Positions 1-64,000 of a stretch of 64,000 bases of DNA are shown one piece after another. Positions within the stretch are counted from its first letter, which is position 1, and each line of letters starts with the position of its first letter. Source of the stretch: Candidatus Latescibacterota bacterium (GTDB lineage Bacteria > JAAXHH01); the NCBI GenBank assembly GCA_022821085.1, contig JAJEEG010000002.1:124001-188000 (forward strand), given 5' to 3'. The notes under the pieces are model-generated. The model saw nothing but the letters and a program-made list of their open reading frames with translations, was not told the DNA's origin and searched no databases. Made by a program: the position numbers and the translations under genes.

Positions 1-1667
1 GCGCCTTGATCCGCGTGTCTTCAACGATGCGGGTCGCCTGCCAGTCCATGACGTGGGTGTTGCCCGCGTCGTCACCGAAGACGAGGGCGAATCCCTTGCC
101 CGGGTAGCCCGCGTAGTTTCCTTCGGCCAGGTCGCCTTCGCCACCGTAGGACGGTACGCGCTGGTCCCCCACGTAACGCAGGGTATCGCCATTGGCCAGC
201 ACGGGCGTGACGAGCAAGAGCATGTTCCTGATGGTGATCCCCGACGGGATGTGATGGCCGGTATTGACGTTGCGCACGTCCACGGTCACTGTCAGCAGGC
301 CGCCAGAAACAACGGCGTCGATGGCCAGGGTCGCGGCGTTCGGCAGGAGCTCTTCCGTGGCTCCAGGGAATCCGTGCGTCTTAACGGTGGTCGGATCCCG
401 ATATCCGATAGGCGTCCAGAACTTCTCCGCGTCGCCGTTTACGAAAGAACCAAAGGTGAAACCTTCGGAATCGGGCTCCATGTGACAGTCCTGGCACTCG
501 ATGCCCATGGCGGAATAGGGACTATCCTTCCATTCCTGGTAAGTATCCATGAATGGAAGGCCGTGCTTGTTCTTGTGCTGGTGGCAGGCGGAGCAGTAGT
601 CGCTGCTCGTGTATTGCGGATTGTAGCTCGCTACCATGGGCGAGGTATTGGAAGAACCCGGCAACGGCGTGAAGTTGATGACGTCGTCATAGGGTCCGTA
701 GACGAAGATCGGCGGGAACTTCCCCTTGATGAGCCGGGCCTGCCTCTCTTCTTCCATGGCCACCAGATTCACGGTGATCGATCCATTTACGCCCGCGTGA
801 TCATTGACTTCGACGTGCTGGATCTTGTGGCAGAAATCGCAATGTATCCCCGCACCGTCGACCGACCCGGCCATTTTTTCGTACTCCATGCGTTCAAGCG
901 TCTTGTAGTCCTGGACGGTCGGATAAGCCAACGAACGATTGTACACGACTTTCAGGTCGGTATGACCCGGCGCGCGCACGGCCGCCGAGGGAGCGTGGCA
1001 GTCGGCGCATTCTCCGGCTTCGTCGGGGAAATCCAGCCTGAAACCCGGTCCCACGTTTTCATTCCCTTCCGCATCCGTACCGTCGTAAAGGTTCAACGTC
1101 CATGGATTGGTCACGCCTTTCGCATGCTGGGAAGTGCTCCACTGATCGTATAGGTCTCGGTGGCAGAGGTAACAGGTCGGTTCGAAATGGCAGAGGTTGC
1201 ACCCCTCTTCGAAGCCCGTGTGGGACTGCGTGCGCAGTCGTTCCAGCTCTACCGGATCCTCGCGAAGATCCACCAGCGATTTGTGGGGGGTGATGAAATC
1301 GTAAGCGTCGTCTTTCACTTCGGGTACTTTTTGAAGTACAATTGTCGTATATGATGTTTTGGGATCCACCATGACCCCGCCGTTCAACCAGCCTTCCTTG
1401 CCTGCCGTTACCGCGTAATGCTGCACGGGTTCTTCAATGATGTTCAGGGTAAACCTTCCTTCGGAATCGGTAAGCACGAAATCCGGCTTCCCATGTTCCC
1501 GCACGCGGACACCCGGTATGGGATCTTTCCCGTCGATGACGATGCCGCTCAACTGCAGGGCCTGGGCCCTGGCCTCCGGGCCGGTCAACGCTCCGGCGGC
1601 CGCGATGCATCCGATCACGAAAACCCTCATCAACCGCCAGTATCCGGTAAGTCCATTCAACATCATT
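1..1667 (-). CDS. Multihaem cytochrome c with N-terminal carboxypeptidase-regulatory-like domain (partial, 3' end outside window)
   Basis: This open frame begins with ATG at 1667 and runs off the window edge without a stop. The N-terminus carries a hydrophobic segment (VFVIGCIAAAGALTG) followed by an Ala-rich, AQA-type cleavage region, so the product is probably exported. Residues of about 40-110 read as a small beta-sandwich of the carboxypeptidase-regulatory type (SGIVIDG...VLTDSEGRFTL). Six haem-binding CxxCH motifs follow: CNLCH, CYLCH, CADCH, CDFCH, CSACH and CQDCH. The pattern resembles the cytochrome c554-type multihaem proteins that transfer electrons in the periplasm or at the outer membrane. 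It is the last gene of an apparent operon behind the TonB-dependent receptor, FlgD-domain protein and PorV/PorQ genes. The redox partner cannot be told from sequence, and more haem sites may lie beyond the edge. Confidence 0.85.
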
Positions 1668-1694
1668 GAATTCCCCAATTCTCTCACAACATAA

Positions 1695-1728
1695 GAGAAT
1701 CCCTCATCGAACGGACTGAGGGATTCTC
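1695..1728 (-). terminator. Stem-loop between PorV/PorQ gene and cytochrome gene
   Basis: A perfect 12-bp inverted repeat (GAGAATCCCTCA / TGAGGGATTCTC) has a 10-nt loop. On the minus strand it is followed by TTATGTT rather than a clean U tract, so it could be a weak terminator, an attenuator or an mRNA-stabilising hairpin. It sits 53 nt past the PorV/PorQ stop codon and 28 nt before the cytochrome start. Confidence 0.6.
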
Positions 1729-1781
1729 CTGGTGCTTCAAACGATAATGCTTACATCCATCGGTACTTCCTGGCTTGTTGT

Positions 1782-2765
1782 TTAGAAGCCCACGCCGACG
1801 GACACGCGATGCAGATCGTCCAGAAGTTCGTACTGCGTATACGCGTAATCAACATTGAGACTCAATTCACCCTGGCTGAACCGGAGACCGGCACCAGCGG
1901 AAAGGCCTTCATCCTGGCCGCCGCTGTATCCGGCTTTCCAACCAACCCGGCCCGCGATGTACTCATTCACCCACCACTCGATACCGAGATTGAGCACGGA
2001 ATCGAACTCGCGGAGCTTCCAGAGTTCGGCGCTGGTCATTAAGCTTCCCACCGGCAGTTCGTACGGTTCAATGGCGAAACCGATACGGAACGTCGTGGGC
2101 AACTGATCGCGAGCGCTCGACTCATCGATGAATTGCATGTCCGGACCGAAGTTCTGGAACGAGGCGCCAATACGGAAATTACGGAAGTCCGTCGTATAGA
2201 TGGTGCCTACGTCGACCGCAACCGCCGTACTGGTCCGGTCATCGTCTCCGGCGCCGCTCGTGCCTTCCGACACGTACTTCAGCGAACCACCGACCGCGAA
2301 GGAATCGGTAAGACGACGGGCGTAACTCGGACCGATGGCCATATCCGTCACGTTAAAGTTCTGGCCCTGGTTGGCGAATTGGCCCGTCGGATCTCCAGAG
2401 GTGGTATAGGGTATGTCGCCCGAAAGCAACGAATGCACACTCACACCCACCGCCCCGTTATCGCCGAGATTCCAAACGAGACCTGCGCTGAACACGGTCA
2501 TTTCCGCGAAATACGGTGCATAGGAAACGCCGACCGCACCTCTGCCCTCTACGAACACCATGGTAGCCTGGTTCGTCAGAGCCGAGAACGCACCCAGATC
2601 CGTATAGGACGTGGCGGAGGATCCAACACCCGCGACACGGGCGCTAGAATCCAGCGTCAGAAACTTCGTCGCGGCGGTTCCACCTTTGGAAACCTGAGCA
2701 TGTACCGGTGCTGACAGTGCAAGCAGCAGTCCGGTGACCACGCCCCAGCGAAACAATACTTTCAT
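1782..2765 (-). CDS. PorV/PorQ family outer-membrane protein
   Basis: The product is a 327-residue predicted outer-membrane beta-barrel protein. A clear signal peptide (MKVLFRWGVVTGLLLAL...VHAQ) is followed by the motif region FLTLDSSARVAGVGSSATSY and a DLGAFSALTNQA stretch, which are typical of the PorV/PorQ (UPF0164) family; the rest alternates as beta strands. In Bacteroidetes, PorV is the shuttle that delivers type IX secretion substrates to the surface attachment machinery. The ATG at 2765 was chosen because it follows a strong AGGGAGG ribosome site and starts the signal peptide; the same frame stays open upstream to 2801. The upstream neighbour encodes a protein with a type IX/FlgD-like C-terminal domain, which fits a secretion-related role. 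No other type IX component is visible here, so transport function is inferred. Confidence 0.82.
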   Translation of the reverse strand: MKVLFRWGVVTGLLLALSAPVHAQVSKGGTAATKFLTLDSSARVAGVGSSATSYTDLGAFSALTNQATMVFVEGRGAVGVSYAPYFAEMTVFSAGLVWNLGDNGAVGVSVHSLLSGDIPYTTSGDPTGQFANQGQNFNVTDMAIGPSYARRLTDSFAVGGSLKYVSEGTSGAGDDDRTSTAVAVDVGTIYTTDFRNFRIGASFQNFGPDMQFIDESSARDQLPTTFRIGFAIEPYELPVGSLMTSAELWKLREFDSVLNLGIEWWVNEYIAGRVGWKAGYSGGQDEGLSAGAGLRFSQGELSLNVDYAYTQYELLDDLHRVSVGVGF

Positions 2766-2794
2766 TAGAAAACCTCCCTGAATCGGACCGCCCC

Positions 2795-2823
2795 GCGCCA
2801 TGGCCGGTCAAAGCCCATGGCGC
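2795..2823 (-). other. Intergenic stem-loop inside the envelope operon
   Basis: A 9-bp perfect inverted repeat (GCGCCATGG / CCATGGCGC) with an 11-nt loop lies in the gap between the FlgD-domain gene and the PorV/PorQ gene. It has no U tract. By position it is a candidate mRNA processing or stability hairpin that would allow different expression levels within one transcript. Confidence 0.55.
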
Positions 2824-2839
2824 AGGACGTAACCGCAGT

Positions 2840-5800
2840 TTACCGCCGGACGTAGAGTTTCAGTGTCTTCGCGTAGTCCACGCCACCGATCTCGGCTTCT
2901 ACCACGATGATATACAGACCGCTGGCAACCGGTACGTTGGAATCATTCTTCAGATCCCAGTCCGTCACACCGCCGATCGTCGTGGTCTGCTCACCCGGCA
3001 CGGAGAACTGCTTCACCAGCAGGCCGGCCGCATCGAAGATCGTGATGCGGGACGGTACCGGAGCGTTGAAGAACTTGACGGTTTGCGACTTCGTTGCCAG
3101 ATCCCACTGGGCCTGGAAGACGAAGGGGTTGGGCGCGACCGTGATCAGATTCTCGAATTCGGCCACACCGCCCACAACCTCGTTACGGATCACGGTAGTC
3201 GGGATAACGTCCTGTCCCGGTACCTGCGGACCCACCGTCAAACCCCGGTACGGATACTGGCCATGCCAGCGTCCGTCCGTACCGTTCGCGTTCATCGTGT
3301 AGAAACTCTCGAGCCCGTTGATCGTACGGGTGATCACGCGCTGCGTAGAACCCTGATCGGCCACGTAGTTGTCGAAATCGTGCTGTTGCGCGCTTTCGTT
3401 ATCCACCGAGGCTACGTAGTACCAGTAGCTGAAACCGATCAGTACGGAACGATCTTCGAACATATAACCGCTCTTGCCGACCAGACGGGGATCCGTGGCA
3501 ATACCGCCGACACTGGTTATCTGCGCATCACCGGATCCGATGGCATCCGGATAGCGATCCGAGAAGCTGGTGGCGATGGCCGTCGTAGCGCCCAGTGCAT
3601 TGTTCGCTTCGACGATCTGTGCCGAACTGGGCTTGGTTTCGATGAAATCATCCTCGAAACCCGGCAGCCTGTTGCCAGCCGGATACGGGTTCGGATAGGA
3701 AACGGATTCCGGCGGATTCAGACTGTTGGTCTGATTTCCGCCACCGCCGCCGAATTCAGCGATCTGGACATACGGACCGGAGAAGTTCGGCGCCGCGAAG
3801 CGCTTCACCAGGTCGTCGGCCACGAAGTCGTAAACCCGGCCGATGTTGTAATCGGCGCCGAGGGTCAGTCCTTCATGGATGAACCGGGCGTAGGGATGGC
3901 CCTGCTTCACCGCGGCACTCGTCGGATCGGTTACGTCCGTGACCGGTGCGGCGCCGTCGCTCAGACCGAGGTTCGGCGGAATCACCGTACTGTTGTAACC
4001 GACATCATGAGCGACCGTAGCGGTCGGGAACTGATCGATGAAACCGGAAGCGCGGTACACGCGGTACTTCGCGAAATCCGCGGTGCCCCGGCCTGGATCG
4101 ATCGCCGTTTCCGCATTGTTGGCCCACGCCAGCGCGATCGTACCGTTGGCGGTCGGGAAGACCGACAGGGTAGGAGGCGGAGGCGGGTGGAACAGCGCGC
4201 CGCTGGCTGCGCCGCGACCGAGGTTGATGGTCTGCGACATGACCGCGCCGTCGCCGTCACGCATTACGGAACCATCGGCGTTGTACATGGGGATGGTCCG
4301 GTCATTGGAGCCGTCCCAGTAGTACGTATTGTTGGCCATGTTGTACTTCCGCTGCATCCAGACGTCCATGGCGCGGAGGTACACGTCATAGGCGCCATCC
4401 TTGCCGGCGCCGATCAGGTCAACATGCCAGATGGTCAGGTCTTCGCCGGGCGCCTTGGTGTAGGGGCCCCATCCCAGGGCGTTCCGGATGCAACCGGCGC
4501 CCGAGGTCTCTTCCTTCGTGTCGCTTCCGTTGTACGGATCGGGCACGATGCCCTTGAACACGCCGTCGAGATCGAAGAGCGTAAAGCTGTCGTACTGACC
4601 AGACTGCACGCCATTGGCCACGCCGGGATTGCCGGGCTGGGTCAGGTTACGCGGGTCGCCCCACATCAAACCCATGCCCTCGGCCGGTCCACCCGGCTGC
4701 GTCTTGGCGGTCCAGGTGCTGATATCGGTCGTTCTGCCGAGCGGCGATCCACTGGTGAAGAGATCCGGATGTGGCGCGCTGCTGCCGCCCGGAACGTTGA
4801 CCTTCTTGTTCTCGAGGTACTTGGTAAGCGAACCCTCGTACCAGCCGAACACGCCTCTCAAGTCGGCGATCCACCACTCGTGGGTATTGAACAGGCCGAC
4901 GGACGGCGCATCGTAGATATCCAGCGCCGCGACGTTGTTGGTGTCACCAAGCGGATCATCGTCGCCGGAACCTTCGAGGATCATCAGGGAGGCTTCGCCC
5001 ACGTGCAACGGATTGAAGTTACCGTTGGTCGTATTCCACACGTAGGAATCGATACCCGGATGTCCAGGATTGTCCTCGTCGAACATGGTGACCAGGCCCG
5101 AATAGAACCGGTCGCTGTAAGGCGCCTGGTTGTAACGGCCCGAGTTGATCAGCCCTTCCGGTACGGCGAGAGGCATCACGCGGCTGAACATGGCGGGCGG
5201 CTGCTTGTCGTCGCCACCGGTACCACCGCCGATCGCCCCGCCCGTCAGGAGGGGATTGTTCGTCCATGGAATATCGAAGTCATAGTTGAAGATGATCAGG
5301 AAGTTCTTGACCGTGGCTCCGTTTAATTCCGGACTGTTATCGGTATTCACATCCACGTCGCCATGCGTGTTCAATACATGACGCAGCAGAATGAAGTCAT
5401 TCGTATGGCCGTAGCCATAGCTGAAGCTGTACGACTGACGCAGGATCCGAATACCGGCGTTCGTATTGAAGGTAGCTTCCGTGATGAAGGGCTCGCGGTA
5501 TCCACCGGGGCCCACGGTGCCGCCACCAAAACCGGGACTGGACGAACCGCCCTGATCGGACCAGAAGCCCGCGGGCGGATTCTCACGCTGGTGAGGCGGA
5601 GCCCGGTATACGTTGTTCGTACCGACGAAAGCACCTTCGGCGCGGCTTGCAGGCATACCGGCCACGGCGTCAGGCAGATAGGCCGTGATGCCGAAGGCCG
5701 ACGCCCATAGCGGCGCGTCCAACCCGCCCGCCGGGAAGGTGTACGAAGGATAGCCCATCGTCGGACTCATGGAACGGCCGGACCCACGCCAACCCCAACC

Positions 5801-6031
5801 GGTGTAGGTATCGGTCAGTTCCGAATTCATGATGGCCATATAGGTCTGACCACCGATATAGGCATCCTGTCTTTCACCCACGCCGAGCTCATGTGGAACC
5901 GGAACCAACTGAGCCGTCGCGGAGTTTGCCGGGGCGTCCGGCAAAGCCGTGAGATATGTAGCTGTCCCAAGGATTGCCGCCGATGAAAGCACCAACGCTC
6001 CGGCTGTTACGTATCGACGCCATTTCTTCAA
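2840..6031 (-). CDS. Large exported protein with fibronectin-like region and FlgD/type IX-like C-terminal domain
   Basis: The product has 1063 residues. An N-terminal signal segment (RRYVTAGALVLSSAAILGTATYL) marks it for export. A fibronectin type III-like stretch lies near residues 615-665 (PTANGTIALAWANN...KYRVYRA). The last 100 residues (VAPNPFVFQAQWD...SRITIFDAAGLLVKQF...SGLYIIVVEAE...KTLKLYVRR) match the FlgD-Ig/type IX sorting-domain pattern that anchors or directs surface proteins in FCB bacteria. The middle is Gly- and aromatic-rich with no enzyme motif that I recognise. The start is TTG at 6031, supported by AAGGAGG six bases upstream. It lies between the TonB-dependent receptor and PorV/PorQ genes, so I infer a surface protein handled by that set; ligand or activity is unknown. 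Confidence 0.75.
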   Translation of the reverse strand: MKKWRRYVTAGALVLSSAAILGTATYLTALPDAPANSATAQLVPVPHELGVGERQDAYIGGQTYMAIMNSELTDTYTGWGWRGSGRSMSPTMGYPSYTFPAGGLDAPLWASAFGITAYLPDAVAGMPASRAEGAFVGTNNVYRAPPHQRENPPAGFWSDQGGSSSPGFGGGTVGPGGYREPFITEATFNTNAGIRILRQSYSFSYGYGHTNDFILLRHVLNTHGDVDVNTDNSPELNGATVKNFLIIFNYDFDIPWTNNPLLTGGAIGGGTGGDDKQPPAMFSRVMPLAVPEGLINSGRYNQAPYSDRFYSGLVTMFDEDNPGHPGIDSYVWNTTNGNFNPLHVGEASLMILEGSGDDDPLGDTNNVAALDIYDAPSVGLFNTHEWWIADLRGVFGWYEGSLTKYLENKKVNVPGGSSAPHPDLFTSGSPLGRTTDISTWTAKTQPGGPAEGMGLMWGDPRNLTQPGNPGVANGVQSGQYDSFTLFDLDGVFKGIVPDPYNGSDTKEETSGAGCIRNALGWGPYTKAPGEDLTIWHVDLIGAGKDGAYDVYLRAMDVWMQRKYNMANNTYYWDGSNDRTIPMYNADGSVMRDGDGAVMSQTINLGRGAASGALFHPPPPPTLSVFPTANGTIALAWANNAETAIDPGRGTADFAKYRVYRASGFIDQFPTATVAHDVGYNSTVIPPNLGLSDGAAPVTDVTDPTSAAVKQGHPYARFIHEGLTLGADYNIGRVYDFVADDLVKRFAAPNFSGPYVQIAEFGGGGGNQTNSLNPPESVSYPNPYPAGNRLPGFEDDFIETKPSSAQIVEANNALGATTAIATSFSDRYPDAIGSGDAQITSVGGIATDPRLVGKSGYMFEDRSVLIGFSYWYYVASVDNESAQQHDFDNYVADQGSTQRVITRTINGLESFYTMNANGTDGRWHGQYPYRGLTVGPQVPGQDVIPTTVIRNEVVGGVAEFENLITVAPNPFVFQAQWDLATKSQTVKFFNAPVPSRITIFDAAGLLVKQFSVPGEQTTTIGGVTDWDLKNDSNVPVASGLYIIVVEAEIGGVDYAKTLKLYVRR

Positions 6032-6078
6032 AATGAACCTCCTTATGCCGGCAACGTTCCGCGAACGCTGCCAACCTT

Positions 6079-6112
6079 GCGGGAAGACGCGCTTAAACCG
6101 CGCGCCTCCCGC
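6079..6112 (-). other. Intergenic stem-loop after the TonB-dependent receptor gene
   Basis: Paired arms GCGGGA/TCCCGC continue into CGCGC/GCGCG after a small internal mismatch, giving a GC-rich hairpin directly after the receptor stop codon and before the ribosome site of the next gene. No U tract follows. Likely an attenuating or RNase-protecting hairpin. Confidence 0.5.
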
Positions 6113-6119
6113 TTTGGAT

Positions 6120-9100
6120 TTACCATGCTAAGTTGAGACCTACCCAGATATCGCGTGGTCCATTGGCCTGCGTACCGATGCCACCCACCGGACCGCCCAC
6201 GAGACCCACGGGATCTCCGCGGCGTGCCCAGCGGTCACCGGTCGCGTTGTCAGAGCCGCCGGTAATGGAATAGATGTTCGCCCGGTCGAAGAGATTGTTG
6301 ACCTGGGTGAACACGCCGAGCCGCACGTTGCCCAGATCGAAGTTCTTCTGGGCGTACAGGTCGGTGGTCCAGGTCCAGGGCGAACGCTGTGAAGCAGCAA
6401 GCAAACCGAGCGGATCGACCGCCTGGTCACTGGACGTGCGGTACTGGTTGCCGCTCTGCGCCTTGGTCAGGAAAGAAGCGCTGATGCCGTAGGGCAGCTC
6501 GAGCAGGAGGTTCGCGACAATACGATGACGTCGATCGTTAGCAGTGAACTCGCGGATGTAGGTATCCGGCGTCGGCGTCCCGTCCACGAAGTCGGAGAAT
6601 ACCAGCACCGTCTCGCCGCCGCGTTCGCGGACGGTTTGCGGCGTGGTCAGATCCGACGTGAAGGCCAGGGTGTAGTTGGCCCGTACCGAGAACCGGTTGG
6701 CCATCTGGCGCCGTACCGACAACTCGAGTCCCCTTGCGTCCTGGGCAAACGTCGGAAGCAGGATGGAGACTTCGCGTTGCGATCCGCCGATGAACGCTAC
6801 GTCCGGTGCGAAGAGCCAGGTAAGCGGCTGGTTGTTCGCATCACGGAAATAACCGGTAACGTCCACGTAGTATCCGGGATAGATCTCGGCCTGCAGACCC
6901 ATCTCGTAGTTCGTGGACTTCTGGAACGGCAGATCCGGATTACCGTGGTTACGCTCGAACGGTGAAGTCTGAACCAGGCCCATGTACAGGTGCTGCAACG
7001 GCGGGCGCTGGTTGAAGATGCCGTACGAATAGTGCAGCGCGGCGCGGTCCGTGATCGGATGGGAGATACCCAGGCGCGGCGCCAGACCCGTCTTCATCGA
7101 CGGCTCCAACGTACGGTATTCCGGATCGTCGTGCTCCGGACCCGGACCAGAACGCGGACGGTACGGGTTGATCGCGTTGGCGTTGGCGTCGAAGATGTCC
7201 AGCCGCAGCCCTGCGTTCACCACGAGACTTCCGTACTCGATCCTGTCCTGCATGTACGCGAAGTACTCGACCGGATACACGTGCGCCTGCCGGCCGGCGA
7301 GGGGCAGCGTGCTGGCGGTCGGATCCAGATTCAGGTCGTTGAAGAGCGACACGGCGTTACCCCGGGCGGGGCCTCTCGTGCTCTCTTCATAATCGTTCAT
7401 CGTCACGCCGAAACCGCCCTTGAACTGGTGGTTCGAGTTCACCTGGCTGGTGATGGCGAAGTTGAGGTCCGTCTTGAAAGGCCGGACGCTCGAGTAGTTG
7501 CCGAAATCGATCGACGAGTAGGCTTCGTCGCCGTACAGGATGTAGGGCACCTGCGTTCCGGCGCCTTCCTCGAGTGCCGAGTAACCCACGGAGTTGATGA
7601 ACGCGGAAGTAAGCGCCGGCAGGGGTTCCTTGCCGTACTTGGGATTGTAGCGTTCAACGTACTCGCGAAGGTGGCTGAAACGGATCTCGTAGAAGGTCCG
7701 TGGACTGAGCGTATGGGTATACGCCACGTTCACGTGGAACCGGCCGTTGTAGGCCTGGTTGCGACCATCTGAATTATACTTCCAGGAGTAGGGCGTACTG
7801 CGCTGGCCCTTCCTGCTGAAGAAACCCTGGTCTTCGATGAGTCCGGACATGGACAGCTTCATGCTGGTCCGCGGCCGGTAGGTCATCTTGACGAAGGTGT
7901 TCATCAGGCGGGAGTAGTCGTTGGGATTGCGGCCCCAACTCTCGTTGAAACGGCCTGAAGCGAACCAGTTCAGCTTGCTGCCCAGCGGACCGCCCATGCC
8001 GAAGTCGATCTGGACCGGGCGCTTCTCCGTCCGGTTGTTCCGGGCGAACTGGTTGTACTTGTCCGGGTGGAACGAACGGTCCACCGGAGCATCGCGGTTC
8101 ACCGCGACACCGCTGTTTGCCTGGGCTTCCGGCAGGCCGTCCGTCAGGTAGGACCAGAGGATGGCTTCGGGTTCGGGAATGACCCGGTCGTAATCCCAGT
8201 AATAGTTGTCGCGCTTGTAGATGGCGGTCCAGCTGTCCGGCGCGCCGGTCATGTCCAGCACGTCGAAGGGATCCTGCATCCTGAGACCGTCGTCCGCGCG
8301 GGCGGGGTCGCTGTTGAAAGCGTTCGTCTTGTCGATCGCGCCCTGGATGATATCGCGCAGATCCTGCTCCGACCAGGTACCGGCCCGGTAGGCGTCGACG
8401 ATATCGAGATCGGGCGGCTTGGCCCAGTTGAGACCCTTCTGTCCAAGCGTGCGATACTCGAAGTTACCGTTGTAACTTGAACCGCCATCGCGGGTCACCA
8501 CCGTGGTGATGCCGGCCAGCGCGTTCACGTACTCGGCGTTGAACGTACCCGTCTTGACCTGAAGCTCCTGGATCATGTAGGGGTTGATCGTAAACGCCTG
8601 GCCCGTGTTGTTCTGCTGCCCCGTCACCGTGGCACCGTCGATCGTGGTCTGCTGATCCTGGGGGCGTCCGCCGCGAAGGTTTCCGGCGAAGCTGCCCGCA
8701 GTGGTCAGGATCACTTCGGCGATATTCACCACCGGCAGCGCCTGGATTTCCTCGGCCTGCACGATGGTCCGTGTGGAGGTGAGACTCTTCTCGACCAGGT
8801 CCCTTGTCGCTACGACCTCGACCGCCTCGGCGGATTCGAGAATCGTGGACTCCAGTTCGAAGTTGAGCGTCGTGGTGATATCGGCATCCACCCGCGTACC
8901 TATGGCACGCACAGGAACATAACCGATGACGTTCACCACCAGGGTGTAGGTGCCGGGCGGTACGTTCAGGATGAAGTACTCACCCATGTCGTTCGCCATC
9001 GCACCCAGAACTGTGCCCTCGACACCGACACTGGCCGCAGGCAGCGGTTCCCGCGTCGCACTGTCGACCACGACACCGGAAATCTTACCCAGCGATATCT

Positions 9101-9182
9101 GCGCCTGTGCTTCCGTCGAGATGCTGAGCACTAACGCGAAAGCGAATGCGAAGCGCAAAGCTCGTGAAATTGTTATAGACAT
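6120..9182 (-). CDS. TonB-dependent receptor with carboxypeptidase-regulatory-like N-terminal domain
   Basis: This 1020-residue protein begins with a signal peptide ending AQAQ. Residues about 32-115 are a carboxypeptidase-regulatory-like domain (ISGVVVDSATREPLPAASV...GEYFILNVPPGTYTLVV). A plug domain (AEEIQALPVVNIAEVI...IDGATVTGQ) and a long beta-barrel follow, ending in an aromatic residue (VGLNLAW), as expected for barrel insertion by BAM. Such receptors import large ligands across the outer membrane using the TonB-ExbBD proton-driven system. The ATG is preceded by GAGGAG at an 8-nt spacing. It is the first gene of the apparent operon with the exported FlgD-domain protein, PorV/PorQ and the multihaem cytochrome. 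There is no SusD-like partner next door, so the ligand is unknown. Confidence 0.88.
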   Translation of the reverse strand: MSITISRALRFAFAFALVLSISTEAQAQISLGKISGVVVDSATREPLPAASVGVEGTVLGAMANDMGEYFILNVPPGTYTLVVNVIGYVPVRAIGTRVDADITTTLNFELESTILESAEAVEVVATRDLVEKSLTSTRTIVQAEEIQALPVVNIAEVILTTAGSFAGNLRGGRPQDQQTTIDGATVTGQQNNTGQAFTINPYMIQELQVKTGTFNAEYVNALAGITTVVTRDGGSSYNGNFEYRTLGQKGLNWAKPPDLDIVDAYRAGTWSEQDLRDIIQGAIDKTNAFNSDPARADDGLRMQDPFDVLDMTGAPDSWTAIYKRDNYYWDYDRVIPEPEAILWSYLTDGLPEAQANSGVAVNRDAPVDRSFHPDKYNQFARNNRTEKRPVQIDFGMGGPLGSKLNWFASGRFNESWGRNPNDYSRLMNTFVKMTYRPRTSMKLSMSGLIEDQGFFSRKGQRSTPYSWKYNSDGRNQAYNGRFHVNVAYTHTLSPRTFYEIRFSHLREYVERYNPKYGKEPLPALTSAFINSVGYSALEEGAGTQVPYILYGDEAYSSIDFGNYSSVRPFKTDLNFAITSQVNSNHQFKGGFGVTMNDYEESTRGPARGNAVSLFNDLNLDPTASTLPLAGRQAHVYPVEYFAYMQDRIEYGSLVVNAGLRLDIFDANANAINPYRPRSGPGPEHDDPEYRTLEPSMKTGLAPRLGISHPITDRAALHYSYGIFNQRPPLQHLYMGLVQTSPFERNHGNPDLPFQKSTNYEMGLQAEIYPGYYVDVTGYFRDANNQPLTWLFAPDVAFIGGSQREVSILLPTFAQDARGLELSVRRQMANRFSVRANYTLAFTSDLTTPQTVRERGGETVLVFSDFVDGTPTPDTYIREFTANDRRHRIVANLLLELPYGISASFLTKAQSGNQYRTSSDQAVDPLGLLAASQRSPWTWTTDLYAQKNFDLGNVRLGVFTQVNNLFDRANIYSITGGSDNATGDRWARRGDPVGLVGGPVGGIGTQANGPRDIWVGLNLAW

Positions 9183-9836
9183 CTAATTCACTCCTCGTTT
9201 GACAGAGCCCTTCTGATTATTGTCAGCTTGCCCCGGCCTGCTGACGGTATCGTAATGTTGCAGACTCGACTTCAGAATCCAACCGCACTTCTTTCGACAC
9301 TCACCTCCCTCCAGCGATGGTATTGGGGCAATCGTATATAAATAAGTAATCTGAATACCTTGAAAGTTAACTGAAACAACACACAAGACTGCCGCGTGCA
9401 AGGGCATGAACACGCGACAAAACATCGATTTTGAATGTCAGTGATCCGAGTACCTGTTAAATGCAAACAACGTGCCAGATTTCGAACCGCTCGGCGGTGC
9501 GCACGACTCCCTGCCCGAAACCCCTTGGGACTCTAGGCGAAACAAGTCCATGGGCCGTATTTTGCCACCTGTATGGGGCCGTTCCGGATGACACGTAACA
9601 CGAAATAAATTTCATCCTTCGATATGGGCTGAAACGAATTGCACAACACGGCCCGAATCCATTACGCTATCGTACTCATCGCAATACCCGCGACCGCCGC
9701 CATATCTTACTTGACATTATGTACGGACGCGCATAAGGTGTTGCGCTGGTAATGGTTCGGCTGTGTTTGGTTATTCGCTTGCAACGAGTAGTAAGTATAT
9801 ATCCGGTCCCTTTCATAGTCAACATTTTATTTCATT
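9183..9836. other. 654-bp divergent intergenic region
   Basis: This is the longest gap in the window and it separates two divergent transcription units. It is less GC-rich than its surroundings. Reading minus, an AT-rich stretch around 9325-9360 (TTATTTATATACG) is a plausible promoter for the receptor operon, leaving a leader of roughly 140 nt. Reading plus, a TTGACA box occurs at 9711. I see no convincing RNA gene, conserved coding frame or large repeat here. Confidence 0.5.
9711..9739 (+). promoter_or_regulatory. Candidate sigma-70-type promoter upstream of thrC
   Basis: TTGACA at 9711-9716 is a perfect -35 box, followed after 17 bp by TAAGGT (9734-9739), a poor -10 box. It is the best candidate in the gap upstream of the threonine synthase gene. 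Confidence 0.35.
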
Positions 9837-9881
9837 TTGTTCAAAAAACCGGCGATGGCGGGTACAAAAAGCGGGTCCCCC

Positions 9882-11203
<1,322 letters not shown>

Positions 11204-11207
<4 letters not shown>

Positions 11208-12778
11208 AAACGAACCCGACACGCGGCGCGGCCGTCTTACCCAACGCTGCCTTTCCCTCGACCGTCTTTCCCCTGGCCGTCTTTCCCCTGGCCGCCGGCA
11301 TACTGCTGCCGGTCCTGGCCCTGCTCGTGCTCGCCTGCTCCGGTCCCCTGCAGTTCCGCGGGGGTCCTTCCGGGCCGGAACGCCGCCTGGCGGAAGACAT
11401 AGGCCGGATCCTGGACCACCCGGACCTGGCGGCCATGACCGTAGGCGTGAAGGTCGTGTCTCCGGTCACGGGCCGGGTGCTCTTCGCCAGGCATTCCGAC
11501 GGCCTGTTCCATCCCGCGTCCAATACCAAGCTGTTCACCGCCCTGGGCGTCCTGCGGACCATGGGTCCTGGCTACCGCTACCTGACGAGTGTCTTCGCGG
11601 ACGGTGACGCCTATGCCGGAAGCGACACGCTGCACACGTCGCTGTACCTGCTCGGGCGCGGAGACCCCATGCTTGAATCGGCACACCTGGACAGCCTCGC
11701 GGGTCTCGTCGCCGGCCTCGTCGCCGAGTCGTACGGCGCGCCGGTCATCGCGGGCGACATCGTCGTCGACGACGCCTACCTGGACGGGGTGCCCTACGGC
11801 GAAGGGTGGATGTGGGACGACGTGCAGTACAGCTACTCCGCCTCCATAAACGCGCTCTCCGTAAACGGTAACAGCGTGAAGATCGGCATTGCGCCCGGGG
11901 CCGCCGTCGGCGCGCCCGTAACGGTCCGGGTCGATCCGCCGACGACGTCCGTTACCTTTGCGGTGGAAGCCCTGACGACGGCTGCGGGGGATACCTCGTC
12001 CGCCGAACCGCTCAGGATCGAGCGGGACTGGCCGTCGCGTTCCAACCGGATCACCATATCCGGCCGAGTCGCCATGGACGCGGGCGAGCGGGAGTATTAT
12101 CGCTCCATCGAAGAACCCGGTCTGTACGCGGGGAAACTGTTCCGGGACAGGCTGCAGGCCCGCGGCGTCCGAGTGACGGGACCGGTCCGAAAGGGCGTCA
12201 CGCCGACCCGAGCCCGGACGGTGGCGACCTACCGATCACCGCCGGTAACCGAAGCCCTGGCCCTCGTCCTCAAGTACAGCCACAACCTGACGTCTGAACT
12301 GCTCATTAAAACCATGGGACGCCACGCGACGGGTGAGCCGGGCTCGTCCGCCGACGGACTGGCCGTGCTGCGGCAGGTCCTGGCGGACTACATCGGCCTG
12401 GACCCCGAAGCCTACCGGTTCGCGGACGGTTCCGGACTCTCGTGGTACAATTACGTATCGCCCGATCAGGTCGCGGCACTGCTTACCGCGGCGTACCACG
12501 ATCCCGAGATCGGCGACGACTTCCGGGAGGCGCTGCCCGTCGCCGGGGTGGACGGTACCCTGGCAAACCGGATGAAGGACACGGCGGCCATGGGCAACCT
12601 CAGGGCGAAGACCGGCACCCTGACCGGCGTGAGCTGTCTGAGCGGCTACGTCCATACCCTGGACGGCGAGCCCCTGGTCTTCTCGATCATGATAAACAAC
12701 TTCGTCGGCCCGGCGTCGACGGCGCGCGGCGCGCAGGATGCGATCGGCGCACTGCTCGCGGGATTCAGTCGCAAGTGA
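11204..12778 (+). CDS. dacB: D-alanyl-D-alanine carboxypeptidase/endopeptidase (PBP4/DacB family), lipoprotein
   Basis: This 524-residue enzyme trims or cleaves peptidoglycan cross-links in the periplasm. The three penicillin-binding motifs are visible: SxxK as SNTK near residue 104, SxN as SHN near 358, and KTG in [12 protein letters not shown] near 468. The N-terminus is a hydrophobic leader ending in a lipobox (LLVLAC), so the protein is probably lipid-anchored. The leader contains three copies of a five-residue unit ([15 protein letters not shown]) that extend it beyond the usual length. The spacing between SxxK and SxN is large, as expected for the PBP4 class with its inserted domains. 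The start ATG overlaps the thrC stop. Confidence 0.87.
11252..11296 (+). repeat. 15-nt tandem repeat (3 copies) inside a signal peptide
   Basis: Three in-frame 15-nt copies (TTTCCCCTGGCCGTC type) encode [15 protein letters not shown] at residues 17-31 of the carboxypeptidase leader peptide. Confidence 0.85.
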
Positions 12779-12839
12779 CCTGGGTGAAACGCTGCGTGTT
12801 ACACGATGCGTGTTGCACTTATCGGGAAGGGACCTGCAT

Positions 12840-13310
12840 ATGGCGGAGGCCAGGGATCCTCACGTAGAAGGCAAGGTCAACCGGGCGCACTATTCGAGCA
12901 AGACGGAACTTTCGGCGCGCCTCTTCGCCGTGCTGGACCTGACCACGGAGGACCGGGGGCTGAACCTGATCCCTCAGCTTTCCCGGGCGGTGCGACGGGG
13001 AGATGTCCTGGAACTCATCTGCACCGACGAAGAAAAGGCCGGACCGGGTTCGAAAGTGGACCGGGCCGCCTACATCGGCTTCGCGGAAGTCTCGGAAGCG
13101 GGGCTGCTGCTCTGCGGGGACGCGGTCACCGTCCGGGAGGAAGAGATGGGGACGATATCGGGGTTCGACGAGACCCACCTGCCCAACCACCTGAACGTCG
13201 TCATCCGGTCGAAGCGTCTCGTGTCGGGCCGTGAGATGGAACTGCCCCTGGACGAGTTGGTCACCTTCTCCGGGATATGCGCGGACCCGGACCGGGGCAT
13301 CGGATTCTGA
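12840..13310 (+). CDS. Unrecognised 156-residue protein
   Basis: I do not recognise this family with confidence. The ATG at 12840 was chosen because it follows GGGAAGGG at a sensible distance; the frame is also open further upstream into the end of the carboxypeptidase gene. The protein is acidic and soluble-looking, with no signal peptide or membrane segment. Visible stretches are HYSSKTELSARLFAVLDL, LIPQLSRAVRRGDVLELI, and a C-terminal half rich in Asp/Glu (REEEMGTISGFDETHLPNHL). It follows the carboxypeptidase gene on the same strand and converges with rsgA, 8 bp away. The regular alternation of hydrophobic and charged residues argues for a real folded protein. Confidence 0.65.
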   Translation: MAEARDPHVEGKVNRAHYSSKTELSARLFAVLDLTTEDRGLNLIPQLSRAVRRGDVLELICTDEEKAGPGSKVDRAAYIGFAEVSEAGLLLCGDAVTVREEEMGTISGFDETHLPNHLNVVIRSKRLVSGREMELPLDELVTFSGICADPDRGIGF

Positions 13311-13318
13311 TTCCCGCC

Positions 13319-14323
13319 CTACCGACCGCCGTCCAGTTCTTTGCGCAACGCGACGTAGCTGTCATACCGTTCCCGGGACACGGCGCCCGCCGACAGGGCG
13401 GCCCGCAGGGTACAGTCCGGTTCGTGGACGTGCGTGCAGTCGTGGAACCTGCAGCCCGCCAGGTGGCCGCGCATATCGGGAAACAACTCCGGAAGCTCGC
13501 GCGGCGAGACGTCCCACAGGCTGAATTCCCGGATCCCCGGAGAGTCGATCACCAGGCCCCCCGCATCGAGGCGGTGCGCGGCGAGATAGGTGGTGGTGTG
13601 CCGGCCGCGGCCCGTCGTCCGGTTCACCTCCCGGACCCGCAGCCCGAGGCCGGGCTGCATGGCGTTCAGCAGGGAGGTCTTCCCCGCGCCGGACGGGCCC
13701 GCGATCGCGGATACCCGGTTCCGCAACGTGGCCTTCAGCAGGTCGACCCCCTCCCGCGTCACGGCGCTGGCCGGGATGACGCGGAAACCGCACCGTTCGT
13801 AGATCTCCGCGATATCCGGATCCCCGTCCTTCGACAGATCGATCTTGTTCAGGCAGATGACCGGGGCAAGGTTGCCGGCCTCCGCGGCCACGAGCAGGCG
13901 GTCCAGCAACTGCAGGTTCGGACGCGGGTCCCGTACCGAGAAGACGGCGACCAGATGATCGGCGTTGGCGATCATGATCTGTTCGACGCGCCGCTTGCCG
14001 GGGGCGAGACGGGAGAGTTTGGAGCGGCGCGGAAGCACTTCCTCTATGGCGCCGGTCTCGCCCTGGTCCTCCACGACACGCACGCGGTCGCCGATGGCCA
14101 CGGGATTCACGGCGTCGATACGGCCGACCTGCTCCACGGAGTGATGCTGGTTGTCCCGTTCCGGATAGATCAGCGCCTTCTTCATCCTGCTGCGCAACGC
14201 GCAGGCGAAGATCCCGTGCCCGGTCTCCACGTCGAACACGCCCCGGTGTTCCCTGATTACGATGCCTTCGGTCGATTTCACAATCGCGGCGCGCATGGCG
14301 CCTGGCCGGCCCTCCGTGTCCAT
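13319..14323 (-). CDS. rsgA: Ribosome small-subunit-dependent GTPase A
   Basis: RsgA is a circularly permuted GTPase that checks and releases late 30S assembly intermediates. The order of motifs shows the permutation: G4 (NKID) comes before G1 (GPSGAGKTSLLN) and G3 (DSPG), with a TTGRGRHTTT switch region between them. An OB-like N-terminal domain (DVETGHGIFACALRSRMKK) and a C-terminal zinc knuckle (CRFHDCTHVHEPDC) complete the fold. The 334-residue length is normal. ATG at 14323 is taken, but ATG at 14296 (MRAAIVKST) begins nearer the usual N-terminus and is equally possible; neither has a clear ribosome site. Confidence 0.93.
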   Translation of the reverse strand: MDTEGRPGAMRAAIVKSTEGIVIREHRGVFDVETGHGIFACALRSRMKKALIYPERDNQHHSVEQVGRIDAVNPVAIGDRVRVVEDQGETGAIEEVLPRRSKLSRLAPGKRRVEQIMIANADHLVAVFSVRDPRPNLQLLDRLLVAAEAGNLAPVICLNKIDLSKDGDPDIAEIYERCGFRVIPASAVTREGVDLLKATLRNRVSAIAGPSGAGKTSLLNAMQPGLGLRVREVNRTTGRGRHTTTYLAAHRLDAGGLVIDSPGIREFSLWDVSPRELPELFPDMRGHLAGCRFHDCTHVHEPDCTLRAALSAGAVSRERYDSYVALRKELDGGR

Positions 14324-14325
14324 TG

Positions 14326-14370
14326 CTGGTCTGCCACTCCGCCTGGCCCACCAGGTCCGCCCGGCCTGCG
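14326..14370. repeat. Degenerate 9-nt repeat between rsgA and holA
   Basis: Five decayed 9-nt units with a GGTCYGCC/GGCCCACC character (for example AGGTCCGCC, TGGCCCACC, CTGGTCTGC) fill most of the short gap. They resemble the clean GGTCCGCC-type units in dnaG. Confidence 0.4.
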
Positions 14371-14399
14371 CATTCGTACGGCCCTCCGTGCCTATGTCG

Positions 14400-15410
14400 C
14401 TAAGCCGCGTGCCCGGTGCACAACGTATACAACAGCCGCCGCATGACGAGTTCGGGCGGCAACGCGCTGGACTTCAGGGCCGTATCGGCTTCGTAGAGCG
14501 CCTCGAACCCGCTGAGCAGATCCCGTCCCGCCAGCAGCCTGGACTGCGCGGCATAGCGGTTGTAGAACCGGTTGAACCCCCATCCCAGCTGCAGCTTCTT
14601 CTTGATGTCGTCGTCCGTCCGGCGGTCCCTTTTCAGGAACCTGATCTTCCAGAGGATCACCAGGTGGCGGACGAAGAGCGCCACGATGGCCTGGGGCGTG
14701 TCGCCGCCGTCTATCGCACGCTCGTAGGCCACCAACGCCCGGGCCAGGTCCTTTTCGCCGACGGCCTCGGCGATGTCGAATACCGTCCCACCGCGGACGG
14801 GACCGAGCGTATTCTCCACGTCGCCAGCCGCTATCGTATCCCGGCCGCCGACGAACACGGCCAGTTTCTCCACCTCCCCGGCCAGTTCCCCCAGGTCCGT
14901 CCCCACGATGGCTTGCAACTGGTGCGCGGCTTCCGGGGTCAGCCGCTTTCCGTAACGCTTCGCCTGTTGCTGAAGCCAGGAAGGGATCTTTTCCGGAAAC
15001 AGGGGGTAGAACACCACCGAGACCGCAGACGCCGACAGCCGTTCGTACAGTTTGGTCTTCAGGTTCACCCGGGGCGCCTCGAGCACCAGGACCGTACTCG
15101 GTACGGGCCGCTCCGCGTAGTCCGCCACGGCTTCCCTGTCCTTCTGCGGCAACTTGTGGAAATCCCGGACAACGACCAACCGGCGGTCGGTCATCATGGG
15201 TACGAGGGAGGCGGCGGTCAATATCGCCGCGGCGTCGCTTTCGTCGCCGCGAAGCACGTCCACGCAGAACGCCTCCGTCCCCGGCTCGACGACGCGGGCG
15301 ACCAGCGTATCCACGGCTTCTTCCTTCCGGAACGCCTCGTCGCCGGAGAAGAAGTAGACCGCTTCGATCCGGCCGCGGTCCATTTGCCGTATCAACTGCT
15401 CGGGGTTCAT
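14400..15410 (-). CDS. holA: DNA polymerase III subunit delta
   Basis: This is the delta subunit of the clamp loader, which opens the beta clamp during replication. The 336-residue product has the family layout: an AAA+-like N-terminal domain (RIEAVYFFSGDEAFRKEEAVDTL), a delta-type lid and the C-terminal collar helices (TPQAIVALFVRHLVILWKIRFL...LPPELVMRRLLYTL). The ATG at 15410 (MNPEQLIRQM) was preferred: the frame is open upstream to 15533, but that extension is made of low-complexity Arg/Gly/Pro repeats and would not be part of the fold. Confidence 0.85.
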   Translation of the reverse strand: MNPEQLIRQMDRGRIEAVYFFSGDEAFRKEEAVDTLVARVVEPGTEAFCVDVLRGDESDAAAILTAASLVPMMTDRRLVVVRDFHKLPQKDREAVADYAERPVPSTVLVLEAPRVNLKTKLYERLSASAVSVVFYPLFPEKIPSWLQQQAKRYGKRLTPEAAHQLQAIVGTDLGELAGEVEKLAVFVGGRDTIAAGDVENTLGPVRGGTVFDIAEAVGEKDLARALVAYERAIDGGDTPQAIVALFVRHLVILWKIRFLKRDRRTDDDIKKKLQLGWGFNRFYNRYAAQSRLLAGRDLLSGFEALYEADTALKSSALPPELVMRRLLYTLCTGHAA

Positions 15411-15440
15411 GCGGGCGCCTCGTTGCCGGAATGCGACTGG

Positions 15441-15524
15441 TCTTCTGCCGGACAGCGGCCGTCCTCCGCGGGTCCGCGACTGTCCTCTGCCGGACAGCGG
15501 CCGTCCTCGGCGGGACCGGTGCGG
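15441..15524 (-). repeat. 21-nt tandem repeat (4 copies) directly upstream of holA
   Basis: Four 21-nt units at 15441, 15462, 15483 and 15504; units 1 and 3 are nearly identical (TCYTCTGCCGGACAGCGG...) and units 2 and 4 are related. The array sits 30 bp before the holA ATG. One minus frame reads it as seven-residue repeats (CPAEDSR/GPAEDGR), but no clear gene contains it. Confidence 0.8.
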
Positions 15525-15683
15525 AACCGGCACGGAACCGGTGTTAAAGCGGCACGAATCGGGTTACGGGAATCGCGACATACGAATATATTCAAGCCAA
15601 GTATATTCAATTCAAGCCGCATACGCCATCCCTTAACCGGACCCGGGCTTTGAAAACCTGGTCCGCAATACGGACGTTACGCC

Positions 15684-16493
15684 ATGACGCGTGTCGACTG
15701 GACCGCCATAGGAAACCGGCTGGAGGCCCTGTACCGTTCTTTCGATCCTTCCATGATCTCGCCCGATCCGCTCGAAGTGGTCAGACGCTTCGAACGTCCG
15801 GAAGACCAGGAGATCGCCGGTCTGGTCGCGGCTTCGCTGGCTTACGGCCGGGCGGAAACGATCACGGCCGCGGCCGGCGAGGCGTTGCGGAGGATGGGAG
15901 ACGCGCCCTGGGACTTCGTCACGGGTTTCGATCCCGGGCGGGACGGTGGACGATTCGACGGATTCGTATACCGGTGGACGCGGGGACGGGACCTGTCGAC
16001 GCTGTCCTCGGCCATGCGGACGGCCCTGCGGCGGTACGGCTCCCTCGGCGCGCTCTTCGCCGCGGGCCACCGCCCGTCGGATACCCACACGGGTCCCGCG
16101 CTTGCCCATTTCACCGAAACGCTGCTCGGATTCGCGCGGGAGGTCCACCCCGGGGAGCGGCACGGGACGAAAACGGGGATCCGCTACCTGTTGCCCTCCC
16201 CGGTATCGGGAAGCGCCTGCAAGCGGATGAACCTCTATATCCGGTGGATGGTCCGGCGGGAAGTCCCGGACCTGGGCCTCTGGCCGCGTATACTACCCGC
16301 CCGTCTGGTGATGCCGATCGACACCCACGTGGCGCGGATATCCAGGCGGCTGGGCCTGACGTCCCGGAAGCAGGCGGACTGGAAGATGGCCGAGGAGGTC
16401 ACGCGGGCGCTACGAAGGTTCGACCCCGAAGACCCGGTGAAATACGACTTCGCCCTTTGCCACTGGGGCATGCTGGAGTACAGGAACCGTTGA
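15684..16493 (+). CDS. TIGR02757 family protein (DUF2400)
   Basis: The 269-residue product matches the TIGR02757/DUF2400 pattern: an N-terminal helical part with AGLVAASLAYGRAETI, a middle GxxCKRMNLYIRWMVRR signature near residues 175-192, and MPIDTHVARISRRLG near 210-225. The last part resembles the helix-hairpin-helix region of base-excision DNA glycosylases, and the family is often described as a putative DNA-repair fold, but its activity is not established. It ends KYDFALCHWGMLEYRNR, as the family usually does. It stands alone on the plus strand between divergent holA and serS. Confidence 0.82.
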   Translation: MTRVDWTAIGNRLEALYRSFDPSMISPDPLEVVRRFERPEDQEIAGLVAASLAYGRAETITAAAGEALRRMGDAPWDFVTGFDPGRDGGRFDGFVYRWTRGRDLSTLSSAMRTALRRYGSLGALFAAGHRPSDTHTGPALAHFTETLLGFAREVHPGERHGTKTGIRYLLPSPVSGSACKRMNLYIRWMVRREVPDLGLWPRILPARLVMPIDTHVARISRRLGLTSRKQADWKMAEEVTRALRRFDPEDPVKYDFALCHWGMLEYRNR

Positions 16494-16571
16494 ACCGTCC
16501 GGCTGGCACGTCCACCGACGTATCCGTGATGATCTGACGGGAGCGGATCGGCGCCGGCGCTTCGTTTCTGC

Positions 16572-16601
16572 TTGCCGGGCGCAGCGGCATCTTCCTATTT
16601 T
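16572..16601 (+). promoter_or_regulatory. Candidate promoter upstream of serS
   Basis: TTGCCG (-35) and TATTTT (-10) are separated by 18 bp, about 80 bp before the serS start. The match is moderate. No T-box or tRNA-like leader is visible. Confidence 0.3.
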
Positions 16602-16680
16602 ACCGTGTTTTATTGCGGCAAAGCATCCACGGACTCCCGGTCAGCGGCCGGTTCCGCGGGTGCCCGGACACGGAGGGAAC

Positions 16681-17949
16681 ATGTTAGACCAGCGATTCGT
16701 CAGGAATAACCCCGACGTGGTGAAACAGGCGGCGGCGAACAAGAACGAGCGGGTGGACGTCGACGGGTTCCTCGATCTGGATGCCCGGCGCCGGGAACTG
16801 CTGCAGACGAGCGAGTCGCTCAAGCAGCGGCGGAACACCGTGTCCGACGAAATCGCCCGGATGAAACGCGACGGCGAAGACGCTTCCGCCCGGATCGAGG
16901 AGATGCGGGAGGTGTCCGCGCGCATCAAGGAGATCGACACCGACCTGGCCGGCCTCCAGGACAGCCTGCAGTCCGTGCTCGAGCGCCTGCCCAACATACC
17001 CCATCCCTCGGTGCCGGTCGGCGCCGACGAAAGCGCCAACGTGGAAGTGCGACGCTGGGGGTCCACGCCCGAAGTGGAATTCGAGCGCAAGGCCCACTGG
17101 GACCTGGGAGAAGCACTCGACATCATCGACTTTCAAAGGGCGGGCAAGATATCGGGCAGCCACTTCGTCCTCTTCAAGGGCGAGGGCGCGCGGCTGCAGC
17201 GCGCGCTGATCCAGTTCATGCTCGACCTGCACATCCAGAAGCACGGGTACACGGAAGTCATCCCGCCCTACATCGTGAACCGCCAGAGCATGTTCGGCAC
17301 GGGCCAGCTGCCGAAGATGGAAGAGGACATGTACCGGACCGACCTGGACGACCTGTTCCTCATCCCCACGGCGGAGGTCCCGGTGACCAACATGCACCGC
17401 GACGAGATCCTCTCCGAGGACGACCTGCCGATCTACTACACGGCCTACAGCCCCTGCTTCCGCCGCGAGGCCGGTTCCTACGGGCGGGAGACCCGCGGCC
17501 TGATCCGGGTACACCAGTTCGACAAGGTGGAGATGGTCAAGTTCGTCCGTCCCGAGACCTCCTACGATGAACTGGAGACGCTGGTGAACGACGCGGAGGA
17601 AGTGCTGCAGTTGCTGAACATCCCGTACCGCGTGGTTTCGCTGAGCACGGGCGACCTGAGTTTCGCGGCGGCCAAATGCTACGACCTGGAAGCCTGGGCG
17701 CCCGGGGTAGACCGGTGGCTGGAAGTCTCATCCTGCAGCAATTTCGAGGATTTCCAGGCGCGGAGAAGCGGGATCCGGTACCGGAACAAGGCCGGGAAAA
17801 GCCAGTTCGTGCATACCCTGAACGGATCGGGCATGGGCATGGCGCGGACCCTTATCGCTGTACTCGAGCACTACCAGACCGGGCGCGGCAGCATCCGCAT
17901 CCCGGAGGTGCTGATCCCCTACATGGGCGGACTAAGGGAAATCGGGTGA
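16681..17949 (+). CDS. serS: Serine--tRNA ligase
   Basis: SerS charges tRNA-Ser with serine in the cytosol. The 422-residue protein has the N-terminal long antiparallel coiled-coil arm (about residues 30-100, rich in Glu/Lys/Arg) that grips the tRNA variable arm, then the class II catalytic core. Motif 2 appears in CFRREAGSYGRETRGLIR and motif 3 in GSGMGMARTLIAVLEHYQ; the serine-pocket region TAEVPVTNMH is present. ATG at 16681 was chosen because GGAGGG lies just upstream and it gives the canonical start MLDQRFVRNN; an in-frame ATG at 16660 is less likely. The stop overlaps the tsaE GTG start by 4 nt. Confidence 0.96.
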   Translation: MLDQRFVRNNPDVVKQAAANKNERVDVDGFLDLDARRRELLQTSESLKQRRNTVSDEIARMKRDGEDASARIEEMREVSARIKEIDTDLAGLQDSLQSVLERLPNIPHPSVPVGADESANVEVRRWGSTPEVEFERKAHWDLGEALDIIDFQRAGKISGSHFVLFKGEGARLQRALIQFMLDLHIQKHGYTEVIPPYIVNRQSMFGTGQLPKMEEDMYRTDLDDLFLIPTAEVPVTNMHRDEILSEDDLPIYYTAYSPCFRREAGSYGRETRGLIRVHQFDKVEMVKFVRPETSYDELETLVNDAEEVLQLLNIPYRVVSLSTGDLSFAAAKCYDLEAWAPGVDRWLEVSSCSNFEDFQARRSGIRYRNKAGKSQFVHTLNGSGMGMARTLIAVLEHYQTGRGSIRIPEVLIPYMGGLREIG

Positions 17950-18446
17950 GCGCTTCGATACATGCGGACGCGCGGGCCCGTCCCGTACGGCGCAGTTTCG
18001 ACACGGACGGCCCCGGGCAGACCGCGCGGGTCGGAGGACGGCTGGCGGCGTGGCTGGCGCCGGGGGACACCGTGCTGGTGTCCGGCGACCTAGGCGCGGG
18101 GAAGACCTGTTTCATCCAGGGGATCTGCGCGGGCCTCGACATCGCGGAACCGGTCACGAGTCCCACCTTCACCCTCGTGAACGAATACGACGGTCGGCTT
18201 GGACGGGTCCCCGTGGCCCACTTCGATCTCTACCGCCTGGACGATCCGGAGTCGGTGCTGGACCTGGGCTTCGACGAATACCTGGACGCCTGCGTCTGCC
18301 TGGTCGAATGGGGAGACAAGTTCCCGGAGATCATGCCGTCCGACGCGGTAAAGGTAACCATCGAAATCGGTGCGGGAACGCGACGAACGCTGGAGATCGC
18401 GGGCGGCGGCAAATTGGTTGCCGATCTGGAGGCAGCAGTCAGATGA
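17946..18446 (+). CDS. tsaE: tRNA threonylcarbamoyladenosine biosynthesis ATPase
   Basis: TsaE is the small ATPase that works with TsaD and TsaB to make t6A37 on ANN-decoding tRNAs. The Walker A motif is GDLGAGKTCFIQG, followed by the family hallmarks SPTFTLVNEY and HFDLYRL, and the acidic LVEWGDKFPE near the C-terminus. The start is GTG at 17946, overlapping the serS stop by 4 nt (GTGA), which makes a 166-residue protein of normal length. The same frame is open upstream inside serS, but that part is a shadow. Confidence 0.9.
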   Translation: MSASIHADARARPVRRSFDTDGPGQTARVGGRLAAWLAPGDTVLVSGDLGAGKTCFIQGICAGLDIAEPVTSPTFTLVNEYDGRLGRVPVAHFDLYRLDDPESVLDLGFDEYLDACVCLVEWGDKFPEIMPSDAVKVTIEIGAGTRRTLEIAGGGKLVADLEAAVR

Positions 18447-18480
18447 ACCCTCTGACAATATGGTGGCTGATCTGGAGGCA

Positions 18481-18524
18481 GCGGACCGCCCGGCCCGGCG
18501 TTCCAAGCGGACCAGGCGGTCCGC
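18481..18524. terminator. GC-rich inverted repeat between convergent tsaE and lon
   Basis: GCGGACCGCC at 18481-18490 pairs perfectly with GGCGGTCCGC at 18515-18524 across a 24-nt loop. It lies between the two convergent genes and could end transcription from either side, although there is no U tract. Just upstream, about 23 bp of the tsaE 3' end (around 18415) reappear around 18461. Confidence 0.45.
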
Positions 18525-18530
18525 AGAATG

Positions 18531-20948
18531 CTAGACCGGCTTGATGGATGGCTGGGCGACGGACTGAGCGGGGAGCAGGGCGGGCACGCGGGATTCCACG
18601 ACTGTCATGCCCATGGTCCGTTTGAGGACTTCGTCCATGGTCGATACCGGGATGATCTCGATCCCGTCCTTCACCTCCGGCGGGACGTCCACCAGGTCCT
18701 TCCGGTTGCGGAGCGGAATCGCCACTTCCTTGATGCCGGCCCGGAGCGCGGCGATCAGTTTCTCGTTCAGTCCGCCGATGGGCAGGACGTTCCCCCGGAG
18801 CGTGATCTCGCCCGTCATGGCAATGTCGCACCGGACCGGCACGCCGGTCAGCGCCGAACAGAGCGCCGTCGCGATCGTGATGCCGGCGGAAGGGCCGTCC
18901 TTGGGGATCGCGCCTTCGGGCATGTGCACGTGGATCTCGACGTTCTTGTAGAAATCCGGCTCGAGTCCCAGCGAGGCCGCCCTGGACCGGGCGTAGGTGA
19001 GCGCCGCGTGGGCCGACTCCTGCATCACTTCCCCCAACTGGCCGGTCAGCGTCAGTCTCCCGGCGCCGCGGCGGTTCAGGACACTGACCTCGATGGTGAG
19101 GATGTCACCGCCCGACTGCGTCCACGCAAGCCCCGTGGCAATGCCCACCGAGTCCTGTTTCACCACTTCGGAATCCAGGTAGCGCGGCACGCCGAGGTAG
19201 CCTGAAAGCTGGTTGCGCGTGACCTGCATCCGCTTGCCGGACCTTCCTTCCACCACTTTGCGCGCCAGCTTGCGGCAGACCGCGGCGATGTGGCGTTCCA
19301 GTCCCCGGACGCCGGCTTCGCGGGTGTATTCCCGGATGATAGCCAGCAGGGCGTCCTTCCGGAACGTGACGCGTTCCTTCTTCAGTCCGTGGGCCTCGAT
19401 CTGCTTCGGCACGAGGAACTCCTTCGCGATGGCCAGTTTCTGGGTTTCGAGATAACCGGGCAGCTCGAGGATCTCCATGCGGTCGTTCAGTGCCGGGGGG
19501 ATGGTCTCGGTGGTGTTGGCCGTCGTGATGAACAATACCCGGGACAGGTCGTAATCCACTTCCAGGTAGTGGTCGTTGAAGGCACTGTTCTGTTCGGGAT
19601 CCAGCACCTCGAGCAGGGCCGATGCGGGGTCGCCGCGCACGTCCCTGCCGAGCTTGTCCACCTCGTCGAGCAGGATGACGGGATTGACCGACTTGGCGCG
19701 GCGCATTGCCTGGATGATGCGTCCGGGCATGGAACCGATGTAGGTCCGGCGATGCCCCCTGATCTCCGCCTCGTCATGCACGCCGCCGAGGGACATGCGG
19801 ACGAACTTGCGGCCCATGGCGCGCGCGACCGAACGGCCGAGGGACGTCTTGCCCACGCCGGGCGGGCCGACCAGGCACAGGATCGGTCCCTTCAGGTGCC
19901 GCGTCAACTGGATGACCGACAGGTACTCGAGGATGTGTTCCTTGGGTTTTTCCAGCCCGTAGTGATCGGCGTCGAGCACGGACGCCACCCGGCCGATGTC
20001 CCGGCTGTCCCGCGTGCGTTTCCTCCACGGGACCTCGACGATCCATTCCAGGTAGTTCCGGATCACCGTCGCTTCGGGTGAAGTGGGGTGCATCTGCTGG
20101 AGTTTTTCCAGCTCGTTCATGGCCTTTTCGTGGGCCTCTTTAGGCATCTTCGCGTCCGCGATCTGCTGGGCCAGTCCGCCCAGGTTTTCCGGTGAGTCAT
20201 CCAGTTCTCCCAGTTCCTGCTTGATCACGCGCATCTGTTCCTGGAGAAAGAACTCCCGCTGCGACTTGGTGATGCGGTCCCGGACTTCCCCGTCGAGCTG
20301 GTTCTTGATCTCCAGGATCTCCAGTTCCGTGGCCAGGAGGGCCGCCAGTTCGTCGAGCTGCTCGACGATCGACGGCGCCTCGATGAGCCGCTGCTTGACC
20401 TGGGGACTTTGCTGGATGAAGGCTGACATCGTATCCACCAGGCGCTGGGCGTCGTCCAAGTTCTGCAGGGACAGCAGGATCTCGTCGGGCGCCTGCTGGT
20501 TCAGCTTGATGTACTCCGTGAACTGGTCCACGACCGTGCGCAGTCTCGCCTGCACCTCCGCCTCGGTGTCCCCGGCCTCCTCGACCAGGGTGATCTTGAC
20601 GCGCATGTAGGGGTCCGTGGACAGGAACCGGACTATCCTCGCCCGGACGATCCCCTCGACGAGCACGCGGATCAGGCCGTTGGGCAGTTTCACCACCTGC
20701 AGGATGCGGGCCACGATGCCGGTTCGGTGCACGTCCTCCTTCGCGGGTTGCTCGATATCCGGATTACGCTGGGCGGTCAGAAAGAGCAGCCGGTCGTTGT
20801 TGACCCCGTGCTCCAGGGCCTTGATGGAAGCGTCCCGCGCAATGATGAGGGGGTATTCCATGTAGGGGAACACGACCACTTCACGGAGGGGAATGAGCGG
20901 CAGCTTGTCGTCGAATGTGATGGGTTCGTTGCGATTGAGGGTAATCAT
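18531..20948 (-). CDS. lon: ATP-dependent Lon protease
   Basis: Lon degrades misfolded and regulatory proteins in the cytosol. The 805-residue protein has the N-terminal substrate-binding domain ([19 protein letters not shown]), a long coiled helical region, the AAA+ module (Walker [11 protein letters not shown], Walker [10 protein letters not shown]) and the C-terminal serine protease with the Ser-Lys dyad in [10 protein letters not shown] and [14 protein letters not shown]. Length is typical for the LonA class. It is the last gene of the tig-clpP-clpX-lon run, 33 bp after clpX, a common quality-control arrangement. No strong ribosome site precedes the ATG. Confidence 0.96.
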
Positions 20949-20981
20949 GGGAAACCGTTGATGCCACGGGGTTTGGGGGGA

Positions 20982-22256
20982 TCAGGCGCTTTTCTTGCTT
21001 TCCGTGCCCTGAACGTAGACGGGCGGCGATTTCTCCGTGACGGTCTCCCCGGTGACGATCACTTCGGCCAGGTCTTCCTGCGTCGGCGCGTTGAACATCA
21101 CGTCCAGCATCACTTCCTCGAGGATGGACCGCAGCGAACGCGCGCCGGTCTTCTTGTCCATCGCCTCGTTCACCACCGCCTGGAGTGATTCGTCCGTGAA
21201 GGTCAGCTTGACGTTCTCCATTTCGAGCAGCCGCTGGTATTGCTTTACGAGGGCGTTTTTGGGCTTGAGGAGGATTTCCATGAGGGCGTCGGCGTCGAGT
21301 TCGCCCAGCGTGGCGATCACCGGCAACCGGCCGATGATCTCCGGGATGAGGCCGTACTGCAGCAGGTCGTCCGGTTCGACCCGGGCTAGGAGTTCGCTCG
21401 TGTTGCGGCTTGCCGAGTGCTTCGATACGCCGCCGAATCCGATCGTCCCTTCCGCGGTCCGCCGCTCGATGATCTGGTCGAGGTCGTCGAAAGCGCCGCC
21501 GCAGATGAAGAGGATGTTCCGCGTGTTGATCTGGACGAAGTTCTGTTCGGGGTGTTTCCGGCCGCCCTTCGGGGGCACGTTGGCGACGGTGCCCTCCAGC
21601 ATTTTGAGCAGGGACTGCTGCACCCCTTCTCCCGACACGTCGCGGGTGATGGAGGGGTTGGCCGACTTGCGCGCCACCTTGTCGACCTCGTCGATATAGA
21701 CGATGCCACTTTCGGCTTTCGGCACGTCGTAGTCGGCCGCCTGGAGGAGGCGGACCAGGACGCTCTCCACGTCTTCGCCCACGTATCCGGCTTCCGTGAG
21801 CACCGTGGCGTCCGCGATGCAGAACGGCACGTGAAGCATCTTCGCCAGGGTCTGGGCCAGGAGCGTCTTGCCGGTGCCGGTGGGACCGATCAGCAGGATG
21901 TTGCTCTTCTCGAGCTCCACGTCGTCCTGGCCGGCCTGGGCGGCCTGGGCGGCCTGGGCGGCGCCGTGCTGTATCCGCTTGTAGTGGTTGTACACGGCCA
22001 CGGACAGCACCTTCTTGGCCTGTTCCTGGCCGATGACGTATTCGTCGAGGGCCTCCTTGATCTCCGTGGGCAGCGGCAGATGCTCGACCGTCGACAGGGT
22101 GCTGCGGCTCATCTCCTCCTCGAGGATCCCGTTGCACATCAGGATGCACTCGTTGCAGATGTATACGTTCGGGCCCGTGATGAGGCGTTCCACCTCGTCG
22201 GCGTTCCGGTTGCAGAAGGAGCAGCGCAGGTCCCGCGGTGTCGATCGCTTCTTCAT
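20982..22256 (-). CDS. clpX: ATP-dependent Clp protease ATP-binding subunit ClpX
   Basis: ClpX is the unfoldase ring that feeds tagged or unfolded proteins into ClpP. The N-terminal zinc-binding domain shows CSFCNRN...CNEC (residues 12-37). Walker A is GPTGTGKT near residues 124-131 and Walker B is IVYIDEVDK. The IGF-type ClpP-docking loop reads IGFGG. Between the zinc domain/first helix and Walker A there is an Ala/Gln run (residues about 99-110) encoded by a 9-nt tandem repeat, at a position where this family normally varies in length. The gene lies 9 bp after clpP, and both are expected to be co-transcribed with tig. Confidence 0.96.
21933..21959 (-). repeat. 9-nt tandem repeat (3 copies) in clpX
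   Basis: Three perfect copies of GGCCTGGGC (plus-strand reading), with flanking partial copies, encode an Ala-Ala-Gln run in ClpX upstream of Walker A. Confidence 0.9.
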
Positions 22257-22265
22257 GATCCGATC

Positions 22266-22889
22266 CTAGGCGGTTTTGCCGTTCAGCGACTCGGCGATGG
22301 CCCTGGAAGCGGCGGTTTCGACCACATGGTCCACCAACCCGTATTCCACGGCCTGTTCCGGCGACATCCAGAAGTCCCGGTCCGTATCCGTTTCGATCTT
22401 GTCCACCGACTGTCCGGTATGGTGGGCCATGATCTCGTTCATGGTACGCTTCATGCGCAGCATTTCCTCGGCCTGGATCTCGATGTCCTTGGCCGTGCCG
22501 GCCATGTGGGGGATGGATGGCTGATGGATCAGAATGCGCGAATAGGGCAGGGCGTAACGTTTGCCGGTCCCGCCCGCCGTGAGGAGGAAGGCGCCCATGC
22601 TGGCGGCCATGCCCAGGCAGTAGGTCTCCACGTCGGGCTGGATGAACTGCATGGTGTCGTAAATGGCGAGACCCGCGGTGATGCTGCCGCCGGGACTGTT
22701 GATGTACAGCTTGATGTCCTTTTCGGCGTCTTCGTACTGGAGATAGAGCAACTGGGCGATCACCAGGTTCGCGATGGTGTCGTCGATCGGCATGCCGATG
22801 AAGACGATGCGGTTCTTCAGCAGCAGCGAGTAGATGTCGTAGGCCCGTTCCCCGCGGCCCGTCTGTTCAATCACCATCGGCACTAACAT
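22266..22889 (-). CDS. clpP: ATP-dependent Clp protease proteolytic subunit
   Basis: ClpP forms the barrel-shaped peptidase that works with ClpX. The 207-residue protein contains the nucleophile Ser in [11 protein letters not shown], the catalytic His in [11 protein letters not shown] and the Asp in [20 protein letters not shown], in normal spacing. The start ATG at 22889 follows AAGGAG; an in-frame ATG four codons later (MVIEQTG) is also close to the family N-terminus. It lies between tig and clpX on the same strand. Confidence 0.95.
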
Positions 22890-22901
22890 GATGCGCTCCT
22901 T

Positions 22902-24149
22902 CTACTCCGTTTGTATGTCGGCGTGCTCCACGAGAAATTCAACGACTTTCTCTTCCCTTAGATCCGCTTCGATGCGGTCCAGCCTCCCGTTCTCCCGGAA
23001 GAGCCGGCGGACCTGGTCGACCGAGGCCTGTCCCCTTGACGCGACGGCCTCCAGCCGCTCGTCCAGCTCCTCCTCCCCCACCTCCAGCCCTTCATGCTCC
23101 GCGATGGCGTCCAGGATGAGGTGGCGCATGATCTGGCTGTTCGCCACCGGCCGATACTCCTGGCGGAGGGCGTTCTCGTCGACCTGGTCCTGGTCCCGTG
23201 TCGACCGGCGCGCGTCGGCGATGACCTGGTCGAGAAAGGCCGTCATCATGGATTCGGGCACTTCGAAGTCATGGGCGTCCACGATCTGTGTGACCAGGTC
23301 CCTGCGCAGCTCCAGGTCCGGTTCCCGCTCGATTTCCTCGCGGATAGACTGCTTCAGGGCGTCCAGGCTCTCCATGCCGATGTCCACGGCGAAATCGTCG
23401 TCCGCTTCCGGCAACTGCCTTTCCAGTACTTCGTGGACGTGCACGATGAAACAGGCCTCCTGGCCCGCCAGGTCTTCGTCGGGGTAATCGGACGGCAGCG
23501 TGGTCTTCACGGTCCGGTCCTCGTCGGCCCGGACGCCGGCCAGCTGGGTATCGAACCCTTCGCCCAGCCGTCCCGAACCGACCTGGAAGAACTGGTTCTC
23601 CTCCTTGCGACCGATGATCGGGACCCCGCTGGCATCGGCGTGCTGTATATCGGCCCGGATGAAGTGGTCCTTCTCCGCTTCCCCGTCGATCCGTACCACG
23701 CTGGCGTAGCGTTCCCGCAGCCTCTCGAGCCGCTCGTCCACGTCCTCGTCCGTCGCGTTCACGGTCCGCCGGGCCACCCGCAGGTCCCTGTACTGTTTCA
23801 GTTCGATGGCGGGCTTGACTTCCACGCTGGCCCGTAGTTTCAGGTCCTGCCCCTCGTCGAATTCGATCTCTTCGATCACGGGCCGGCTGATGGGCTTGAT
23901 CTCCGCGCGCTCGTGGGCGCTGTTCAGATACTCCGGGATCTTCTTTTCCAGCACTTCCGCGCGGATTTCATTGCCGAGTCGCGCCTTGAGCACGCTTAAG
24001 GGAACCCTGCCCCGGCGGAACCCGGGAAGGCGCACCTCTCTACTGTAACGCGCGTAGGCCTCGTTCAGTTCGGATTGAATCGCGTCGGAGGGCACTTCGA
24101 TCTCCAGGACGCGTTTCCAGGGTTTGGGTTCGGATACCGTGTAGTTCAA
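22902..24149 (-). CDS. tig: Trigger factor (ribosome-bound chaperone and prolyl isomerase)
   Basis: Trigger factor binds nascent chains at the ribosome exit. The start is a TTG at 24149 (LNYTVSEPKPWKRVLEIEV), supported by AGGGAG upstream; the frame is open further up, but that stretch is low-complexity. The N-terminal domain carries the ribosome-binding signature as LPGFRRGRVP. A short FKBP-like middle domain (DHFIRADIQHADASGVPI...FQVGSGRLGEGFDTQLAG) and a long helical C-terminal domain follow. The 415-residue length is normal. It leads the tig-clpP-clpX-lon group. The 256-bp gap upstream to the tRNA-Leu gene holds weakly repetitive GC-rich sequence and no other gene that I can see. Confidence 0.92.
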   Translation of the reverse strand: MNYTVSEPKPWKRVLEIEVPSDAIQSELNEAYARYSREVRLPGFRRGRVPLSVLKARLGNEIRAEVLEKKIPEYLNSAHERAEIKPISRPVIEEIEFDEGQDLKLRASVEVKPAIELKQYRDLRVARRTVNATDEDVDERLERLRERYASVVRIDGEAEKDHFIRADIQHADASGVPIIGRKEENQFFQVGSGRLGEGFDTQLAGVRADEDRTVKTTLPSDYPDEDLAGQEACFIVHVHEVLERQLPEADDDFAVDIGMESLDALKQSIREEIEREPDLELRRDLVTQIVDAHDFEVPESMMTAFLDQVIADARRSTRDQDQVDENALRQEYRPVANSQIMRHLILDAIAEHEGLEVGEEELDERLEAVASRGQASVDQVRRLFRENGRLDRIEADLREEKVVEFLVEHADIQTE

Positions 24150-24405
24150 GTCATTCGCTCCCTGCGCCTCGTCTGCCTGGCCAGTCCGGGCTGACCGGCC
24201 GGCGCCGCGTAGACCGGGCTGGACCTGCCGGCACCGTATATACCGTTCGACTCCGTGCGGACCTGCCCGTGCAGCATATACCGGCCGCGGACCCGAAGCG
24301 TCGCGGCCGCCGTTCGTCAAGCCGTCGTAATTAACCGTGGAGGGGGTGGTGTGTCAACGGAAAAGCACCCGGGAACCGGGGCCTGTGCCATTACCCGGGG
24401 CAAGA

Positions 24406-24487
24406 TGCGAGGGGGGGGAGTCGAACCCCCATGGGTTGCCCCACTGGATCCTAAATCCAGCACGTATACCAGTTCCGCCACCCTCGC
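24406..24487 (-). tRNA. tRNA-Leu (anticodon TAG)
   Basis: The minus-strand sequence folds as a class II tRNA: acceptor GCGAGGG/CCCTCGC with discriminator A, anticodon stem CTGGA/TCCAG enclosing loop TTTAGGA (anticodon TAG), a long variable arm (TGGGGCAACCCA) and a T-arm with GGTTCGACTCC. The 3' CCA is not encoded and must be added by tRNA nucleotidyltransferase. Confidence 0.95.
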
Positions 24488-24539
24488 GAAGCCCGCGTAC
24501 ATCGGTGCCCGGGTCTCTGCCGGCAGCTTGCCGCCGCTT

Positions 24540-26222
24540 CTATTCCGCGGAATCGTCACCGAGCAGCTTCCGGTATTCCCGTTCGTCATTCAGGATCTCC
24601 AGGGACGCCCTGATCTGGGGGTCGTGCCTGGCGGCGAAGGCATAGCGGCCCGCCGTACCCCAGAGTTTCGCGCTGATCTCCGTGCCGATGCGGGCCACGA
24701 GCAGGTCCCGGTGCCTGACGTACTCCAGTTGGCGCTGACGGTTCAGTTTGCCCCGCAGGTCGTCGAGCGATGCCATCACGTCTTCGGACGGCGCTCGGTC
24801 TCGTACGATTTCTTCCAGATCGTCGAGCGACTGTTCCGCCACGGAGGTGTAGGTGAAGGACCGCGTCTCGACGAACCGGCGGAAGGCGTCGATCATCTCG
24901 TCCGTGACGTCGAAGGTCGCCTGGTCCGCAACGGGATTGTTCGACACGTAGTGGATGGCGAATTTGATGAACATGCTCTGGTTGTTCAGGGCGCGGATCA
25001 GGTTGGGGTATGCCGGGACCTCGATCTCCACGTCCGGCGCGATACCGCCGCCTCCGTAGACGGTACGCCCGATTCTCGTCTCGTAAGACGTCCTGTCGGG
25101 TTCGTCCGTTTCACCCATCGCGGATTCCGCCGCGTCGCTATCGTCCAGACGCTCCCCGGTCTTCTGAATGAGCCTGCCGCTCGGTGTGTAGTATCTCGCC
25201 GTCGTGATCTTCAGGGCCGTTCCCTGGTCCATGGGGAAAATCTGCTGCACCGACGCCTTGCCGAAGGTCGGCTGGCCGGCCACGACGCCGCGGTCCCAGT
25301 CCTGGATCGCTCCGGCGACGATCTCGGACGCGCTGGCGCTGTACCGGTCTACGAGCACCACCAGCGGCGCGTCCTCCAGCGTGTAGGATTCCGGCGCATG
25401 GTACGACCGCTGATCCGAACCGGGCCTGCCCATCGTGTACACGATAAGCCGGTCCTCGGGCAGGAACTTCCCGGCTACGTCCACGGCCTGCTCCAGCAAG
25501 CCCCCCGGGTTGCCCCGCAGGTCCAGCAGATACCCGCCGGCGCCCCGCGCCTGAAGCTGCTTCAACGCCTGTTCCACCTGCATGGAGGCGTCTTCGGTAA
25601 ACTGGTTCAGCTTGATGTAGCCGGTACCGCCCTCCAGCATGCCCACGTAAGGAACCACGGGTATGGTGATGATGGCCCGCGTCACCGTGAAGTCGATGAA
25701 CGCGTCCTCGCCATCCCTGCTGACCGAGATCTTCACGGAAGTCCCGGGACTTCCCCGGAGGAGGTCCGCCGCCTGCGACACGTCGATGTCGGCCGTGGAT
25801 GATTCCTCGATCCGCACGATGCGGTCGCCGGTCTGCAGGCCGACTTCGAAGGCCGGCGTATCGTCGAACAGCGCTACGACGACCAGGGCGTTCTCCTGCT
25901 TCTGGATTCTGATGCCCAATCCACCGTACTTCCCCTGGATCTGCATCATTTTCATCTCGTCGCTCTGCTTTTTCTCCAGGAACTCCGTATAGGGATCGAG
26001 CGTGCCGAGCATGCCTTTGATGGCCGCGTCGAACGCTTCTCCTTCGTTCAGGTCGTCCACGTACTTGGCGCGGATGCGTTCCACGACCTGCTGAAGCAGT
26101 TTCAGGTCGTACTGCTGATCGCCGACCGCCTGCGCCCGGTCTTGCCTGATGATCCATACGGCGCCCAGCAGACCGACAAACACCAGCAAGGCCAGGGTGA
26201 TTTTCCTGTTTTTAGCCCACAT
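24540..26222 (-). CDS. S41 family C-terminal processing peptidase (CtpA-like)
   Basis: This 560-residue periplasmic serine protease has a single N-terminal membrane anchor or signal segment (ITLALLVFVGLLGAVWII). A PDZ domain lies near residues 95-165 (GLGIRIQKQENALVVVALF...VGLQTGDRIVRI), followed by the S41 core (GYIKLNQFTEDAS...LLDLRGNPGGLL). The catalytic pair is visible as Ser in YSASASEIVAGA and Lys in PTFGKASVQQ. The C-terminal 150 residues are charged and helical and extend past the protease core. ATG at 26222 follows AGGAGT. Such proteases trim periplasmic or membrane proteins and can act in cell-wall control; no partner gene is adjacent. Confidence 0.9.
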   Translation of the reverse strand: MWAKNRKITLALLVFVGLLGAVWIIRQDRAQAVGDQQYDLKLLQQVVERIRAKYVDDLNEGEAFDAAIKGMLGTLDPYTEFLEKKQSDEMKMMQIQGKYGGLGIRIQKQENALVVVALFDDTPAFEVGLQTGDRIVRIEESSTADIDVSQAADLLRGSPGTSVKISVSRDGEDAFIDFTVTRAIITIPVVPYVGMLEGGTGYIKLNQFTEDASMQVEQALKQLQARGAGGYLLDLRGNPGGLLEQAVDVAGKFLPEDRLIVYTMGRPGSDQRSYHAPESYTLEDAPLVVLVDRYSASASEIVAGAIQDWDRGVVAGQPTFGKASVQQIFPMDQGTALKITTARYYTPSGRLIQKTGERLDDSDAAESAMGETDEPDRTSYETRIGRTVYGGGGIAPDVEIEVPAYPNLIRALNNQSMFIKFAIHYVSNNPVADQATFDVTDEMIDAFRRFVETRSFTYTSVAEQSLDDLEEIVRDRAPSEDVMASLDDLRGKLNRQRQLEYVRHRDLLVARIGTEISAKLWGTAGRYAFAARHDPQIRASLEILNDEREYRKLLGDDSAE

Positions 26223-26341
26223 GAACCCAACTCCTGTGACGTAAACCCGTCACGCTTCGCATTCGGGACCGCGCCTACGGACGACGGTCCGCCTTCCCGT
26301 TTTCCCGCGCTCCGGGGGATGCCCGGATCCCGGGACCTTCC

Positions 26342-26941
26342 TCACCCTTTCGAAGTCCTGCGTATGTGGAACAGGCGGGTGATGGCCGTGTAGTTCGACA
26401 CCACGGCAATCAGGACCAGTGCGACGGGCAGGTACGTTTCCCCGAGCAGCGCGCCCAGCCCGAGACAGACGATCCTTTCAGGCCGCTGCATGAGTCCCAC
26501 GGTGCATTCCTGGCCGAGCCCCTCCGCGCGGGCGCGGACGTAACTGACCATCAGGGACCCGCTGATCGCCATCACGGACGCCAGCACCCAGTAGGCGTTC
26601 AACGCGCTGTCTGCCGCATTGAAGAGATAGTAGGCGATGATGCCGATGAATACGGCGATTTCAGCGTAGCGGTCCAGCGTGGAATCGAGGAGCGCACCGA
26701 AGGTGCTGCGGGTACCCGTCTCCCGGGCGAGATGCCCGTCCAGCACGTCGCAGCTTCCGCCGATGAACATGACCAGGCCCGCCCACCTGAAAGCGCCGAG
26801 TCCGAAGAGACAGGCCGAGACCAGGGTGATCCCGAAGCCGATCATGGTCAGCGCGTTGGGATGTATCCCGAATCGCACCGACGTACGGACGAAGGGGCCC
26901 AGCATGTTCACGTACCATGTCTTCACTTTCGAACTCAGCAT
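26342..26941 (-). CDS. CDP-alcohol phosphatidyltransferase family protein
   Basis: The 199-residue membrane enzyme has the family signature DxxDGxxAR...GxxxDxxxD (seen as DVLDGHLAR...FGALLDSTLDR, about residues 63-90), which binds CDP-alcohol and divalent metal. Several hydrophobic helices fit an inner-membrane protein. Members make phosphatidylglycerol-phosphate, phosphatidylinositol-phosphate, phosphatidylserine and related lipids; the substrate cannot be told apart here. ATG at 26941 was chosen because GGGAG sits six bases upstream and the signature is then at the usual distance; an earlier in-frame start (26956) adds only a few residues. Confidence 0.85.
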   Translation of the reverse strand: MLSSKVKTWYVNMLGPFVRTSVRFGIHPNALTMIGFGITLVSACLFGLGAFRWAGLVMFIGGSCDVLDGHLARETGTRSTFGALLDSTLDRYAEIAVFIGIIAYYLFNAADSALNAYWVLASVMAISGSLMVSYVRARAEGLGQECTVGLMQRPERIVCLGLGALLGETYLPVALVLIAVVSNYTAITRLFHIRRTSKG

Positions 26942-27160
26942 GGCAAACTCCCGCATCGGGCCGCGGCGCATTCCCGCCTGCTGCCGGCTCCGTCTTTCCC
27001 GCCTTGCGGCGCCCCGCACAACCGGGTCGACGGACGGAACCCGGCGAGGGTTTTCTTTGCCGGAAACATGTTGCGGGAATATAGCCGAGGCGCCCCCCGC
27101 AGTCAAGTAAAAGTCATTGCGTGCCCGGGGGAAAGGCGTCCCGTCCGCCCTGCTTTTCGC

Positions 27161-27189
27161 TTGACACCGACCGGTGCGATTCGTAAATA
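27161..27189 (+). promoter_or_regulatory. Candidate promoter for hrcA-grpE-dnaJ
   Basis: A perfect TTGACA box (27161-27166) is followed after 17 bp by TAAATA (27184-27189). It lies within the 334-bp gap between the divergent phosphatidyltransferase gene and hrcA. No CIRCE-type repeat (TTAGCACTC-N9-GAGTGCTAA) is visible here or upstream of grpE, although HrcA usually binds one. I see no other feature in this gap. Confidence 0.45.
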
Positions 27190-27275
27190 GAGAATCAGTT
27201 TTTTTCGGGCTTTGCCGCTTCCGTACCCGGCCCCTGACCGTCCTCCATTCAGACCATGCTGACCGCAGGATCGAT

Positions 27276-28307
27276 ATGGCATACACCCTTCAGACCGACC
27301 GGGACAAGGACATACTGCGGAACCTGGTGGAACACCACGTGTCCACGGGCCAACCCGTCGGATCCCGTTCGATCGCAAGCCAGGGTCCGCTCGACGTCAG
27401 TCCGGCGACGGTGCGCAATACCATGGTGAACCTCGAAGACGCGGGCTACATCACCCGCCCTCATCCCTCCGCCGGAGGTGTGCCGACGGACAAGGGTTAC
27501 CGGTATTACGTGGACGCCCTCCTCCGCATGCGGCCCATCAACAAGCGGGACCGGGAGCGGATCCATCTCGAACTGGAGAACGACTGGCTCAGCGTGCAGG
27601 AACTGCTGAGCCATACCGCGCATATTCTCGGCCTCGTATGCCGGGAAGTCGGCGTGGCGCTGGCGCCGAAGCTGAACGACGGCAGACTCGAGCGGGTGGA
27701 GTTGATCCCGGTCGCCCGCCGCAAGGTGCTGCTGGTGCTGACCCTCGCTTCCGGACTGGTCAGGAGCATCGTCGCCGAACTCGATGCCGATATCCCCAAA
27801 GACCGGCTCGACAGCGCGAGCTGGTTCCTGAACGAGCGGCTGTCCGGCTGTTCCCTCAGGGAGATCCGGGGACAGCTCGACGAACGTCTGGAAGACGCGC
27901 CGCAGTCCAGGCGGAAGATCGTGCAGCTGTTCGTCCAGTACAGCGAATACCTTTTCGACTTCGAGGAGAACGAGAAAACCCATATCGGCGGCACGACCTA
28001 TATCGTGTCGCAACCGGAATTCGTGACGGACTACACGAAGCTTTCGTCGCTGCTGCAGTTTCTCGAACACAAGCGGACGGTGGCACACTGGCTGAGCGAG
28101 CGCCATCACGACAACCGGATCGCCGTCACCATCGGGCGCGAGAACGGTCAGCGCGAAGTAACCTCTTGCAGCGTGGTGACTTCGACCTACAGAATCGGCG
28201 ACACGACGGGGGTTATCGGAGTAATCGGCCCGACGCGCATGCCCTACGCTCGGTTGATGTCCGTCGTCGGGTACACGGCGAGATACCTGAATACGATATT
28301 CGCGTGA
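27276..28307 (+). CDS. hrcA: Heat-inducible transcription repressor HrcA
   Basis: HrcA represses chaperone operons and is released when GroEL is titrated by unfolded proteins. The 343-residue product has the N-terminal winged helix (DILRNLVEHHVSTGQPVGSRSI...SPATVRNTMVNLEDAGYITRPHPSAG), the family's GxPTDKGYRYYVD motif, a GAF-like middle and the conserved C-terminal GVIGVIGPTRMPYARLMSVVGY. ATG at 27276 gives the normal N-terminus; the frame is open to 27174 but that would overlap the candidate promoter. It heads an hrcA-grpE-dnaJ group. Confidence 0.94.
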   Translation: MAYTLQTDRDKDILRNLVEHHVSTGQPVGSRSIASQGPLDVSPATVRNTMVNLEDAGYITRPHPSAGGVPTDKGYRYYVDALLRMRPINKRDRERIHLELENDWLSVQELLSHTAHILGLVCREVGVALAPKLNDGRLERVELIPVARRKVLLVLTLASGLVRSIVAELDADIPKDRLDSASWFLNERLSGCSLREIRGQLDERLEDAPQSRRKIVQLFVQYSEYLFDFEENEKTHIGGTTYIVSQPEFVTDYTKLSSLLQFLEHKRTVAHWLSERHHDNRIAVTIGRENGQREVTSCSVVTSTYRIGDTTGVIGVIGPTRMPYARLMSVVGYTARYLNTIFA

Positions 28308-28388
28308 GTCCCGGGGTTTTCCCGCCGAACTGGTCTACCAGCGGACGTGAGCGATCACGCCCGCTTCGTTTTGCCAGGCCGGTCGAGG

Positions 28389-28451
28389 CGGATCGGAAGC
28401 ACGGGCGGAACGGGCAGAACGAGTGGAGCGGACTGAACGGGCGGACCGGAA
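28389..28451 (+). repeat. Period-9 repeat array in the hrcA-grpE gap
   Basis: About seven degenerate 9-nt units (for example GCGGATCGG, CGGAACGGG, CTGAACGGG, CGGACCGGA) lie in non-coding DNA between hrcA and grpE. The units match the GGACC-core units found inside phoH, grpE and hxlA. Confidence 0.6.
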
Positions 28452-28497
28452 ATCGGGGGCGCGAACCGAAGACCGGCGTAGTGACAGGAGGTTTGGG

Positions 28498-29259
28498 GTG
28501 GATATGGGCAAGAATGAGGACACTGTACTCGAGTCCGCGGCGTCGCCCGGTGACATAACCCCCGGAGACGCCACCGAAGTGACCGGGATATCGGCGGAGG
28601 ATAACGACCCCGAGGCCGGGGCGGATTCCGAGGTCGAAGCGGATTCCGAGGCCGCGGCGGATCCCGAGGTCGAAGCGGATTCCGTATCCGCGTCCGACGC
28701 AGAAGCGGCCGCCGGGGAGCCATCGGATGGCGCTTCGGTCGATGCGGAGGAGGATGAACAGGCCCGGCTGGCCGAGGAGGTCCTGTTATACAAGGACCGC
28801 CTGGTACGGCTGGCCGCCGAGTTCGACAATTACAAGAAACGCACCGGCCGCGAGTTCACCGCACTGGTAAAAAACGCGGGTGAATCGCTGATCACCGAGC
28901 TGTTGCCCATCCTCGACAACATCGAAAGGGCCCTCCAGGCTCCGCAGACCTCCGAGGAGACCCGATCCTTCGCCCAGGGTTTCGAGATGATCCGCCAGCA
29001 GTTCCTGGAGAAACTGGAGAAGGCGGGGATGAAGGAGATCGCCGCGGAAGGAACGCCCTTCGATCCCACGCGACACGAAGCCGTCATGGCCGTAGAAAAC
29101 GAAGAACACCCGGCCGAGACGGTGATCAACGTGGTCGAAAAAGGATATACACTTAATGAAAAGGTCCTGCGCGCGGCCAAGGTCATCGTGACGCGCGCAC
29201 CGGCGCAATCGCAGGCGAAATCGGCGGACCAGGCGGACCAGGCGGACCAGGCGGATTAG
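28498..29259 (+). CDS. grpE: Nucleotide exchange factor GrpE
   Basis: GrpE drives ADP release from DnaK. The core (about residues 80-240) has the long dimerising helix ([23 protein letters not shown]) and the beta-wing with the family signature [23 protein letters not shown]. The start is GTG at 28498, six bases after AGGAGG; ATG at 28504 is too far from that site. The N-terminal 75 residues are an acidic, disordered tail containing four copies of a six-residue unit ([24 protein letters not shown]), and the C-terminus ends in [11 protein letters not shown], both written by tandem repeats. At 253 residues it is longer than most GrpE proteins because of these tails. dnaK is not next to it. Confidence 0.93.
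28612..28683 (+). repeat. 18-nt tandem repeat (4 copies) in grpE N-terminal tail
   Basis: Four in-frame 18-nt units (GAGGTCGAAGCGGATTCC type) encode acidic six-residue repeats at residues 39-62 of GrpE. Confidence 0.9.
29223..29258 (+). repeat. 9-nt tandem repeat (4 copies) at the grpE stop
   Basis: GGCGGACCA occurs three times perfectly and a fourth unit (GGCGGATTA) carries the TAG stop after one more base. It encodes the terminal [11 protein letters not shown] of GrpE. Confidence 0.92.
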
Positions 29260-29309
29260 GCGGAAACGGAGAACCACGACGGCAACCAGTCGTCGGGATC
29301 CAGTGGAAA

Positions 29310-30461
29310 ATGAATAAACAGGACTACTACGATACCCTGGGCGTGACGCGCTCGGCTTCCGAAGACGAGATCAAGAAGGCGTACCGGAAGCTGGCCATGC
29401 AGTACCATCCTGACCGGAACCCGGACGACAAGGCGGCGGAAGAGAAGTTCAAGACGGCCGCCGAAGCCTACGAGGTGCTCAGCGATCCGGACAAGCGCAC
29501 GCGGTACGACCGATTCGGCCACCAGGGTGTGGCCAGCGATTTCGGATCGGGCGGCTTCCAGTGGACGGACTTTTCCCACGCCGGCGACTTCGAGGACATC
29601 CTGGGAAACCTGTTCGGGGGTAGCATTTTCGGCGACCTCTTCGGCGGGCGGACCCGTGGAAGGGCAAGCAACCGCGGCGAGGATCTGCGGGTGAACCTCA
29701 AGCTGACCCTGGAAGAACTGGCCGAGGGCGTCAGCAAGACGATTCGCATCAAGCGTTACGTGCCCTGCGACAGTTGCGACGGCATCGGCGCCGCCGACCG
29801 GGACGGCGTGCGGACCTGTCCCACCTGCCACGGGCAGGGCCAGGTGCAGCAGCGCGCGTCCTCCCTCTTCGGCGTCGTGATGAACGTGACGACCTGCCCG
29901 AACTGCCACGGGCAGGGGAAGACCATAGACCGGCCCTGCAGCGCTTGCCAAGGGCAGGGCCGGCAGACGAAGACGGTCACGGTCAAGGTGGATATCCCGA
30001 CCGGCGCCGGCGACGGGAACTACATGCGCCTCCAGGGCCAGGGCCACGCGGGGATCCGCGGCGGACCGGAGGGCGACGTGCTCGTCGTCATCGAACAGGA
30101 ACCTCACGAGTTCTTCGAACGGCAGGAGGACGACATCATCTACATCCTGCCACTCAGTTTCAGCCAGGCTGCTCTGGGCGACCAGGTCGAAGTCCCGACC
30201 CTCTCGGGCAAAGTCCGTCTCACCATCCCCCCCGGTACCCAGTTCGGCAAGGTGTTCCGGCTGCGGGGCAAGGGCATGCCCCACCTCAACGGGTACGGCC
30301 AGGGCGACCAACTCGTAAAGGTCATCGTCTGGACGCCCACGGAACTCACCGGCCGGGAAAAGGAACTGTACCAGGAGCTGTCCCGCCTGCAAAGCGGGAA
30401 GACGCCGGAGAACGACCGGGGATTCTTCAACCGGATCCGGGAAGAGCTGTTCGGCGACTGA
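29310..30461 (+). CDS. dnaJ: Chaperone protein DnaJ
   Basis: DnaJ delivers substrates to DnaK and stimulates its ATPase. The J domain (residues 3-68) contains HPD in [20 protein letters not shown] Gly/Phe-rich stretch follows, then the zinc-binding domain with four CxxCxGxG repeats ([32 protein letters not shown]), and the C-terminal substrate-binding beta domains ([26 protein letters not shown]). The 383-residue length is standard for a full DnaJ. It follows grpE by 50 bp. Confidence 0.96.
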
Positions 30462-30510
30462 AGCCGCTGCGGACACGCTGACTCCGGCCCGCATCCGCCC
30501 GTCCTCGCCT

Positions 30511-31503
30511 ATGCGCCACTGGGTTGAAGTCACCATAACCGTCTCGCCCGAAACCGAAGAAGCGATCGTCAACGCGTTCTGGGAACTGGGGTCCAGCGGG
30601 GTCCAGCAATCCGCGGGCGGACGCACCGGCGCATCCGATCGCGTAACGGGCTTCTGGCCCGATCGGCCCGGAGTGAACGAGAAGCTCCACCGGATCGCCC
30701 GGCTGTGGGAGGAACTTCGCAACCTGGGCATGGCGGATGGCCCATGCCGGATCTCCACGCGGAAGGTTTCCGAAGACGACTGGACCGGGAAATGGAAAGC
30801 GCAGGTGGGGCCCGTCCGGATCTCGGAAGGGCTCACGGTCGCCCCGCCCTGGTCCGAGGTGCCCCGGTCCGATGCGCCCCGGTCCAAGCCGCACCAGTCC
30901 GAGCCGCACAAGTCCGAGCCGCCTCGGTCCGACCGAACGCTCGTGGTCCGAATCAACCCGGGCACCGGGTTCGGCACGGGCGGCCACGAGACCACGCAAC
31001 TGTGCCTGCGGCAACTTGAAAAGCGGATCAGGCCGGGAGACCGGGTGCTTGATGTGGGATCGGGTTCCGGCGTGCTTTCCATCGCGGCGGTCCTCCTCGG
31101 CGCCTCCCGGGCGACGGGTATCGATATCGATCCTGAAACCATCGGAAACGCGTTGGAGAACGCCCGGCTGAACGGGGTGGCCGACCGGGTCGACGTGCAT
31201 GCCGGCCGCCTGGATCATCCCGCGGTGGACGGCCGCTACCGGATCGTGGTTTCCAATATCAGCGCGGCCAGCCTGACCGCCATGCTTCCCGGTTTCGCAG
31301 CCCATCTTCACCCCGGTGGCGAACTGATCCTGTCCGGTCTGCTCATCGAGGAAGCCGGGGCATTCGAAGCTTCGCTGGCCAGCGGGGGTTTTGCGCTGCT
31401 CGAGCGGGAGACCCAGGGCCTCTGGTGGGCCGGCGCGGCCGTGCCGGCGACCGGACAGATGGCGACCGGCCGTTCCGGCAACGGGCCGGACGGCAAGCCA
31501 TGA
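30511..31503 (+). CDS. prmA: Ribosomal protein L11 methyltransferase
   Basis: PrmA methylates ribosomal protein L11 using S-adenosylmethionine. The N-terminal L11-recognition domain occupies about residues 1-110 and the Rossmann-type methyltransferase starts near residue 147 with NPGTGFGTGGHETTQLC and the SAM loop VLDVGSGSGVLSIAA. The catalytic-type motif NPPY is replaced by the PrmA-typical VVSNISAASLTAMLP. Between the two domains sits a run of six five-residue repeats (PWSEV, PRSDA, PRSKP, HQSEP, HKSEP, PRSDR; residues 113-142), which lengthens the normal hinge. The C-terminus also has a Gly/Thr-rich tail. The gene is 49 bp after dnaJ. Confidence 0.9.
   Translation: MRHWVEVTITVSPETEEAIVNAFWELGSSGVQQSAGGRTGASDRVTGFWPDRPGVNEKLHRIARLWEELRNLGMADGPCRISTRKVSEDDWTGKWKAQVGPVRISEGLTVAPPWSEVPRSDAPRSKPHQSEPHKSEPPRSDRTLVVRINPGTGFGTGGHETTQLCLRQLEKRIRPGDRVLDVGSGSGVLSIAAVLLGASRATGIDIDPETIGNALENARLNGVADRVDVHAGRLDHPAVDGRYRIVVSNISAASLTAMLPGFAAHLHPGGELILSGLLIEEAGAFEASLASGGFALLERETQGLWWAGAAVPATGQMATGRSGNGPDGKP
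30847..30936 (+). repeat. 15-nt tandem repeat (6 copies) in the prmA hinge
   Basis: Six contiguous 15-nt units with a GGTCC/AGTCC core (CCCCGGTCCGATGCG type) encode pentapeptide repeats between the two PrmA domains. Confidence 0.92.
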
Positions 31504-31515
31504 TCGGTGGATTTG

Positions 31516-32259
31516 ATGGAATTCAGCTACGTGCCCCCGGAACGGATCACGGGTAACTCGGCCTTCGTTTCCGACAAGGACGAACAGCATCACCTGGCCC
31601 GCGCATTGCGGAAGAAACCGGGGGACGCCGTGCATTTCGTGGACGGCGAAGGCTGGATCTACGACGGCGTGCTCGTCCGCTTGAAGCCGGAGATCGAAAT
31701 CGAGATCCGGGACCGCCGGCGAGACCGCGAGACGGAATCGCCCGAAGTCACCCTCGCGCCGTCGCTGCTCAAGGGGACGCGGCTGGACACCGTCGTCGAG
31801 AAAGCCACGGAACTGGGAGTTTCCGCCATCCTGCCCATGCGCAGCGCCCGGACGGTGGCGGGCGGCAGACCGGCCGGCGGACCGTCCGGACAACGGCTGG
31901 ACCGCTGGCGGCGCATCGCCCTGAGCGCGATGAAGCAGTCGCTGCGCGCCCGGTTGCCCCGGATCGAACCGGTCACGAGCATGGAGGACGTCGTGGGAAC
32001 CGCGTCATCCTACGACCTGGCCCTCATCGCGTGGGAAGACGAAGGGAAAAGGCGCCCGGGCCTCGCGGCCGGCCTCGACGCGAAAGCACGGCGCGTCCTG
32101 CTGATGATCGGCCCCGAGGGCGGTTTCGCCGGGGAGGAGATCGCCATGGCCCGTGAAGCGGGCATGGTGACGGTATCCCTTGGTCGCTCGCGTCTGAGGT
32201 CCGACACGGCGGCCATCGCGGGACTGGCCCTGATCATGGCAGCCCTGGACGCCCCGTGA
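31516..32259 (+). CDS. rsmE: 16S rRNA (uracil-1498-N3)-methyltransferase
   Basis: RsmE methylates U1498 of 16S rRNA. The 247-residue protein has the PUA-like N-terminal domain (HHLARALRKKPGDAVHFVDGEG) and a SPOUT knot with the family motifs KATELGVSAILPM, RWRRIALSAMKQSLRARLP, LMIGPEGGFAGEEIAMA and VSLGRSRLRSDTAAIAGL. ATG at 31516 follows GGTGG by five bases and gives the usual N-terminus; a GTG three codons earlier is possible. It starts 12 bp after the prmA stop, and the prmA-rsmE pairing is common. Confidence 0.94.
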   Translation: MEFSYVPPERITGNSAFVSDKDEQHHLARALRKKPGDAVHFVDGEGWIYDGVLVRLKPEIEIEIRDRRRDRETESPEVTLAPSLLKGTRLDTVVEKATELGVSAILPMRSARTVAGGRPAGGPSGQRLDRWRRIALSAMKQSLRARLPRIEPVTSMEDVVGTASSYDLALIAWEDEGKRRPGLAAGLDAKARRVLLMIGPEGGFAGEEIAMAREAGMVTVSLGRSRLRSDTAAIAGLALIMAALDAP

Positions 32260-32261
32260 CC

Positions 32262-32298
32262 GAGACCGCCCTGAGTAACCGCCCTGAGTAACCGCCCG
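32262..32298 (+). repeat. 13-nt tandem repeat just after rsmE
   Basis: Two perfect 12-of-13-nt copies of GAGTAACCGCCCT, flanked on both sides by shorter partial copies (GAGACCGCC), begin three bases after the rsmE stop codon. The unit is not a multiple of three. Confidence 0.8.
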
Positions 32299-32421
32299 GA
32301 GACCGCGGCCAATGGGAATCACCGTATCGTGACCGCGGTCGTCCGGAGTCGACACCTTATGTCCTAGCCACCCGGAATCACTTTCCCGTGTCGTGCACGA
32401 GACGCAATGGAGGACGATAAC

Positions 32422-32766
32422 ATGTCCGAGTGCCTGTTCTGCCGGATCGCCTCCGGATCGCTGCCCACCGAATTCGTCTTCGAAGACGAGCACGTCGTGG
32501 CCTTCCGGGACATAAACCCCGCCGCCCCGGTGCATATCCTTGTCGTACCGCGGGCGCATATCGAAACGGTCGCCGACCTGGGTAGCGATGAAACCGGGGT
32601 CATGAGCCGGCTCACGGCGGCGGCGAACCGGATCGCCCGGGAAGCCGGCGTCGATGCCGGCGGGTACCGGCTGATCGTAAACTGCGGACGGGAAGGGGGC
32701 CAGACCGTTTTCCACCTCCACATGCACCTGCTCGGAGGGCGTAAAATGCCCGAACTGGCCGCTTGA
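32422..32766 (+). CDS. HIT family (HINT-type) nucleotide hydrolase
   Basis: The 114-residue protein has the histidine-triad motif HLHMHLLGG near the C-terminus, with the N-terminal CLFCRIASGSLPTEFVFED typical of the HinT branch, which hydrolyses purine nucleoside phosphoramidates and related compounds. ATG at 32422 was chosen because GGAGG lies eight bases upstream; the in-frame ATG at 32407 is less well placed. It follows rsmE by about 160 bp. Confidence 0.92.
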   Translation: MSECLFCRIASGSLPTEFVFEDEHVVAFRDINPAAPVHILVVPRAHIETVADLGSDETGVMSRLTAAANRIAREAGVDAGGYRLIVNCGREGGQTVFHLHMHLLGGRKMPELAA

Positions 32767-32819
32767 GCGTCGATGGACGGCACGATGGGCGCATAACGGG
32801 ACAGTAAGAATTAATCTCC

Positions 32820-32848
32820 TTGCTTTTTCAACCGATCCATGGCATATT
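32820..32848 (+). promoter_or_regulatory. Candidate promoter upstream of rpsU
   Basis: TTGCTT (-35) and CATATT (-10) are spaced by 17 bp, 73 bp before the rpsU start, in an AT-rich dip between the HIT gene and rpsU. Confidence 0.35.
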
Positions 32849-32921
32849 AGGTAGGCTTGAATAGAGACGGAGAGTAAGACTTGGTTCACCCGATTCGAGA
32901 GGCATGAGAGGGGGTGTGAGG

Positions 32922-33119
32922 ATGCCAGGTATTCGTGTCAGGGAAGGAGAACCGTTCGAAAAGGCCCTGCGGCGTTTTACCAAGACTTGCGAGAAAGTCG
33001 GCATCATGTCTGAAATACGCAAGCATCAGCATTTCGAAAAGCCAAGCGCGAAACGCAAGCGCAAGCTGAACGCGGCGAAGCGGAAGAATCAGAAGCGGCT
33101 CCAGCAGGAAAGATACTGA
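32922..33119 (+). CDS. rpsU: 30S ribosomal protein S21
   Basis: The 65-residue, very basic protein ([18 protein letters not shown]...[18 protein letters not shown]) matches bacterial S21, the small-subunit protein near the mRNA exit that helps translation initiation. ATG at 32922 follows a purine-rich GAGAGGGGG site; the frame is open six codons upstream. It begins the rpsU-yqeY-...-dnaG series. Confidence 0.95.
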
Positions 33120-33135
33120 TCGACCGGAGCGGGTC

Positions 33136-33618
33136 ATGGCGCTTATAGAGCGTTTGACGGATGACATGAAGTCGGCACTCAGGAACCGGGAGACCGTACG
33201 CCTCGGCCTGGTCCGCATGATACGCGCGCAGATCAAGAACCGGGAGATCGCCAAGGGAAGTGAACTGGTGGACGAGGAAACGGTCGAGGTGGTCGCTTCC
33301 TTGATCAAGTCCCGGAAAGAAGCGCTGGAATTCGCCGTCAAGGGAGATCGACAGGACCTGGTCGCACAGGCCGAAGAAGAGTTGGAAGTCCTCGCGTCCT
33401 ATCTTCCGGAACAGTTGTCCGAGGAAGAGATCAGATCCGTGGTGCGGGAAGCCATCGAACGGTCCGGCGCCGCGGGACCGGGAGACCTGGGCAGGGTCAT
33501 GGGCGCGGTCATGCCCCGGGTAAAGGGCCGGGCGGACGGCAGGCTCGTCAACACCATCGTGCGGGAATGCCTGGCCGGCCTGGCCACGCAGGACATGCAG
33601 TCCATGCAGACCGGATGA
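33136..33618 (+). CDS. GatB/YqeY domain-containing protein
   Basis: The 160-residue protein matches the YqeY family: an N-terminal helical part (LIERLTDDMKSALRNRETVRLGLVRM) and a tail domain related to the C-terminus of GatB (DLGRVMGAVMPRVKGRADGRLVN). The family may bind tRNA, but its role is not settled. It lies 16 bp after rpsU, the usual neighbour, and GGAG precedes the ATG. Confidence 0.93.
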   Translation: MALIERLTDDMKSALRNRETVRLGLVRMIRAQIKNREIAKGSELVDEETVEVVASLIKSRKEALEFAVKGDRQDLVAQAEEELEVLASYLPEQLSEEEIRSVVREAIERSGAAGPGDLGRVMGAVMPRVKGRADGRLVNTIVRECLAGLATQDMQSMQTG

Positions 33619-33700
33619 TTCGCACAAAATCGCGGTCAGCGGCGGTCCTGATTTCGAAGCCTCTCCGATTCCCCGGGGAGGCTTTCCGTGTTTTGATGCC

Positions 33701-34234
33701 ATGAACTGGATCGATATCGCCATCGGGATCCTCGTCCTCTATCAGGCGGCAACCGGCTTTGGCAAGGGACTCGCCCGGGGCCTGCTCGACCTTGCGGGCA
33801 TCGTCGCGGCGGTGGTCATATCCCTGACCCAGTTCGGCCTGGTATCCGATTTCCTCGGCCGCTTGACCGGCATTTCCACCGGCTGGCTGCATTGGTTCAG
33901 CCTGGTTGCCTGCCTGGTCCTGTCGCTCGCGGTGGTCAACGTCGTGACCGGCGTGGCCGGCCGGTCGTTACGGGGCACTTCAAAGTCTCTTCTCGACCGC
34001 GTGGCCGGCTTTCTGCTCGGCGGCGCGCGGGGATGCGTCATCGCGAGCCTGCTGTTGATCCTTTACGCATTCATACCGTTCACGGGTACGGCGAAGACCC
34101 AGCTTGACCGGTCGTCCCTGGCTCCGGAGGCCATGTCCATCATTCCGGCGATCATCGATACCGTCATGGAAAGCGTGGCGCCCGGATCCCCGCCTGTCAT
34201 GGAGAAACTGGAACGGTACCTGCGTACCGGGTAG
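33701..34234 (+). CDS. CvpA family membrane protein
   Basis: The 177-residue inner-membrane protein has four hydrophobic segments and the CvpA-type N-terminus NWIDIAIGILVLYQAATGFGKGLARGLLDLAGI. Family members were first linked to colicin V production and to membrane stress, but the biochemical role is unclear. It sits between yqeY and mutS2, a frequent position for a CvpA gene. The DNA between its stop and mutS2 holds weak, decayed repeats with an AAGCGCGCGGACGG character. Confidence 0.85.
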   Translation: MNWIDIAIGILVLYQAATGFGKGLARGLLDLAGIVAAVVISLTQFGLVSDFLGRLTGISTGWLHWFSLVACLVLSLAVVNVVTGVAGRSLRGTSKSLLDRVAGFLLGGARGCVIASLLLILYAFIPFTGTAKTQLDRSSLAPEAMSIIPAIIDTVMESVAPGSPPVMEKLERYLRTG

Positions 34235-34356
34235 CCGGTCCAAAGCGCGCGGACGGTTCGAAGCGGACATCCAGCCCGAAGTGAGCGGGCGGTCCTGTAG
34301 TGAACGGACGATCCGAAGCGCGCAGCCGGCCATCGACGATACGAGAACGACTGAAC

Positions 34357-36834
34357 ATGAAACCCGGAATACCTCCCCACACCCTGAACGTACTGGAATT
34401 CGACGCCGTCAGGACCATGTGTTCGGAAAGGACGGTTTCCGCACCGGGCCACCGCCGGGCCATGTCCCTGGAACCGGGCAAAGACGTCGTCGTGATCGGG
34501 AACAACCTGCAGACCGTCACCGAGATGCGCGGATTCCTGGACCAGGCCGAAACCGTTCCCCTGCGGGGTATCAAGGACATCGGCGCGGCCCTGGAAATGG
34601 CCGGCGTGGCCGGAGCAAGACTGGAACCCCAGACCCTGCTCGACGTGGCCGACACCCTCCGGGTAAGCCGGCGCATGCGGGCATTCGGCCAGCACTTGCG
34701 GAATCGTTCCTCGGCCCCCCACGTAGGATCCCTCACGGCCGGACTGGGAGACTTCCAGGAGATCGAGACCTCGATCGGGCAGGCCATCGACGGCGACGGC
34801 AACATCCGGGACCATGCCAGTTCCGGGTTGCGTCGAATCCGCACGGACCAGCAGACCATGCGGGAGCGCGCGCGAAACTGGCTACAGCGGTTCATACAAT
34901 CGGAAGCCGGGGCCAGGGCGCTGCAGGAGCCGGTCATCACCATGCGGGACGGGCGGTACGTGGTCCCGGTTCGCATGGACCACCGCGGCCAGGTGCAGGG
35001 CGTGGTCCACGACCAGTCGGCCAGCGGCGCCACGGTTTTCATAGAACCCATCGGCGTCGTCGAATTCAACAACCGGTTGCGCGAACTGATCGTGGCGGAA
35101 GGCCGCGAGATCGAGCGCATCCTGCTGTCCCTGACCGACCAGGTACACCAGCAGGTGGAAGCCATAACCGTTTCCTACGGCCTGCTGGGCCAGCTCGACT
35201 TCTTTCACGCGGCCGCCGTGCTTTCCATAGATCTCCGGGCCGCTCCGCCGCGGTTGAATACCGACGGGCGCATCGTCCTGCGCAACGCCCGACACCCCAT
35301 CCTTGAGCTGTCGGACCAGTGCGAAACCGTCGTCCCGCTGAACCTGCAGGTCGGGGAAAGCGCGCAGACGCTCGTGATCACCGGTCCCAATATGGGCGGC
35401 AAGACGGTCGCCCTGAAGTCGATCGGCATCCTGACCATGATGGCCCAGGCCGGATTGCACATACCGGCGGACGACGACACCGAAATCGCCGTGTTCGACA
35501 CCATCTTCGCGGACATCGGGGACGAGCAGTCGATCGAGGCGAACCTGAGTACCTTCTCGGCCCACCTGGTGCATATCCGGACCATACTGGACGAGGCCGG
35601 CGACCATACCCTGGTGCTCCTCGACGAGCTGGGCGCCGGCACGGATCCATCGGCGGGATCGGCCATGGGCATGGCCATCCTGGAGTCGCTGACCCTGCGG
35701 GGAACCGTCACCGCGGCCACGACCCACTTCGATACGCTCAAGGCATTCGCCACCCGGACCGAGGGGGTGGAAAACGGTTCGATGATCTTCGACGTGGAAA
35801 CCCTGACGCCCTCCTACCAGTTCAGGCAGGGCATCCCCGGCGCCAGCTACGCGCTGGAAATCGGCAGCCGGCTCGGCATGCCCGATGACGTGCTCGAGCG
35901 CGCCTCCCGGTTCATGGGCACCTCCGAAAAGCGCCTGGACGAAGTCATCATGGAAGTGGACCGGAAGCACGAACTGCTCGTCGCCGCGCAGGAGCAGGCG
36001 GACCGGCTTCGCGCCGAACTGGATGGACTGAAACGGACCTACGAGGACCGGATCGCTTCCTACCGGCAAAAGGAACGCGACACGATCGCCGCCGGCCGGG
36101 AGCAGATGGACCGCCTGCTGAAAGACGCGCAGGCCGCCATCGACCAGGCGGTGGCCGCGGTCCGCAGCGAACAGGCCGCGTCCGGGGCCGTCGAGGCATC
36201 GCGCAAGACCGTCGTGGACCAGCGGGCACAGCTTCAGCACCTGCTTGATTCCATCGATTCCGGTACCTCTTCCGCTGAAGGAGACGCCGGGGAGGCCGCC
36301 GCGGACACGGTGGGCGCCGAAGACACCGATGCCATGCCGGAACGCGCCGGGCACGCCGCCGCGGAACCCGCCGGGGAAGCGATATCGGCGGGCGATGAAG
36401 TGTGGGTGGCGTCGCTGGGGCAGGCGGGGAATGTGATCCAGGACCAGGGAGACCGGTTGCGCATCCGGACCGGCAGGATGGAGATCACGGCCCGGCGGTC
36501 CGAGGTCCGTCTCCACAAACCCGGCCCCGCGCCGTCACGGGGAAAATCCGCAGGCCGCGTGGAAGTCCGGATGGACCGTCCACGCGCTGCCCTGACGGAA
36601 CTGGACGTGCGGGGCTTCCGTGCCAGGGAGGCCATCGACGCCGTGGACCGCTACATCGACCAGACCGCCCTTGATGACCTCAACGAAATCCGTATACTTC
36701 ATGGTAAGGGAACCGGGGCCCTGAGCAGCGCGATCCAGGAGTTCCTGCAACAACACCCCCTGGTCAAGTCCTCCCATTTCGCCGAACAGCGCGACGGGGG
36801 GACCGGGGTGACCATCGTGGAGATGAAGGAATGA
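34357..36834 (+). CDS. mutS2: Endonuclease MutS2
   Basis: The 825-residue protein has the MutS core without the mismatch-recognition domain, the ABC-type ATPase (Walker A GPNMGGKT near residue 345, Walker B TLVLLDELGAGTDP), a long coiled coil (about residues 520-630) and a C-terminal Smr nuclease domain with LDVRGFRAREA and HGKGTGAL. MutS2 proteins restrict recombination and can rescue collided ribosomes. A roughly 40-residue acidic, Ala-rich insert (EGDAGEAAADTVGAEDTDAM region) lies between the coiled coil and the KOW-like part. ATG at 34357 gives the normal start (MKPGIPPHTLNVLEFDAV). Confidence 0.94.
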   Translation: MKPGIPPHTLNVLEFDAVRTMCSERTVSAPGHRRAMSLEPGKDVVVIGNNLQTVTEMRGFLDQAETVPLRGIKDIGAALEMAGVAGARLEPQTLLDVADTLRVSRRMRAFGQHLRNRSSAPHVGSLTAGLGDFQEIETSIGQAIDGDGNIRDHASSGLRRIRTDQQTMRERARNWLQRFIQSEAGARALQEPVITMRDGRYVVPVRMDHRGQVQGVVHDQSASGATVFIEPIGVVEFNNRLRELIVAEGREIERILLSLTDQVHQQVEAITVSYGLLGQLDFFHAAAVLSIDLRAAPPRLNTDGRIVLRNARHPILELSDQCETVVPLNLQVGESAQTLVITGPNMGGKTVALKSIGILTMMAQAGLHIPADDDTEIAVFDTIFADIGDEQSIEANLSTFSAHLVHIRTILDEAGDHTLVLLDELGAGTDPSAGSAMGMAILESLTLRGTVTAATTHFDTLKAFATRTEGVENGSMIFDVETLTPSYQFRQGIPGASYALEIGSRLGMPDDVLERASRFMGTSEKRLDEVIMEVDRKHELLVAAQEQADRLRAELDGLKRTYEDRIASYRQKERDTIAAGREQMDRLLKDAQAAIDQAVAAVRSEQAASGAVEASRKTVVDQRAQLQHLLDSIDSGTSSAEGDAGEAAADTVGAEDTDAMPERAGHAAAEPAGEAISAGDEVWVASLGQAGNVIQDQGDRLRIRTGRMEITARRSEVRLHKPGPAPSRGKSAGRVEVRMDRPRAALTELDVRGFRAREAIDAVDRYIDQTALDDLNEIRILHGKGTGALSSAIQEFLQQHPLVKSSHFAEQRDGGTGVTIVEMKE

Positions 36835-36848
36835 GCGCTTTCGCTTAG

Positions 36849-36911
36849 CTGACGCCGCGCTGAAGCCGCAGTGGTGCGCCGACGCCGCGTTGACGCCGCA
36901 TCGACGCCGTG
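36849..36911 (+). repeat. 11-nt repeat just after mutS2
   Basis: Five 11-nt units of the form YTGACGCCGCG/TTGACGCCGCA/CCGACGCCGCG lie 14 bp after the mutS2 stop, with one 8-nt interruption. The unit is not a multiple of three. Confidence 0.75.
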
Positions 36912-36984
36912 GCAGCCCGGTGGCCCGGCAGACGGACGATCCATCTTTGATTTCCATAAATGTTCTTGAGACTGGAGGGCAATC

Positions 36985-37566
36985 ATGGCCTTTACGCTGC
37001 AACTGGGCGAATCCGCGCCGGGGTTCTCGCTTCCGGCGACGGACGGCAGGACCTACAGCCTGGACGATTTCTCCACCGCCGAGACACTGGTGGTGTTCTT
37101 CACCTGCAACCACTGTCCCTACGTAACCGGTTCCGATGAAGTGACGCGCGTTTCCGCGGAAAAATTCGCGTCCCACGGCGTCCGGTTTGTTGGGATCAAT
37201 TCCAACAGCGAGGTCACCCATCCCGACGACGACTTCGATCACATGGTCGCCCGGATGAACGTCCATCGCTTCCCGTGGGTCTACCTGCGCGACCTGTCCC
37301 AGGATACCGCGCGGGCGTACGGCGCCCTCCGGACGCCCCACTTCTACATCTTCGACCGGGACCGCAGCCTGGTCTATACCGGCCGCGGCGTCGACAGTCC
37401 GCGGGACGCGGATGGCATAACGGTGAACGACCTGGAAGCGGCCCTTGACGACGTGACGGCGGGGCGTCCCGTGCGGATACCGCTCACCAATCCCATCGGG
37501 TGCAACGTCAAGTGGGAGAACCAGGACGCGCACTGGATGCCGCCGGAGGCGTGCGACCTGGTGTGA
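36985..37566 (+). CDS. Thioredoxin family protein (AhpC/TSA-like, CxxC)
   Basis: The 193-residue protein has an AhpC/TSA-redoxin fold: [20 protein letters not shown], then an active-site-type [26 protein letters not shown] and the cis-Pro region [11 protein letters not shown]. The CxxC and the CPY context match the thioredoxin-like peroxiredoxin branch often found as a stand-alone cytosolic protein. No signal peptide is present. GGAGGG precedes the ATG. A C-terminal Cys (PIGCNVKW) could be a further redox site. The substrate is unknown. Confidence 0.85.
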
Positions 37567-37617
37567 GGACTTTGAACAAACCCGCCCCAGGACGGCGGTA
37601 AACGCGGGGAGAGCGCC

Positions 37618-39456
37618 TTGGCGCGGATACCGGAAGAGCTCGTCAATTCGATCCGGTCGCAGGCGGACATCGTGGACGTCGTGTCCGACTATGTCACGCT
37701 GCGCAGATCGGGTAAAAACTACATGGGGCTCTGTCCGTTTCACGACGAGAAGACCCCTTCCTTCAGCGTCAACCCGGAAAAACAGATCTTCCACTGCTTC
37801 GGTTGCGGAAAGGGCGGCAGCGTGTTCACCTTCCTCGTGGAGCACGAGAACGTCACGTTCGTCGAAGCGGTCCGCCATATCGCCCGCCGCCTGAATATCA
37901 CCATACCCGATACACAGGGGGAACGCGAGGCCGGCAGCGAGGCGGAAAGCCTGGCGCGCGTGACCCGGTTCGCCGCCCTGTTCTTCCACGACCGGCTGCT
38001 GAACAGCGATCGGGAGTCCGTCGTCCGAAAGTACGCCGAAAAGCGCGGGCTGTCCGAAGAGACCATAAAGTCCTTCGGGCTCGGCTACGCGCCCGATTCC
38101 TGGAACGACCTGCTAAGCGCCGCACGGGAGAAGGGCATCGGCGCGGACTGGCTCGTCAAGGCCGGATTGGCCAAGGCGGGTGAGCAGCGCACCTACGATG
38201 CCTTCCGGAATCGGCTCATCTTTCCCATCCAGGCACCGAGCGGCCGCGTGGTCGGATTCGGCGGGCGGGCGCTTTCCGACGAGGACCAGCCCAAGTACCT
38301 CAATTCACCCGAATCCCCCATCTACCGGAAGAGCCAGGTGCTCTACGGGCTGTATCAGGCCCGGGACGCGTTGCGGCGGCAGGGACGGGCGCTGGTCGTG
38401 GAAGGATACATGGACCTGCTCGGTCTGCATGAACAGGGGATTCAAGGGGTGGTCGCCTTGTGCGGAACGGCGTTGACGCGGGAACAGGCCCGGCTCCTGG
38501 CGCGGTACGGGCAGCAAGCCTACCTCGTCTACGATTCGGACCAGGCCGGCGTGAGGGCGACCTGGCGCGCCATCGAGCCCCTGGTGGAAAGCGGGCTATG
38601 GACCCGCGTCGTACGGCTGCCGGAGGATTACGATCCCGACTCCTACGTGCGGGAACACGGGCCGGACGGGTTCATGAAACTCGTCGAACAGGCCGATTCC
38701 CCGGCCGATTTCATGGGCTACCATGCCAATCTCCAGGCATCGGGCGAGCGGGACGAGGTATTCCGGACGCTGGCCGGCCTGATACGTAATACGTCGAACC
38801 TGGTCCACAGGGAGATGTACCGGGAAGAAGCCGAACGCCGGTTTCCGGCGCTGCAGGGTCTGCTGGCCTCTGAACTGCGGCGTGCAAGCAGTCCGCCTGG
38901 TCCGCCCGGTCCGGGTGGTCCGGGTGGTCCGGGTGGTCCGCGCGGACCGGGCGGTCCGGGCATCGTGGGGCGTGATCGCCAGGCGACCCCGGCTGCGCCG
39001 GCACGGTACGGGGACGAGCGGGTGGAACGGGACCTGGTCCAGCTCATGCTCAGCGACCGGACCATCGCCGAACTCGTCGAAGGTCAGCTGGAGCCGCAGG
39101 ATTTCAAGTATCCCCTGTACCGCCGGATCGTCGAACAGTGTCTCGCCCGATTGGGCGACGGGGGATCCTACGACCTTTCCGGCCTGATCGATACCATCGG
39201 CGACGACGAGGCCGCACGGGTGATCACGGAACTGATCAACACGTCGGATTCCGGCGTTCACCTGGAGCAAAGAGCCCGGGACCATATCGTCCGGATCAAG
39301 CAGAAACGGCTCAAGGAAAGCATGGCCCGCCTGATGGAACAGATCAAGCAGATGGAAACGGGCGGCCGAAGCAGCGAATTGAACGACGCCATGGCCACCT
39401 ACATGGAACTCAAGCAACAGGAAAAGGTCCTGCTGCGGTCGGCCCGCGGCGATTGA
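37618..39456 (+). CDS. dnaG: DNA primase
   Basis: DnaG makes RNA primers for replication. The 612-residue protein has a CHC2 zinc-binding domain (CPFHDEKTPSFSV...HCFGCGKGG, residues about 40-65), the RNA polymerase core with the TOPRIM motifs VVEGYMDLLGLH and LVYDSDQAG, and a C-terminal DnaB-binding domain. The start is TTG at 37618 after a GGGGAG site. Between the core and the C-terminal domain (residues 425-448) there is a collagen-like run of Gly-Pro-Xaa/Pro-Gly-Gly triplets encoded by eight 9-nt repeats, at the flexible tether between the domains. It follows the thioredoxin-like gene and is not followed by rpoD. Confidence 0.95.
   Translation: MARIPEELVNSIRSQADIVDVVSDYVTLRRSGKNYMGLCPFHDEKTPSFSVNPEKQIFHCFGCGKGGSVFTFLVEHENVTFVEAVRHIARRLNITIPDTQGEREAGSEAESLARVTRFAALFFHDRLLNSDRESVVRKYAEKRGLSEETIKSFGLGYAPDSWNDLLSAAREKGIGADWLVKAGLAKAGEQRTYDAFRNRLIFPIQAPSGRVVGFGGRALSDEDQPKYLNSPESPIYRKSQVLYGLYQARDALRRQGRALVVEGYMDLLGLHEQGIQGVVALCGTALTREQARLLARYGQQAYLVYDSDQAGVRATWRAIEPLVESGLWTRVVRLPEDYDPDSYVREHGPDGFMKLVEQADSPADFMGYHANLQASGERDEVFRTLAGLIRNTSNLVHREMYREEAERRFPALQGLLASELRRASSPPGPPGPGGPGGPGGPRGPGGPGIVGRDRQATPAAPARYGDERVERDLVQLMLSDRTIAELVEGQLEPQDFKYPLYRRIVEQCLARLGDGGSYDLSGLIDTIGDDEAARVITELINTSDSGVHLEQRARDHIVRIKQKRLKESMARLMEQIKQMETGGRSSELNDAMATYMELKQQEKVLLRSARGD
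38890..38961 (+). repeat. 9-nt tandem repeat (8 copies) in dnaG
   Basis: Eight contiguous in-frame 9-nt units with consensus GGTCCGGGT encode a Pro/Gly-rich collagen-like linker between the RNA polymerase core and helicase-binding domains. Confidence 0.95.
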
Positions 39457-39475
39457 AAAGCCCCCTATCTTTTGC

Positions 39476-39504
39476 TTGACGATGAACCGCCGTTCGCCTA
39501 TATT
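39476..39504 (+). promoter_or_regulatory. Strong sigma-70-type promoter for the tRNA pair
   Basis: TTGACG at 39476-39481 and TATATT at 39499-39504 are separated by an ideal 17 bp. The region begins 20 bp after dnaG and directs into the two tRNA genes about 40 bp downstream. Confidence 0.8.
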
Positions 39505-39543
39505 GGTCCCGCTTGTCGGGCATGCTGACTGGGCGTCAAACAT

Positions 39544-39617
39544 GGGCCTGTAGCTCAGTTGGTTAGAGCATCCGACTCATAATCGGACGGTCCCAGGTTC
39601 GAGTCCTGGCGGGCCCA
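39544..39617 (+). tRNA. tRNA with anticodon CAT (elongator Met or lysidine-modified Ile2)
   Basis: Acceptor GGGCCTG pairs with CGGGCCC (one G-U), discriminator A; anticodon stem TCCGA/TCGGA encloses CTCATAA (anticodon CAT). It has an A1-type elongator appearance, not an initiator. Met and Ile2 cannot be separated by anticodon alone. The 3' CCA is not encoded. Confidence 0.9.
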
Positions 39618-39623
39618 TTTGCC

Positions 39624-39697
39624 GGGCGCTTAGCTCAGCCGGTTAGAGTGCCACGCTCACATCGTGGAGGTCAGTGGTTCGAGTCCACTAGCGCCCA
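39624..39697 (+). tRNA. tRNA-Val (anticodon CAC)
   Basis: Acceptor GGGCGCT/AGCGCCC with discriminator A; anticodon stem CCACG/CGTGG encloses CTCACAT (anticodon CAC); T-arm GTGGTTCGAGTCCAC. Only 6 bp separate it from the preceding tRNA, so both share one transcript. The 3' CCA is not encoded. Confidence 0.95.
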
Positions 39698-39719
39698 TCG
39701 GTTGTAAAGGTTTACGACG

Positions 39720-39753
39720 AAAAACGGAGGCTTTCCTGAAGTCTCCGTTTTTT
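39720..39753 (+). terminator. Rho-independent terminator of the tRNA unit
   Basis: A 14-bp stem (AAAAACGGAGGCTT / AAGTCTCCGTTTTT, one G-U) with a 5-nt loop ends in a run of six T. It is the clearest intrinsic terminator in the window. Confidence 0.92.
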
Positions 39754-39766
39754 AATTGGGTCAGCA

Positions 39767-40594
39767 ATGTATCGTCTCCTCGCCCTGGACATCGACGGCA
39801 CGCTGATCGACGGCAGGCGGGAAATGTCCGAAGCCACGGTCGACGCCGTTCGCTACGCGGCCGGCCGCGGCGTCCGCGTCACGGTGTGTACCGGGCGAAG
39901 CCTGCCCTCCGCCGAGGAGGCCGTGCGGCATCTGCCGTTGAACGCCCCCTACGTACTGAACAACGGCGCCCTGATTTACGACACCCCCGGCCGGCGCGCC
40001 AGGTACCTGCGGAATCTTCCGAACCATCTCGCGATGGATGCCGTCGGGGTCTTTCGCGGCATCGGGTTTCATCCTATCGTGTACGGCCCCCTGCCCGAAG
40101 TGCAGTACTTCTACTACGACTCCTTCGATCCGGACAACCAAGCGTTTATAGACTACGCCGCGCAGAATGCCGACCGCGTGCACCGGGTGGACGACGTCTG
40201 CGCGTTCCTCCGGCAGGACATCGCCTGCATCACGGTCGCCGAGCGCAACGAACGGGTCGAGTCCCGGGAATCATACATTAAGGCGCAACTGCCGGATGCG
40301 GGGGTGGTCTTCGAAATCAGTCCGTGGGACCCTTGCTACCACGTCATCACGGTCATGCCGGCCGGCGTGTCCAAGGGCGACGGGCTGCGGAGACTGGCCC
40401 GGCTGCTCGGGATCGGACTCTCCGAGGTCATGGCCGTGGGAGACAACCTGAACGACCTGGAAATGCTCGACGTCGCGGGCCTGGGCGTGGCCATGGGCAA
40501 TGGCCCGCCCGAGATCCGCGCCCGGGCGGATCATGTCACGGCTTCGGTGGACGACGAGGGCGTCGCCCGGGCCATCGAGCGCTTCATAGACTGA
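39767..40594 (+). CDS. Cof-type HAD-IIB family phosphatase (first of two paralogues)
   Basis: The 275-residue protein has the HAD motifs: DIDGTLIDG (motif I), TGRSL (motif II), a conserved Lys in MPAGVSKGDGLRRL (motif III) and GDNLNDLEML (motif IV). The long IIB cap lies between motifs II and III. Such enzymes dephosphorylate small sugar phosphates or cofactors such as FMN or PLP; the substrate is not clear. It begins 14 bp after the terminator. Its last seven codons, including the stop, are duplicated in tandem. Confidence 0.9.
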   Translation: MYRLLALDIDGTLIDGRREMSEATVDAVRYAAGRGVRVTVCTGRSLPSAEEAVRHLPLNAPYVLNNGALIYDTPGRRARYLRNLPNHLAMDAVGVFRGIGFHPIVYGPLPEVQYFYYDSFDPDNQAFIDYAAQNADRVHRVDDVCAFLRQDIACITVAERNERVESRESYIKAQLPDAGVVFEISPWDPCYHVITVMPAGVSKGDGLRRLARLLGIGLSEVMAVGDNLNDLEMLDVAGLGVAMGNGPPEIRARADHVTASVDDEGVARAIERFID

Positions 40595-40615
40595 ATCGAG
40601 CGCTTCATAAAGTGA
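40574..40615 (+). repeat. 21-nt tandem duplication that includes a stop codon
   Basis: The last 21 nt of the first HAD gene (coding IERFID-stop) are followed immediately by a near-copy (IERFIK-stop in the same frame). The first stop already ends the protein, so the second copy is non-coding. Confidence 0.92.
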
Positions 40616-40633
40616 ACTGAGAGGGCCGCAGGC

Positions 40634-41464
40634 ATGGCCTACGACCTGATCGCCATCGACATCGACGGTACGCTTTTGACGTCGCGCCGCGAGGTCTCCC
40701 CGGTAACGCGCCAGGCGCTTCAAAGGGCCGTGTCGGCCGGGAAGCGCGTGGCGCTCTGTACCGGGCGTAGTCTGAATTCCGGCCGAGCCGCGGCGGAGCA
40801 GGTGCCGCCCTCCACGATGCTGGTCTTCCACAGCGGCGCGCTCATACTCGAGCACCTGGACGGCCCGTTGCTCAGGGCGGTAAACCTGGCCGGGGGGCTG
40901 GCGGCCGACCTGGTCGATTTCTGCAGGCGGCGCGGCCATGACCCGCTCGTCTACGAACCGGTCCCGGAAAGCCGGTATATCTGGTTCGAACAACCCCGCT
41001 CCGCGAACGGCTGGCGGGAACGCTACCTGGAGGCCAATGCGGACAAGGCCTTTCTGGTGGACGGCCTGGAACAGGTGCTGCGCCGGGACCCGGCGCAGAT
41101 CGCGGTGGCCGGGAGGGGATCGTCCATGCATGATCTGAAGGCGGAGCTGGCGGAATACGGCGACCGGATCGGCGTCATCCTGTCGCGCAGCACCCTGGTG
41201 GGCGACTACTGGTGCATGGAAATCGTACCGGCCGGCGTGTCCAAGGCGAAGGCCCTCGCTTTCCTCGGTGAACGTTTCGGAATCGGAGCGGAGCGGATGA
41301 TCAGTATCGGCGACAATTTCAACGACCTGGACATGATCGAGTACGCCGGCCTCGGTGTGGCCATGGGGAACGCGCCCGACGCCGTGCGGCGCGCGGCGGA
41401 CCTGGTCGCGCCGGATAATGACACCGACGGTGTCGCCCACGTCATCGACACCTGCCTGCTGTGA
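40634..41464 (+). CDS. Cof-type HAD-IIB family phosphatase (second paralogue)
   Basis: The 276-residue protein is a paralogue of the gene before it, with the same motifs: DIDGTLLTS, CTGRSLNS, VPAGVSKAKALAFL and GDNFNDLDMIEYAG. The N-terminal and C-terminal core sequences are close, while the cap regions differ, which suggests a tandem duplication followed by a change of substrate range. GAGGG precedes the ATG. It is 39 bp after its paralogue, so the two are probably co-transcribed. Confidence 0.9.
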   Translation: MAYDLIAIDIDGTLLTSRREVSPVTRQALQRAVSAGKRVALCTGRSLNSGRAAAEQVPPSTMLVFHSGALILEHLDGPLLRAVNLAGGLAADLVDFCRRRGHDPLVYEPVPESRYIWFEQPRSANGWRERYLEANADKAFLVDGLEQVLRRDPAQIAVAGRGSSMHDLKAELAEYGDRIGVILSRSTLVGDYWCMEIVPAGVSKAKALAFLGERFGIGAERMISIGDNFNDLDMIEYAGLGVAMGNAPDAVRRAADLVAPDNDTDGVAHVIDTCLL

Positions 41465-41635
41465 GCGCTTCACCGGCCCGGCATAGTCCGGCCGGCCCGG
41501 GGAGAATCATTTGATTTTTTAACGGATTTCCCTATCTTCCTGTATAACCCAGTTGACGCAGACGACGAGACAAGGCGAGTGATGAAGTCTGTACCGAAAC
41601 AACGTGACCCGAACCGGGACAAGGAGATTTTCAAA

Positions 41636-42289
41636 ATGACTCGAATGGTTATGGCTACCGCGGCGCTTTTCGCGCTGTTGCTGCTGATCGGTACCGCAGC
41701 GCCCCTGCATGCCCAGCATGACGATCCGAACATGGAATGGGTGATGGACGGCCCCCTGTATGACCGCCTGGGCGGCGAAGAAATGATCATGGGCGTGATC
41801 GACGACTTCGTTGCCGCGGCCGTGGAAGAGGAACCGTTGAAGGGCCATCTCGAAGGGGTCGACCAGGATGCGTGGAAGGAGATCCTGCTGGCCCAGTTCA
41901 CTTTCGTCTCCGGCGGTGAGATAGAATACGAAGGCAGCAGTTTCAAGGAAAGCCTGGCGGAAATGGGCATCGAGGAAGCCTCCATGGAGACCGTCGCCGA
42001 TCAACTGACGATCGCGCTGGAGCTGAACGAGGCCTGGCCGGAAGACGTGGATGAACTGCTGGTCGCCCTGGAGTTGAAAGAAGCCGAATTGACCGAAGAG
42101 GAGATGGCGGAAGAGGGGATGACCGAAGAAGGGATGACCGAAGAGGAGATGGAAGACGGAAGCGGCCAGGGTAGTGATGCCGGGGACGACGGCGGGGATG
42201 CCGCAGCCAGTGAAGCCGGTGATGCGAGCGGCGACGCCGGAACAAGTGAAACCGGAGATGCCGCGGCAGACGGCGGCACCCGCAAGTAG
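41636..42289 (+). CDS. Exported truncated-globin-like protein without the proximal His, with acidic repeat tail
   Basis: The 217-residue protein starts with a signal peptide (RMVMATAALFALLLLIGTAAPLHAQ). Residues about 41-148 follow the group 1 truncated-haemoglobin outline: LYDRLGGEEMI at the start, GGEIEYEGSSFKESLAEMGI in the middle, and WPEDVDELLVALE at the end. In haem-binding members the stretch is MKxAHxGMGI with the proximal His; here the aligned residue is Leu107. The usual aromatic pair before the middle helices is also missing. So the fold is likely, but haem binding is doubtful. The C-terminal 65 residues are acidic: TEEEM-type five-residue repeats then a Gly/Asp/Ala-rich tail. ATG at 41636 follows AAGGAG; an upstream GTG would place the signal peptide internally. 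Confidence 0.6.
   Translation: MTRMVMATAALFALLLLIGTAAPLHAQHDDPNMEWVMDGPLYDRLGGEEMIMGVIDDFVAAAVEEEPLKGHLEGVDQDAWKEILLAQFTFVSGGEIEYEGSSFKESLAEMGIEEASMETVADQLTIALELNEAWPEDVDELLVALELKEAELTEEEMAEEGMTEEGMTEEEMEDGSGQGSDAGDDGGDAAASEAGDASGDAGTSETGDAAADGGTRK
42092..42151 (+). repeat. 15-nt tandem repeat (4 copies) in the globin-like gene
   Basis: Four in-frame 15-nt units (ACCGAAGAGGAGATG type) encode TEEEM, AEEGM, TEEGM and TEEEM at residues 153-172. Confidence 0.92.
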
Positions 42290-42370
42290 CCTGCCCCGAT
42301 TCCTCTACCGTTTCTCATGACCGGACGATGCACGAAAGATCGTCCGGTCATTTATATATAAGGCGGATGG

Positions 42371-43147
42371 ATGGCCATAGCGTACTTTGACTGTTTCTCC
42401 GGCATCAGCGGCGATATGATTCTTGGCGCGCTGGTGGATGCCGGCCTGGATTTCGATACGCTGAACAGCGAACTGGATAAACTCCCCCTGGACGGTTTCC
42501 GGCTCACCCGAAAGACGGTGACCCGGCAGCATATCGCGGGAACCAAGATCGACGTCCTCGTCCGGACCGCGGAGGGCCGTGAAATCATTGAAGGACCCGG
42601 TGAATCGGGACCCTTCCACGACCACGGGGAAGCGAGGCATCTGGACGATTTGACCTCCATCATCGAAGGCAGCACGCTCGACGGGTCCGTCAGGCGCCGG
42701 GCCGTCGAGGTGTTCGATCACCTGGCGACGGCGGAAAGCAAGGTGCACGGCATCTCGAAACAGGAGGTACACCTCCACGAAGTCAGCGGGGTGGACGCGG
42801 TCGTGGACGTCGTGGGCGCCTGCATCGGCCTTGCCCTGCTCGACATTGACCGGGTTTACGCGTCGGCGCTGCCGGTGGGACGGGGCTTCATCCACTGCAC
42901 GCACGGCCGGATGCCCGTCCCCGCCCCGGGCGCGCTCGAACTGATGCGCGACATGCCGGTCTACCACACCGGGATCGAAGGCGAACTGGTCACCCCGACC
43001 GGCGCCGCGTTCCTGAAAGCCACGGCCGACGGGCACGGGGTCCTGCCAAGGATGGTATTGAGAAAGATCGGCTATGGCGCCGGTACGAAGGATCTCCCGG
43101 AACACCCGAACCTGCTCCGGGTGTGTATCGGCGACGGTGTGGACTGA
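42371..43147 (+). CDS. larC: LarC N-terminal half (LarC1-like nickel insertion protein)
   Basis: LarC inserts nickel into the pincer cofactor of lactate racemase and related enzymes, using CTP. The 258-residue product matches the N-terminal part: YFDCFSGISGDMILGALVD at the start, the His-rich stretch HDHGEARHL, HLHEVSGVDAVVDVVG, LPVGRGF...THGRMPVPAPG and ELVTPTGAA. It stops at 43147, right at the boundary before the usual C-terminal (LarC2) half, which would bring the total to about 400 residues. In some bacteria LarC1 and LarC2 are joined by a programmed frameshift; none of the other two frames after 43140 reads like LarC2. LarA, LarB and LarE are not in the window. Confidence 0.8.
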   Translation: MAIAYFDCFSGISGDMILGALVDAGLDFDTLNSELDKLPLDGFRLTRKTVTRQHIAGTKIDVLVRTAEGREIIEGPGESGPFHDHGEARHLDDLTSIIEGSTLDGSVRRRAVEVFDHLATAESKVHGISKQEVHLHEVSGVDAVVDVVGACIGLALLDIDRVYASALPVGRGFIHCTHGRMPVPAPGALELMRDMPVYHTGIEGELVTPTGAAFLKATADGHGVLPRMVLRKIGYGAGTKDLPEHPNLLRVCIGDGVD

Positions 43148-43199
43148 CCGGGTCAAAAAGAACCCGCTGCCCACTGCTGCTTAAGCGGACACGGCCACC

Positions 43200-43907
43200 A
43201 TGCTGCTTCAACTCGCCCTGGACACGCCGCACGCGGATACGGTACGCCGCCTGTTGGACCGGACCGCCGGCGACGTGGACATCATCGAGCTCGGAACGCC
43301 CCTGCTGATCCGTTACGGGGTCGATATCATCGCCGGGATCAGGCGGGACCATCCCGACAAGAAGATCCTGGCGGATCTCAAGATCGCGGATGCCGGCGCC
43401 GTGGAAGCGGCCCTGGCCTTCGATGCGGGGGCGGACATCGTAACCGTGCTCGGTACGGCCCACCCGGCCACGATTCGGGAAGCGGGCGAGCAGGCGAAGC
43501 GGTCCGGCGGCCGCGTCATGGCCGACCTGATTACCGTCCGCGAAGTGGACGAGGCGGTCTCCCTGGCCCGAAGGCTGGATCGGTCCGGGCTGGATTACAT
43601 CTGCCTGCACACGGCTTTCGACGCCCGGAGACAGGGCGGAACGGGCGGGCAGGGCGGACCGGACGGACCGGACGATCCAGCACGGACCCTGGAAAGCATC
43701 GGCCGGGTCGGCGCGGTGGTCGAACGGGCGGGGCTGGCCGTCGCGGGCGGCCTGGATCCCGCCTTGATCGAGCAGCTGATTCCGCACGGCCCGGACATCG
43801 TGGTCGTCGGCGGTTACATCACTGGAAACCCCGATCCTGACCGCGCGGTCCAAGCGGTCCAAGCGGTCCGGCAGATCATGGAGACCGTGCACCGAACCGA
43901 TGGATAA
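43200..43907 (+). CDS. hxlA: 3-Hexulose-6-phosphate synthase-like protein (OMP decarboxylase superfamily)
   Basis: The 235-residue TIM barrel matches the HPS branch of the OMP decarboxylase superfamily: LQLALDTP, ELGTPLLIRYGVD, ILADLKIADAG, GADIVTVLGTAHPATI and VVVGGYITGNPDP. HPS joins formaldehyde to ribulose 5-phosphate, or runs in reverse to make pentoses. The neighbouring gene codes for the partner isomerase, overlapping by 8 nt, which makes HPS the better call than OMP decarboxylase. Residues 145-159 contain a Gly/Pro/Asp-rich insert made by a 9-nt repeat, after the barrel strand with CLHTAFDAR. A second short repeat at the 3' end gives AVQAVQAVR. Confidence 0.78.
   Translation: MLLQLALDTPHADTVRRLLDRTAGDVDIIELGTPLLIRYGVDIIAGIRRDHPDKKILADLKIADAGAVEAALAFDAGADIVTVLGTAHPATIREAGEQAKRSGGRVMADLITVREVDEAVSLARRLDRSGLDYICLHTAFDARRQGGTGGQGGPDGPDDPARTLESIGRVGAVVERAGLAVAGGLDPALIEQLIPHGPDIVVVGGYITGNPDPDRAVQAVQAVRQIMETVHRTDG
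43632..43676 (+). repeat. 9-nt tandem repeat (5 copies) in hxlA
   Basis: In-frame units CAGGGCGGA/ACGGGCGGG/CAGGGCGGA/CCGGACGGA/CCGGACGAT encode a Gly/Pro/Asp-rich surface loop. Confidence 0.85.
43845..43871 (+). repeat. 9-nt tandem repeat (3 copies) near the hxlA 3' end
   Basis: GCGGTCCAA twice and GCGGTCCGG once, in frame, encode AVQAVQAVR in the last helix. Confidence 0.9.
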
Positions 43908-44490
43908 CGAGAAGACCTCTCCCCAATTCGATGTAATCGCCCGGTCCATCCTGGACGAACTCCGGCGGACGCTGAACCAGATCACATGCGATGAAATCGA
44001 TTCGCTGGTACGGGAAGTCACTGGGGCCCGGCGGGTTTTCGTTGCCGGTGCGGGACGTTCCGGGCTGGTCATGCGCAGCTTCGCCATGCGGCTGGCGCAA
44101 CTCGGACTGACGGTCCACGTGGTGGGCGAAACGACCTCGCCCGCCGTCCGATCGGGCGATCTGCTGCTGATCGGATCGGGATCGGGCGTGACGGACCGCC
44201 TGGTCCACTATGCCGGGAAAGCCGCCGAAGCCGGCGCGCGTGTTGCCGCGGCGACCGCCGATCCTGCTTCTCCGGCCGCCCGGCTGGCGGACGTTGTCGT
44301 CGTCATACCCGCGCCCACGCCGAAATCATCGAAAGAAGCCATCGGACAGGAAAAACAGTCGGGCCAGCCGATGGGCACCCTCTTCGAACAGAGTCTCGGG
44401 GTATTGCTCGATGCCTGCGTCATGCTGCTCATGGCGCGGCTCGATGAAACCGGGCGGAGCATGTTCGCCCGCCACGCCAATCTGGAGTAG
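43900..44490 (+). CDS. hxlB: 6-Phospho-3-hexuloisomerase-like SIS-domain protein
   Basis: The 196-residue SIS protein matches the PHI family that converts hexulose 6-phosphate to fructose 6-phosphate. It has VFVAGAGRSGLVMRSFAMRL (sugar-phosphate loop), VVGETTSPAVRSGDLLLIGSGSG and the C-terminal signature MGTLFEQSLGVLLDACVMLL. The ATG overlaps the hxlA stop by 8 nt, as expected for a coupled HPS-PHI pair. The pair gives formaldehyde fixation or detoxification by the ribulose monophosphate route, or a reverse route to ribulose 5-phosphate. Confidence 0.87.
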   Translation: MDNEKTSPQFDVIARSILDELRRTLNQITCDEIDSLVREVTGARRVFVAGAGRSGLVMRSFAMRLAQLGLTVHVVGETTSPAVRSGDLLLIGSGSGVTDRLVHYAGKAAEAGARVAAATADPASPAARLADVVVVIPAPTPKSSKEAIGQEKQSGQPMGTLFEQSLGVLLDACVMLLMARLDETGRSMFARHANLE

Positions 44491-44563
44491 GCGCCGTTCA
44501 TTCCGGCAAGCGCCGGCAGTTCCCGTGTGCCGCGGTCCCGGACGCGGCTCCGTGCCGCGGAAG

Positions 44564-46183
44564 CTATGCCTTCGAAAGGCGCTTGAGCACTTCCCGGTTC
44601 AGGACGGCTTTCAGGAATTCACGCCAGTGGCCGTTGCGGTCTCTATCCGCCGACCGATAGGGATCGGTGCCTATATAAATCGCGCCGCCGTCCTTGTGCG
44701 GCTTCAGGATCACCGCGGCCGAACCATCGCCCCACCGGCCGATAACGCGCACGTCGTCGTCGATCTCCGCCGCACGGACCCGCCAATGGTGCGCGTCGAG
44801 CGCGGCGCCTTCGGGCAGGTCGGGCCAGCCGGCGGTCAGCAGGATCCGGTCCGGATCGTTGAGGACGGACTCCGCCCGTATGCCGAACAGGCGTGTCCGC
44901 GCGTCGCCGTGACGCATCCCCTCGTCCAGGCTGAAGTCGTCGGCCGAACCCACGATCCACCCGCCTGCCCGCATGAAGCGGATCAACCGTTCGACGACCG
45001 CGTCTTTGACCGCCGGACTGGGCGTGCAGCAGAGCCATTCACATCCGGAGAGTTTGTCTCCGTCCGATACCTGGTGATCGGACGCGTAGCCCACCTCCCG
45101 CCCCGTGCTCTCTTCGAGGATGCCATGGGGCGTCCATACGTCCAGCGCGGGCACGCGGCTCGCGAAGGAATCGTATGAAAGCAGGCAGCGGTATTCCGTG
45201 GAAGGCGCATTCGTGCGTTCCATCTCCGTCACCGATCGGCTGAGTGCGGAAATCGCCGTCCATTGCTCCGCGTTCGATTCCGACAGGGACCTGCCCCTTA
45301 TGGGTCTGTCTTCCCACCATGCGGAATCGTCCCAGTTATGCCAGCCGACGGCCGACACCCCCGGCGCGCAGGCCGCGGCCGTCCACTCCCGCAGCTCCCG
45401 CAGCGTGGCCTGGTACCTGCCCCGCATCATCTGCGAGCCGACGACCATCCAGACATCCGCTTCCGCCAGAGACCCGGCTGCGCGCGCCGCCCATCGGATC
45501 AGGCGGCCGGCATCCGTCGCGGACTGCACCCGCGGGGATCCCGGATCGATGATGACGAAGTCCAGTGCGCGGGCCGTCTGCTGAAAGTGGACCAGAGTCT
45601 CGGCCGGCAGGAGGGCGTCGAGATGGAAAGCCATCGTCGTCTTCAGGTTCGATTTCACCTTCTTCACGGCCCGGGCCACCTCCGCCGTGAACTGCGCATA
45701 CTGTTCCATCTGCCAGATCCTGCGTCCGTGCAGGTATCCGTCTTCGGTCATTTCCATCGTCAACAGGCGGCCTTCGACGGACTCCATCACCTGTTGCCAG
45801 CGGTCCTCGGGGTACTCGCTGCCTCCCGTGGGCGCGTCCTCCAGCTGCAGCGCGTACAAACCCTTGCAGGACCCGAATACCTCCGATACGCGCCGCACAT
45901 AGTCGAGGCGCCACGCCCGGGTGTCGGGCAACAGGTACAGGGCCTTCGGGTTGCCGATGTGCAGGATGGACCGGATGCCCGCGTCCGCCGCGGCGCCGAT
46001 CATTTCTTTCACCCGGTCCGTCTGGTCCTCTGAGGCCAGCTGGTTTCTCAGATCGAATCCGTCTCTGAAGACAACGTATTGAAATCCACCGGCCTTGATC
46101 TCGGCGAAGTCGTCGCGCCATTGGTCCGCGCGGTCAAACTCGTTATAGTACGTGAAGGCCTGCATTCTTGATTTGGCGAACAT
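44564..46183 (-). CDS. Unrecognised 539-residue protein, possibly a glycoside-hydrolase-like TIM barrel
   Basis: I cannot name this family. The N-terminal 290 residues read like a TIM barrel with regular strand-helix spacing (QYVVFRDGFDLR, GIRSILHIGNPKALYLL, GLYALQLEDAP, TMAFHLDALLP, DVWMVVGSQMM, GVSAVGWHNWDD), and acidic residues at strand ends such as LQLEDAP could be catalytic. The second half has a region that resembles the flavodoxin-like domain of family 42-type glycosidases (LLSYDSFASR...FMRAGGWIVGSADDFSLDEG) and a small C-terminal beta domain (GDGSAAVILKPHKDGGAIYIGTDPY). There is no signal peptide. It is transcribed away from TamA and converges with hxlB. GGAGA precedes the ATG. Confidence 0.6.
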   Translation of the reverse strand: MFAKSRMQAFTYYNEFDRADQWRDDFAEIKAGGFQYVVFRDGFDLRNQLASEDQTDRVKEMIGAAADAGIRSILHIGNPKALYLLPDTRAWRLDYVRRVSEVFGSCKGLYALQLEDAPTGGSEYPEDRWQQVMESVEGRLLTMEMTEDGYLHGRRIWQMEQYAQFTAEVARAVKKVKSNLKTTMAFHLDALLPAETLVHFQQTARALDFVIIDPGSPRVQSATDAGRLIRWAARAAGSLAEADVWMVVGSQMMRGRYQATLRELREWTAAACAPGVSAVGWHNWDDSAWWEDRPIRGRSLSESNAEQWTAISALSRSVTEMERTNAPSTEYRCLLSYDSFASRVPALDVWTPHGILEESTGREVGYASDHQVSDGDKLSGCEWLCCTPSPAVKDAVVERLIRFMRAGGWIVGSADDFSLDEGMRHGDARTRLFGIRAESVLNDPDRILLTAGWPDLPEGAALDAHHWRVRAAEIDDDVRVIGRWGDGSAAVILKPHKDGGAIYIGTDPYRSADRDRNGHWREFLKAVLNREVLKRLSKA

Positions 46184-46300
46184 GTCTCCCTTCCCGGCAT
46201 GAATCCGCGTTTGAAATCGCGGTTGAAGTCGCGTCGGTCAATGGGTGAACAGGTAAATGGGTGAATGAAGGCAAGGCGGAAAGGCGCCGTCCGGTCGAAA

Positions 46301-48190
46301 TCAAAACGCCTGTCCGAGACCAAAGTAAAAGAAAGTCCGGTCGTACTTTCTCGAATTGGGAGGGTCGATCTTGCTTTGATTGTGAAAGCCCACGTCGCCC
46401 CGAATCAGCCCGATGGGCGAATTCACCCGGACGCCCGCCCCGTAACCAAGCAGGAGATCTCCGAAACCGAAAGAACCCACCGTCTTTCCTACCCCGCCCC
46501 AGTCCGCGAATACGGCCAGGTCAATCCCGGAGATGGGTATCTGCATTTCATGCTGCGCGCTGATGGCGATCAGTCCGCCGTCGGGCTGGCCGATCCGGTT
46601 TATGCCGAAACCCCGCACCGATCGGTCGCCTCCGATGAACAGTCTGCTGTCGAGGGGTACGCGGTTTTCATTCAGCGCCCTCACGTAGGCAAACGAGACA
46701 GCGGTTGAAAAATCCGGCGCGTTGGGAAAGGACAGGTATTTGCGGGCTATGGCCCTCACCGTAAGTATCGAGCTCCGGTTGAGCGTGGAACTGCCGAGCA
46801 GAGGGCTGGCCACGCTGCTCTGGAATTGACCGAAGAATCCCGTCTTCGGGTTCAGGATATCATCCCGCGTGTCGTACGTCACAAGCCCGGTCAGACTGCC
46901 TTCGCGCCTGGACCGGAGGCTGTCTACTTCCGAACCGCTTCGCAGGAGTTCGGCCAGTTCGTCGCTGAGCGACGATACCTCGATGTTCTTCAGCGTATAG
47001 GTCAGTTGACTTCGGTAGGTGCGGGAGAGTTCGCGGTTGGCCGCCACGGACACGCCCGCTTCCTGCTCGGTATGGCTGATGCGGTCCTCGCGCCGGAAGA
47101 ACGCGCGCAGGATGCCCGTCGTCCTGGTCCGGAACAACCACGGCTGCGTGACCCCCGACTCGACGTGCTGGAAGAGCGAACTGATCTGACCGTTTGCGCC
47201 GATGGTGATCCCCCGTCCCAGCCAGTTCCGGTAGGCGACGCTGAAGCTGCCCCTGAAGCGTTCCGCCGTGGCGAACCCGGCGCCGAAGCTCACCTCGCCC
47301 CCGGGCAGTTCGGTGACCTCCACCACCAGGTCCCGCACCGTAGCGGAGGTGTCGCTCCTCAGGGGAGACAGGCGCACGCTGCGGAACAGGCCTGTCTGGA
47401 AGAGCCGGGTCTGGCTCAAGGATATCTTCGCGTTGTCGTAGAGTTCTCCCGGCTTTATCTCCAGTTCGCGGATCACTACGTTTCTGTGGGTCTTCAGCAA
47501 ACCTCGGACCTGTATCGCGCCCACGCTGACGGGGTGCCCTTCGATAACCCGGAAGTTTACGGTAACGGAATGGTCCTCCACGTGCAGCACGATGTTCGAG
47601 TCCACCACCACGTCCAGCAGCGCCCGGCGATCGGCGAGACGTTGGATGTAACGTTTGTCCCTCGCGGCGGACAAACGGAAGAAAACCTGGCCTTGCCGCG
47701 TGATCAGGTTTTGCCGCACCTCGTCTTCGGACAGGTATCCGAAGCCGTTCAGATTAACCGCGCGCACGGTGTACCGCGGACCTTCGTCGATGACGATCCT
47801 GAGCGCGACCCGATCCGTGTCAATCTCTTCGCGAACGGACCGGACCCTTGCATCAAGAAAACCGCTGTTCCTGTAGAAACTCTCTATCGCCGACAGGTCG
47901 GTCCGCCAGGTGGCGTTGTTTATTCGTCTGCGTTGCCAGAATCTGGGCCTTAGAAAACTGTCCGTTCTGGTTTCGATCAGACTGAGTATGCGGTCCTCCG
48001 CGATGGACGCGTTGCCATCGACGACGATGCGCTCGACGATATGAGACTGCTGGGCGTTGGTGGGGAAAGCGTACAGGATCGCCAGAAGAAACAGCGTCCG
48101 GATCGTACCGGGATACCGCATCCGGGATGAACCGATACGACCCGATTCGGCAACGGTTGGCTTCGAGGGAAGCCTCATTCCCTTTACCAT
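46301..48190 (-). CDS. tamA: Outer-membrane assembly protein of the Omp85 family (TamA-like)
   Basis: The protein has a signal segment (TIRTLFLLAILYAFPTNAQ), about three POTRA-like repeats (for example VERIVVDGNASIAEDRIL; YTVRAVNLNGFGYLSEDEV; VSVGAIQVRGLLKTHRNVVI) and a C-terminal beta-barrel. The Omp85 hallmark FIGGDRSVRGFG and a last strand ending GLGQAF are present. TamA works with TamB to insert outer-membrane proteins and in lipid traffic between membranes. The 629-residue frame from 48190 may start later: ATG at 48178 or 48121 (just before the hydrophobic segment) would shorten the leader. It lies 54 bp after tamB on the same strand. Confidence 0.88.
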   Translation of the reverse strand: MVKGMRLPSKPTVAESGRIGSSRMRYPGTIRTLFLLAILYAFPTNAQQSHIVERIVVDGNASIAEDRILSLIETRTDSFLRPRFWQRRRINNATWRTDLSAIESFYRNSGFLDARVRSVREEIDTDRVALRIVIDEGPRYTVRAVNLNGFGYLSEDEVRQNLITRQGQVFFRLSAARDKRYIQRLADRRALLDVVVDSNIVLHVEDHSVTVNFRVIEGHPVSVGAIQVRGLLKTHRNVVIRELEIKPGELYDNAKISLSQTRLFQTGLFRSVRLSPLRSDTSATVRDLVVEVTELPGGEVSFGAGFATAERFRGSFSVAYRNWLGRGITIGANGQISSLFQHVESGVTQPWLFRTRTTGILRAFFRREDRISHTEQEAGVSVAANRELSRTYRSQLTYTLKNIEVSSLSDELAELLRSGSEVDSLRSRREGSLTGLVTYDTRDDILNPKTGFFGQFQSSVASPLLGSSTLNRSSILTVRAIARKYLSFPNAPDFSTAVSFAYVRALNENRVPLDSRLFIGGDRSVRGFGINRIGQPDGGLIAISAQHEMQIPISGIDLAVFADWGGVGKTVGSFGFGDLLLGYGAGVRVNSPIGLIRGDVGFHNQSKIDPPNSRKYDRTFFYFGLGQAF

Positions 48191-48244
48191 GTGTATTGCC
48201 TGACCGTTTGGTCCCGTGACGTCCTTACATGCAAAGGCGTAGGC

Positions 48245-51200
48245 TTACCGAAACCGGAATTTGACCCGGAGGTCGATTCCATTCTGGGGAAGTTCGCCCG
48301 ATTGATCGGAAAACGTCTCGATATACAGGAAATCGGTCAGTTGGTAACCGACCCGCAGCGAGTATTCCGAAGATTGAAACAATCGGGTAAAGCTGACCCG
48401 GGCGCGCCGGTTGATCCGCTTGCTGAGGGTAAGTTGAACCGGCGATCCGGCTTGAATGGCGCTGTTCATCGAGAAAGGATCGCCCTCGACCTGGACTTCG
48501 TCGAGATTCAACAAGGCCTCTGCGAGTGCCTCTCCGGTCATCAAGAAGGCCCTGTTTCTCATGCCGGCGTATTCATCGGGCGTGGCCAGGCTGGTGAGTC
48601 CGGCCGTGCCGAAAGTCAGCAGGGAGACGACCTCGGGACCGTAGATTACCTCGGGACCGGCAAGCGACCGGGAACCCGAAGCCAGAATCTCGGTTGCGTT
48701 ATCGTCGCGCGGCGCCGCACGCAACTGGGGTGTCACCGTCGACACCGGTCCGGATGCAAGCAGTTCCACTTCGTAATAAGTATCGTGAATGTCGCGCACG
48801 CGGGGCGCCCAGGCCTGTATGTTCAGGACCGGGTCGAGCTGCGCCACCGGGTACTCGATCAATGCGGTGAAGCTCTCCAACGGTACGCGCCTGGTCAGGT
48901 CGATCCGACCGGTTTCCAGTTCGAAGGTTGCGCCCAGGTACCTGATCACGCCGTCTTCCTCGGCGACGGCGTTTCCGGTCACCAGGGGATTCTGCACCGT
49001 ATTGCCGAGGGCCACTCCGCCCTCGACGGTCAGTTGGGCGATATTGTTCTCGACGTCCAGGTCGGTCACGTCCACGGCTACGTCCAGCGCGATGCTCTCC
49101 AGGAACGGGTCCGGCGTGTCCTGCGGACGTATGATCGCGTTGTCGAGGAGCAATTCGCCTATATCCAGCGAATGCGTGACCACTCCGGTCACGACGACCG
49201 GATCGGCTACATTGTAAATCCGCGAAAGGTCCCTGTTGCCGGTCCAGGCAAGCGTTCCGTCGATTACAAGCATGGCCGAACCGAGTCGTTCCACTTCAGC
49301 CTGGCTGAAATCGGCATAGGCTTCGATTTCGGCGAAGGACAGGTTGTCTGTCAAGAGGTCGCCGGAAACCCGGACCGTGCCGTCCCCGGCGCGGAACGCC
49401 GCGGGCTTTAGCGCGAAGGCGCCTCCGTCGACGTCGACCTGGAGTACGTCTGCCCGGAACATCGGTTCGAACTCACGGAACCGCACCGCCGCATCCCGAA
49501 CGGTGACCTGGCCGACCGACCGGGGAGAAGCGGGTGTTCCTCCGATGGACATGCGGATGTCGGCCTTCCCCTCGATGCGTTCGAGATCGTACACGATACC
49601 ACTAAGGAAAGACAGGTCGATGTCTTCTCCTTCGACGGTCAGGGCGATGTCCTCCACACCGGTCGCATCGCCGGTCCACTCGGTACGGGCCGGGTCATAG
49701 GGTATGGTTCCGTGGGCGGTTATGGTATCGCCGCCTTTGCTGATCCGCAGGTCCCGGACGGCGATTTCCCCGCCGCCATACACCATGTGGACGGAGAGGC
49801 TGTCCAGGGAGGCTTGATTGTATCTCGGTTGATCCATGGAAGCGCGGGCGTCTATGACCCGGGCGGAGGCCGGACCGGTGACTTCGATCCGGGTATTCAC
49901 GTTGCCACCCAGGGGAAGATCGAGATTGGCCAGTGCCATCAGGGCGTCCATTCTGATCTGCTCACCCAGGATGACGAGGTCGGACACGCCCGCCTCCGTT
50001 CCGCCATCGACGTACGCCAGGCGGCCGCGCATCGTAAGCCGGCCCCGCTCGTCATCGGGTTGATTGATTCGGCGGATCGTGGCGGACATGGAATCCATAT
50101 GGATGTGGGCCCCGTCGAAATGCAGCCTGACGGGGTTCGTGTTCACCAGTTCGTTCTGGAGACCGAACAGTTTCAGCGAATCCAGCGCCATGACCCCGTT
50201 GACGTCGCCGCGGTCCCGGACCGAACCGTTCACGTCGATCCTGCCCCGTATGTACCCGTCCAGATCGGCGGGAACCACCTCGAAGAACTCCCGCAGGGGC
50301 GCCACGGCCAGGTTGTCCACGACCAGGGACGCCGTGTATCTTTCGCCGGCCGGAAGCGACTCCGGCTGGACGTCCGGCGCCCATCGCAGATCGACCGGAT
50401 AGACAAGATCGATCTCCGACCGTCCCAACGGGCTGTCCACGGATAGCATGGGAACCCGGAGCAAACGGTCTTCATAAAGCGCCGAGGCGGTCACCGTGCC
50501 AAGCAGGTTGGTTCTGATTCCCCTCGCATAACTCACGTCCGAAACGGTCAGCAGGCCTTCGATGCTGGGATCGCCCGGGGTTCCTCCCAGGGAGATCGCC
50601 CCGTCCATGGCGCCGCTGAACATGCCGTCCGACACCAGGAAAGGCGAGAAGAGCTCCAGCTGCACGCCTTCCAGGACGGTTTCAAGGTCGACCGGTCCGT
50701 CCGCGGCGAGACTCGCCGTGCCGTCGACGGTTACGCGGCCGAAATCGCCTGCCAGTCTGAATTCGTCCACGGTAATAACCTGGTTCTCCAGCTTCACCGT
50801 GGAGGGGGCCTCGGAATGCAGTATCCGGTCGTTCATCAATACATCCAGCGAATCGAGGGAGACCGTTATGGTGGACAGGTCCGGATACCCGGCCAGTCCC
50901 ACGGCGTGTACACTCCCGCTGAACGTGCCGGTGCCGCCTTCGATCGGTCTCTTGGAGAGTATGGAGAGCAGCGGAGACAGTGAAGTCTGCAGCAGATCGA
51001 CCCGCAGGTCGTAGGGGTACTGCCCGGTCAGCTCGACGGATCCTTCCGCGTGCACGGTGGGACCCGGCACCCGGGTCATGGTGAAGTCCAGGCGGTCCGT
51101 GCTGATCGTCATGTCCAGGTCGGTGTCTCCCAGGTCTTCGTTCTGAATCGACAGGTTCTGGACGGTGCCCTTCCCCGTTACGGAAGGCTGTTGAAGGGTG

Positions 51201-52984
51201 CCGGCAAAATCGCCCCGCATGCGAAGGATGGCGTCCAACCCCCACCAGGATTCGCTGCTGAGGTAATCTCCGAGCCTGAGGTCATGCACGTTGAAATATC
51301 CGGAAACAGCGCGGTCGCCGGCCAGGTTCGTCCTGGCCCGGAGCTCCAGCCTGTCCAGCACGGCATTGATCGTCAGGTTGCGTCTTTCATCCAGAAAACC
51401 TTCGACTTTGGTTTCGCCGAGGAGGACATCGCCGTAGGCCAGGCCGCTGACCCAGCCTCCGAGCCGCACGGTCGGCCGCCGAAGCGTGCCCAGCAGGTAG
51501 AGATCCAGGTCGCCCGAACCGCGGAGTTTATCGAAATCCAGCGGCGGGGGCAGCCTTCCGACGTCCTCCACATCAACCGAACCGGTCAACTGGATGTTCC
51601 CTTCCGTGCCGAGCTGTCCCTCGGTGTCAACATGGAAGGACGCTTCCCGGAGATCGACCCGCAGCAGTCCGCGCCGGTACGCGGCCGTCGCCGTTACCTC
51701 CCGCAATGGCAGGCCGCTTATGCTCACCAGGGCGGAAGAAGCGCTCAGGTCGGCTCTGCGGGGCGCATCGTCGAACCCGTCGCCTTCCATTTCGAAGGCC
51801 AATCCCACCTTGCCCTCCAACTCGCTATCGTCGCCGGTGAGGACCGTCGGCAGCGCGGGGAGCGCGATCCCGGGTGACTCCAGCTGCAGGCGGTATCCGG
51901 TAGATTCACCGCTGAAATCGAGCAGGCCCCGCCCCGAGATCCATCCGGCCGCATGCCTGCCCCGGAACCTATTGACCGTGAGCACGTTCCGCGCATAGGC
52001 CATATCCACCGCGGCCAGGTTGAACGCGCCATATTCCGATCGCACCACCGGCGACGTAAGCCTGGCCTCGATGGCCGGATCGGTCAGGCTGTCGCGCAGC
52101 GACCCGGTCATGGTGAAGATCCCCGGCATGGTGTTTTCGAAACCGATGATCCGCAGTATGGCGCCGACCTGTCCGTTCGCGGCGAAATCCAGCGTGGCCG
52201 GGTTCTCTTCCGCGGTCGAGATCTCGCCGGTCACGTGGTATTTTATTGGGGGGCCGTGGGCGGATTCCATGGTCAGGTCGTGAACCGTCAGGTCGTCCCC
52301 TTCGAAGTACACGTCCGCACGCATATTGGCTCCCGCGTCTTCATAACCTGCAATACGGTAAGCCACGTGCCCGGCGTCGATCTCGCCTTCCACCGTGAAC
52401 GGCCGGAGCACGGAGCCGCTGAAACCGACTTCGCCGGCGCTCACCGCCGTGGAATCCCCGGGATCGAAATAGCGGAACACGCCGTTCCTGATCCGCAGGT
52501 CGCGCAGATCGAAGGGCAAGCCGGACGTGCCCCCATCCGACGCTACGGCCGCTTCACCGTCCCGCGACGGGCCTTCAAACAGTAGATCCAGGGAATTCAT
52601 CCCGCTGCCGGCGGCGTCTTCGATGTAGGCCATGCGGAATCCTTCGATCCCGACGCTGTAAAGCGGCGCATCGCCCAGCGCGGCGTCCCAGACGTTGAAG
52701 TCTATCCGGATTTCGTCCGCGCCCGCGACCTCCCCGCCGCCATGAACGTCCGGCAGGCTTAAGGACACGCCCCGCATCGTCAGGTGCGTCCGAAAGTCGG
52801 TTTCGACGCCTTCGATCGTTACCTGTCCGTTGAGCCGGTCCTGGACGGTCCGCACCACGGCGCGGCGGACCTGGTCATTTCCCCAGCCGGTTCCCAGCAG
52901 GACGAGGACGGCCATGCCAGCCGTCAGCGTCAACGCGGCGAGCAGGCCCAGTCCCATGGTCCATATGTTCAGCCGTAGTCTCAT
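48245..52984 (-). CDS. tamB: Translocation and assembly module protein TamB
   Basis: At 1579 residues this is a full-length TamB-type protein: an N-terminal inner-membrane helix (LGLLAALTLTAGMAVLVLLG), a very long run of repeated beta strands and the C-terminal DUF490 domain (RRVPLESFTALIEYPVAQLDPVLNIQAWAP region, ending LRVKFRFR). TamB bridges the periplasm as a hydrophobic groove and supports protein insertion and phospholipid transport. ATG at 52984 was chosen because it starts the membrane helix; the frame is open to 53068 but that would run into the preceding gene. tamA follows directly. Confidence 0.9.
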   Translation of the reverse strand: MRLRLNIWTMGLGLLAALTLTAGMAVLVLLGTGWGNDQVRRAVVRTVQDRLNGQVTIEGVETDFRTHLTMRGVSLSLPDVHGGGEVAGADEIRIDFNVWDAALGDAPLYSVGIEGFRMAYIEDAAGSGMNSLDLLFEGPSRDGEAAVASDGGTSGLPFDLRDLRIRNGVFRYFDPGDSTAVSAGEVGFSGSVLRPFTVEGEIDAGHVAYRIAGYEDAGANMRADVYFEGDDLTVHDLTMESAHGPPIKYHVTGEISTAEENPATLDFAANGQVGAILRIIGFENTMPGIFTMTGSLRDSLTDPAIEARLTSPVVRSEYGAFNLAAVDMAYARNVLTVNRFRGRHAAGWISGRGLLDFSGESTGYRLQLESPGIALPALPTVLTGDDSELEGKVGLAFEMEGDGFDDAPRRADLSASSALVSISGLPLREVTATAAYRRGLLRVDLREASFHVDTEGQLGTEGNIQLTGSVDVEDVGRLPPPLDFDKLRGSGDLDLYLLGTLRRPTVRLGGWVSGLAYGDVLLGETKVEGFLDERRNLTINAVLDRLELRARTNLAGDRAVSGYFNVHDLRLGDYLSSESWWGLDAILRMRGDFAGTLQQPSVTGKGTVQNLSIQNEDLGDTDLDMTISTDRLDFTMTRVPGPTVHAEGSVELTGQYPYDLRVDLLQTSLSPLLSILSKRPIEGGTGTFSGSVHAVGLAGYPDLSTITVSLDSLDVLMNDRILHSEAPSTVKLENQVITVDEFRLAGDFGRVTVDGTASLAADGPVDLETVLEGVQLELFSPFLVSDGMFSGAMDGAISLGGTPGDPSIEGLLTVSDVSYARGIRTNLLGTVTASALYEDRLLRVPMLSVDSPLGRSEIDLVYPVDLRWAPDVQPESLPAGERYTASLVVDNLAVAPLREFFEVVPADLDGYIRGRIDVNGSVRDRGDVNGVMALDSLKLFGLQNELVNTNPVRLHFDGAHIHMDSMSATIRRINQPDDERGRLTMRGRLAYVDGGTEAGVSDLVILGEQIRMDALMALANLDLPLGGNVNTRIEVTGPASARVIDARASMDQPRYNQASLDSLSVHMVYGGGEIAVRDLRISKGGDTITAHGTIPYDPARTEWTGDATGVEDIALTVEGEDIDLSFLSGIVYDLERIEGKADIRMSIGGTPASPRSVGQVTVRDAAVRFREFEPMFRADVLQVDVDGGAFALKPAAFRAGDGTVRVSGDLLTDNLSFAEIEAYADFSQAEVERLGSAMLVIDGTLAWTGNRDLSRIYNVADPVVVTGVVTHSLDIGELLLDNAIIRPQDTPDPFLESIALDVAVDVTDLDVENNIAQLTVEGGVALGNTVQNPLVTGNAVAEEDGVIRYLGATFELETGRIDLTRRVPLESFTALIEYPVAQLDPVLNIQAWAPRVRDIHDTYYEVELLASGPVSTVTPQLRAAPRDDNATEILASGSRSLAGPEVIYGPEVVSLLTFGTAGLTSLATPDEYAGMRNRAFLMTGEALAEALLNLDEVQVEGDPFSMNSAIQAGSPVQLTLSKRINRRARVSFTRLFQSSEYSLRVGYQLTDFLYIETFSDQSGELPQNGIDLRVKFRFR

Positions 52985-53016
52985 CGTGCCGTACCGAGAT
53001 TTGAAGTCCGAAGCCT

Positions 53017-55323
53017 TCAATCGAACAGCTTGTGGACGAAACGGGTCCTCAGCGCCCGGGCCGCCCATTCCATGTTCCGTTCAATGTCCCGCCGCAGTTG
53101 ATCGCCCGGTCCCGCGCCGTCTCCCTCATCGTATCCCAGGCGGCGGGCAAGGAACAGAAACTCCTGGGAAGTCCAGTCCGGAAGGACGAGGTCCCGGGCG
53201 TTGCCGCGCACCATGCGCAGGGCGTTGATCAGCCTGACGAGGAACCGGTATGCCCGGTCCAGCATGACGCGTTCTTCATCCGAAAGTAACCCGGCCCGGT
53301 TGAGGGCTTCCATGGCCTCCAGCGTGTTCGGTCCGCGGACGGAGCCGTTCCGGGCGCCGTAGAGGATCTGCAGATCTTGCACGAAGTACTCGATGTCGAT
53401 CAGGCCGCCGTAACTGTATTTGACGTTTATGGCCCCGGTTTCGACCAGTTCGTCGTTCTGCCGCTCGCGGAGATGGGTCCAGGACCGGCCGTCGACCGGG
53501 GCATCGTGGTACACGAAGGCATCGCGGGCGGCCTCGACGTCCCCGCCCAGCACCGGATCGCCCCCGATGGCGCGCAGCTTGATCAGCGCATGGCGCTCGT
53601 AGGGCAGGGCACCGCCCTTTTCGTTGAAATAGGCGTTGAACTTCTCCAGGGACGAGGCCAGGGCGCCCTTTTCGCCGTAAGGGCGGAGCCGGAGGTCGAT
53701 CTCGAACAGCCCTTCTCTCCGGGATTCGATGGTGCTGCAGATCATGCGCACGAGCCGCTCGTAGTACTCCGAATTCAACACGACGTGGGGGCCGCTCGTA
53801 CTGCCCTGTCCCGCGTAGACGAACATCAGTTCGATATCCGAGGCCCAACCCAGTTCCCGGCCGCCGCATTTTCCCAGCGCGCAGATGCTGAACACGCAGG
53901 GCTCGCCGGAGGGCAGCGTGGGTTCGCCATACTGACGGCGCTGCTCCTGGTCGCAGATGTCGTACGCAGACTCGAGGACCACCTCCGCCAACGTGGTGAG
54001 TTCGCGGGAAAAGGCCTGGATGTCCTGCTTCTTCTCAAGGATCTGGCGCATGCTGATCCGGAGCATCTCCTTGTCCTTGTACCGGTTCAGCAACTCCTTG
54101 CGGCGGGCGTAACTTCCGACCTTCGACAACCGCGCGGCCAGTTCGCCTTCCATCTGCTCCCGCGACCTTACGATACCGACCACTTTGATGTCCTGCAGCA
54201 CGGGGAACAGGTTCTTGTACTGCATCCTGAGAAAATCCTTCCACAGGAAATCGCTCGTGCCGAAGAGCGTTGCCATCGCGCTGATCACTTCCTGCTTCTC
54301 GAGCTGGTCGAACATCTCCTCCATCGCCCGTCCCGGCGGCACGTTGGCCAGGACCTGGTCGATCAACTGGTTGAAGTGTTCCAGGGCCTGGGCGGGGTTC
54401 GGCGCCCGGGTCAGCAGGTGGGTAAACTGCTTGATGAGGGTGATCACGAACCGCAGTTCATGGAGTTTCCCCGGATCGGTAATCTTGCCTCCGCGCCGGT
54501 CGGTCACCTCGAGCGTGTCCTGCACCTCGACGCCGGCGGCCGCGATATCGACCCTTCGTATGTTGATGTCGCGCAGCGCCAGGGCGGTTGAAAGGGCGTA
54601 CAGGAACGCGGGGGTGTCCTGGCCCGTGATGTCGAGGCGGGTCGCCCCGGTCCCGGTGTCGTTGTCGATCGCCACGCGCACGGGGAACATGGATGAGCGC
54701 TCCGCGTCCTCCTCGTGACGGAGGTAGTCCACGACACGCTCGTTGATCCTTCGCTGCAGCGCCCCCGCGCTGTTCATCCGCAGGCTGTGCATGGCCTCCT
54801 TGATTTCCCGCGTAATGGCGGGCCAGTCCGGAGGCTTCTCCGACGACGCGCGCACGCGGAAGACATCCACGATTTTCCGCTGCGTCCTCAGCGAAGTCGA
54901 GGTGATGTCCGGCGGCGCGGCCGGTGTGCCCGGTCGTACGCGGCGGCGGCGTCTCGGCCGCAGGGACCGTTTGCGCCCGTCAACCGCCGGCGACGCGTCG
55001 GCGTAGGTGAACACGTCTCCACGCCGTATGCTCAGTCCATTAGAGGCCAGGAGGCCCGAAAGGATCGAGATTACCGACAGGTTGTCGAAAGCCACGACGG
55101 TAAGCCGCCACGTGGTATCGTCCAGGGGCTCCACGTCGATCTCCGCGGCGTTGTCCGGTCCCAGCCCGTTGATCATTTCGATATGTCGCCGGACCACTCC
55201 GGGTTCGTAACGCTCGAAGTAGGCCGGCTCCATCCGGTCGAGATGATCCCGGATCAGCATATCCGGCAGATCGGTGCCCTTGAGCTTCTCCGAAAGTTCC
55301 GTGATAGGGATCGTATTCGTCAT
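53017..55323 (-). CDS. GlnE-type nucleotidyltransferase with ACT-like regions
   Basis: The 768-residue protein has one nucleotidyltransferase core of the glutamine-synthetase adenylyltransferase type: ALGKCGGRELGWASDIELMFVY (about residues 478-500), then EIDLRLRPYGEKGALA and VKYSYGGLIDIEYFVQDLQI, ending in the helical GlnD/GlnE-like bundle. Two stretches look like ACT domains: residues about 55-105 (WRLTVVAFDNLSVISILSGL) and 220-285 (RLDITGQDTPAFLYALSTAL), sites for small-molecule sensing. E. coli GlnE has two catalytic halves; here only one is present, and there is no HD domain as in GlnD. So this may be a single-activity, ligand-sensing nucleotidyltransferase. ATG at 55323 was chosen over the in-frame start at 55353. 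It is upstream of tamB on the same strand, 32 bp away. Confidence 0.8.
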   Translation of the reverse strand: MTNTIPITELSEKLKGTDLPDMLIRDHLDRMEPAYFERYEPGVVRRHIEMINGLGPDNAAEIDVEPLDDTTWRLTVVAFDNLSVISILSGLLASNGLSIRRGDVFTYADASPAVDGRKRSLRPRRRRRVRPGTPAAPPDITSTSLRTQRKIVDVFRVRASSEKPPDWPAITREIKEAMHSLRMNSAGALQRRINERVVDYLRHEEDAERSSMFPVRVAIDNDTGTGATRLDITGQDTPAFLYALSTALALRDINIRRVDIAAAGVEVQDTLEVTDRRGGKITDPGKLHELRFVITLIKQFTHLLTRAPNPAQALEHFNQLIDQVLANVPPGRAMEEMFDQLEKQEVISAMATLFGTSDFLWKDFLRMQYKNLFPVLQDIKVVGIVRSREQMEGELAARLSKVGSYARRKELLNRYKDKEMLRISMRQILEKKQDIQAFSRELTTLAEVVLESAYDICDQEQRRQYGEPTLPSGEPCVFSICALGKCGGRELGWASDIELMFVYAGQGSTSGPHVVLNSEYYERLVRMICSTIESRREGLFEIDLRLRPYGEKGALASSLEKFNAYFNEKGGALPYERHALIKLRAIGGDPVLGGDVEAARDAFVYHDAPVDGRSWTHLRERQNDELVETGAINVKYSYGGLIDIEYFVQDLQILYGARNGSVRGPNTLEAMEALNRAGLLSDEERVMLDRAYRFLVRLINALRMVRGNARDLVLPDWTSQEFLFLARRLGYDEGDGAGPGDQLRRDIERNMEWAARALRTRFVHKLFD

Positions 55324-55535
55324 GCCGAGGTTCCAGGTTTTGGTAAAGGGCACAAAACGCCTATCTTACATAATACATCCAACCTTCCGTAAACACAACC
55401 ACGGAACACATTTAGGTACACGCGCCGGGGCGCGCGCGTGCGTACGAGACCGGACGAGATCGCACAGGGCCGGGCGGGCGACCGGTTGTGATCGGGCGGC
55501 TGTTGCAATAAACTTGCGATTTACCCACTTTTTTC

Positions 55536-55563
55536 TTGACAGTCCCACGAAAGGTTATATTAT
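55536..55563 (+). promoter_or_regulatory. Strong promoter for the iron-regulator gene
   Basis: A perfect TTGACA (55536-55541) and TATTAT (55558-55563) are spaced by 16 bp. It lies in the 317-bp gap between the divergent GlnE-like gene and the DtxR-type gene; the rest of the gap holds a GC-rich stretch around 55420-55500 and the inverted repeat below. Confidence 0.75.
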
Positions 55564-55601
55564 TCGAAGCCATATTTGATAAGCCAAACTTTTTATTGCG
55601 C

Positions 55602-55621
55602 TGGCAACACGATGGTTGCCA
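55602..55621. promoter_or_regulatory. Inverted repeat TGGCAAC-N6-GTTGCCA, candidate operator
   Basis: A perfect 7-bp inverted repeat with a 6-bp centre lies about 40 bp downstream of the -10 box and 20 bp before the DtxR-family gene start. Its size fits a dimeric regulator site; as it sits in the leader, it could also be an RNA hairpin. Confidence 0.5.
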
Positions 55622-55640
55622 TAACGTATCGGACGGCATT

Positions 55641-56171
55641 ATGGATGTCTGGAGAGAGTTTGAGCACAACGAAATCACGCACAGCGGCGCGCACTACCTG
55701 ATGACGGTCCAGCAGTTGATTGAAGACCAGGGATATGCGCGGGTCTCGGACGTGGCCCGGGAAATGCACATCACGCCGGGCAGCGCGTCGATCATGATCA
55801 AGTCGCTGCGGGAGAAGGGATATCTCGAAGAGGACAGGAACCGGTTCCTCCTGCTGTCAGACGAGGGAAACCGGCTGGCGCAGTCGGTTTGGTCGCACCG
55901 CCAGATCCTCATTGCCTTTCTCAAGAGTGTCCTGCATATCGACGCGGAACAGGCGGAAATAGACGCGTGCAAGATCGAGCACCTGATCAGCACGGAGACG
56001 GGGGAACGGCTCCTGCTCTTCCTGCAGTTCCTCCTCTCGGACGATCCTCACGGAAAGGCGTTCCTCAAGTCCTACTGGGACGCCAACGTACTGGCGATCT
56101 GCGACTTCGAAACCTGCGCAGTATGCGAGGAAGTGGGTGAATGCCTGGTCATCCGATCGGAGTCGGCGTGA
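55641..56171 (+). CDS. DtxR/MntR-family metal-dependent transcription regulator
   Basis: The 176-residue protein has an N-terminal winged helix (HYLMTVQQLIEDQGYARVSDVAREMHITPGSASIMIKSLREKGYLEED) and the DtxR-type dimerisation region rich in His, Glu and Cys residues that bind metal (CKIEHLI; CDFETCAVC). Family members repress iron or manganese uptake genes when the metal is bound. ATG at 55641 was preferred because an earlier in-frame start would lie inside the promoter. FeoA, a PepSY protein and FeoB follow, so iron is the likely signal. Confidence 0.88.
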   Translation: MDVWREFEHNEITHSGAHYLMTVQQLIEDQGYARVSDVAREMHITPGSASIMIKSLREKGYLEEDRNRFLLLSDEGNRLAQSVWSHRQILIAFLKSVLHIDAEQAEIDACKIEHLISTETGERLLLFLQFLLSDDPHGKAFLKSYWDANVLAICDFETCAVCEEVGECLVIRSESA

Positions 56172-56273
56172 GGGAAGTGGTCATGTTCAGGAAAGGAGAC
56201 CTCAGTCAATCTTCAAACACCGTTCAGTTCATGAGCTCGTAACGGCTTTTGACCTTATTCCACGGGATAATCC

Positions 56274-56537
56274 ATGTATTCCGAAATCCATACCAGTACC
56301 GCAGCACAGACGATCTGCCTCGATGAATTGAATCCGGGAGAAAAAGGGACGATCCGGCAGATCAAGGGCACGGCGGGAGAGGAAGTACACCTGATGGAAC
56401 TGGGCCTGCTTCCCGGGACGTCCGTCGTATTGATCAAGCGCGCGCCGATGGGCGATCCGATAGAAATCCGCGTTCGGAACTATCACCTGTCCATTCGTTG
56501 CGCGGAAGCACGTTCGGTCATGGTGGAAAGAGGTTGA
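56274..56537 (+). CDS. feoA: FeoA family protein
   Basis: The 87-residue protein has the SH3-like FeoA fold: LDELNPGEKGTIRQIKGTAGEEVHLMELGLLPGTSVVLIKRAPMGDPIEIRVRNYHLSIR is the core region, read here as positions about 16-77. FeoA supports ferrous iron transport by FeoB. It lies 102 bp after the regulator gene; feoB is separated from it by a PepSY-type gene. Confidence 0.92.
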   Translation: MYSEIHTSTAAQTICLDELNPGEKGTIRQIKGTAGEEVHLMELGLLPGTSVVLIKRAPMGDPIEIRVRNYHLSIRCAEARSVMVERG

Positions 56538-56551
56538 ACTGGAAGGTAGAT

Positions 56552-56596
56552 AAAAAAGGACTATCGGTTCGGCTGGCTGGCTCTCCCCGATAGTCC
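56552..56596 (-). terminator. Minus-strand intrinsic terminator with no obvious gene
   Basis: A perfect 10-bp stem (GGACTATCGG / CCGATAGTCC) is flanked on the plus-strand left by AAAAAA, so on the minus strand the hairpin is followed by TTTTTT. No minus-strand gene is visible upstream of it, only the start of the plus-strand PepSY gene. Confidence 0.65.
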
Positions 56597-56710
56597 CCGG
56601 ACCAGGGGGATTCGTACATATGGCGCGTACTTTCCGATCCCGGCCTTATTAGGGAATATACACCCCCTGGTTGCCACTGTCAATTCCAACGGTATACCGG
56701 GGGTTGTTTC

Positions 56711-57850
56711 ATGTTTCGGAAATGCCTGTTCTGGTTGCATCTCTCGTCGGGCGTCGTCGCCGGCGCGGTCATTCTGATGATGTCTGTGACCGGCGTGCTG
56801 CTTACATTCCAGCCTCAGATCGTCGACTGGGCAAACAGGGAATACGACACGGTCCATCCGCCCTACCCGGGCGCCGAGCGCATGGAACTCGACGCCTTGC
56901 TGATGGCGGTAAGAAGCGTTGAAACGGACGCTGAACCAACGTCCGTTACCCTCCGTTCGGATCCGGGCAGGGCTTATGTCGTTCGCTTCGGACGTTCAAA
57001 GTCGGTATATGTCGATCCCTTTACGGCCGAAGTCCGGGGACCTGGAAACGAGGCCGTACGTGACTTCCTCCGGGAGGTCATGTACTGGCACCGCTGGTTC
57101 GGCGCGGAGGGCGAGAACAGATCGGCTGCCCGTGCGGTAACGGGCGCCGGCAACCTGGCCTTTTGCCTGTTGACCATCACGGGATTCTATATATGGTGGC
57201 CACGCAGATGGACGCTGAAATCGTTCAAAGCCATTACTTTTCCGAACTTCAGGATCAAGGGAAGGAGCCGTGATTTCAACTGGCACAGCTCGGTCGGCTT
57301 CTGGTGCCTTCCCGTCCTGTTCCTGGTTTCTCTGAGCGGGGTCGTGATTTCATACAAGTGGGCGGGAGACCTGGTATACACATTGACCGGTACCGAACCG
57401 GTGCCGCGGTCATCGTCGTCCGGTTCCGGTACGGATCCGTCGAACCCGAAGGACGAACAGCCGAAGCCGCAGATCGCGCCTCTAGATTCATTCATAGAAG
57501 CCGCGCGCGCCCAGGTACCCGGGTGGGCATACATCACGCTGAATCTGCCGAAGGACGGGTCGAAGACGACGACGCTGTCGATATCGGAAATGGACAATCG
57601 CATACCGCTGACGCGTTCGACGCTGACCGTATCGACCCATGACGCCCGGGTCGTTGACTGGGTGCCGTTTACAGGCGAGAACCTCGGCAGGCAGATCCGG
57701 ACGTGGCTGCGCTGGATACATACGGGCGAAGCCGGCGGATGGCCGGGTCAACTGATCGCCGGCCTCGCGACATTCGGCGCCGTAATCATGGTGTGGACGG
57801 GACTGTCCCTGTCATGGAGAAGATTACAACGGTATAGAAACGCCCTGTAA
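56711..57850 (+). CDS. PepSY-associated transmembrane protein
   Basis: The 379-residue membrane protein has four or so membrane helices with paired PepSY-like domains. The N-terminus (CLFWLHLSSGVVAGAVILMMSVTGVLLTF) and the HRWF, NWHSSVGFW and RWIHTGEAGGWPGQL segments match PepSY-TM proteins, which are often tied to siderophore or ferric-iron reduction. Conserved His residues in the helices could carry haem. It is between feoA and feoB, so iron-related function is inferred. A GGGGG stretch before the start may be masked by pairing with CCCCC at 56664-56668. Confidence 0.82.
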   Translation: MFRKCLFWLHLSSGVVAGAVILMMSVTGVLLTFQPQIVDWANREYDTVHPPYPGAERMELDALLMAVRSVETDAEPTSVTLRSDPGRAYVVRFGRSKSVYVDPFTAEVRGPGNEAVRDFLREVMYWHRWFGAEGENRSAARAVTGAGNLAFCLLTITGFYIWWPRRWTLKSFKAITFPNFRIKGRSRDFNWHSSVGFWCLPVLFLVSLSGVVISYKWAGDLVYTLTGTEPVPRSSSSGSGTDPSNPKDEQPKPQIAPLDSFIEAARAQVPGWAYITLNLPKDGSKTTTLSISEMDNRIPLTRSTLTVSTHDARVVDWVPFTGENLGRQIRTWLRWIHTGEAGGWPGQLIAGLATFGAVIMVWTGLSLSWRRLQRYRNAL

Positions 57851-57900
57851 CACGAAATGTGATGCCGCGCGGTCCATACCGCCAACAGCGATCCTTCCAT

Positions 57901-60183
57901 ATGACCGAAACCACCGGAACTTCCGATACCCGCAGGTCCGTCATCGACGTGCTCCTCGTCGGCAACCCGAATACCGGCAAGACATCCGTGTTCAATTCGT
58001 TGACCGGACTCCGCCAGAAAACGGGCAACTATCCCGGCGTGACCGTGGAGAAGAAGTCAGGCATCGTGACGGGGCCGGACGGCGCGACGCTTCGCCTGCA
58101 CGACATGCCGGGGATGTACAGCCTTACCCCGAAATCCCTCGACGATTCCATCGCACGGGAGGTGCTGATCGGGGAGGCGGACGAGGACCTGGACATCCGT
58201 CTGATCGTGGTCGTGGCGGACGCTTCGAACCTCAACAGGAACCTCTACCTGGTCACCCAGCTCATCGACCTCGGCATCCCCGTCGCCGTGGCCATGAACA
58301 TGATGGACAACGCCGTCAGCAGCGGCGTCCATATCGACCTGGACGCCCTGTCCGAACAGTTGCAGGTCCCGATCGTTCCGGTGGTCGCTTCCCGGCAGCG
58401 GGGCATTGACGAATTGCGGAAGATGATGTTCGACCTCGTGGGGCCGGCCCCGCCGGCTCCCGGATCGGGGTGTGATGCCGAGGGCGATTCGACCGGCGAT
58501 GCCGAGACCGGGCCGACCGGGTCGGCCGGATCGGCCAGTCCGGCCAGTCCGGCCCCGTTATCGCCCGGGGTCTCCTTCGCCGAACGGTTTCCGCGGAGAC
58601 GGCTGCTGGGTGGCCTCCTCGACGAGGCGCTCGCCCCCGCGGCGGCGTGGTTCGGTGAACATACGAATCTGAACGAGGTGGCGCAGACCTCGGAAGCGCT
58701 GCGCGTGACTTCCAGCGACCAGGCGCTGCAGACGTGGATGGAAGGCCGCCAGGATCCCTCCTGCAAGGAAGACCTGAAACGCATCGTGGAGCAGACGCGG
58801 GGCAGGCTGGACGAGATGCAGGTTCCGTGGCGGATGCTGGAGACCATCCTGCGGTATGACCAGATCGACGATCTCTATTCCAGGGTGGTGCGGGAGGATC
58901 GGGATGTCCAGGACAGCCTGAGCGTTCGGCTGGACCGCGCGTTTACCCACAGGGTGGCCGGTCCGGTCATCGTCCTGGCAGTGTTCGCGCTGGTCTTCCA
59001 GTCCATATTCTCCTGGGCCGAAGCGCCCATGACGCTCATCGAGGACGGGATCGCCGCCCTCGGTGCCTTCGTCTACCAGTTCCTGCCCGCAGGCCTGCTG
59101 CGGGACCTGCTCGTGGACGGCGTCATCGCCGGTGTGGGCGCCGTACTGGTCTTCCTTCCCCAGATCCTCTTCCTTTTCTTCTTCCTGGCCCTGCTCGAGG
59201 ACACGGGCTACATGGCCCGCGTCGCCTTCATCATGGACCGGTTCATGAAGAGCATGGGACTGTCCGGCCACTCGGTCATGCCGCTGCTTTCGTCCTTTGC
59301 CTGTGCGATTCCCGGCATCATGGCGACCCGTACGATCAAGAACTGGAAGGACCGGCTCATCACCATCATGATCGCGCCGCTGATGAGTTGCAGCGCCCGC
59401 CTGCCCGTGTACATCCTGCTGATCGGCGCTTTCTTTCCGTCTATGACGATTCTCGGCGTGTTCACGCTTCAGGGACTTATGCTGTTCTCCATGTATATTT
59501 TCGGGATCGTCGTCGCCATCGGTGCCGCGCTGGTGTTCAAACGGTTTTTCATGAAGGACGCCGTACCCACGAGTTTCGTCATGGAACTGCCGCCCTACCG
59601 GCGGCCTTCCCTTAAGTGGGTGCTCCTGCAGATGTTCGAACGGGCCAGGGTCTTCGTGACGGAGGCGGGCCAGATCATCCTCGCCATATCGGTCGTCCTC
59701 TGGTTCCTGGCGTCCTATCCGCAGCCCGACGACTATGATTCCATGACGTCCCGGTCGCGCATACAGCAGAGTTATGCCGGCCAACTCGGCCAGCTGATCG
59801 AACCGGCCATCGAGCCGCTCGGGTTCGACTGGAAAGTGGGCATCGGCCTGATCACCTCCTTTGTCGCCCGCGAAGTGCTGGTCAGCACGATGGCCACGAT
59901 TTACAACGTGGAGGAGGCCGACGAGACCTCGGTCGATCTCCGGTCCTCGCTTCGGAACGAAGTGGACCCGGAAACGGGCGAGCAGGTGTATACGCCACTG
60001 GTCGCGGTCGCACTAATGGTGTTTTTTGCGCTGGCCTGCCAGTGCATGGCCACGGTAGCCATCGTGAAACGGGAGACCAACGGCTGGCGGTGGCCCATCG
60101 TCATGGTCCTTTACATGACAACCCTGGCCTACGTGGGGTCCTTCGTCGTCTACCAGGGGGGACGGATCCTGGGATTCGGATAG
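57901..60183 (+). CDS. feoB: Ferrous iron transport protein B
   Basis: FeoB is the inner-membrane ferrous iron transporter. The 760-residue protein has an N-terminal G domain (G1 GNPNTGKTSVFNSLTG, G3 DMPGMYSL, G4 NMMD) and the membrane part with two gate-like motifs (CAIPGIMATRTIKNWKDRL; FVAREVLVSTMATIYN). Between the G domain and the membrane domain, at residues 203-217, a Thr-Gly-Pro / Ala-Ser-Pro low-complexity run is encoded by a 9-nt repeat. ATG at 57901 gives the usual N-terminus; a frame opening at 57859 is unlikely. It is followed by a Cys-rich membrane protein. Confidence 0.95.
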   Translation: MTETTGTSDTRRSVIDVLLVGNPNTGKTSVFNSLTGLRQKTGNYPGVTVEKKSGIVTGPDGATLRLHDMPGMYSLTPKSLDDSIAREVLIGEADEDLDIRLIVVVADASNLNRNLYLVTQLIDLGIPVAVAMNMMDNAVSSGVHIDLDALSEQLQVPIVPVVASRQRGIDELRKMMFDLVGPAPPAPGSGCDAEGDSTGDAETGPTGSAGSASPASPAPLSPGVSFAERFPRRRLLGGLLDEALAPAAAWFGEHTNLNEVAQTSEALRVTSSDQALQTWMEGRQDPSCKEDLKRIVEQTRGRLDEMQVPWRMLETILRYDQIDDLYSRVVREDRDVQDSLSVRLDRAFTHRVAGPVIVLAVFALVFQSIFSWAEAPMTLIEDGIAALGAFVYQFLPAGLLRDLLVDGVIAGVGAVLVFLPQILFLFFFLALLEDTGYMARVAFIMDRFMKSMGLSGHSVMPLLSSFACAIPGIMATRTIKNWKDRLITIMIAPLMSCSARLPVYILLIGAFFPSMTILGVFTLQGLMLFSMYIFGIVVAIGAALVFKRFFMKDAVPTSFVMELPPYRRPSLKWVLLQMFERARVFVTEAGQIILAISVVLWFLASYPQPDDYDSMTSRSRIQQSYAGQLGQLIEPAIEPLGFDWKVGIGLITSFVAREVLVSTMATIYNVEEADETSVDLRSSLRNEVDPETGEQVYTPLVAVALMVFFALACQCMATVAIVKRETNGWRWPIVMVLYMTTLAYVGSFVVYQGGRILGFG
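58507..58551 (+). repeat. 9-nt tandem repeat (5 copies) in feoB
   Basis: In-frame units ACCGGGCCG/ACCGGGTCG/GCCGGATCG/GCCAGTCCG/GCCAGTCCG encode TGPTGSAGSASPASP in the linker after the G domain. Confidence 0.85.
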
Positions 60184-60221
60184 CCGCTGTCGGACCACCT
60201 GGCCGCTGTCGGACCATTTGG
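60184..60221 (+). repeat. 19-nt tandem duplication immediately after the feoB stop
   Basis: CCGCTGTCGGACCACCTGG is followed at once by CCGCTGTCGGACCATTTGG. It begins at the base after the TAG stop. The unit is not a multiple of three. Confidence 0.92.
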
Positions 60222-60252
60222 CTTTTAACCCATCCGCCATTATCTTGTAATC

Positions 60253-60513
60253 ATGGACCTTCAAACCCTGATCGTTGCCATAATCGTGGGCGCCGCAGCC
60301 GCGTTTGTCGTCCGCACCTTCATGCGGCAATTCACCTCGCGGAACCAGAAAGGATGCGCAAGCTGCAGTCACGGCGGCCCGGAGTTGACCGGGCTGACCG
60401 GGCAGACCGCGCAGACCGGGCAGGCCGGGCAGGCCAGGCTGGCAGGCGCATCACGGGACAACGAACTGATCCAGGTAGAGCCGATCCAGGTGGAGGAGTC
60501 AATCCGGGAGTAG
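60253..60513 (+). CDS. FeoB-associated Cys-rich membrane protein
   Basis: The 86-residue protein has one N-terminal membrane helix (LIVAIIVGAAAAFVVRTFM) and a CASC motif (KGCASCSHGG), the layout of the small FeoB-associated Cys-rich proteins that stand in for FeoC next to feoB. A 9-nt repeat codes for residues 45-65 (Thr-Gly-Gln and Ala-Gly-Gln units). It starts 69 bp after feoB and no strong ribosome site is visible. Confidence 0.7.
   Translation: MDLQTLIVAIIVGAAAAFVVRTFMRQFTSRNQKGCASCSHGGPELTGLTGQTAQTGQAGQARLAGASRDNELIQVEPIQVEESIRE
60385..60447 (+). repeat. 9-nt tandem repeat (7 copies) in the FeoB-associated gene
   Basis: Units such as CTGACCGGG, CAGACCGGG and CAGGCCGGG run in frame and encode LTGLTGQTAQTGQAGQAR-like sequence. 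Confidence 0.88.
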
Positions 60514-60548
60514 CCCGCGTCGTGCGGCACCGGTCGTCATCAAACCAC

Positions 60549-61115
60549 ATGTCCGTACTCGATACGATCCGAAACAGACGGTCGATTTACGAATTCAAGC
60601 CGGATCCGGTCCCCCGGGAAACCATCGCCCGCGTGCTCGAAACCGCCGTGTGGGCGCCGAACCACAAGCTGACCGAACCCTGGCGTTTCCTGGTCGTCAC
60701 CGGGAAGACCAAGGAGGCCCTGGCGAACGTCTACTGCAAGATCCAGCGGGAAAAGACGAAGTCGGACGATTCCGGCATCCTGCGGAAGGCCACGGAGAAG
60801 GGCTATGCCAAGATCATGTCCAAACCCGTGATCATCGGCGTAGTCTGCAAGAAGGACGCGGACGCCTTTCGCGCGCGGGAGGATTACGCGGCAACCTGCT
60901 GCGCCATACACAATATCGCCCTGGCCGCCTGGGAAGAGGGCATCGGCATGCAGTGGAGCACGGGAGGACTGATCCGGGATCCGGAAACGCTGGAACTGCT
61001 GAGCATCGATTCCCGGGAAGAAGAAATCGTCGGATTCCTCTACACCGGCTATCCCGCGCAGGTCCCCGCCCAGAAGAGAGTACCCGCCGCCGAGCGGACC
61101 GAATGGTTCGCCTGA
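60549..61115 (+). CDS. Nitroreductase family protein
   Basis: The 188-residue protein has the FMN-binding nitroreductase fold: TIRNRRSIYEFKPDPVPRETI at the start, ETAVWAPNHKLTEPWRFLVV, an acidic-to-Ala stretch DYAATCCAIHNIALAAWEEGIGMQW and the C-terminal EEIVGFLYTGYP. Members reduce nitro, quinone or similar substrates with NAD(P)H. ATG at 60549 is the family start; the longer frame upstream overlaps feoB and is not real. The substrate is unknown. Confidence 0.9.
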   Translation: MSVLDTIRNRRSIYEFKPDPVPRETIARVLETAVWAPNHKLTEPWRFLVVTGKTKEALANVYCKIQREKTKSDDSGILRKATEKGYAKIMSKPVIIGVVCKKDADAFRAREDYAATCCAIHNIALAAWEEGIGMQWSTGGLIRDPETLELLSIDSREEEIVGFLYTGYPAQVPAQKRVPAAERTEWFA

Positions 61116-61164
61116 CCTTCCCGTCGACCTGTCCAAATCAACCTCGAAAAAGCCTGGAGACGCC

Positions 61165-61692
61165 ATGTCCGTAGTTTCCGAAGAACGATTCGCCTCGGGA
61201 TTCCTGTGGGATGACTACATGCGGAACAGCGAGAAGAATCTCGAGCGGTTCCATGACAATTACGACAAGTTCACCCTGGAAGAGGAGGACGCCGGTTTCC
61301 TCGCAGCCGTCGATACGCCCCTGAAGGTGCTGATCCTCGCGGAAGACTGGTGCGGCGACGTGGTCCAGAGCCTCCCGCCCATCGTCCGCATGCTGGAGGG
61401 CTGCCCGTCCATCGCGTACCGCATCTTCCGCCGGGACGAGAACCTCGATATCATGGACCGGTACCTCACCGACGGTTCGAAGGCCATTCCCTACCTGGTC
61501 TTCATGGACGACGGCCTGAACGAACTGGCCCGCTGGGGACCGCGCCCCGAAGACTGCCAGGCGATCATGCGGGACAACAAGGGCAGGATCCCCATGGAAG
61601 ACATCTACCCGCGCATCCGGTCGTGGTACAGGCAAAACGGAAACGGTCCCCTCGTCACGGAGATCCGGGACGTCCTCGAACGGATCGCGTAG
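61165..61692 (+). CDS. Thioredoxin-like protein with EDWCGD active-site region
   Basis: The 175-residue protein has a thioredoxin fold with the motif LILAEDWCGDVVQSLPPI, where only one Cys is found instead of the CxxC pair, followed by FRRDENLDIMDRYL and the cis-Pro region KAIPYLVFMDDGL. This matches a group of bacillithiol- or thioredoxin-like proteins with a single active Cys. It is cytosolic. A three-copy 19-nt repeat runs through the stop codon. Confidence 0.85.
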   Translation: MSVVSEERFASGFLWDDYMRNSEKNLERFHDNYDKFTLEEEDAGFLAAVDTPLKVLILAEDWCGDVVQSLPPIVRMLEGCPSIAYRIFRRDENLDIMDRYLTDGSKAIPYLVFMDDGLNELARWGPRPEDCQAIMRDNKGRIPMEDIYPRIRSWYRQNGNGPLVTEIRDVLERIA

Positions 61693-61738
61693 GCGAACCC
61701 GGATCGCTTAGCCGAACCCGGATCGCGTAACCCGCACA
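61682..61738 (+). repeat. 19-nt tandem repeat (3 copies) across a stop codon
   Basis: GGATCGCGTAGGCGAACCC, GGATCGCTTAGCCGAACCC and GGATCGCGTAACCCGCACA lie head to tail; the first copy contains the TAG stop of the thioredoxin-like gene and the last reaches the start of the DUF402 gene. Confidence 0.9.
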
Positions 61739-62250
61739 TGGCCGCCACCATTACGGAAATCAAGCACAACCCGGGCAAGCCCGACCAGTCCTTCCAGTGC
61801 GGGCTGCTGCACCACGGCGGCACCCGCATGATCATCTCCTACCGGTCCGACCGGCCGTACAGCCAGGGCGACATCCGGATCCCTGCCGGCACGCTGACCC
61901 TGGCGTACTACGAGGAGGGGCTGCCGTACATCCTCTGGAAGATGATCGGACCCGACAGACGCCTCGTCGGGCATTACGTGCACCTGTGCGACCGGGTGCG
62001 GATCGGACCGGACCGCGTGGAATATGACGACCAGTTGCTGGACCTGTGGTTCTTCCCGGACGGCGGCTGCCGCGTACTGGACGAGGATGAACTGAAGCAG
62101 GCCCGCGACGACGGGCTGATCGACGGTCAGACGGCGGATCGCATCCGGTCGTCCGCCGCGGAAGTCCAGCACGGAATACACCGGATCATGGAGGATTTCG
62201 ACGCGTTGCTCGCTGGCCTCGGCATCGAATCGCATTCGGAATACGCTTGA
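61738..62250 (+). CDS. DUF402 domain-containing protein
   Basis: The 170-residue protein matches the DUF402 (FomD-like/nucleotide phosphatase) family: YYEEGLPYILWKMIGPDRRLVGHYVHLCDRV, VEYDDQLLDLWFFPDGG and VLDEDELKQARDDGLI. Characterised relatives hydrolyse nucleotidyl phosphonates or nucleoside di- and triphosphates with divalent metal, but the substrate in this organism is not known. The start ATG overlaps the last base of the repeat block. Confidence 0.87.
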   Translation: MAATITEIKHNPGKPDQSFQCGLLHHGGTRMIISYRSDRPYSQGDIRIPAGTLTLAYYEEGLPYILWKMIGPDRRLVGHYVHLCDRVRIGPDRVEYDDQLLDLWFFPDGGCRVLDEDELKQARDDGLIDGQTADRIRSSAAEVQHGIHRIMEDFDALLAGLGIESHSEYA

Positions 62251-62367
62251 CACGGACCGGCTTTAGCCTTAGACTTTACTTACGGGAAACGTGGCGAGAA
62301 CGTTGCCTGTCAGGACAATCGGAACAGGCCGGCGCATCGCACCGTACAAGCATCGACCTTCCACTAT

Positions 62368-63360
62368 ATGCCATCATTGAAAAACACGGTTACGCAACGC
62401 CTATCGGCCAAGGGTATCGATCCCCTCGCGCTCTACGGCCAGTTTGACTCCAGGCTGCGTGCCATCGAAAACGAATTCGACGCCAAAATCACCGCCCGAG
62501 GCGAAGAGGTCGTGATCACGGGCAAGGCGGAAGAGGTAAGGCAGATCACCAGTGTGCTGCGCGAAATGATAAAATCCGTCCAGCAGGGCCGGACGAAGGA
62601 AGTGGACGACATCATCCGGGCAACGCGAACCGGGCGGACCGGACGGACTGGAGGGACCGGGACGAAAAGCGGCGAAGAACAGGGATCGGGGTACGGCGAA
62701 TCCATCGACGTGCTTTCCCGGAGGGAGCGGATCCGGGCACGGAGTCCCAATCAGCAGAATTACGTGGACCAGGTACGAAAGTGCGATATCGTCTTCTCCA
62801 TCGGTCCCGCGGGCACGGGGAAGACCTACCTGGCCGTCGCCATGGCCATCTCGGCCCTCCGCCACGGGGAAGTCGACCGGATCGTGCTGGCGCGGCCGGC
62901 CGTCGAAGCGGGAGAGAGTCTCGGTTTTTTGCCTGGCGACCCGCGGGAAAAAGTGGACCCGTACCTGAAGCCGCTCTACGACGCGCTGCACGACATGATC
63001 CCGAACCACAAGGCCGGGCGGCTCATCGAAGACGGGACCATTGAAATCATCGCCATGGCGTACATGCGCGGCCGTACGCTGAACAACGCCTTCGTCATAC
63101 TCGACGAGGCCCAGAACACGACGACTGCGCAGATGAAGATGTTCCTGACCCGCCTGGGCGCGAACTCCAAGGCGATCATCACGGGGGACATCACCCAGAT
63201 CGATTTGCCCGAGGACAAGGTTTCCGGGCTGGTGCACGTGCAGGAAGTGCTCGCGGACATCCGCGGCATCTCCTTCGTGTATCTGACGGAGACGGACGTG
63301 GTCAGGCACCGGCTCGTCCAGGACATCATCAAGGCCTATGAGCGCCATGAAAACCCGTAA
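62368..63360 (+). CDS. phoH: PhoH family ATPase
   Basis: The 330-residue protein has the PhoH (YbeZ) layout: a small N-terminal KH-like part, then the P-loop domain with [15 protein letters not shown] (Walker A), [42 protein letters not shown] (Walker B) and [22 protein letters not shown]. PhoH works with YbeY in RNA and ribosome maturation. A 9-nt repeat codes for Arg-Thr-Gly units at residues 87-98, in the linker between the two parts. It is followed by ybeY. Confidence 0.94.
62626..62661 (+). repeat. 9-nt tandem repeat (4 copies) in phoH
   Basis: In-frame units CGAACCGGG/CGGACCGGA/CGGACTGGA/GGGACCGGG encode [12 protein letters not shown]. Confidence 0.9.
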
Positions 63361-63378
63361 TTCCACCCGCGACGACAC

Positions 63379-63930
63379 TTGAATATCGAGATCGAGACCG
63401 TCCTGCCCGCGCCGGATTTCCCGCGCGAGGCGCTATGGACCGCAGTCTGCCGGGTACTCCGGGGCGAAGGCCGGGATCGTGGGGCCGTGACCGTGGTACT
63501 GGTCGATGACCCCTATATCCGGAAGTTGAATCACAAGTACCGCCATCTGGATCGCGCGACGGACGTGCTGTCGTTCGGAATGGACGACGATCCCGGATCC
63601 GAAGGGGAAACCCTGGGCGACGTTTACGTATCCGTCGACCGGGCCCGGGACCAGGCCGCCCGTCATCACGTGTCCCTGGACGACGAGCTGCACCGGCTCG
63701 TGGTCCATGGGTGCCTGCACCTGCTGGGATATGACCACCATACCGCTTCGCAGCGCAAAGTGATGCGGGAGAAGGAACAGGTCTATTCGGCGGATGCGGC
63801 CGCCCGGGACGACGTGGCCGTACTGGCCGACCAGGCCGTACTGGCTGACCAGGCTGGCCAGGCCAACCAGGCTGGCCAAGCCAACCGCGGGATTCCGGAA
63901 GGTAAATTGGGAGAAAAGTGTTGTGGATGA
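63379..63930 (+). CDS. ybeY: Endoribonuclease YbeY (rRNA maturation factor)
   Basis: YbeY is a zinc-dependent RNase in 16S rRNA processing and ribosome quality control. The metal site HGCLHLLGYDH and the upstream signature RATDVLSFGMDDD are intact. The start is TTG at 63379. The C-terminal 36 residues after KEQVYSADAAARD are unlike the family: an Ala/Asp/Gln-rich tail (VLADQA, VLADQA, GQANQA, GQANRG) made by an 18-nt repeat. The stop overlaps the next gene by 8 nt. Confidence 0.93.
   Translation: MNIEIETVLPAPDFPREALWTAVCRVLRGEGRDRGAVTVVLVDDPYIRKLNHKYRHLDRATDVLSFGMDDDPGSEGETLGDVYVSVDRARDQAARHHVSLDDELHRLVVHGCLHLLGYDHHTASQRKVMREKEQVYSADAAARDDVAVLADQAVLADQAGQANQAGQANRGIPEGKLGEKCCG
63820..63891 (+). 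repeat. 18-nt tandem repeat (4 copies) in the ybeY tail
   Basis: Four in-frame 18-nt units (GTACTGGCCGACCAGGCC type) encode the six-residue repeats at residues 148-171 of YbeY. Confidence 0.93.
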
Positions 63931-64000
63931 CGACATTCCCCTATTGGTCGAATGGCTTGTCCTCATTGGTTGCACCATCTACGCCATGCTCCTGACCGGA
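63923..64000 (+). CDS. Start of a membrane protein gene (partial; candidate CNNM/hemolysin family)
   Basis: A GTG at 63923 opens a frame that overlaps ybeY by 8 nt and runs off the window. The 26 visible residues (IPLLVEWLVLIGCTIYAML region) form a membrane helix. A CBS-domain CNNM/hemolysin-type transporter often follows phoH-ybeY, so that is the likely identity, but the visible part does not prove it. Confidence 0.5.
   Translation, partial: MDDDIPLLVEWLVLIGCTIYAMLLTG

Follow-up and report, generated by a model that had tools for sequence, protein, structure and literature searches.

An exported, strongly acidic truncated-haemoglobin homologue with leucine at the proximal F8 position

The gene and the layout of the exported protein

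The window analysed here is a 64,000-nucleotide stretch of DNA from a Candidatus Latescibacterota bacterium, and all features below lie on its forward strand unless stated otherwise. An open reading frame of 217 amino acids (41636..42289, ATG start at 41636) was found to encode a globin-like exported protein, with a ribosome-binding site, AAGGAG, read from the sequence at 41621..41626, nine bases upstream of the ATG. Residues 1-26 (41636..41713) have the pattern of a signal peptide with a predicted Sec-type cleavage between A26 and Q27 (MTRMVMATAALFALLLLIGTAAPLHA followed by Q); both were read by eye, and the pattern is repeated in the orthologues. An earlier note on this DNA had correctly reported the signal peptide but had called it unusual for the family, which does not hold as signal peptides are common among its exported relatives, themselves group-1 truncated haemoglobins (trHbs).

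The mature protein begins with QHDDPNMEW (41714..41740), which is conserved in the orthologues of f1, the family that includes the window's genus, and in those of the order-mates f2 and f3. The shared form of this mature start, QHDDP[DN]ME, occurs once per genome in 14 f1 genomes, and the stretch QHDDP[DN]MEW is strongly conserved across the three families while the linker after it varies. The reading frame and the Pfam and NCBIfam scans give a protein with one globin domain and a low-complexity tail. The domain, a group-1 truncated-haemoglobin (2/2 globin) domain, covers residues 41-150 (41756..42085) as judged by phmmer, AlphaFold2 and Foldseek, and is followed by the acidic tail (42086..42286), which holds 23 D/E and 2 K/R in 67 residues and differs in length between species. 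This tail had been singled out as atypical of the family and it is so, most of the exported relatives being without one.

A strong hairpin (-22.5 kcal/mol, z -5.6) is located 3' of the gene at 42317..42351. It is a possible transcript end, with no classic T run after it, and a scan for promoter and terminator consensus sequences returned nothing, this hairpin included. Further along the window, at 43200-44490, adjacent hxlA-like and hxlB genes were found, that is, the 3-hexulose-6-phosphate synthase and 6-phospho-3-hexuloisomerase of the ribulose-monophosphate pair, the hxlA-like gene scoring just under its curated cut-off. They are followed by a 539-residue reading frame on the reverse strand (44564-46183) that has no Pfam match at E 1e-5 and has a conserved counterpart in a relative (L062 5594-7213).

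Globin homology and predicted fold

The truncated-globin homology that had been proposed from the sequence was recovered by phmmer, in which the best PDB match was to group-1 trHbs (E 4.6e-8, residues 41-148). The family profile search was divided: the window copy scores 16.3 bits against Pfam Bac_globin, below the cut-off of 21, whereas all five orthologues tested lie above it with 24-61 bits. An AlphaFold2 run on residues 27-152 with six close orthologues gave a pLDDT of 86 and a pTM of 0.77, the five models of the domain spreading from pLDDT 86 to 54, and all 27 Foldseek matches at E<=0.001 were group-1 trHbs, with a TM of about 0.77 and a probability of 1.0. Structure prediction and structural search therefore point to a globin fold and not to another.

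The low Pfam score of the window copy and the NCBIfam scan, which yielded only a weak CobT match that spans the acidic tail too, are what could be expected of a protein of some other fold with a spurious resemblance to globins. Given the phmmer E value, the Pfam scores of the orthologues and the trHb fold returned by AlphaFold2 and Foldseek, we attach next to no weight to this reading, and on the same three lines of evidence the globin assignment is secure. When the tail was included, AlphaFold2 gave a poor model (pLDDT 58) with low pLDDT in the distal tail, a hint that the tail may be disordered. No RsbR or MabR entries were present among the 50 Foldseek matches listed, and a search of viral contigs added no further trHb relatives for a deeper structure alignment.

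Loss of the proximal histidine

The F8 histidine is the residue that holds the iron, and it is treated as invariant in globins. In the window protein the F8 column of several alignments is occupied by Leu107 (codon CTG, 41954..41956), which also falls within the predicted F helix (protein residues 103-109, or model residues 77-83, where Leu107 is model residue 81), in agreement with the position given in the earlier note. Leucine was found in 13 of the 13 f1 orthologues that cover the site, representing the genera g1, g2 and g3, while the fourteenth, G012, is truncated where its contig ends and is without the F8 site. Histidine, on the other hand, occupies F8 in all 71 aligned outgroup domains, mostly exported trHbs, among them the order-mates f2 (TLRILHTDMGM) and f3 (MKTAHKGMGV). 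Inspection of this column, a check that had been suggested, thus showed no histidine at the proximal position, and the orthologue alignments contain no other conserved histidine in the globin domain. His71 was considered as a substitute proximal ligand and rejected, as it is replaced by Gln in two of eleven congeners. With leucine in place of the F8 histidine of the group-1 trHbs, the protein is regarded as a trHb homologue and is not classed as a functional haemoglobin.

In a tree built without the F8 column, the 13 f1 rows group together (100/93), with the His-bearing f2 protein adjoining (98/86). The deeper placements are unsure, since the tree was computed from just 117 columns and a number of its branches are long, including the one at the base of f1. 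A single change from His to Leu suffices on the tree, and the loss of the F8 histidine is a one-time event at the base of f1.

The remainder of the haem pocket

Several other changes around the F helix accompany the loss of the histidine, among them GGP to GGE (Pro in 97% of the outgroup), M103F, R/K101 to S, and G109E. The CD1 position is Leu72 (41849..41851) in the window's genus only and Phe in g2, g3, f2 and f3. Of the aromatic pair that had been described as missing, Phe58 at B9 is kept and only B10 is non-aromatic (Val59). Neither is this a peculiarity of the protein, for Val, Ile or Leu stands at B10 in 65 of the 72 domains of the relatives, so that an aliphatic B10 is the rule in exported trHbs and the missing aromatic is uninformative on the loss of haem. 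The distal residues Leu84, Gln87 and Phe88 are conserved or similar in comparison with the His-bearing relatives, and a haem cavity may therefore persist.

This distal pocket bears on the chief rival to a haem-free protein, namely that haem is still bound, by the pocket alone or through another ligand (e.g. Met110, Tyr98, Lys104 or His28 of the conserved mature N-terminus), in which case the protein could be a haem carrier or a different haem protein. Such binding would be in keeping with export from a cell that makes c-type cytochromes and with the observation that Leu at CD1 alone is tolerated by 2/2 globins (PMC1457004). No ligand candidate was gained when the histidine was lost, however, as Met110, Tyr98 and His28 also occur in relatives that have the F8 histidine, position 104 is Leu instead of Lys in g2, and His71 varies among the congeners. 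The fall in Lys and Arg of the domain from 18 to 5 residues would also be unfavourable to the haem propionates. We consider retained haem to be unlikely, at perhaps one chance in five.

The genome encodes cytochrome c assembly genes and a second globin, which scores 67 bits against Bac_globin and is joined to ankyrin repeats, and a shortage of haem therefore does not explain the loss of the F8 histidine. This second globin (L001 1258-2976; contig C1, about 1446410) has a His-bearing motif that looks group-II-like by eye and no fewer than four ankyrin repeats. This combination of domains is unusual, and similar long reading frames occur in several congeners.

Distribution, selection and genomic context

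Orthologues were found in all 16 genomes of the phylum that were examined (the window's and 15 others), and the genomes that carry the f1 orthologues and their relatives are, we take it, sponge-associated MAGs, in keeping with published work on Latescibacterota from sponges. The signal peptide, the grouping with f2 and f3 in the tree and the locus in common with f3 place the window protein within the exported lineage. Within the window's genus the dN/dS of the globin domain is 0.10-0.28, a value limited to this genus as the divergence between genera approaches or exceeds saturation, and the altered globin is thus maintained by purifying selection. These values, together with the predicted group-1 trHb fold, uphold the earlier suggestion of a reused globin fold.

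The long branch at the base of f1 and the loss of several pocket residues are features that a decaying gene might also have, a globin without a role that is drifting. Besides the dN/dS within the genus, the evidence against drift is that none of the uncut orthologues has a broken or shortened reading frame and that the ribosome-binding site, the signal peptide and the N-terminal motif are all conserved, and decay is accordingly judged very improbable.

The globin gene has the order HAD hydrolase, HAD hydrolase, globin, larC in the window and in g3. The f3 gene lies at the same locus, with a superoxide-dismutase-like reading frame between globin and larC, and in g2 the same interval holds a copC-like gene and a membrane protein gene (L057 9701-10992); the f2 globin gene is at another locus, beside c-type cytochrome genes. 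Across the globin loci compared, no constant, functionally linked partner gene was found. Neighbourhoods of exported trHbs in other phyla likewise have no c-type cytochrome in common, a CxxCH reading frame being seen at one of 33 loci.

The gene context bears on the sensor role that had been suggested for the protein. As in RsbR, a haem-free globin could bind a small molecule in its cavity and signal ligand or stress to a separate partner; haem-free globin domains do exist in known signalling proteins (PMC6614362, PMC11617747), and the distal pocket is retained. The protein has neither a fused transducer or output domain nor a membrane anchor, however, and it is encoded beside two HAD hydrolase genes and larC, a neighbourhood into which unrelated genes are inserted in the relatives and which holds no constant partner. 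The suggestion therefore finds no specific backing here, and we rank such a sensor as somewhat less probable still than retained haem.

Acidic surface and tail

The net charge of the globin domain was found to be +3 in f3 and +2 in g3, compared with -22 in g2 and -21 to -24 in the window's genus, where the window domain itself carries -24. The Lys and Arg content of the domain drops in parallel from 17-18 to 5-7 residues. An acidity control was carried out on a 464-kb sample of the same genome, made up of 20 pieces of 20 kb and the window. The window protein was the most acidic of the 323 reading frames sampled, with -0.255 charges per residue against -0.161 for the next, so that its acidity is not merely the style of the organism; the reading frames with a crude signal-peptide call have a median of -0.048 per residue.

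Both the acidic domain and the acidic tail are present in two of the three f1 genera. The genus g3 has lost the histidine without acidification, and the two traits are therefore separable and acidity cannot wholly account for the loss of the histidine. What sets this group apart is the joint occurrence of histidine loss and a highly acidic domain, to which an acidic tail is added in two of its three genera. The acidic tail of g2 contains five histidines in 37 residues and could bind metal.

Proposed role and comparison with known systems

The reading that we favour, by a modest margin over even odds, is that of a derived exported group-1 trHb without its proximal histidine that is kept by selection, works without normal haem chemistry and has a polyanionic binding or buffering role. 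An ancestral exported group-1 trHb would have changed its F8 histidine to leucine once, at the base of f1, and two of the three genera would afterwards have undergone extreme acidification of the domain and acquired the acidic tail. The scaffold, from which we infer haem to be absent, would be exported as an apo-globin to the periplasm or cell surface, where the polyanionic surface and a putatively disordered acidic tail may bind cations or positively charged partners, or buffer them. The former haem cavity would then be collapsed or occupied by another hydrophobic ligand, and the Leu107 protein would carry out no O2/NO chemistry.

In its 2/2 fold (TM about 0.77), its GG motifs and the B9 Phe, the window protein resembles the trHbN of M. 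tuberculosis (1idr/2gkm) and of Shewanella benthica (8uzu), to which it is 26-28% identical, and it differs from them in the Leu at F8 and CD1, the aliphatic B10, the signal peptide, the net charge of -24 and the acidic tail. It shares with exported group-1 trHbs of other phyla (L042, L045, L091) a signal peptide or lipobox-like start, the aliphatic B10 and the GGxxxYxGxxxK spacing, and with the f3 orthologue (L025) the locus and a QHDDPDM N-terminus. Unlike the window protein, the exported group-1 trHbs have the F8 histidine in 71 of 71 domains, their domains are near-neutral, and they are mostly without an acidic tail. The lPHCtX proteins of cable bacteria, likened here by description only, also place a trHb domain in the periplasm, as is predicted for the window protein, but those domains are either fused to multihaem cytochromes or act together with them, and oxygen reduction has been proposed for them (PMC11976967, PMC12093952).

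The N-terminal domains of RsbR and MabR, too, have a globin fold that lacks the canonical haem ligand. In both cases the domain is one part of a larger signalling or regulator protein with several domains, and for RsbR a 3/3 myoglobin fold has been described (PMC4101818). The window protein, by contrast, is an exported 2/2 globin of a single domain, and its order includes orthologues that retain the histidine. The literature searched, which took in few subscription papers, contained no description of a trHb without the F8 histidine. One globin census demanded the F8 histidine (PMC1457004), and surveys of that design would miss proteins of this kind.

The window protein is, with slightly better than an even chance, a natural, selected, haem-free 2/2 globin, an exported polyanion that lost the F8 histidine in one step while a related family still has the histidine form at this locus. 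The forms before and after this step are available at one locus in related bacteria (His in f3 and Leu in f1), with g3 as an intermediate in which the histidine is lost and the domain is not yet acidic, and the window's genus as a further step with the CD1 Phe lost and the acidic tail present. The route from a haem protein to an apparently haem-free one can therefore be put to a direct test with three or four recombinant domains, and it would be a case in which a protein for handling oxygen or NO has apparently been put to a use independent of haem chemistry.

Finally, tandem two-domain exported trHbs were observed in another lineage (L050 and L052, from genomes G142 and G278), where both domains carry the F8 histidine.
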